Shown: positions 1 to 33,704 of the stretch, one piece after another
Numbering within the stretch: the first letter of the stretch is position 1
How the letters are laid out: each line of letters opens with the position of its first letter
Source: Methanomassiliicoccaceae archaeon
GTDB lineage: Archaea; Thermoplasmatota; Thermoplasmata; Methanomassiliicoccales; Methanomethylophilaceae
Length of the DNA: 33,704 nucleotides
Assembly (NCBI GenBank): GCA_009786295.1
Contig: WQTN01000143.1
Coordinates: 1-33,704 of the forward strand
Direction of reading: 5' to 3'
Made by a program: the position numbers and the translations under genes
The notes under the pieces: model-generated
What the model saw: the letters and a program-made list of their open reading frames with translations, nothing else
Databases searched by the model: none
Told to the model about the DNA's origin: nothing

Positions 1-161
1 ATCCTCTGCCTGCTTCTTGACCAGAAGTGTGTGTAGCCCGTGACCTTCATGAGTTCAAAGGCCTCTCTGTTGACCCACGCGACCATAAGAACTTCATTTG
101 TCAGGTGATCCTGTATCACCGCGGGGATAAGCCCATCTTTATCGAATTTCAGATCGGTCAT
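1..161 (-). CDS. hisI: Phosphoribosyl-AMP cyclohydrolase (HisI), N-terminal part, truncated by window edge
   Basis: Reverse-strand translation from ATG at 161: [53 protein letters not shown], a typical HisI N-terminus. ATGA overlap with the hisF stop. Confidence 0.9.
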
Positions 162-910
162 CTTACTGGTACCCCTTTGTCTTTCAGATATTCCTTGACC
201 TGCATCACTGTGAATTGTTTGTAGTGGAACACCGATGCGGCCAATGCGGCCGAGACGTTCGTCTGGGTGAAGACCTCATAGAAGTCTTCCAGCTTTCCGC
301 ATCCGCCCGACGCTATGACGGGAATATTCACCTCGTCCGCGATCGCGGCGGTCACGGCTATGTCATATCCGTTCTTCACGCCGTCCGCGTCCATAGAGGT
401 GAGGAGGATCTCTCCTGCGCCGAGATCCTCGGCTCTTTTCGCCCATTCTATCGCATCAAGGCCGGTAGCTCTGGTGCCGCCGTGAGAAAGGACCTCCCAG
501 CCCTTTCCTACCTTCTTCACATCTATCGCGATGACCACGCACTGCCTTCCGAACCTCTCTGCCGATTCAGATATCATTTTAGGGTTCGTGATAGCCGCCG
601 AGTTAACCGATACTTTGTCCGCACCGGCATTGAGGGCATCGCGCATCTCGTCTGCGCTCCTTATCCCTCCCCCGACAGTAAGCGGAACGAACACTCTCTT
701 AGCGGTCTCGGAGACAAGATCAAGGGTCGTCTGCCTGTATTCCAACGAGGCCGCAATGTCAAGGAACGTTATCTCATCTGCTCCGTCATTGCTGTATTCC
801 TCTGCCATATCCGGAGGGGAGCCGACATCTTTCAGGCCCAGGAAGTTCACTCCCTTGACCACTTTCCCGTTCTTCACGTCAAGACAGGGAATGATCCTCT
901 TCGTAAGCAT
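158..910 (-). CDS. hisF: Imidazole glycerol phosphate synthase cyclase subunit HisF
   Basis: 250 aa; [23 protein letters not shown]..., TIM-barrel motifs typical of HisF. Confidence 0.97.
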
Positions 911-1459
911 TCATCCCACCTTGGGCCTGTCCTTTGTGCTGAGTTCCGTTTTTCTAGGCAAGACAGCGTTCCTCAGTGCGGTCCCGAGGGCCTTGAAGGT
1001 CGCTTCCACAATGTGGTGGTCGTCGAAACCTCTTATCTGCACCACATGCAGCGTTATTCCAGAGGACATCGCGAAGCTTCGCAGGAAGTGATGATACAGC
1101 TGGTCGGGGCAGTCGATCTCTGCGAACGGCCTGTCGATTATGTCGACGGAGACCATCATCAGAGCATCGTCCATCGGGATGACCACGGTGGACATTCTTT
1201 CCACCGGCCTGTCGTCGAGAGCCTTCTTGAATGCGGTTCCGAGCGATATCGCAGCATCCTCGATGAGGTGGTGATCATTGTCTCCAGAAGCTTTCATGCA
1301 GATGTCGAAAGAACCGTACCTCGCAAAGGTCTCCACCATGTGTTTAAGGAACTGTACGTCGCACTCGACGTCGAACTTACCGGTTCCGTCAATGTTCAAT
1401 TTGACCGAGACATTTGTCTCCCGTGTACTGCGTTCCAGTTCAGCTGCCCTTTTTGTCAT
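911..1459 (-). CDS. hisB: Imidazoleglycerol-phosphate dehydratase HisB
   Basis: Motifs HHLIEDAAISLG and DDHHIVEATFKALG. The likely start is the internal ATG at 1459 (MTKRAAELERSTRETNVSVKL), not the track start at 1537. TATA-like TATAATAATTATA lies at about 1483-1496. Confidence 0.95.
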   Translation of the reverse strand: MTKRAAELERSTRETNVSVKLNIDGTGKFDVECDVQFLKHMVETFARYGSFDICMKASGDNDHHLIEDAAISLGTAFKKALDDRPVERMSTVVIPMDDALMMVSVDIIDRPFAEIDCPDQLYHHFLRSFAMSSGITLHVVQIRGFDDHHIVEATFKALGTALRNAVLPRKTELSTKDRPKVG

Positions 1460-1642
1460 ATGCTGTTTGAATGGGGACGATTCTATAATAATTATACTAA
1501 ACACGAATGCTAGCCAAAACGGTCGGTGATGCATCATGTATGAATCGACAACATATGATGCTATGATGTAATTTACATCAAATTTTTAATGTAAATTACA
1601 TTAATTCGTTGATGTGATTTACATAAATATGGATGTGAGCGG
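1460..1642. promoter_or_regulatory. hisA-hisB intergenic region with promoter and three operator-like near-palindromes
   Basis: TGTAATTTACA (1567-1577), TGTAAATTACA (1590-1600), TGTGATTTACA (1613-1623), start-to-start spacing exactly 23 bp. TATA-like element at about 1483-1496 for the minus strand. Confidence 0.75.
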
Positions 1643-2356
1643 TCAAGAAAACCAAGGCCTGTCCCACTCCCACGGCCTGATCTTTTCTGTGTATAACGCA
1701 AGACCGACGACAGCGCCTTCCGCACCGAGTCTGCTCAGAGTTTTGCAGTCGGACTCTGCGGTCACTCCGCCGGAGGATATCACTCTGTGAGGGCATTTCG
1801 ATATGAAGTTCCTGCATTGATCGGCATCTATGCCGCCCATCTGCCCCTCGACGCTGACGTTCGTATTCAGAACGCCGCCCAGCGGCATTTCTCTGATGGT
1901 ATCGAACATGCTCTCTACAGAGACATCGTAAGAGCCCTGCCATCCGTTGACCACCAGCGAACCGTTCTTTGTGTCCATCCCCGCCATGATCTTTCCCGGA
2001 TGTTTGTCTGCGATCATTGAAAGCCAGTCAGGCTCTTTGATCGCTTTGGTCCCTACGATCACTCTTTCCGCGCCTGCCGAGATAAGATCATCAACTGATT
2101 TGGTTGACCTTATTCCCCCGCCGATCTCTACCGGCACTCCGCATTCTTTGATTATTTTTTTGAATATCTGGAGATTATTGCCCTTTCCGAACGCCCCGTC
2201 CAGATCCACAAGGTGAAGGTACGGCGCACCTTTCTCGACCCAGGACATCGCTGTTCTGAAAGGATCGGGAAGTATTATCTTCTGGCTTCCGAGTTCTCCT
2301 CCCACAAGCTGAACGACCTTGTGGTCAAGAACATCCACCGCGGGTATGACCATCAT
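1643..2356 (-). CDS. hisA: Phosphoribosylformimino-5-aminoimidazole carboxamide ribotide isomerase HisA
   Basis: 237 aa; VIPAVDVLDHKVVQLVGGELGS..., VEIGGGIRS; HisA-like. Confidence 0.95.
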   Translation of the reverse strand: MMVIPAVDVLDHKVVQLVGGELGSQKIILPDPFRTAMSWVEKGAPYLHLVDLDGAFGKGNNLQIFKKIIKECGVPVEIGGGIRSTKSVDDLISAGAERVIVGTKAIKEPDWLSMIADKHPGKIMAGMDTKNGSLVVNGWQGSYDVSVESMFDTIREMPLGGVLNTNVSVEGQMGGIDADQCRNFISKCPHRVISSGGVTAESDCKTLSRLGAEGAVVGLALYTEKIRPWEWDRPWFS

Positions 2357-2952
2357 GCGTTTTCCTCCGCGAATGCAATGAAATTCTTTATCAGCGCAAG
2401 TCCGGAGACTGAGCTTTTCTCAGGGTGGAACTGCGTCCCGTATGTGTTCGCGACCCTGAAGAAGGACGGGAACGTCTCGCCCCCGTATTCGGTGGTCCCG
2501 ATGATGTTGTTAGGATTGTCGGCGGAACCTCTGTATGAGTGCGCAAAATAGAATTCTCTTCTGTTTATGCCGTCCATGAGTCTGTCTGCTGTGGTCACAG
2601 TGTTCCATCCCATGTGAGGTATCCGTTCCGCCGAGAGCTTGACGATCCTGCCGCCGAATGCGCCGATCCCCGCCGACGACCCTTCTTCGCTGGAATCGAA
2701 CAGTATCTGTGCGCCGATGCATATCCCGAGGGCAGGGACCCCCGACAGCAGACGTTCCTTGATGTCCTCTTTGTAACAGAGGAGCTTTCCCATGGTCGAG
2801 TCGAAAGCTCCGACGCCGGGGAATACGATGCAGTCAGAGTTCAGAAGGTCTTTCATATCGGCTGCGACCCTGACGGCGGCACCGTTCTTCTCAAATGCCT
2901 TTTTGACCGAGTGAAGATTTCCGACGCCGTAGTCGGCAATGGTCACTTTCAA
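2353..2952 (-). CDS. hisH: Imidazole glycerol phosphate synthase glutaminase subunit HisH
   Basis: 199 aa; MKVTIADYGVGNLHSVKKAFEK, glutaminase GICIGAQILF, catalytic-type HPEKS. 4-bp overlap with hisA. Confidence 0.97.
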   Translation of the reverse strand: MKVTIADYGVGNLHSVKKAFEKNGAAVRVAADMKDLLNSDCIVFPGVGAFDSTMGKLLCYKEDIKERLLSGVPALGICIGAQILFDSSEEGSSAGIGAFGGRIVKLSAERIPHMGWNTVTTADRLMDGINRREFYFAHSYRGSADNPNNIIGTTEYGGETFPSFFRVANTYGTQFHPEKSSVSGLALIKNFIAFAEENA

Positions 2953-4004
2953 CTGAAATCCTCCAATATGTCCGAGATCTTGCTGAGGAGCTCATTGTTC
3001 ATGGTTTCTGTTCCGACAGTAAAGCGGACGCAGTTCTCCATCCTCCTCTTGCTGCCGAAATCCCTTACCAGTACCCCTTTTTTCTTCAAAGCGTCCGTAA
3101 GGGCAGCGTGATCGATCGGAGACCTCGCCAGGATGAAGTTGGAATCCGACGGGAATGGATCGAAACCAAGCTTTGAAAGGCCCGAAGACAGTTTCGGCCT
3201 CTCGGTCCGTACCATCGCAACGCTTCTTTTTATGAAATCCTGGTCTTTCACGGCGGCTATCGCGGCCCCCTCGCTCAGGCTGTTCAGGGAATATGGGATC
3301 TTTACCGCATTCATCATCTCGGCCAGATCTTTGTTCGCAACTGCATACCCGACTCTCAAAGCCGCCATCGCATATGCCTTTGAGAATGTTCGGATCACTA
3401 CCATATTATCGAATTCGTTCACAAAGGGGATCATCGAATTCTCGGAATATTCGCCGTATGCCTCATCGGCGACGACTATGCCTCCGAATCCTGCCAGAAC
3501 CTCTTCGATGTCTTTTTGCCTGAAGGAGTTTCCGGTAGGGTTGTTCGGAGAAGCAAGTATGACGATCTTCGCCCTCGAGGAGATGATGTCATCGACGTCA
3601 AGCTGGAAATCGTCCGTAAGTTCGGAATAGAGCACTTTGCCGCCGTTCATCTGGGCAAAGTAGTCGTATAAGCTGTATGAAGGGTAAGGGACAAGGCAGT
3701 CGTTCCCCCATTCGGTGAATGTTTTGAAGAGGACATCAAGCATCTCGTCGGATCCGCTTCCGGCGACGAAGTTATCCATCTCCAGACCGTAAAGGGAAGC
3801 GAGAGCGCATCTGAGGCCGTCGGAGTATGTCCGCGGGTAATCGTTCAGATCTATCTTCTGTTCTCTGATGAACTTCACGGCGGCAGGGTTCGCGCCGAGA
3901 ACGTTTGTGTTGGTGTCGAGTCTGAGCTCTCCTTTGATGTCGGGACTGTAATATTTCTTGAAGCCTCTGGCAGTGCTCCTCATTATGTCCCTTGAGACCA
4001 TCAC
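2949..4004 (-). CDS. hisC: Histidinol-phosphate aminotransferase HisC
   Basis: 351 aa PLP-dependent aminotransferase class I/II (RTFSKAYAMAALRVGYA). Position in the his operon with 4-bp overlaps on both sides. Confidence 0.95.
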   Translation of the reverse strand: MMVSRDIMRSTARGFKKYYSPDIKGELRLDTNTNVLGANPAAVKFIREQKIDLNDYPRTYSDGLRCALASLYGLEMDNFVAGSGSDEMLDVLFKTFTEWGNDCLVPYPSYSLYDYFAQMNGGKVLYSELTDDFQLDVDDIISSRAKIVILASPNNPTGNSFRQKDIEEVLAGFGGIVVADEAYGEYSENSMIPFVNEFDNMVVIRTFSKAYAMAALRVGYAVANKDLAEMMNAVKIPYSLNSLSEGAAIAAVKDQDFIKRSVAMVRTERPKLSSGLSKLGFDPFPSDSNFILARSPIDHAALTDALKKKGVLVRDFGSKRRMENCVRFTVGTETMNNELLSKISDILEDFS

Positions 4005-4864
4005 TCCACCAGCCTTTCTATCGAAAGTGTGAGTATGCCCTTTGCACCGAGCCTTTTGAGATCGTTTACAGCTTTGTAGACATCCCTGGAACGGACCACG
4101 ACATGTACGGCGACCATCTTATCGTTCCCGGCGATATTCAGGACCGTCGGCCCGCCTATTCCCGGAAGCAGTTTTTCCACCTGTTCCAACTTGCTTTTTG
4201 GAACATCCGCCATAAGGTATTTGCGGTCCTCCGCGGTCATCACGCTTTTGATGGAGGCAACAACATCGTCTATCTCCGCGCCGTTCTTTTTCAGCGCTGC
4301 GTCCGATGAGTAGATGGCAGCCTGGGAATCCATTATCTTGGATATCTCCGCGAGACGGTTCATCTTGAGCGTAGAACCGGAGGCGACGAGATCCACTATA
4401 AGATCGGATATCCCCAGATACGGCATGATCTCCGCCGCTCCGGATATCTCGATCACCGATATCTCTTTGCCTTTTGATTTGAAGAATTTCTTTGTGAGGT
4501 TGGGGAACGATGTTGCTACTTTCGCTCCGTTCGGGATATCATCGATGTTTTTGATCCCTGAGGATTCGGGAGCGGCCACCGAAAGGCGGCATGCGCCGAA
4601 CTCCAGGTCCATAAGTTTCTTGATCTTGTATCCGGACTCGGCGGCCAGGTCTTCCCCGGTTATCCCGATGTCGATGGCGCCCGTGGCGATGAATGCGGGT
4701 ATGTCCTGCGCACGGATGAACATTATCTCAATGTTTTGGTCCTTCGCCGTCACATACAGCTTCCTTCCCCAGTCCTCTCCCAGATCTATTCCTGACTTCA
4801 GCAGGAGTTCCACTGCCCGCTCGTTGAGCCTTCCTTTGTTGGGGACAGCCATCTTTATTGCCAT
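4001..4864 (-). CDS. hisG: ATP phosphoribosyltransferase HisG, long form with C-terminal regulatory-type domain
   Basis: 287 aa; MAIKMAVPNKGRLNERAVELL..., IVDLVASGSTLKMN, C-terminal MADVPKSKLEQVEKLLPGIGGPTVL. TATA-like TTTTATATTG just upstream. Confidence 0.96.
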   Translation of the reverse strand: MAIKMAVPNKGRLNERAVELLLKSGIDLGEDWGRKLYVTAKDQNIEIMFIRAQDIPAFIATGAIDIGITGEDLAAESGYKIKKLMDLEFGACRLSVAAPESSGIKNIDDIPNGAKVATSFPNLTKKFFKSKGKEISVIEISGAAEIMPYLGISDLIVDLVASGSTLKMNRLAEISKIMDSQAAIYSSDAALKKNGAEIDDVVASIKSVMTAEDRKYLMADVPKSKLEQVEKLLPGIGGPTVLNIAGNDKMVAVHVVVRSRDVYKAVNDLKRLGAKGILTLSIERLVE

Positions 4865-4944
4865 AGATTAACCTCTGGTTCTTTCAATATAAAAGGTAGT
4901 AGATAAGGTTTTCACGCTCTGGAGAGAACCAGCAGGCAGCCTGT

Positions 4945-6135
4945 TCACCTTTTTCCGAGAAGAAAATCAACTATGTTCAGATGTCTTATCCCATTCGGCA
5001 GGTCAGCCCTGATGATGTCTGTTGAGATGACTGTCTTCGGATAGCTGTCTCTCAGACCGTTCAGCGCTTTAAGCTCCCTTTCTTTGACCTTCTCTTCTTT
5101 CATAGAATAGACGACCTGATAGTATTCTGTGCCTTTGCTGGTATTCACCGAGAAATCCACTTCTCTGTCGCCGTATTTGCCGACCGTCACGCGATCTCCT
5201 TTCCTGATGAGTTCCAGATAGACAAGGTTCTCCATGAGTCTGCCATAGTCTTCCGTTCCATAATTCAGAGAGATGTTCCTCAGACCGACATCCACTGAAT
5301 AATATTTCGGGCTGTGCGACAATACTGTACTCTTGAGATCGTATTTTTCGGCTTTATAAAGAATATAGCATTGCTCCAGCAGCCTCAGGTATTTGTCCAC
5401 GGTGGTCTTGTGCACATTGCCGAGAGATGTAGCTATCCCGTTAGCGGAGATGGGGTTTCCGATATTCATCATCATGAACCTAACAACACGTTCAAACTCC
5501 GCCACATTCAATATCTTTCCCCTCATGACCGCATCTTTGTAGATTATTGATGCATAAAGGCCGTCCAGCAGTGCTCTTATCGCGCGTTCTCCGGCGAACG
5601 GATCGATGCCGGGGAACGCACCGTATCGGATGTATTTGTCAAATAATTCGTACTTGTCCAGTCCTTTGTCGGAATGCAGTTCGGAGTATTCTTCGAAAGA
5701 CAGCGGAAGCATCTCGATCGAGACGTATCTGCCTGTGATGTAGGTTGAAAGTTCAGATGACAGGAGTTTGGAGTTGGATCCCGTAATATAGACATCTGCG
5801 CCCGTCCCTGCCAGTAAGGCATTTACCGGGATCTCCCAATCTTTGATCCTTTGTACCTCATCAAGAATTACGTACGTTATCTCTGTTCCGAGGTTTTCTT
5901 TGAAGTATCTCTTCAGATCTTCCCCGTCTGTTATGAAATCAAACTCCGTTGATTCGAAGTCCATGTAAATGATGTTCTTCTTCTTCACGCCGGACGAGAT
6001 CAGCCGTTCGACCATCTGTTCCATCAGAGTGGATTTCCCACACCGCCTCACGCCGCATATTATTTTTGCAACATCGGTCAGGCCCTTGAATTCCCAAAGG
6101 AAGTTGAGATACTGCGTTCTTTCTACGGTGTCCAT
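4945..6135 (-). CDS. AAA ATPase with DUF4143-type C-terminal region
   Basis: 396 aa; Walker A GVRRCGKST, Walker B YVILDEVQRI, GSNSKLLSSELSTYITGRYVSIEMLPLSFEEY typical of the AAA_14/DUF4143 family. Confidence 0.9.
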   Translation of the reverse strand: MDTVERTQYLNFLWEFKGLTDVAKIICGVRRCGKSTLMEQMVERLISSGVKKKNIIYMDFESTEFDFITDGEDLKRYFKENLGTEITYVILDEVQRIKDWEIPVNALLAGTGADVYITGSNSKLLSSELSTYITGRYVSIEMLPLSFEEYSELHSDKGLDKYELFDKYIRYGAFPGIDPFAGERAIRALLDGLYASIIYKDAVMRGKILNVAEFERVVRFMMMNIGNPISANGIATSLGNVHKTTVDKYLRLLEQCYILYKAEKYDLKSTVLSHSPKYYSVDVGLRNISLNYGTEDYGRLMENLVYLELIRKGDRVTVGKYGDREVDFSVNTSKGTEYYQVVYSMKEEKVKERELKALNGLRDSYPKTVISTDIIRADLPNGIRHLNIVDFLLGKR

Positions 6136-6170
6136 AAAAATGTATCATGTTTGTTGTATATTAAATTATA

Positions 6171-6280
6171 TTGGAGTGAAGATTAATCTTATTTTTAACA
6201 TTAGATTTCATTGGAATATAAACTAATGTTATTTTTCAAATTTGATCATACTGAAGTGAAACTTATTCTGTCGGTTTTTC
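6171..6280. repeat. Three imperfect ~40-bp direct repeats upstream of the ATPase gene
   Basis: TTGGAGTGAA (6171), TTGGAATATA (6211), CTGAAGTGAA (6251) at exact 40-bp intervals. Units 1 and 2 also share a TATTTTT core. Confidence 0.65.
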
Positions 6281-7369
6281 AAGACCTTGCGGCTTATTCG
6301 TGACCAGAGCATACTTTGTGCTGCGGCCGCCTGCATCGGGGCATCTGATGAGTATCCCCTTCGAAATAAGGTCCTTTATATCATTGACAGCAGTGTCCTG
6401 GGAGCAGTTGTTGATCTTGGCCCACCTCGAAGATGTCAGGATGTTCTGGGGTTCATCCAAAAGGATATTCGTCATTCTGCTCTGGCGTTCATTCATCACA
6501 ACAGCAGAATTGGCACGCCAGAATTCTCCCTTCTTCAATACCTCTTCTATCATCTTCATACTGTCCCGAACAGCCCGCTCCGTGCATGAAAGGAACCATT
6601 CTATCCACTCGGTCATATCTCCGTCTCCCAGACCGGACCTGTCGAGGATATCGTAATATTGTCTGCGTTCTTTGTATATGCGGGAAGAGAGGCTGTAGTA
6701 CCTCATGCTGCTGCCCTCGCTCCTTGCCAGCAGCATATCCGATATTGCCCTCGCTATGCGCCCGTTACCGTCATCGAAAGGATGGATCATAACGAACCAT
6801 ATGTGTGCGACCGCAGATTTGATCAGAACATCGGTCGCATCGTTCTCCAGCCATTTCAGGAAAGATTCCATTTCCGGCCCCACTCTTCCTGATTCTGGTG
6901 CGATGTAATGTATGCGTTCTTTTCCAAGCGCTCCGGATACCACAGACACACCCCCTGTCCTGTATTCTCCTATGGTCATCCTTCCGACATGGTCGTTTCC
7001 CAGCAGCAGAGAATGCCATTCGAACAAACGTTCCTTTGTGAGCGGTGACTTATAGCTGCGGGTGGCATCCATCATCATTCCGACGACACCATCCTCCCTT
7101 TCGGATGTCTTTCCGGAATACGTAATGCCGAGGCGTTTGTATATCGATGATCTTACATGGTCTTCGTTAAGAAATTCCGATTCGATCCTGGAAGAGTTCA
7201 TAACATCCTCCGTGATGGTATCTATGAGTTTCTTTTCGATATCCGTTTTTGTTCCTTCCATCATCCCATGCAGCTTCCCCTGAAGGAATCGCAGCCTTTG
7301 GGCTGCTGGTTCTATTTTATACGGGTCCCATCTGAAATCGGTCCATTTTTCTCTTTCGTGAATGTACAC
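6263..7369 (-). CDS. Fic family protein (DUF4172-like N-terminus, C-terminal winged-helix-like region)
   Basis: Complete Fic motif HPFDDGNGRIAR; N-terminal SSRIESE resembles the class II inhibitory motif. GTG at 7369 gives VYIHEREKWTDFRWD, a plausible DUF4172-type start; the track start at 7462 runs through palindromic upstream DNA. Confidence 0.88.
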   Translation of the reverse strand: MYIHEREKWTDFRWDPYKIEPAAQRLRFLQGKLHGMMEGTKTDIEKKLIDTITEDVMNSSRIESEFLNEDHVRSSIYKRLGITYSGKTSEREDGVVGMMMDATRSYKSPLTKERLFEWHSLLLGNDHVGRMTIGEYRTGGVSVVSGALGKERIHYIAPESGRVGPEMESFLKWLENDATDVLIKSAVAHIWFVMIHPFDDGNGRIARAISDMLLARSEGSSMRYYSLSSRIYKERRQYYDILDRSGLGDGDMTEWIEWFLSCTERAVRDSMKMIEEVLKKGEFWRANSAVVMNERQSRMTNILLDEPQNILTSSRWAKINNCSQDTAVNDIKDLISKGILIRCPDAGGRSTKYALVTNKPQGLEKPTE

Positions 7370-7386
7370 AATATACGATAATTCCT

Positions 7387-7446
7387 CGTAGAATAAATAA
7401 TTATTCGACGAAGATATTTCGTAGAATATTAACAATATTCTCCGAA
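7387..7446. promoter_or_regulatory. Tandem palindromic operator-like sites upstream of fic
   Basis: CGTAGAATAAATAATTATTCGACG (7387-7410) and TTCGTAGAATATTAACAATATTCTCCGAA (7418-7446), both imperfect palindromes sharing the half-site CGTAGAATA. Confidence 0.65.
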
Positions 7447-7483
7447 CTCGACCGTCCGGCAATAGATGTCAGGCAACGATCGG

Positions 7484-8545
7484 TCAGAGGAGCCCTTTTG
7501 CCTTGAACAATTCTGCGTTGAGCATCGATCCGCCGGCGCCGCCTCTCAGAGTATTGTGGGAAAGCACGAACATTTTGCAGTATCCGTTGCCGTCTCTGAT
7601 CCTTCCGACAGTGGTGGCCATGCCTCTTGCCCTCTCCGGACTTCCGGCAAGAGCATCGTACACAGGCTGCGGTCTGTCCCTTTCCGTCCTTACTATTATC
7701 GGCACTTCCGGCGCAGACGGCAGTTTCAGCGTCTGAGGCTCCCCTCTGAACTTCGATAGCGTTGAGGCGATATCCTCGGGCGAAGGGGATGAACTGAGCT
7801 TAATGACCAAAGATTCCAGATGGCCGTCTATCACCGGCACTCTGGCGCAGTTTGCCAGGACCCTGAAGGATGCGGGCTTGAAACCCTCGTCGGAGTAACC
7901 GCCGAGTATCTTCCCGAGTTCCTTTTCCATCTTCTCTTCTTCTTTGTCGATGAACGGAACGACGTTGCCCACTGCATCCAGCGACGCCACTCCGGGATAT
8001 CCGGCGCCTGAAAGCGCCTGATACGTGGAAATGAATACTTCTTCAAGGCCGAACTTCTTATCAAGGGCGAAAAGAGGGGGCGCTATGCCGGTAGAGGAAC
8101 AGTTGGCGTTCGTCACTATGTATCCTCCATTCCCGTAAGTGTCCTGTCTCTTGACAGAGACAGCATGGTCCGGATTGATCTCCGGTATCAGTATCGGAAC
8201 GTGCTTGTCCATACGGTGCGAGCCGGCGTTGGAGAAAACAGCCACGCCTTTTTTCGCAAGCTCGGACTCGGTCGGTCCCGCAAGATCGGAGGGTATCCCG
8301 GAGAACGCTATCCTTGCGTTCTTTGAGATATGATCGAGATCCATCGACCTGATCTTCGTTTCGAGAGCCTCGTCCGAAAACTTATGGTCCCTGATCTTGA
8401 CAGCGTCTCCGAACCTTTTTCCTTCCGATCTTTCCGACGCATAAAGCCCTTCGATCTCAAAGTATGGGTGACTCTCAAGCATCTGTACGAACCTCTGGCC
8501 GATAGGCCCGGTGGCTCCAAGAACGGCAACGCTGATCTTGCTCAT
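7484..8545 (-). CDS. asd: Aspartate-semialdehyde dehydrogenase
   Basis: 353 aa; VLGATGPIGQRFVQML, NANCSSTG active-site region, ALSGAGYPG. Confidence 0.95.
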   Translation of the reverse strand: MSKISVAVLGATGPIGQRFVQMLESHPYFEIEGLYASERSEGKRFGDAVKIRDHKFSDEALETKIRSMDLDHISKNARIAFSGIPSDLAGPTESELAKKGVAVFSNAGSHRMDKHVPILIPEINPDHAVSVKRQDTYGNGGYIVTNANCSSTGIAPPLFALDKKFGLEEVFISTYQALSGAGYPGVASLDAVGNVVPFIDKEEEKMEKELGKILGGYSDEGFKPASFRVLANCARVPVIDGHLESLVIKLSSSPSPEDIASTLSKFRGEPQTLKLPSAPEVPIIVRTERDRPQPVYDALAGSPERARGMATTVGRIRDGNGYCKMFVLSHNTLRGGAGGSMLNAELFKAKGLL

Positions 8546-8714
8546 TTGAATACTTCCTTTTTAACTAGGGTCAATGCTATGTGGTTATTATATTTTGGGA
8601 ATGTTCCGGAGAACCTACTGTCTGTTTCATTGAAATCAGGGCATTGGGAAATCCCATAAATGTCACTGTAAATCTCCTGCAAATGCAGTAAATGCGCTGC
8701 AGATCGGCGGATGT

Positions 8715-8990
8715 TCACTTGTCGTACAGCAGCTTCTGCCTTTCCTTTGAGATCTTCAAAAGCACTTCCGCGATGAGCTTCGCTTCATATTCGAAGAGGC
8801 CGACCTCCTCGCATAGTTTCATGTACCTTTCAATGACCTCTTTTTCTTTCTTGCCGTCCCAGTATCCCTGGGAAGAATGTTTCTTCTCTCTGGCAAGCTC
8901 GTCCGTCATTTCTATGCGCGTGGCTATTAGGTCAACGATCTGTTTGTCGATAGATTCTATCTGCTCTCTGATCTCATCAACGCTCGGCAT
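8715..8990 (-). CDS. Chorismate mutase type II (AroQ class)
   Basis: 91 aa; IREQIESIDKQIVDLIATRIEMTDELAREK, all-helical chorismate mutase pattern. Confidence 0.88.
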   Translation of the reverse strand: MPSVDEIREQIESIDKQIVDLIATRIEMTDELAREKKHSSQGYWDGKKEKEVIERYMKLCEEVGLFEYEAKLIAEVLLKISKERQKLLYDK

Positions 8991-9061
8991 ATCATCCCGT
9001 CTTTGCTACCTTATGCATGACGGATTTATTAATGATTTATCTTCTCAATAAGATGCAGGGA

Positions 9062-9093
9062 AAAATAAAAATTAAGGTCGGGGCGGTGCCCCG
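9062..9093 (-). terminator. Hairpin plus T-tract terminator-like element after the 2420-aa gene
   Basis: On the minus strand CGGGGC-ACC-GCCCCG followed by ACCTTAATTTTTATTTTT; begins about 20 nt beyond the stop. Confidence 0.7.
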
Positions 9094-9111
9094 GTTTTAC
9101 CGTTAAGCTGT

Positions 9112-12100
9112 TTAATCGTCGATGTAGTCGTATCTCAGGCTTGCAAGCACCAGTGCCACTGTTGCAACCAGGAGCACCAACATCACCGCTGTCCATGAGT
9201 CATAAGCCACATATGTGCCGCCGAATCCCTCTGTAAGAAGGAATATCACGAACGAGATCACGGCTATGAGCACCGCTCCGAGCCTGAGGCCTTTGCCTGT
9301 ACCCGTTCCCTCATAATTCCTCTTGTAAGTGACCGTGAGCGCGATTATGCTTATCATGATGCACAAGACCATGAATACCAAGTTCAGTATTGCAAGGTTC
9401 CCTCCTCCCAATACGGTTGGTCCGGACTGGGTGTCGGTCTCTATGGGCGGAGACGGGCCGCCGCTTGCTGCCCTTACCACGATGGAATGGTCGCTGTTGA
9501 TATTACTGAAGGTATACGACGACAATCCGTCAGAGTTGATCTCCTTGCCATCGATCACCACCACAAGCTTATATCCCGTTTCTGCACGGAAGTCAAATGA
9601 GACCGTGTCTCCGCGCATGGCCTTGATCATTCCGGAGGGAGAGATACTCGTATGAGTGTCCGCGAAGGCAAACACTGCGTACTGCTCGACCGGGGTCGAA
9701 GACCACCTTGCCGTGAGCGCGGTGTCATTGTACAGCTTGTCGGTGAAGGACAGCCTTGTGCTGCCGGAATACCATCCTGCGAAGTACATTCCGCTGCGCA
9801 TAGGTTCGTTGGCGCCGATGGCGCCAAGCATTGTTCCAGACACGACATTGGAGAATGTCTGCAACAACGGGGTCCCTCCGTTTCCGTCAAAGGTCACGGT
9901 GATGAGGTCGACCTTCAGGAAGTCTCCGCTGTCCCTGATCCGGTATGTGGCCGGATTCAGCGGATTCAGCGGGCTGTACAGGTCGGCCCATCCGGCTATG
10001 CCCGACGGAGCCACAGTTCCGAGGTATGTTCCGGAATCTACGTACTGTGTGTTCACCAGAGTGCCGCCGTCATAGAACCTTACTCTCTCATTCCATGTGG
10101 CGAAGAGAGCGGCCGAGTCTGTGGCGCCTGCGAAGAGAGTGCTCAGGTCGGCTGTCGGCGACAGGTGCGTGCCTGTGAATGGGTCCAGCCATCCGTTGAA
10201 CACAGAGTACAGCGATGTCCAGCCGCCGAGGACGGAGGGGTCATACTTGTCTATGAACTTCTCTACCGTGACCGGTGCAGGAGCGCCTGTCCAATTTATT
10301 TCGACCTTTATCGCATTGCCTCCATAATCTCCGCTTGTTACGAGATTATAGGTAAAGCCGATGCTGCCCGGACCGACATCCTCATCCCACTGGAAAGAAG
10401 CAACAGGCGTCATCGATATGCTGTCGTAGAGTTTGATCTCCACTTGCCATTTCGCGGTGTACCAGGTCTCGCTTGTGGGTGTCACAAGGGCTCCGGCGCT
10501 GTTTTTGGCCGAACCGTCATACCATCCGGTGAACGTCAGCCTGCCTTTGGCCGGCTTTTCTGGAAGGTTGATGCTTTGTCCTTCAATGACCAGCATGTCG
10601 GGGATCGATGAAGGCGTTCCTCCGTTGGTGTTGAAATGCAGCACGAACCCATATCCGGCCGTCAGCATTATGTCGCCGACAAATTTGTCGGTCAGCTTAT
10701 AGAGGATATCCCCGCTTGCATAGTACCCGTCGACCGTCCCCAGTTCAACGAACCAAGAGATGAATGTCATTCCGCCCGGTGTGGGGTCCGTGAGGATGAG
10801 CTCTCTTAGAAGGGTGCCTTCCGGCATCAGGAAGAAATCATCGCGCGTATTGAGTATTCCATCTACGCCGGCATCCTGAGTTATTTTTCCGCTTACGTTA
10901 AGCCAGAGGCCGTCCGAGAGATACGCCGGCAGATCAAAGAAGCTGACTTTGACGAGCCATGTCGCCGTAAGCTTCATCGGTTTCAGAACAAGCAGGCCAG
11001 TTGGTTCTGCAGTTCCGTCCGCGTATCTGTCGTTCGGTGTGACAGAGAGGTCCCACCATCCGGTGAACGCTACTCCTGCCCTTGACGGTGCATCAGTGAA
11101 TCTGTCGCTGTGAGTACTGAACCTGCTCGGGAGAGGCTTTTCGACACGCAGATACTGCGGGGCTATCGTGACGCCCGGAGAGTATCCGGAGTCAAATTCC
11201 ACCAATACGACGAACTCGTAGTCCAAGGTCACGTCCTTTGTGATCTTTGATGAGGTACTGTCGCTGGGAACACTTGGGAGATAGAGGAAACCTGTCGTAT
11301 AGTACTGCGTTCCGAAGTCCTCATAGTCGTTAGGGTCAGAAATGCCTGTTCTGTCGTACCATCCGACGAAATTCCAATCGGTCTTTGCAACATACGGGTT
11401 GAGACTGTCGCTCGGCGATGAGATCAGATCTGAAAGTTTCGATCCCTCCAGAAGGTTCATCGAAATGCCGGTGAACAGGGGATTGGCAGACGTGCCTACA
11501 TTGAAGTCGACGACCGCATACCATTTTCCGTATAATGTCGTGTTCGTTGTGACTCCGCTCAGAATAGCCGGCGCCGTTGATAGGCCGCTTGCGGTAAGAG
11601 ACACCGCATCGCTTGCCTTATACCACTTCACATAATTGTTATGGAAGCCGGTTTTGGACAATGTCGGCGCAGTAACGGTGCCGAGGTCCGATACATCGAC
11701 TATGATGTAGCCGAAGGTGTCTGTGCCGATGGTCTCTGTACCGTGGGTCACCGTGCCGACCGGGTACGGGACTTCAAGATTCCCGGTGAAGTAGAACTTG
11801 ACCTCTACGCCCCATTTTGCCTTGAGCGTTATGGAGGACGTGACGTTGCCTGTATAGGCAATATCATTCGTCTGGTTCACATATTCTGTGCTGCCGACAA
11901 GCCATCCTTTGAACGTCTTGTCATTAGCGGCGTTATACGTAGGCAGAGGTACGATGAACTTGCCTGAGCCCGGAGGAGCATTTTCGAACGGCGAACCGTT
12001 AAATGGCGTGCCTTCGTCAACAGTTATCGTCGCCGGGGGCGCGGAAGATCCTCCGTTCATATCGAATGCCACATCCGCCAGCCATCGTATGTAGGCAACC

Positions 12101-15100
12101 GTGTCTGTAGTTATCGAGTCGCCCGGGGCCCACTCCGTAAGCAGGCCGCCGCTGATATAGTCGGGTACGACCCCTCCGTTCTTGTACCATACCGCATTAG
12201 GCTCTCCCGCAGCACTCGGTGTGCCGGTAGTCTTGTAGTACAATCCAGTTTTTGCCAGTGCGACGTATGAAGTGCCGTCGAAGAGGCTCGTGTTCAATCT
12301 GTCCAGCATATCCGCAAACGTATCGGTTGATGTATCGTACGGAACCATCACCATCGAGGGGGATCCTCCCATTATGTTGAATCTGAAAAGGTCCCTGAAC
12401 TCCGGCGTCAGTTCCACGCTGTATGTGTAGTAGATCGTAGGCGGGCCGTTCGTAAACCATTCGTACGGTGTGGAATTGGCGTCGAACCAAGAGGTCGGGT
12501 CGCTGCCGCTCAGCTTGATCTTCGGCATACCGGTGCCTGTCATTTCGAATGCCGTACCTTCCAGAACAAGGAAGTGATAGCTTCCGGGCACCCATGTTGA
12601 CATTGTCGTCTGATCGACGATCCCTGCTAAGCCGCCGTCGTCAAATGTTATCTCGAATCCCCATCCTGCGATGAGCTTGACGTTTTGGGTTACGGTCGTC
12701 AGATTATCATATTTCGTGTCCCCCGCGGCCGGCTTGTTTGTGCCGTCGTACACATACCAGCCGAGGAAATGCATCCTTACGAATTTCGCATCTTCTTTGT
12801 ATATAGGGCCGGTTGTCTGCGCATTCACCATTTCATTTTTTACAGTGTCGAAGATCGTATCCCCGAACAAAGTGTAAGTAGGAAGGGGGTGAGACACAGG
12901 GACAGCCATGGTGTAGGGCGATGCTGTTATCACGGCGCTTCCCATTACGGCGTCATTGAAGTAGAACTCCACATTGGCGGAATACAGGGCCATGAGTTTC
13001 ATATCTCCCTGCACAGGGGCATCCGCCTCAAATCTCTCTTTTGTAGGGTAGAGGTCCGGGTAGAATAGAATTTTGTTCGTCTTCGGCAGCACCAGATTCG
13101 CAACATGGCTTACCGTGATTCCGCCGTCGAGGACATACCATCCGTTGAAGTTCACATCGGAGGCCGTCGGAACCAAAGTCGACGGCAGAGCCGCAGTGTA
13201 ACCGCCGCCGCTCCATGTGCCCACGTTATGCTGGTAGGTGTACACCCCGCTTCCGGGCGAGGTCTCCGCCAGACCGCTCGCTGCCGCCATCGTGGCCGTG
13301 CCGTTGACCCCGTTGTCTGCGTAGAACGTGATCTCGGCATACCATCTCGCCTTGAGCGTAAGAGAGGTCACATTCGGCATAGCAACGAATGCCTTCAGGT
13401 ATGACAGGTCGCCCATCGGATCTGCCGCGTCATAAGCCGCATAGCATGTATCAGAGGGGTTTCCGTACCATCCGCCGAATGTCAGTCCTGTCTGGGACGG
13501 AGTGCCGGGGTAGTAAGAGGTTCCTTTGCCTGTGTTGGTGTTTGTGAGGGTGAATTTCGCTATGTAATAATAATCGAAACTGTCGTAGTCGTTGTTGGGT
13601 TCGACCAGATCGTCTCCGACGATCATTATCACGTTAGTCGAAGGATTGCCGTCGTTCGGATCAAAGGTCACGGTCACAGTTTTGGCAAAATATGCCACGA
13701 ACTTCATGCCGGACTGAAGCGACATCGGCCATTCTGCAACGCTGAGGGCCGGATTGACATACATCCTGTCTCTTACAGAGTATGTCCAAACGGGGTGGTC
13801 CTCATCCGTGGTATCGAGGATACCCCATCCGACGAACGCATATCCGGCGTTCGGCGTTGCTTTCAGGATCAGTCCGGTACCGTATGGGTAACTGGCCTCT
13901 TCAAATCCCTTCGTGCCCGTACTAAATCCGCTGTACAAGGGGATGGAAGGATCAAGAATAAGTTCGACCGAACCCCCGACGGGATTCGCCGCATCGACGG
14001 CAGGTACTATATCTGTATGTCCTGAGGTCAATCTGGTCTCAAGTTTGATCGTGTATTCTTTGCCTATGAACAGTGCGTACAGGTTGAGTATGCCCTGATC
14101 TGTGACAGGGTCGCGGTAGATCAGACTTTCATCAATGGTGAATCCGAAACGATCGACTGCCGTTATCTTATCATCGTTGGTAGTGTTTATGAACACTGCA
14201 GACCCATGTTTTGCATTGTCCGCAGTGTACCATCCTTTCAGACTGAATCTGACGAACTCCGGCCATTCCATGGTCTTCAGCTCTTCGCCAGCAAGATACG
14301 TCAGGCTTCCGTACAGAGTACGGTCGGACACCAAAATGCTGGAAGTGACCATCAGATCATCATAGTCGGGGTCCACGTCATTGAGGTCTCCGTCGCCGTC
14401 ATGGTCGCCGTTGGGGAAGGAATAGAAATCAATGATGTAATACTCTAAAATGAGTTCCCATGTGACGCCGTCGTTTTTATAGCAGGTACCTACCCTGGTG
14501 CCCGTACCGCTGATGTCAGGCATTATGTCTATCGGCGATGCTGAGGTGCCGTCCGCCTCCGGCCCGTATATGCCGGGTTTGACGGATTTCATGTGGAACG
14601 GCGGGGTCTTCTTGTTCTTGTTCTCTACGAACTGAAGGGTTCCTGTGGCCAGACCAGTAAAGTTCCTGATCTCTATCCGCCCCTGCCCATCAGGCAGAAG
14701 GTTTGAAATGTCAACAGGCCCTGTGTTATTTATTATCAGCAGGCCGGTCTTTTCGGAACCTCCGTATGTCCATTTCGCAACGTTGTTCCAACCGTTGAAT
14801 ATTGCCTCTGCCCCGCTCTTTGTGGCCGCATCCGAAGAGACCTGAAGGGCATACATTGTCGTCCCGGAGAAGGAATCCGGCTTGATCACCGTGTCGCCCC
14901 ATACTCCGATCACCAGGCTGTCAAAGGCCATTACCTGCAGATTGGAGAATGATTCGTTGCCGACAGTTGTCTTTTTAGGAAGATAAACTTTGGTGAGTCC
15001 GGTGTTTTTGAAGGCCGAGTTGCCGATAGTGAGTGAACCTCCGGTATCAAGGAATTCGAAATAGGACAGGGACCCGCATCCGAGGAATGCTCCGACACCG

Positions 15101-16374
15101 ATATAGCTCGCATTTGTGGCTGTGACGCCCAGGACACGGGTCTTTGTGAACGCATTGTCCGGTATTTCTTTTATCTCGTTGAGGTCCACCTCTATGGCGG
15201 GGCATCCGTCGAAAGCCGTGCTGTTCATCCTTTCAACCCCGTCTGCTACTGTGAATTTATTGTTGATAAGCTGAGTATCTATTCTGGACGGCACTTTGAT
15301 CAATATCAGATCTCCCCCGTCCAGCCCGTATAATGCACCGCGGACGCCCTTATCGCTGCTGTCCTCAGATATCAGAGATGAGTATTTGCCGTTAGAGGGG
15401 TTCACAACGAAGTATTTCAGTTCTGCGATGCCATCGAATGCGCCATCGCCGATATTGGTGACCATTCCCAGATCCGCTGAGTTCAGATTAGTGTGTTGGA
15501 ACGCATATTTCCCTATGGTGTACGGTGCTGTCAGAGGCAGAGCGATGTCGCTCAGCGCTCTTCCGGAGAATGCATAGGCGCCTATGCTCGTTACGTTTTC
15601 GACAGACAAAGAATATCTTGTCGCATCGTCTTTGCTTGTCTCATTGTTAAAATAAAATGCATAATCGCCAATCGTCACGGCTTTTGGTATACTGAGCGAA
15701 GTTTTTATCGTCGCTTTTGAGAATGCATAGTTGCCGATGCTTGTGCACTCGGGGAGAATGACCTTACTGAAATCTCTTGCAAGAGATGTGCCGGTCACAG
15801 CCCCGAACGCGCCTACGCCTATCGTCGTCACCTTTGGAAGTGAAAGTGTTGCTATTACTGGGATATCACCAGTGTATGGCGAGCCTCCGGACCAAGGCGA
15901 TATTGCAAAAGCAAAATCCCCGACCGTTATGAGCTCTTCTGCAGTTATTTCGGTGAGCGACAGGCAGTTGAAGAAGGAATAATTTCCTATTGCCGTCACA
16001 TTTTTGAGATCAAGCGACTTAAGGGCTGTGCAATCCCTGAATGCAGAATTCCCGATCTTTACTACATTGTTACCCATTATGACCTCTTTCATGAGCTCAT
16101 TAGGATAGAAAGCCAGGTCGGCAATGGCCGTTACAGGATAAACATCGGTACCGCCGATCACTATCTCATTCGGGATTGTTACCTTGTCTGCATTGGCGTT
16201 ATAGCTTATCAGCGTGGCTTCTTTTATGGCCGCGGAAGGGTCGTATTCGAATGTGAAGTCGCCTATTGTTATTGTTGTAGGTGCCGCGCTTGAATCGTCG
16301 TCGGATACAAGCACGAATGCTCCAGCTGTCATCAGGATGACCAAAACAGCTGCCGCTAGTACATTTTTTTTCAT
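9112..16374 (-). CDS. Giant secreted adhesin-like protein: signal peptide, BspA-type leucine-rich repeats, about 13 InlB/Listeria-Bacteroides-type repeats, three predicted C-terminal TM helices
   Basis: 2420 aa; MKKNVLAAAVLVILMTAGAFVLVSDDDSSAAP signal; LRR_5-like repeats (e.g. VVKIGNSAFRDCTALKSLDL, TAIGNYSFFNCLSLTEI); many 'FxGWY' repeats; hydrophobic segments ILNLVFMVLCIMISIIALTV, LGAVLIAVISFVIFLL, AVMLVLLVATVALVLASL. Confidence 0.9.
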   Translation of the reverse strand: MKKNVLAAAVLVILMTAGAFVLVSDDDSSAAPTTITIGDFTFEYDPSAAIKEATLISYNANADKVTIPNEIVIGGTDVYPVTAIADLAFYPNELMKEVIMGNNVVKIGNSAFRDCTALKSLDLKNVTAIGNYSFFNCLSLTEITAEELITVGDFAFAISPWSGGSPYTGDIPVIATLSLPKVTTIGVGAFGAVTGTSLARDFSKVILPECTSIGNYAFSKATIKTSLSIPKAVTIGDYAFYFNNETSKDDATRYSLSVENVTSIGAYAFSGRALSDIALPLTAPYTIGKYAFQHTNLNSADLGMVTNIGDGAFDGIAELKYFVVNPSNGKYSSLISEDSSDKGVRGALYGLDGGDLILIKVPSRIDTQLINNKFTVADGVERMNSTAFDGCPAIEVDLNEIKEIPDNAFTKTRVLGVTATNASYIGVGAFLGCGSLSYFEFLDTGGSLTIGNSAFKNTGLTKVYLPKKTTVGNESFSNLQVMAFDSLVIGVWGDTVIKPDSFSGTTMYALQVSSDAATKSGAEAIFNGWNNVAKWTYGGSEKTGLLIINNTGPVDISNLLPDGQGRIEIRNFTGLATGTLQFVENKNKKTPPFHMKSVKPGIYGPEADGTSASPIDIMPDISGTGTRVGTCYKNDGVTWELILEYYIIDFYSFPNGDHDGDGDLNDVDPDYDDLMVTSSILVSDRTLYGSLTYLAGEELKTMEWPEFVRFSLKGWYTADNAKHGSAVFINTTNDDKITAVDRFGFTIDESLIYRDPVTDQGILNLYALFIGKEYTIKLETRLTSGHTDIVPAVDAANPVGGSVELILDPSIPLYSGFSTGTKGFEEASYPYGTGLILKATPNAGYAFVGWGILDTTDEDHPVWTYSVRDRMYVNPALSVAEWPMSLQSGMKFVAYFAKTVTVTFDPNDGNPSTNVIMIVGDDLVEPNNDYDSFDYYYIAKFTLTNTNTGKGTSYYPGTPSQTGLTFGGWYGNPSDTCYAAYDAADPMGDLSYLKAFVAMPNVTSLTLKARWYAEITFYADNGVNGTATMAAASGLAETSPGSGVYTYQHNVGTWSGGGYTAALPSTLVPTASDVNFNGWYVLDGGITVSHVANLVLPKTNKILFYPDLYPTKERFEADAPVQGDMKLMALYSANVEFYFNDAVMGSAVITASPYTMAVPVSHPLPTYTLFGDTIFDTVKNEMVNAQTTGPIYKEDAKFVRMHFLGWYVYDGTNKPAAGDTKYDNLTTVTQNVKLIAGWGFEITFDDGGLAGIVDQTTMSTWVPGSYHFLVLEGTAFEMTGTGMPKIKLSGSDPTSWFDANSTPYEWFTNGPPTIYYTYSVELTPEFRDLFRFNIMGGSPSMVMVPYDTSTDTFADMLDRLNTSLFDGTSYVALAKTGLYYKTTGTPSAAGEPNAVWYKNGGVVPDYISGGLLTEWAPGDSITTDTVAYIRWLADVAFDMNGGSSAPPATITVDEGTPFNGSPFENAPPGSGKFIVPLPTYNAANDKTFKGWLVGSTEYVNQTNDIAYTGNVTSSITLKAKWGVEVKFYFTGNLEVPYPVGTVTHGTETIGTDTFGYIIVDVSDLGTVTAPTLSKTGFHNNYVKWYKASDAVSLTASGLSTAPAILSGVTTNTTLYGKWYAVVDFNVGTSANPLFTGISMNLLEGSKLSDLISSPSDSLNPYVAKTDWNFVGWYDRTGISDPNDYEDFGTQYYTTGFLYLPSVPSDSTSSKITKDVTLDYEFVVLVEFDSGYSPGVTIAPQYLRVEKPLPSRFSTHSDRFTDAPSRAGVAFTGWWDLSVTPNDRYADGTAEPTGLLVLKPMKLTATWLVKVSFFDLPAYLSDGLWLNVSGKITQDAGVDGILNTRDDFFLMPEGTLLRELILTDPTPGGMTFISWFVELGTVDGYYASGDILYKLTDKFVGDIMLTAGYGFVLHFNTNGGTPSSIPDMLVIEGQSINLPEKPAKGRLTFTGWYDGSAKNSAGALVTPTSETWYTAKWQVEIKLYDSISMTPVASFQWDEDVGPGSIGFTYNLVTSGDYGGNAIKVEINWTGAPAPVTVEKFIDKYDPSVLGGWTSLYSVFNGWLDPFTGTHLSPTADLSTLFAGATDSAALFATWNERVRFYDGGTLVNTQYVDSGTYLGTVAPSGIAGWADLYSPLNPLNPATYRIRDSGDFLKVDLITVTFDGNGGTPLLQTFSNVVSGTMLGAIGANEPMRSGMYFAGWYSGSTRLSFTDKLYNDTALTARWSSTPVEQYAVFAFADTHTSISPSGMIKAMRGDTVSFDFRAETGYKLVVVIDGKEINSDGLSSYTFSNINSDHSIVVRAASGGPSPPIETDTQSGPTVLGGGNLAILNLVFMVLCIMISIIALTVTYKRNYEGTGTGKGLRLGAVLIAVISFVIFLLTEGFGGTYVAYDSWTAVMLVLLVATVALVLASLRYDYIDD

Positions 16375-16816
16375 TTATTTGCCTCCATAAATAATTGTTT
16401 TTCTGGCCGTGTCGCTTACTCACGGACATGTTGTGTCTCTCTTCCACAGCCCTCGTGTGCCCAATTTCCTCCTTGTACAAAAAGTGCTCGCTTTCCGGTA
16501 CTGGATTCAGCAGGGTTTTTTGCATGATCGGCGTTCCGGTATCGCAGAACATCTGTGGATTGATCATTCTGCTCGCGAAGGCAAGACCGCCTGAACCGAA
16601 ATAAAATCTATCGGACAGGACGGCAATTTGTTTGCCGACCGTCTCGCCTGAGCGCAGAAGAGGGACAAAGAAAATTTTTGTGAAACTCTCTTCTTTTTGC
16701 TGTATGCAGTATGGTTCATATGTCCAACCGGTATCGTAGGAGAACGTGCTTATATCTTCCCCGATGAACGACCAATAGGTTATTGGATCCACGAAAGATT
16801 TCGCACAGCCAAACAT
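16199..16816 (-). other. Upstream ORF of uncertain status, out of frame with and overlapping the giant gene start
   Basis: 205-codon ORF. The first ~147 codons fill the region between the predicted promoter (TATATATAAT at about 16848-16859 on the opposite strand) and the giant gene's ATG. No family recognised. Confidence 0.35.
16284..16374 (-). other. Signal-peptide region of the giant protein with SDDDSSAA motif
   Basis: Residues 1 to about 30: basic N-region, hydrophobic core, VSDDDSSAA. Confidence 0.75.
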
Positions 16817-16929
16817 ACCATTCCTGCAATATACGAGATAATTTCTAATTATATATATTCATTTATCTCCATATATGGCAACATACTGTTTATATGTTCA
16901 GAGTTTCCCGATTATTCTGAACAAAGCTA

Positions 16930-17110
16930 TTTCGAAAACCCCCGGATACGCCGGGAACGGGGTCTGTTCCGAGATATCACACGGTCTCCGGCGCAACGGT
17001 TTTTGACGGCAAACAGAAACCGCCTTCCAGCATGAAAACTGCTTTCGCAAACGGAGGACCGCTGCTTCGCCTATCACATGTGCCACATGCATCTGTTCAA
17101 GGTGTTTTTT
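16930..17110 (+). promoter_or_regulatory. Possible structured leader upstream of the ACT-domain gene
   Basis: GC-richer stretch in an AT-rich intergenic region with overlapping stems CCCGG-atacg-CCGGG (16941-16955) and ACCCC...GGGGT (16938-16963). TATA-like TTTATATG at about 16889. Confidence 0.35.
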
Positions 17111-17157
17111 TGTGCAAATTGCCATCTTTGAACGTGTGAGGAAATACCGATCAAGAG

Positions 17158-17691
17158 ATGCATGTTTTTTATCCGCAATGCCCATTACCATGCATGGACT
17201 GTGTGAAAGAAGGATTCATCGGGTTGCCGTCGCAGGAGAGGGTAGCGATGCTTCTTCTCAGGCACGGGATAAGGGTGGAGAACGGCACAGCCTACTGCAA
17301 CGATATAGAGCAATCGGATGCGGCGATAGCAAGGGCGGCGGGCGTAGACCGGAGGGTGGTAAGATCGGCGCTCGACAGGATATCAGCGGTTCCGGAATTG
17401 GACAAGGTGTTCTCGAAACTGCAGTCGATGCTGCTGCTCGCAGATGTCGCGCCGAGGATAGGCTGCACCACTGTGGAGATAATCCCCACGGATGCAACGA
17501 TGCCGGGAATATTGGCAGGAGTGATGGACATCGTCTACAGAGGCGGCCTCTCCGTGAGGCAGGCAGTGGTGGACGATCCGGGGGTGAGGACAGACTCTCA
17601 CCTGATAATAGTGGTCGACGGGCAGATCCCTCCCGAGCTGCTGCCGATGATAAAACAAAGCAGGGGCGTCCTGAGCGTCATACTCCGATGA
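17158..17691 (+). CDS. COG2150-like regulator of amino acid metabolism with C-terminal ACT domain
   Basis: 177 aa; HTH-like SDAAIARAAGVDRRVVRSALDRI followed by an ACT-like region. Start uncertain: the ATG at 17194 (MDCVKEGF) is an alternative. Confidence 0.7.
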   Translation: MHVFYPQCPLPCMDCVKEGFIGLPSQERVAMLLLRHGIRVENGTAYCNDIEQSDAAIARAAGVDRRVVRSALDRISAVPELDKVFSKLQSMLLLADVAPRIGCTTVEIIPTDATMPGILAGVMDIVYRGGLSVRQAVVDDPGVRTDSHLIIVVDGQIPPELLPMIKQSRGVLSVILR

Positions 17692-17819
17692 AGGCATCGG
17701 AAGCTGGCCTCTATGGAGAAAAGAGAAAAGATATGCTATCTTTCATTTAACCCAGAATATACGCGCGCAGATACCTAATTTTGGAGTAATATTATATATC
17801 CCTACACGTATCAGTAACT

Positions 17820-18064
17820 CGTGCATATGTGCTGACGCATATATGGACAGCCTTTCGCAGCCTGCGAAGAACGTGCCCGTACACCATGCGGAGTACGGAC
17901 GGGCAAACCAAAGGTAAGGGATGGAAAAACTGAGGGATGCGGGATGAACATATGTTCTATTCCGCCGAATCGGTGTCATCACTTTCCTGTGAATGCCCGC
18001 CGCTCGTTTTTCGACGGGCATGCTTGAGAGGCAGGAAATACAACTCAATAGAGGATGATTCCAA
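17820..18064 (+). promoter_or_regulatory. Long structured 5' leader of the 1155-aa surface protein gene
   Basis: TATA-like ATTATATATCC at about 17791. Hairpins TTCGCA-gcc-TGCGAA (17854-17868), TGCCCGT...ACGGGCA (17874-17905), ATGCCCG...CGGGCAT (17993-18021); palindrome GAACATATGTTC (17946-17957); three mini-ORFs. Confidence 0.55.
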
Positions 18065-21000
18065 ATGAGAAAAGAAATGAAAAAAAACAATAAGATGGTC
18101 TTAGCCCTTGTTGTAGTTGCCGCCCTGGCGATGGTATCCATAGCGGGTATCGCGCTGAGCGACGACAGTGCTGCTGCTAAAATTAGCAACAACATTCTGA
18201 TACAACCCGGCGAGACATCTGCAGTAGATTATGACTTCTACGTGATAGAAGACAATCTGAGCACACCGATTAGCTTTGTGTTCAAAGTAGGCGAGGGAGG
18301 CAGCTACACTGGAACAGTCCAGCTCGGCACCCTGACAGCTGACGAAAAGACATACACCTCATACGGCGCATTGAAAATGGCCGGTGCAGGTGCAGTCCTG
18401 ATAACCGCTACTATGGAAAAAACAGACAGCGGTATCATCGCGTTCTTCACGATCAGCAACCTCAACAAGGACTTCGGCGGAGCAACGCCTGCCGGAACCT
18501 ATGAGTTGACAAAGGGACAGATAAAGCTGGGCTACTACGACGGTACCAACGGCGCATCCTTCTGCGGCAAGATCAAAGTAGGCGGTTTCACGGCAACAGC
18601 TAACTACGTTGCAGGTACGATCCTTGCGCTTGACTCAAAAGGAAAAGCAAGGATCTCCGGCGTGGCGGCATCTCCAGTGGAGATCCTGCCCAGCACCAAC
18701 GTTAGCTCCGATGATTTCAACGTACTTGACAGCGGTAAATATTACCCCAAGTACGACAGCCGTACGCTGGTCCTTGAGGGAGAGGCAACCATACAGTTCC
18801 CTGAGTCCTACCAGAAACTTCTGGATGACAACATGGGCGCCATCGTTGCTGACCTATTGCCTCCCGCCGTCCTTGTAGGTGTTCTGGAACACTTCATGGA
18901 TGCCCCGTTGGCGCCGCTGGTGCCTCCCATACTGCCTCTGGCAGGGATAAACCCTGGAACCTCGTTTGACATATTCGCCACCGACTCGGTCTATGTGACC
19001 GTAGAGGCAGGCGCAGTCATATCGGCAGGCGGATCGGAGAGACCGGCAACAGTGTCGGAGACTATAACCATCGAGACAGAAGCGGCCACGGCCTTTAGCG
19101 AAGCGTTCCTTGTGAGCAGCGATGGAAAAGTATACTCGGCATCGATAGTCGCAGGTCTGATAACATTTGAGTATGTGCCTTTCGGAACATACACGTTCGT
19201 CGCATATGACGGCACACAGATGTGGTACAGCACCGGCGCGAGAGTGTCCGCGACAAGTTTCACGCTGGGATCCGCGCTGAAAACATCGGCAGCGGCAGCC
19301 ACACCGACCATCGGCCTGTATGATGACGGCACCACTCCTCCATACAACGTATGGGGCTTCTTGTCGAGCACGTACTCAGTCGACTTTGCTCTGGATGTCA
19401 CTAACGATAAAGTACTGACCACAAAGGTCATTAAAGTGGACATCGGAGGCTCGGATGTGAACCTTATAGTGCTCATGGACGGGAACACCATAGTGCCCGT
19501 CGGCGGCACTGTAGATGTCGTCGTCATAGGCAGCGAAAGGATCCTCGGAAACCCTCAGAGGTACTTCCAAGGAACAGTTGACGACCCGGTTATACCAACC
19601 ACCATAACCACAGTGGTTAAAGCAAAGACGGGCTCAGCAGCTCTTGCAGTCGACGAGATAAGGGCAAAAGATTCCGATTCGGCAGGAGCCATCGCAGCAT
19701 ACATAGTTCTCGATGATCAGAAGATGCTCGTGAAAGGCGAGATGAACTTCATCTACTCGTCCAGTACCGTGTATGGAATGATGGCCATCGACAGCCGCGA
19801 CCCCTATGTTACCTTCGAGGGAGAGGGTATCATTTCTCACGGTGTAACGCCTGTAGTGACATATTCAGATGTCCCGGCCTTCCCGCTTGAAATGGCATCC
19901 GAAAACATGGTTGCAGCATACTATTATGTCAATGCACCCGCGACCGGAACAGTTACAAACTCAACATACTACTTCACATCACTCGCAAACGCAATAAAGA
20001 AAAGCAACGAAATAACGCTTATGGGAAAGCATGTCATACTTGTAGACACGACCCTCGATAACTCTGAGTTCAGCAGTATAACAATATACATCGGCACAGA
20101 CGCATCGCTGGAAGTCGGAAGACTCGATGACCCTGCAACCACAGAAGACGAGAGCGCAAACCCGAAGCTGACAGTACCGGCAAAGACAAAGATAATTGTC
20201 ACCGCTGGTGCAGACCACTACTCGGTCGTCAGCGGACAGGCCATATACGACGTTAAGCCCGCTGCAAGCGACGAGCCCGAGGCTGACATCCTGATCGAAG
20301 GTGCCAAGTACATCTACACCGATCTCGCAACAGCACTGGATATCTCGGTCAGCGGCGATGAGCTCAACCTCCGCCAGCCTGCAACCCTCAACAGGGATGC
20401 AACACTCAAGGCAGGCGTTAAGCTTGACGACAAGGGCTATGCAATCACCATACCGGAAGATGTTACAATGACCGTCAACGGGGATTTCAAATCCACGGGC
20501 AACATGGCAATCAATGGTACCATCAGGATCAACGGAAAGGCCAACTTCACCGGCGGTGGAACGGCGACCTTCGGTCCCAACGGAGCCATTGACATAATGT
20601 CTGCAGGTGTGCTCACCGTCGACACCTCCACAATAGTTGGAACCGTCAACAACGGTGCGATCACCGTCTCTGGTGAACTGGTTGCCAAGAACGGCGCGAC
20701 CATCTCTGCAAAGGTAATATCTGTCTCAGGCAAAGTCTCGGTTACTTCTTCAACTGTCACAGCCTTAAAAGAACTGTGGATAGGCGTAAAGCCTGTTCTG
20801 TCGCCTCTGTCTGAGGCATACACAAACACAGCTGTCATCAATGGTGCAATAACACTTGATCCGGCCGCTGCGGCATACGTGTATGGCAACTTCACAGTAG
20901 GCACGAAGATCATCCCGGCAGGGTTTGTAAAGACAGAGTACTTCATAGAGGACAACCTCTACATTACTCTGTACGCTGCAGCCTCACCCGGTGTGCTCCT

Positions 21001-21532
21001 TCCGATGCTCTATGAGGATCAGTTGAAAGACATCAAGATAAAAGAGTGGAGCACCGACAAGTATGGCAGAAATGAAGCAACCACCTTCCTCAGCCTGAAC
21101 CCCACCAAAGTCATTGGCGAGGCAGGATGGGAGAAACTCTACTGCGGTCTCGGCTGGGGCTATGAATGGGTAAAGTACAAGATCACATGTGAGACCTACC
21201 TTGGTGTAACATGGACGGTCAACGGACAAACCTATGTCGGCCCATACGTTGAGATCGAATACGGAAAGACTGTAGCCGCGAAAGCACTCGTTCAGCCCGG
21301 ATACGAAGGAACACCTGTCATCACTGCAAACGGTGGCGCCTACACAGCAGGCACTGCCATGAAAGTGACATCGGATGTCAACTTCGCGTTGAAAGACGGT
21401 AGCGTAGTCTTGGCCAGCGATAAGAAAGATGACGACGGCGGACTCACTCTCATTGAGATCCTGTTGATCATCATCGTGATAATAATCGCCGTAATAGCGA
21501 TAATCATCGCGATAAGGCTGCTGAGGTCCTGA
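18065..21532 (+). CDS. Secreted, C-terminally membrane-anchored surface/adhesin-like protein
   Basis: 1155 aa; signal-like MKKNNKMVLALVVVAALAMVSIAGIALSDDSAAAK; beta-rich repetitive body; C-terminal TM ILLIIIVIIIAVIAIIIAI plus RLLRS tail. SD-like GAGG upstream. Confidence 0.88.
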   Translation: MRKEMKKNNKMVLALVVVAALAMVSIAGIALSDDSAAAKISNNILIQPGETSAVDYDFYVIEDNLSTPISFVFKVGEGGSYTGTVQLGTLTADEKTYTSYGALKMAGAGAVLITATMEKTDSGIIAFFTISNLNKDFGGATPAGTYELTKGQIKLGYYDGTNGASFCGKIKVGGFTATANYVAGTILALDSKGKARISGVAASPVEILPSTNVSSDDFNVLDSGKYYPKYDSRTLVLEGEATIQFPESYQKLLDDNMGAIVADLLPPAVLVGVLEHFMDAPLAPLVPPILPLAGINPGTSFDIFATDSVYVTVEAGAVISAGGSERPATVSETITIETEAATAFSEAFLVSSDGKVYSASIVAGLITFEYVPFGTYTFVAYDGTQMWYSTGARVSATSFTLGSALKTSAAAATPTIGLYDDGTTPPYNVWGFLSSTYSVDFALDVTNDKVLTTKVIKVDIGGSDVNLIVLMDGNTIVPVGGTVDVVVIGSERILGNPQRYFQGTVDDPVIPTTITTVVKAKTGSAALAVDEIRAKDSDSAGAIAAYIVLDDQKMLVKGEMNFIYSSSTVYGMMAIDSRDPYVTFEGEGIISHGVTPVVTYSDVPAFPLEMASENMVAAYYYVNAPATGTVTNSTYYFTSLANAIKKSNEITLMGKHVILVDTTLDNSEFSSITIYIGTDASLEVGRLDDPATTEDESANPKLTVPAKTKIIVTAGADHYSVVSGQAIYDVKPAASDEPEADILIEGAKYIYTDLATALDISVSGDELNLRQPATLNRDATLKAGVKLDDKGYAITIPEDVTMTVNGDFKSTGNMAINGTIRINGKANFTGGGTATFGPNGAIDIMSAGVLTVDTSTIVGTVNNGAITVSGELVAKNGATISAKVISVSGKVSVTSSTVTALKELWIGVKPVLSPLSEAYTNTAVINGAITLDPAAAAYVYGNFTVGTKIIPAGFVKTEYFIEDNLYITLYAAASPGVLLPMLYEDQLKDIKIKEWSTDKYGRNEATTFLSLNPTKVIGEAGWEKLYCGLGWGYEWVKYKITCETYLGVTWTVNGQTYVGPYVEIEYGKTVAAKALVQPGYEGTPVITANGGAYTAGTAMKVTSDVNFALKDGSVVLASDKKDDDGGLTLIEILLIIIVIIIAVIAIIIAIRLLRS

Positions 21533-21582
21533 TCTGGAAAAAAGGTAGAAAGGAATCATCCTTAAAAACAGAAAACCAAACC

Positions 21583-21612
21583 GGGGAGAAATCCCCTTCT
21601 TAACTTTCTTTT
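21583..21612 (+). terminator. Hairpin plus T-rich terminator-like element after the 1155-aa gene
   Basis: GGGGA-GAAA-TCCCC followed by TTCTTAACTTTCTTTT. Confidence 0.65.
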
Positions 21613-21672
21613 CTTAATGATTTTCTCTGTTCAACATGAACATAATAAATAATTCAAACCGATGTGGAAAGC

Positions 21673-23475
21673 ATGCTTCTGAAAGCTCAGGCCGTTACGA
21701 AATCATTCGGTCCTGTGAAGGTCCTGACCGATGCCAGCCTCCAGATCAATGAAGGAGACAGCATAGGGCTTATCGGGATAAACGGCGCAGGCAAAAGCAC
21801 ATTCCTCAAGATACTGCTGGGAGAATTGAGGCCAGACACAGGGGAACTCACCAGATACACCGATGAGATAGGATATCTCGAACAATTCCCGGAGTCGTCA
21901 TCCCGATTCACGGTAAGGGACGTTCTCGGAAGGCCGTACGGGCACATTGAGAACATAAAGAAGAGGATGAGGGACATAGAGGCCGCAATGTCCTCCGGAG
22001 ACAATGTCGACTGGAACGCACTGGCCGCAGAATGCTCTCAGCTGGAAAGGGACCTGAAAAGCTCGGATGTCCAGGACGAAGGCAAGCTTCTGAGATCCCT
22101 GAAGAAAGTAGGCCTGTCGCAGGATATCATGGACCGCACCATGGATTCCATCTCCGGCGGCGAAAGAACAAAAGTGATGCTGTCCAGGATACTCGTGCAG
22201 GCGGACGACTGCGATATTCTGGTCATGGACGAGCCGACATCCCACCTGGACGTTGAAACAGTCGAGTGGCTGGAGGACTATCTCCTGAAATCCCACTGCG
22301 CTCTGCTGGTGATAAGCCACGACCGTTATTTTTTGGACAAGATAGCCACGAGGATGACGGAGATATCGATGGGGAAGACAAGGGAGTACAAAGGGAACTA
22401 CACCGAATTCATAACAAAGAAGATGCTTGACCTCGACCGGATGGAAAAAGAATACAAGAAATACGCCAACAACAAAAAACGGCAGGAAGAGATCGCAGAG
22501 CAGCTTCACAAGGACCAGTGGTACCTTACCACGCACAAAACAAGGAATAAACTTATTTCCAAGATGGAAGAAAAAGAAAAGCCCGAGGAGAACAAAGAGA
22601 TAACAGTCAGGATACAGGCAGCTCCCAAATCCGGAAAGAACGTCATCACCTGCAAAGGATTATCGGTGGAACTCGGAGGGCGGACGATCCTTGAGAACGT
22701 GGAACTTGATATTCAGAAAGGAGATAAGATCGGAGTTTTCGGTTCGAATGGGGAAGGCAAGTCCACGCTCATCAAGGCTTTGTTGGAGAAGGTACCGAGC
22801 AAAGGCGAACTGTGGGTCGCCCCCGGAGCGAAGATAGGGTATTATTCTCAAAACCATGAAGGACTGGACCTTCTTCTGACAGCCGAAGAACAGATAATGA
22901 AGGTCATAGGCAAGGAAAGGAGAGGGGATGCAAGGTCAATCCTGTCAAGGATGCTCCTTTCAGGCGACGATGTTGACAGGCCTATGAAGACCCTCTCCGG
23001 AGGTCAGAGGGCGAGAGTCGCCTTGTGCATGCTTCTCCTGGAAGAGACCAATGTTCTTGTATTAGATGAGCCGACCAACTATCTGGACATACCGGCGAGA
23101 CATGCTGTCGAAGAAGCGCTCAACGAATATGACGGCACGATAATCGCCATCACCCACGACAGGTATTTTTTGGACACGGTCTGCACAAAGGTCGCAGAGG
23201 TGAAGAGTAAAGGCGTGAGGATGTACAACGGCACGTATTCGGAGATGAGAGGCAGGCCGAACACAAAAGAAGTGGTCATGGACGCTGACGAATACAGGGT
23301 CCTTTTACCCTTCACAAATTGGGTGACAAGTAAGAAATACGCTAAGAACGACCGTGTGCTCATAACTCCTGCAGAGATAAGCGGTTTCCAGTGGGCGCTG
23401 GACCAGGGCAAGCTGAAAAAGACCGGGGGGCGCCAGAGAAAGAAAGTGTCTGCGCTGCAGGAAGATGAGGTCTGA
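21673..23475 (+). CDS. ABC-F family ATP-binding protein (two ABC domains, no TM)
   Basis: About 600 aa; two Walker A (GINGAGKST, GSNGEGKST), two signature motifs (SGGERTKVMLS, SGGQRARVALC), DEPTSHLD and DEPTNYLD. Start is ATG 21673 or GTG 21664. Confidence 0.93.
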   Translation: MLLKAQAVTKSFGPVKVLTDASLQINEGDSIGLIGINGAGKSTFLKILLGELRPDTGELTRYTDEIGYLEQFPESSSRFTVRDVLGRPYGHIENIKKRMRDIEAAMSSGDNVDWNALAAECSQLERDLKSSDVQDEGKLLRSLKKVGLSQDIMDRTMDSISGGERTKVMLSRILVQADDCDILVMDEPTSHLDVETVEWLEDYLLKSHCALLVISHDRYFLDKIATRMTEISMGKTREYKGNYTEFITKKMLDLDRMEKEYKKYANNKKRQEEIAEQLHKDQWYLTTHKTRNKLISKMEEKEKPEENKEITVRIQAAPKSGKNVITCKGLSVELGGRTILENVELDIQKGDKIGVFGSNGEGKSTLIKALLEKVPSKGELWVAPGAKIGYYSQNHEGLDLLLTAEEQIMKVIGKERRGDARSILSRMLLSGDDVDRPMKTLSGGQRARVALCMLLLEETNVLVLDEPTNYLDIPARHAVEEALNEYDGTIIAITHDRYFLDTVCTKVAEVKSKGVRMYNGTYSEMRGRPNTKEVVMDADEYRVLLPFTNWVTSKKYAKNDRVLITPAEISGFQWALDQGKLKKTGGRQRKKVSALQEDEV

Positions 23476-23519
23476 TCTTTCTTTTATTGAAGATGCTATA
23501 TCAATTTTACAGAGGTTTT

Positions 23520-23557
23520 GCACAAGATTTGTGGCATTTTCTGCATACGATTTGTGG
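23520..23557. repeat. Direct repeat of a 15-bp element upstream of the antiporter gene
   Basis: GCACAAGATTTGTGG (23520-23534) and GCATACGATTTGTGG (23543-23557), 23-bp period. The first copy is a palindrome CACAA-gat-TTGTG. Confidence 0.55.
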
Positions 23558-23705
23558 TAAAAAAACCCATCAAATAATTCTATGGCATTATGCTTTGTGA
23601 AGGGTATCAAAATCAACTGTGGGTATTGAACATATTTGTTCTGACGCAGCAACATAGTCTAAAAGGGGCTATAATCGGCAAATAATTTTTTACTAAAAAG
23701 AGTAT

Positions 23706-25457
23706 ATGGATTTGGGTGTATTATTGGATGAAGCGACGTTTCTTTTGAACATGACGTTCCTGCTGCTTGTAGCGGGGATATGTTCTGTCGTTTTCAAGAA
23801 ACTAAGGATGCCCGCCATAATCGGGTATCTTGCCGCAGGAATAATCCTCGCAAACTATTGGGTCGGCGAATCCGAGGAAACTGAGAGCATCATAAGCATT
23901 CTTTCATCGATGGGACTGGTCCTGCTGATGTTCTGCATCGGAATGGAGCTCAATCTGAAGAAGTTGAGAAAGACAGGAGCATTCGCTGTAATGGTAGCGC
24001 TTGTCCAGATACCGCTGATGATCAGCGGAGGATACATTTTCGGGCTCATTATGGGCTGGGACATGATCACCTCGATCCTTTTCGGGGCGATAATATCCGG
24101 ATCAAGCACCGCGGTGGTAACCGCGGTACTTAAAGATCAGGGAAGGCTCTCGAAAGAAGACATCGATACCATAATTCTGATAACAGTGGTGGAGGACGTC
24201 GTGCAGGTCGTGATGCTGTCCATGGCAGCCCCTCTGCTGACAGGAAGCCCGATGGAACTGGACTCCATGATATGGATGATAATGATAATCCTTGTCTTCA
24301 TGATCGTGGCCGTATCCGTCGGCCTCCTCTTTGTCCCGCGTGCGCTTGACTGGATCGCGTCCAAGATGCCGAACGAGATCCTGTTGGTAACGGCGGTGGG
24401 GATGTGTTTCGCGATGGCCCTGATGTCTGTCTGGATAGGAATGTCTATGGCCATCGGCGCATTCCTTATGGGAGTGGTCGTATCCCAGGCTGCCTCAAGA
24501 AGTACGATAGAGCACGACATAACGCCGATGAAAGACATTTTCATGGCGATGTTCTTCATATCGGTCGGTCTGGAGATAGCGCCGCAAGGACTTATCGACA
24601 ATTTCGTCCTGACGATGCTGATATTCGCTGTTTATGCGGTTCTGAAGGCCGGAAGCGTCCTCTTTGCTTACTTCGTCGGCAACAGGCCCATGCGCATCGG
24701 CTTCCTTTCATCGGTAAGTTTGGTGGTAATGGGAGAATTCGCATTCATTATAGCTAAAGCCGGGCTGGACGCGGGAGTATTATCGGAGTCATTCTATACC
24801 TCTGTGGTAAGCGCGGCATTGGTGTCCATGATATTCCTGCCGATCTTTACCAGCCGCTCCGGCAAAATATGCGATTACGTATACGAGAACTCTCCAAAAT
24901 TCCTTGCCAACTCTTTGCATAAAGCCGAGTCCATAAGGGAAAGACATTACTCGAAGATAGCGCTGTCGTCAAAATCCACATCATCCAAATTCAGAGAAAG
25001 GGCGGTCCTAGCATATCTGTTCGTTCTTTTGCTCTTTGTAATCGAGATCGTGTTCTTCTTATTCACGCCGGCCATGACCGATTTCATTTATGAGAACATA
25101 GGCGGAAACGTAACGTACGGCATATGCTATACCATTGTGCTTGCGATAAACTTCGTGGCTATCGCCATTCCGCTGTACAGTCTGATCAAACACCTCAAGT
25201 TCGTTGAGAAAGTTCTTATCGATTCGGAAAGAAAAGCAGAAGCAAGAGGAGAAGGCAACCTTCAGCGCAGGGTCATAAAGTTCTACAAAGCATTCGTGAG
25301 GATAAACAACTGGGTGCTTGTATTCATTTTCGCGTTCGTGATCCTGATATTGGTGCCAAGCAGCGTTGGGCTTGTAGAGCACATATTAGCAATGCTGGGC
25401 GGAATAGGGATAATTGTCCTTATCTATGCGTTCAGGAGCAGATCGAGCGCGGATTGA
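23706..25457 (+). CDS. CPA2-type cation:proton antiporter (Kef/NapA-like membrane domain)
   Basis: 583 aa, many TM segments; MPAIIGYLAAGIILANYW, GLVLLMFCIGMELNLKKLRKTG, ISGSSTAVVTAVLKD. Confidence 0.88.
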   Translation: MDLGVLLDEATFLLNMTFLLLVAGICSVVFKKLRMPAIIGYLAAGIILANYWVGESEETESIISILSSMGLVLLMFCIGMELNLKKLRKTGAFAVMVALVQIPLMISGGYIFGLIMGWDMITSILFGAIISGSSTAVVTAVLKDQGRLSKEDIDTIILITVVEDVVQVVMLSMAAPLLTGSPMELDSMIWMIMIILVFMIVAVSVGLLFVPRALDWIASKMPNEILLVTAVGMCFAMALMSVWIGMSMAIGAFLMGVVVSQAASRSTIEHDITPMKDIFMAMFFISVGLEIAPQGLIDNFVLTMLIFAVYAVLKAGSVLFAYFVGNRPMRIGFLSSVSLVVMGEFAFIIAKAGLDAGVLSESFYTSVVSAALVSMIFLPIFTSRSGKICDYVYENSPKFLANSLHKAESIRERHYSKIALSSKSTSSKFRERAVLAYLFVLLLFVIEIVFFLFTPAMTDFIYENIGGNVTYGICYTIVLAINFVAIAIPLYSLIKHLKFVEKVLIDSERKAEARGEGNLQRRVIKFYKAFVRINNWVLVFIFAFVILILVPSSVGLVEHILAMLGGIGIIVLIYAFRSRSSAD

Positions 25458-25462
25458 TACGC

Positions 25463-26638
25463 TCAGTCATCGAACGGATCTTCGCCGGCAAGCATATCCT
25501 TGTACATTGCGTACAGTTCGTCAGAGGATATGCATCTGTGCAGCTTAACTGCGGCCTTCCTTACTCTCTCCAGAAGGTCGATGGCTTCCTTATCAGAAAG
25601 CGTGATGCCTCTGTGGGACAGGTCTGTAATGATGGTGTTCCTTCCGGAATGCTTGCCTATCACTATTCTTCTTTCGAGACCGACCTCGCTCGGATCGTAC
25701 GGCTCATAGTTCTTGGCATCCTTTATTATGCCGTCTGCATGGATCCCCGCCTCATGCGCAAAGCAATTGGCTCCGAAGAAGGGCTTTGAGACGTATATCT
25801 CCCTGTTGGCCGCCACAGACACGAACTTCCCCAGAGGCCTGAGCTTCAGAGGGTCTATGCCGGTGTTCTTGTTGAAAATATGCTTGCAAGCCATGACAGC
25901 CTCCTCAAGAGGAGTGTTGCCTGCTCTTTCGCCTATGCCGAGGACAGTTGTGCTCAGGAATCTGGCGCCAGCTTTGATCCCAGCCATGCTGTTGGCTGTT
26001 GCCATGCCGAAGTCGTTGTGCGTGTGCATCTCCACCTCTATCCCGACCTCTTTGATTATCTTCCCCACTCTCTCCGCGCATGTGAAAGGATCCTCTCTTC
26101 CAATGGTGTCGCAGTACCTGAGCCTGTCGGCGCCCGCATTCTTGGCAGTCTTCGCGAACTTGATCAGGAAGTCCATATCGGCTCTGGAAGCATCCTCTGC
26201 GTTGCAAGAGACATATAATCCGTGGGATTTGGCGTATGAAACGCACTGTTCTATCTGTTCAAGGACCCATGTTCTGCTTTTCTTGAGCTTGTGCTCTATA
26301 TGGATATCAGACGAGGACATCGAAATGGCGACGGAATCAACATCGCAATCCAGGCTGGTGTTCACGTCGTCCATGTTCGCGCGGTTCCATCCGAGTATCG
26401 ATGCATTGAGCTTCATGTGCGCTATGTGCTTCACCGCCCGTTTCTCATCGGCCCCCATCGCAGGAATGCCCGCTTCTATCTGCTGAACACCCGCTTCGTC
26501 CAAAAGCTGGGCGATCCTATATTTCTCTACATTTGAAAATACGATCTCTGCTGCCTGCTCTCCGTCTCTGAGCGTGGTGTCGCAAACGCACACATCGTTT
26601 TTTTTCAGTATCTTGTAAACCTCATCTGCTGTTTTCAT
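25463..26638 (-). CDS. Isopropylmalate/homocitrate synthase family protein (AksA/NifV-like)
   Basis: CDTTLRDGEQ, NAEDASRADMDFLIKFAKTAKNAGADRLRYCDTIG, HTHNDFGMATANS. The likely start is ATG 26638 (MKTADEVYK) preceded by GGGGGAG; no LeuA allosteric domain. Confidence 0.85.
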   Translation of the reverse strand: MKTADEVYKILKKNDVCVCDTTLRDGEQAAEIVFSNVEKYRIAQLLDEAGVQQIEAGIPAMGADEKRAVKHIAHMKLNASILGWNRANMDDVNTSLDCDVDSVAISMSSSDIHIEHKLKKSRTWVLEQIEQCVSYAKSHGLYVSCNAEDASRADMDFLIKFAKTAKNAGADRLRYCDTIGREDPFTCAERVGKIIKEVGIEVEMHTHNDFGMATANSMAGIKAGARFLSTTVLGIGERAGNTPLEEAVMACKHIFNKNTGIDPLKLRPLGKFVSVAANREIYVSKPFFGANCFAHEAGIHADGIIKDAKNYEPYDPSEVGLERRIVIGKHSGRNTIITDLSHRGITLSDKEAIDLLERVRKAAVKLHRCISSDELYAMYKDMLAGEDPFDD

Positions 26639-26777
26639 CTTCTTCAACTCCCCCTGGAATCCACCTCTAGAAAACATATGGCTGTTATCGGTTGCAAAGG
26701 GGAGTGTATGATGACAATTAAAAACTTTCTGATGCACCTATATAGTGTATATTAGGGGCTGGGTAGAAAAAGCGGAC

Positions 26778-27806
26778 TTACCTCTTATATCTCAGCAATG
26801 CCCCCATGCCGCCAAGCGCAGAAAGCTCTTTTCCGGCATCATGCTGCCCGGACACCACAAGGACCCTTCCCTGCTGGGCCTCCACTGTTCTGATCAGATC
26901 ATCCAGATCCTTTTCTCTCAATGCGGAATCCAGAACAAGGAGAGTATCCACTGCGCCTGCGGCAGCAGAATCCCTTATCTCTTCCGGGCCGTACGCGGCC
27001 AGCCCGTCCTTCCCTATCTCTCCCATGAGCTTCTCTACGGCCTCCATCTCTATGCCGACGGACGACTCCCTCAGGATGCCGGCGCCCATTCCTGTCTTGA
27101 TGACCTCATTGACTCCTGCCATCCCTGACTGGCCGGTATGGTGCACATGCATTCCTTTGTATCCTCTTCTCTTGAGTTCTTCGGCAAGGGATTCCTTTTC
27201 AAAACCCGTGCCCAGAAGAACTATCGGCATGTTCTCAGAGACAAGAGGCTCGATCTTCGAGATGATCTCCGAATGATAACTGTCCTCTTTGGTCTTCTCT
27301 TCATATTGTTTCCCGGACCTCATCGATCTGATGCTTGCGACCTCTTTCAATCCGAACTGTCTCAACACAGCTATCGTCGCGTCGTCCTGGTCAAGAGAGA
27401 TGAACAGTATCTTCGGCTTCCTGGAATCCCTGACGGCTCTGTCCAGCCGGTCCAGCTGCGAATCCTTCCATTTTGTCTTTGTAATGAGGAGATCGTCCCC
27501 GGTCTCGAATAAAAGCGTATGGTGCTGGCCGATATCCTGAGGTCCGGTCTCAATGGTCCCGAGGACCCTCAGCCGGATTTCGTCCTCGGAGAATTCTATC
27601 TTTTCCATCCTTATGCCGAGGGTCATCCGTTTCTTCTCCGCCCTCTCCGCCCTCAGCTTGTCTGCCTGCTTTTCTTCCCTTCTTGTGGTCGAAGCGGTGA
27701 CCAGATCCCCTACCGTAAGGACATTGAAAAGGTGCCAGACATCTTCATCCGCCTCCAGCAATATTCTTACGTTCCCGCTGTTGATGTCTTTTCCGAGGAT
27801 CCGCAT
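26778..27806 (-). CDS. pelA: mRNA surveillance protein Pelota
   Basis: MRILGKDINSGNVRILLEADEDVWHLFNVLTVGDLVTASTTRR..., RMTLGIRMEKIEF; Pelota-like throughout. ATG 27806 is the better start than 27848. Confidence 0.92.
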   Translation of the reverse strand: MRILGKDINSGNVRILLEADEDVWHLFNVLTVGDLVTASTTRREEKQADKLRAERAEKKRMTLGIRMEKIEFSEDEIRLRVLGTIETGPQDIGQHHTLLFETGDDLLITKTKWKDSQLDRLDRAVRDSRKPKILFISLDQDDATIAVLRQFGLKEVASIRSMRSGKQYEEKTKEDSYHSEIISKIEPLVSENMPIVLLGTGFEKESLAEELKRRGYKGMHVHHTGQSGMAGVNEVIKTGMGAGILRESSVGIEMEAVEKLMGEIGKDGLAAYGPEEIRDSAAAGAVDTLLVLDSALREKDLDDLIRTVEAQQGRVLVVSGQHDAGKELSALGGMGALLRYKR

Positions 27807-27946
27807 GACCCTCCTAAGGTACTTCGTCTTTATCCCTATTTCGTTCAATATCGGGGTGTTTGTCTGGTATCGGACAACAGAGGATTAAGGGTGTTCTGAC
27901 GTTTCCCAAGCTATTAAATACGGTTCGCAACTCTGATTGATTCTCG

Positions 27947-29032
27947 ATGGCGAAAAGTTATTTGGTACTCGAGGATGGAAGTGTCTTCGAAGGAGAACCC
28001 TTCGGGCACAGAGCGCCGGCAACGGGCGAGGTTGTTTTCTCTACCGGAATGTCGGGTTATCAGGAAAGTCTTACGGATCCATCCTTCAGGGGTCAGATAC
28101 TCGTCATGACCTATCCTCTGATAGGAAACTATGGCACAAATGATGATTATTGTCAGTCGGAACAGGTCCACACGAGAGGTCTTGTTGTACGTGAATACTG
28201 CAAAGAGCCGTCGCCGATGTACGGCGGGCACACGATCGATGATTTCCTGAAGCACCACAAGGTCCCCGGAATATCAGGAATAGATACAAGGGACCTTGTG
28301 ATCAGAATAAGGACGAAAGGAACGTTCAAAGGCGCCATCACGGAAGACAAAGAGGGAATAGAAGAACTGATCAAAAAACTTCAGCGCATGCCTTCCCCCT
28401 CGGAAAGCAATCTTGTGGAAGAAGTGTCGTCAAAGAAGATAGAGAAGTACAACTTCGGAAAAGAACACTGCGTAGGTCTGCTCGACTGCGGAGAGAAGAG
28501 CGGAATAGTGAGGGACCTGTCGAAATGGTTCAATGTCACCGTGTTCCCGTACAACACCCCCGCCGACGTGATAGTCGATCATAAAGTGAAGGGGATCCTT
28601 CTTTCCAACGGCCCCGGGGACCCGTCGCATCCCGCCATACTCAAAACAACGGCGAGGACAGTCGCGGACCTTTCCGTGCAAATGCCGATGTTCGGGATAT
28701 GCCTGGGAAGCCAGATAGTAGGCGTCGCGATGGGCGGCAAGACGTATAAGATGAAATTCGGGCACCGCGGAAGCAACCAGCCGGTGAAATACAGAGGCAA
28801 GGTGTTCATCACTTCTCAGAATCACGGGTTCGCGGTAGATGAGAACAGCCTTGAAGGAAAAGACCTGATCGCAGATCAGATAAATGTCAACGACGGCACC
28901 GTGGAAGGTCTGAGGCACAGAGACCTTCCGCTGTTCACATCCCAATATCATCCGGAAGCGTCTCCGGGACCTTGGGACACATCCTTCCTTTTCGATGAGT
29001 TCGCAAAAGCGGCGAAGGGGGGACGCAGATGA
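27947..29032 (+). CDS. carA: Carbamoyl-phosphate synthase small subunit
   Basis: 361 aa; YLVLEDGSVFEGEPFG, glutaminase FGICLGSQIVGVAMG, HPEASPGPWDT. Confidence 0.97.
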   Translation: MAKSYLVLEDGSVFEGEPFGHRAPATGEVVFSTGMSGYQESLTDPSFRGQILVMTYPLIGNYGTNDDYCQSEQVHTRGLVVREYCKEPSPMYGGHTIDDFLKHHKVPGISGIDTRDLVIRIRTKGTFKGAITEDKEGIEELIKKLQRMPSPSESNLVEEVSSKKIEKYNFGKEHCVGLLDCGEKSGIVRDLSKWFNVTVFPYNTPADVIVDHKVKGILLSNGPGDPSHPAILKTTARTVADLSVQMPMFGICLGSQIVGVAMGGKTYKMKFGHRGSNQPVKYRGKVFITSQNHGFAVDENSLEGKDLIADQINVNDGTVEGLRHRDLPLFTSQYHPEASPGPWDTSFLFDEFAKAAKGGRR

Positions 29033-32000
29033 GGAAAGATTACAAGAAGCTCATGGTTATCGGTTCCGGCCCCATCGTTATCGGTCAGGCCGCAGAGTTC
29101 GATTTCTCCGGCACCCAAGCATGCCGGTCGCTGAAAGAGGAAGGTTATACCACCGTGCTTGTGAACTCCAACCCGGCCACGATACAGACCGACCCCGAAA
29201 CAGCGGACAGCGTATACATCGAACCGCTCCAGGTCCCGCTAATCATAAAGATCATCGAGAAAGAGGGTGTGGACGGCGTGCTTTCCGGAATGGGCGGGCA
29301 GACCGCCCTGAACATATGCTCCGAGCTAGCCGAAAGCGGAGAACTGAAAAGACTGGGGGTATCGCTGCTCGGGACGCAGCCGGATGCCATTGCCATGTCG
29401 GAAGACCGCGAGCTTTTCAAAGAAACGATGGAAAGGATAGGGGAACCGGTACCTCTGAGCAGAAGCGTCACATCGATACAAGAGGCCGTTGAGGCAGTGA
29501 AGATGATAGGAAAATATCCCGTCCTCATCAGGCCGGCATATACGCTGGGAGGAACCGGCGGCGGGATAGCTTACAATGAACAGGAACTGGTAGAAATATG
29601 CGCAAGAGGCCTTGCATACTCCCGCATACACCAGGTGCTGATAGAAGAGAGCGTTCTCGGATGGAAGGAGTACGAGTACGAGGTCATGAGAGATTCCAAG
29701 GACAACTCCATAATAATCTGTAATATAGAAAATCTAGACGCGATGGGGATACACACAGGGGAAAGCATCGTATGCGCCCCCTGTCTGACGCTGTCGGACA
29801 AAGATCATCAGAGGCTGAGGACATCCTCGCTGAAGGTCATAAAGGCCCTGAACATCGAGGGAGGGTGCAATGTCCAGTTCGCTTTTAACCCAGAGAACGG
29901 AGATTACAGGCTGATAGAGGTCAACCCCCGTGTCTCAAGATCGTCCGCACTGGCATCAAAAGCGACCGGATATCCAATAGCAAGAGTGGCGACGAAGATC
30001 GCGGTGGGTTATACGCTGGACGAGATACCGAACAGGATAACCGGCACCACATACGCCGCATTCGAGCCTGCGATAGATTATGTCGTAGTGAAGATCCCGC
30101 GGTGGCCCTTCGATAAGTTCCGCACCGTCGACAGGCATCTAGGGACGCAGATGAAGAGCACCGGCGAGATAATGTCCATCGGCCGCACGTTCGAAGAGGC
30201 GATCATGAAGGGGCTGAGGTCCCTGGAGATAGGGGTCAAAGGCCTCGACAGCATGAACTTCACTAACGAAGAGATCGCCGAAGAGCTTGTCAACGCGACC
30301 GACAAACGCATATTTGCTATGGGGGACGCGCTCAGAAAAGGATGGACCCCGGAGAAGATCGCGGACATTACCAAATGGGACGTGTTCTTTGTCAAAAAAA
30401 TAAGGAACATTGTCGAGATGGAGAACAGGATCAAAAGCGGGCCGCTTACCAAAGAACTTCTGAAAGAAGCAAAATACATGGGATTCTCCGATGAGAAGAT
30501 AGCGGAACTTATCAGCAGGCCGGAATCAGAGATCAGGAAGGAAAGGATCTCGCACGGCATAATCCCCGTATACAAGATGGTCGACACCTGCGCAGCGGAA
30601 TTCAATGCGGAGACACCGTATTTCTATTCTTCATACGGAACATCCACCGAGGCGAAGAAGGACGATAAGAAAAAGAAGGTCCTGATCATCGGCGGAGGAC
30701 CGATAAGGATAGGACAGGGAATCGAGTTCGACTATTGCTGCGTGCACGGCGTGATGGCCCTGCAGGAAGAAGGAGTGAGCGCAGTAATAATAAACAACAA
30801 TCCGGAGACGGTATCCACCGACTACGATATCTCAGACCGCCTCTATTTTGACCCTATAACTCTGGAAGATGTCCTGAACGTTATCGAGGCGGAAGAGATC
30901 GACGGCGTGGTCTGCCAATACGGCGGGCAGACGAGCGTTAATCTTGCTGTCGATCTTGAGAAGGCGCTAGCAGGCACAAAGACCAAGATACTCGGGACCA
31001 GCCCCGACATGATGGACGTTGCGGAGGACAGGAGAAGGTTCTCCAAGCTGATGGACAAACTCGGAATAAAACAGCCCGAATCGGGCACCGGTTATTCTTT
31101 TGAGGAGGCGAAAGAGATAGCGGAATCGATAGGCTATCCCGTGCTGGTAAGGCCGTCCTATGTTCTCGGCGGAAGGGCGATGGAGATCGTTTATTCAACG
31201 GAAGAACTGAAACTGTATGTCGAGACCGCAGTGAAAGTATCGAGGAACCACCCGATACTCATTGACAATTATCTCACGGAGGCGATCGAAATAGATGTGG
31301 ACATCGTTTCTGACGGCAAGGACGTATACATCGGCGGGATAATGGAACACATCGAGTACGCAGGCTGTCATTCCGGGGATGCGACAATGGTCCTGCCCCC
31401 GTTCACACTGTCCAAAAAGATAATCGGCGATGTCATCTGCATATGCAACAAGGTTGCCTCGGCGCTGGAAGTGAAAGGGCTTCTGAACATCCAGCTTGCT
31501 GTGAAAGACAACGAGGTATACATGATAGAAGCGAACCCGAGGGCGTCGCGCACGATACCGTTCATTTCCAAAGCTACCGGGATACCGTTGGCAAAGATAG
31601 CTACAAAGATCATGCTCGGAAAGACCCTGAAGGACTTCGGGCTGTCGGAGTACAAAGAGATAGATCACTACGCCATCAAAGCTTCCGTGTTCCCATTCCT
31701 TAAACTGCCGGGCGTCGATTCCATACTCACCCCGGAGATGAAGAGCACCGGCGAGGTGATGGGTATCGATCAAGACTTCGATGTCGCATGCTACAAGGCC
31801 CTTGTCGCCGCCGGCAACAAGCTGCCGAAAGGAGGCGGTGTTTACATAACGGTCAACAATGCCGACAAAGAAAGGGTGCTTCCGGTCGCCAAAGAGCTTT
31901 TGGAACTTGGATTCTGTATCTATGCTACGAAGGGCACGTCCACCTATCTCAGGGAGAACGGGGTGGAGACAACGACCGTTTTCAAAATAGACGACAATAT

Positions 32001-32235
32001 GAAACCCAACGCCATAGGTCTGATGAGGGAAGGCAAGATCAATCTTATTATCAACACGCCGTCCCAGATGTCAGGGCCTGTAAGGGACGGGCATAAGACA
32101 AGAAGGCTTGCGGTCGAACTCGAGATACCTTTCCTGACGACTATACAGGGCGCGGACGCAGCCGTCGGTGCCATAAGGGTAGCCAAAGAAGAAAGTTTCC
32201 AAGTAAGGTCCATGAAAGAGTTCCACAAACTCTGA
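29029..32235 (+). CDS. carB: Carbamoyl-phosphate synthase large subunit
   Basis: 1068 aa; duplicated ATP-grasp domains, VIGSGPIVIGQAAEFDFSGTQACR and IIGGGPIRIGQGIEFDYCCVH. ATGA overlap with carA. Confidence 0.98.
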   Translation: MRKDYKKLMVIGSGPIVIGQAAEFDFSGTQACRSLKEEGYTTVLVNSNPATIQTDPETADSVYIEPLQVPLIIKIIEKEGVDGVLSGMGGQTALNICSELAESGELKRLGVSLLGTQPDAIAMSEDRELFKETMERIGEPVPLSRSVTSIQEAVEAVKMIGKYPVLIRPAYTLGGTGGGIAYNEQELVEICARGLAYSRIHQVLIEESVLGWKEYEYEVMRDSKDNSIIICNIENLDAMGIHTGESIVCAPCLTLSDKDHQRLRTSSLKVIKALNIEGGCNVQFAFNPENGDYRLIEVNPRVSRSSALASKATGYPIARVATKIAVGYTLDEIPNRITGTTYAAFEPAIDYVVVKIPRWPFDKFRTVDRHLGTQMKSTGEIMSIGRTFEEAIMKGLRSLEIGVKGLDSMNFTNEEIAEELVNATDKRIFAMGDALRKGWTPEKIADITKWDVFFVKKIRNIVEMENRIKSGPLTKELLKEAKYMGFSDEKIAELISRPESEIRKERISHGIIPVYKMVDTCAAEFNAETPYFYSSYGTSTEAKKDDKKKKVLIIGGGPIRIGQGIEFDYCCVHGVMALQEEGVSAVIINNNPETVSTDYDISDRLYFDPITLEDVLNVIEAEEIDGVVCQYGGQTSVNLAVDLEKALAGTKTKILGTSPDMMDVAEDRRRFSKLMDKLGIKQPESGTGYSFEEAKEIAESIGYPVLVRPSYVLGGRAMEIVYSTEELKLYVETAVKVSRNHPILIDNYLTEAIEIDVDIVSDGKDVYIGGIMEHIEYAGCHSGDATMVLPPFTLSKKIIGDVICICNKVASALEVKGLLNIQLAVKDNEVYMIEANPRASRTIPFISKATGIPLAKIATKIMLGKTLKDFGLSEYKEIDHYAIKASVFPFLKLPGVDSILTPEMKSTGEVMGIDQDFDVACYKALVAAGNKLPKGGGVYITVNNADKERVLPVAKELLELGFCIYATKGTSTYLRENGVETTTVFKIDDNMKPNAIGLMREGKINLIINTPSQMSGPVRDGHKTRRLAVELEIPFLTTIQGADAAVGAIRVAKEESFQVRSMKEFHKL

Positions 32236-32236
32236 A

Positions 32237-33556
32237 TCATTTAGCCTTGGATTTATTGTTCCCTATTATGAGGGCGGCAAGACCCAGTATAACTATGACG
32301 GTCAGCACGCCGATCACTACCAGGAGCATGGGCACTTTGCTTTTGGCCGGTTCCAGATAATGGTTGGAGGTAGTGAAGGTAGCATCATCGGTCACTGTCA
32401 AAGTATCTCCGCGCTTGAACGGTTTGCCGTCCTTGAAGATATCAGGCACGTCTGTGTGTCCCCGTGCCGGGGTTACGGTGATGACGTATTTTGCCTCATA
32501 TGCGGCATACTCCGACCATGAGCTCCCTCTTTCTATCCCGTTTATTTTCCATATGATGTTTTCATCCTTTGCAAAGGACAGCCTATACGAGATCTTCTCG
32601 GCATCTCCTAAAACGTCAGTGCTTCCGATCTGTATGTTGGAGCTCTCAGTCACTATGTTTCCGGACTCGTCTCTCCAATCTGTAAGCCGCCAGTCCTTAA
32701 GGCTCGTCGTGACAGGGAAGACCAAGGTCTTTTTTCCTGTTTTATCTTTGTATTCGGTAGCATATTCTGTACCGGCAATTGCGAATTTAGTCTGAACAGC
32801 GGGGTATTTTATGTTCGCGGGACCGAAGTTGGCTTTTCCGTAGACAAGTATGCATCCTGCATTGTCAATTGTGATCATCCCGGTTATCTTGGCGTTGTTG
32901 GTCGATTCGGTCAAATATTCAGGAGCACGCCCGATATTCAGGATATCAGTGACCCTGAAGATGCTCCCTCCGTATATCTGGAGCTCGCCTGTAACGGTTC
33001 CGTTCCTGATATTAGCTACAGAATTCAATGTCCCGTGGCCGACGGTCATCACTCCGTCGACCGACAGCTTTCCTCCTCCGAGGCATTCTAAAATACTCTC
33101 TTTGTTGGAGCCAAAATTGAATATTCCTCCACTGAGCACTTCCAAAGAACCTGCGACAACGACTTCGGCAGTGTTCTTGTTATTATCCATTGTCATCAGT
33201 CCGCCGGATGATACAACGATAGAGCCCCTGGATTCCACCAACAGGTCCCCTGAGGAAACCAATGTTCCCTTAACATCCAGCACTGTTACCGCCGGGATTG
33301 TCAATGAAAATCCGTTGTCATCCAACGTGACTCCAGGTTTTATTGTTGCGTTTCTGAAGAGAATAGTGTCTCCGTTCAGTATTATCTCGTCCCCGCTGAC
33401 GGCTTCATCAAGAGCCAGCGCAAGATCGAACGAACCGCTGCCTACCAGAAGAACATCATCTGCCTTTGCAGAATCATCGCTGAAAGATACGACTGCAAGC
33501 ATCCCTATCAATGCTACGAGAGCGGCCGAAACCAGCAAACTCCTTCTTCTGTGCAT
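32237..33556 (-). CDS. Secreted, C-terminally anchored surface protein paralogous to the C-terminal half of the 1155-aa protein
   Basis: 439 aa; signal-like RRRSLLVSAALVALIGMLAVVSFSDDSAKAD; C-terminal TM MLLVVIGVLTVIVILGLAALII plus basic tail. SD GGGAGG; TATA-like TTTTATATCC at about 33586-33597. Confidence 0.85.
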   Translation of the reverse strand: MHRRRSLLVSAALVALIGMLAVVSFSDDSAKADDVLLVGSGSFDLALALDEAVSGDEIILNGDTILFRNATIKPGVTLDDNGFSLTIPAVTVLDVKGTLVSSGDLLVESRGSIVVSSGGLMTMDNNKNTAEVVVAGSLEVLSGGIFNFGSNKESILECLGGGKLSVDGVMTVGHGTLNSVANIRNGTVTGELQIYGGSIFRVTDILNIGRAPEYLTESTNNAKITGMITIDNAGCILVYGKANFGPANIKYPAVQTKFAIAGTEYATEYKDKTGKKTLVFPVTTSLKDWRLTDWRDESGNIVTESSNIQIGSTDVLGDAEKISYRLSFAKDENIIWKINGIERGSSWSEYAAYEAKYVITVTPARGHTDVPDIFKDGKPFKRGDTLTVTDDATFTTSNHYLEPAKSKVPMLLVVIGVLTVIVILGLAALIIGNNKSKAK

Positions 33557-33625
33557 TTTCCTCCCTTAACAGTAGAGTACACGTATAAGGATATAAAAGT
33601 GTGCTTTAACGGGGCTTTCAGGAAA

Positions 33626-33704
33626 TCATACCTCCATTGACCCTGGCCTGAGTTCGAATAATCTTCTGAAGTTATGAGCTATCGATCTTAACAGCACCTC
33701 CACG
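33626..33704 (-). mobile_element. C-terminal end of a probable transposase, truncated by window edge
   Basis: Reverse-strand open frame ending in stop: ...VEVLLRSIAHNFRRLFELRPGSMEV*, resembling C-termini of DDE transposases. Confidence 0.5.

Follow-up and report, generated by a model that had tools for sequence, protein, structure and literature searches.

A conserved structured leader, probably acting in cis, precedes a surface-protein gene in the archaeal genus Methanoplasma

To our knowledge, few cis-regulatory RNAs are known from archaea. Translational riboswitches offer one comparison for the leader described here (positions 17,821-18,064, + strand): in both, a structured upstream domain is followed by a hairpin around the Shine-Dalgarno (SD) sequence, which in those riboswitches is the sequestering expression platform. 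Unlike them, this leader falls into no Rfam class at E values up to 5 and is tied to a single surface-protein gene. RNA thermometers likewise have a hairpin over the SD beside the start codon. Strong primary-sequence conservation is unusual among thermometers, and we rejected this class for the window leader, in which the predicted SD pairing is nearly constant from 15 to 45 °C. The long 5′ UTRs of Methanolobus psychrophilus (PMC5378194) are also methanogen leaders of more than 150 nucleotides with predicted stem-loops that mask ribosome-binding sites. There, however, start sites are selected by temperature and many genes are involved, whereas the RNA described here belongs to one gene and is kept across a genus.

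The window, by which we mean the whole 33,704-nucleotide stretch of DNA that was analyzed (contig WQTN01000143.1), comes from a genome that comparison of the leader DNA with related genomes places in Methanoplasma, a genus of methanogens from termite guts; the genus is assigned from these relatives. Arthropod guts are the sole habitat of Methanoplasma (PMC10684969). We read positions 17,821-18,064 as the 5′ leader on the mRNA of a surface protein, a structured RNA that is conserved in this genus, specific to it and most likely a cis-acting control of expression, and put the probability of this reading at about 0.62. Our best reading of this leader, which is large, genus-wide, absent from Rfam and linked to one gene of insect-gut methanogens, is a new archaeal cis-acting RNA that controls the translation or mRNA stability of a surface protein. 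As a group of natural variants, the Methanoplasma leaders are also ready for probing, and they would test clearly whether an archaeal surface protein is controlled at the RNA level.

The leader sits between the promoter and the start codon of a single gene, and this position is kept in relatives, where the order of TrpY-like gene, TATA box, leader and surface protein is invariant. Directly upstream in every case is a gene for a TrpY-family-like transcription regulator (17,158-17,691, +; 177 amino acids), whose product matches NCBIfam NF053754 with an E value of 2.6e-42, yet reaches 144.6 bits against a cutoff of 180; the leader-adjoining copies in relatives are 66-91% identical. The TATA box, TATTATATA (17,790-17,798, +), starts 29-32 nucleotides before the first hairpin, P1, in all 11 leaders with assembled and aligned upstream DNA. 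Together with archaeal promoter spacing, its position suggests that transcription probably starts at about 17,818-17,822, at the base of P1. Because the start and length of the leader are derived from this constant spacing, their basis is the TATA box rather than a mapped start; the estimate agrees with the leader of about 245 nucleotides that an earlier note on this DNA had predicted. Upstream of the TATA box, alignment revealed a G+C-rich element, acgcgcgcag (17,762-17,771, +), which is recognizable in most relatives and may be an operator for the adjacent TrpY-like regulator.

Nine other Methanoplasma genomes match the leader DNA at about 70-86% identity. A scan with a covariance model built on the 5′ part of the leader (116 positions, 23 pairs) found it in 11 of 17 Methanoplasma genomes, always as a single copy, although the lone copy in G005 is apparently divided between two overlapping contig ends. 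A twelfth genome, G011, carries a diverged leader that gave no significant match to the model, but in which the order of 5′ hairpin, rod and ribosome-binding-site hairpin is the same (folding z -4.8). The TrpY-like upstream gene occurs in exactly these 12 genomes and in G012, whose contig stops at this gene; the other four of the 17 lack the gene, and the leader is absent from the same four. Assemblies break inside the leader or just past the TrpY-like gene in three cases (G005:C82/C44, G006:C95 and G012:C50), which suggests strain variation or assembly trouble. Matches to the core pattern came from genomes named Candidatus Methanoplasma (M. reticulitermitis and M. glyptotermitis), Candidatus Methanoplasma sp. 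or Methanomassiliicoccaceae archaeon.

Outside Methanoplasma, chance-level matches were all that came from searching 102 genomes at family level and 147 at order level. The model's weak matches in other genera, at E 0.001-0.03 per genome in the set of 147 genomes, are about as expected by chance and were rejected as leaders; the most suggestive of them, in G063, has a near-identical CGGAAUCCGAAGCGAAGGGAUGGAAAAA but lacks P2 and P4. In that genome, a near match to the purine core lies beside a P1-like hairpin at L117:2065-2137, antisense and ahead of a transporter-like gene, with a chance-level score. Loci found by pattern in unrelated organisms gave no significant match to the covariance model (best E 0.26), and a search of phage and viral contigs found no leader. 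In the window's own genome, short chance matches were the only trace of a second copy. No Rfam 15 family matched the window at its gathering score, and none matched positions 17,690-18,120 at E values up to 5.

The evolution of the leader is that of a folded RNA encoded on the + strand, whose structure is conserved beyond what phylogeny accounts for. Positions 17,820-18,070 fold at -107.5 kcal/mol compared to -72.7 ± 4.8 kcal/mol for 200 dinucleotide shuffles, none of which was as good (z -7.2), and the folding z of the ten leaders compared ranges from -2.4 to -7.7. A consensus fold, computed by RNAalifold with RIBOSUM scoring on a MAFFT alignment made from sequence only, reached -89.7, compared to -48.5 ± 5.8 (best -63.9) for 100 simulations that kept the tree and the substitutions (z -7.1) and to -40.2 ± 4.5 for column shuffles (z -11); since the absolute consensus value contains scoring bonuses, it is meaningful as a comparison only. 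The reverse-complement consensus fold was -66.3, and in every species this strand was 13-41 kcal/mol worse than the + strand. The earlier note's description of a long, heavily structured leader is borne out by these data, in the window and in the related genomes. Its suggestion to look for covariation among homologues gave a divided answer: the consensus fold lends the structure strong support in aggregate, whereas ten sequences are too few to make any one pair convincing by itself, and the exchange of arms discussed below is not conserved. Per-pair covariation is weak because there are only about ten independent leaders; the best covarying pair had an E value of 0.05, on a structure-guided hand alignment, and with default RNAalifold settings the covariation term was only -1.5 kcal/mol and 7 of 41 pairs were doubly changed. 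We also considered a coding stretch, since an open frame spans the leader in the window, but indels break this frame in relatives, and each relative differs from the window by some indels whose lengths are not multiples of three; the leader is therefore not coding.

At the predicted start of the transcript, the conserved fold has a 5′ cap hairpin, P1 (17,821-17,848), in which 5 of 12 pairs show double-sided changes with pairing kept among 11 leaders. A long-range closing stem, P2, joins GCCUUUC (17,850-17,856) to GAGAGGC (18,026-18,032); it is paired in 95% of relatives' cells, belongs to the best fold in nine of ten species and is within 1.1 kcal/mol of it in the tenth. Inside lies the hairpin P4 (CCGUA/UGCGG, 17,877-17,891), paired in 100% of cells, with both-sided changes at two pairs. 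The purine core AAACCAAAGGUAAGGGAUGGAAAAA (17,905-17,929) is conserved even at bases predicted to be unpaired: AAGGGAUGGAAAA is near-invariant, and the AAGGGAUG half is paired, in other species too, to a pyrimidine strand that varies. P6 (17,939-17,965), which holds the palindrome GAACATATGTTC, is variable in sequence, with pairing kept in most species and compensatory changes among relatives. Last comes the ribosome-binding-site hairpin, GGAA...UUCC (18,034-18,062), with the SD GAGGAUGAU (18,051-18,059) inside it. Its inner stem is CUC/GAG, UCC/GGA or GCCC/GGGC depending on the species, and its predicted energy ranges from -5.7 to -7.6 kcal/mol where the hairpin is short and from -24 to -29 kcal/mol (lowest -28.9) where it is long. 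In species with the long hairpin, the SD is predicted to lie half open within an internal loop; SD sequestration would therefore not be uniform across species.

These features suggest how the leader might act. Transcription would begin at the base of P1, and the RNA would close as a long rod of P2, then P4, P5 and P6, leaving a small terminal hairpin to hold the SD a few bases ahead of the start codon. This hairpin may gate the start of translation, and the upstream domain could tune how easily it opens or could shield the mRNA at its 5′ end, with recognition of the conserved core by a protein or small molecule as a possible trigger. A more specific version, which we regard as tentative, is a sensing class of leader whose core would sense a regulatory protein or a metabolite of the gut and thereby open or close the ribosome-binding-site hairpin on the mRNA of a major surface protein. 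If so, host-associated methanogens would control their cell surface at the RNA level.

The earlier note had proposed something different, a two-state switch in which TGCCCG and CGGGCA arms are interchangeable. Its motifs are all where it had placed them: 5′ arms TGCCCGT (17,874-17,880) and ATGCCCG (17,993-17,999), 3′ arms ACGGGCA (17,899-17,905) and CGGGCAT (18,015-18,021), the competing register CCGTAC (17,877-17,882) with GTACGG (17,893-17,898), the hairpin TTCGCA-gcc-TGCGAA (17,854-17,868) and the palindrome at 17,946-17,957; and the four arm pairings, of 6-7 bp, all exist in the window. Comparison with relatives nevertheless largely refutes this switch, to which we give very little credence. 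The four pairings keep 49-78% of relatives' cells, where the median for window helices of 5-7 bp is about 60%, and the exchange is mostly species-specific. The first 5′ arm with the first 3′ arm keeps 75% but costs 10-24 kcal/mol relative to the best fold in all ten species (11.5 in the window); the second with the second keeps 49% and costs 14.7 kcal/mol in the window. Neither of these local arm hairpins comes near the best fold. The first 5′ arm with the second 3′ arm keeps 56% and, in G007, G013, G004 and G002, belongs to the best fold or comes close to it, and the second 5′ arm with the first 3′ arm keeps 78% and lies fully within the best fold in the window alone; pairings of the second 3′ arm thus keep only 49-56%. 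Nor need the long-range folds exclude each other: one of the two long-range arm pairings is nested within the other, so both can form together. The conserved helices, P1, P2, P4 and the ribosome-binding-site hairpin, are ones that the earlier note did not name. Still less probable is an element that acts as DNA, for example a site of recombination or a promoter segment that can invert. Part of the region does lie between inverted repeats, and several assemblies break in or near it, but the orientation to both neighbors is identical in all relatives and the fold is strand-biased, which a DNA element does not need.

Among the alternatives to our best reading, we rank a pure stabilizer above a ligand switch, and this above a separate small RNA. 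The stabilizer, itself unlikely, would have the cap hairpin and rod guard the mRNA of a supposedly highly expressed surface protein against 5′-end nucleases, with no switching. The position of P1, which in every species coincides with the predicted first nucleotides, fits this idea, and P2, in or at most 1.1 kcal/mol from the best fold in 10 of 10 species, means that one fold dominates; there is also a precedent in a cold-adapted methanogen, whose methanol-pathway genes have long mRNA-stabilizing leaders according to work cited in PMC5378194. Mere protection leaves unexplained, however, why the predicted-unpaired GGAAAA core and the hairpin around the ribosome-binding site are conserved. A new archaeal class of riboswitch, whose core would bind a small molecule and so alter access to the ribosome-binding site, is a doubtful proposition, and two pairings are the best remaining candidates for its route. 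One is the hairpin UUCGCA-gcc-UGCGAA (17,854-17,868), which is paired in 91% of cells (its outer half is broken in G015) and excludes P2. Forming it instead of P2 is predicted to cost 0.8-2.1 kcal/mol in G007, G001, G013, G004 and G002, so that two exclusive helices, both more than 90% conserved, are near-equal in energy in five species; the remaining five, among them the window, show a gap of 5.5-13.7 kcal/mol. The other is UGGAA (17,922-17,926) with UUCCA (18,059-18,063), whose complementarity is kept in 98% of cells. In each alternative, both partners hardly vary, and covariation therefore lends neither any support. It also counts against a ligand that one gene per genome is involved and that no metabolic gene follows; typical riboswitch regulons differ in this. 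Finally, a separate small RNA gene that has a promoter of its own and stands ahead of the surface-protein gene by chance would account for the conserved TATA box and the compact fold, but is improbable because conservation runs unbroken into the ribosome-binding-site hairpin and the start codon, and a surface-protein start follows the leader wherever the contig continues.

The gene that we take the leader to control in cis (18,065-21,532, +) encodes a predicted surface protein of 1155 amino acids, whose predicted features are a signal peptide, a body rich in beta structure and a membrane helix at the C-terminus. It matched no Pfam or NCBIfam family, and a PDB structure search found no confident relative (best E 0.08). 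Homologues follow the leader in other Methanoplasma genomes, where the first 150 residues of the protein are about 28-55% identical in contrast to the 70-84% of the leader DNA. In G004 (L053:1271-8000), two inverted copies of the surface-protein gene share 72% DNA identity and flank a transposase-like gene and the TrpY-like gene, the former IS110-like in appearance by eye. Promoter and leader are present on one copy only, and the homology of the copies starts near the start codon. As the second copy has no leader, the leader would belong to the expressed locus and not to the coding family, and the two could possibly be an expressed and a silent copy. On the - strand of the window, positions 9,112-16,374 adjoin the locus and encode a protein of 2420 amino acids with weak matches to FILTED surface and leucine-rich-repeat adhesin models. 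Also on this strand, a 439-amino-acid protein (32,237-33,556) is about 29% identical to the C-terminal region of the surface protein (residues 736-1148), and similar copies are present in most Methanoplasma genomes.
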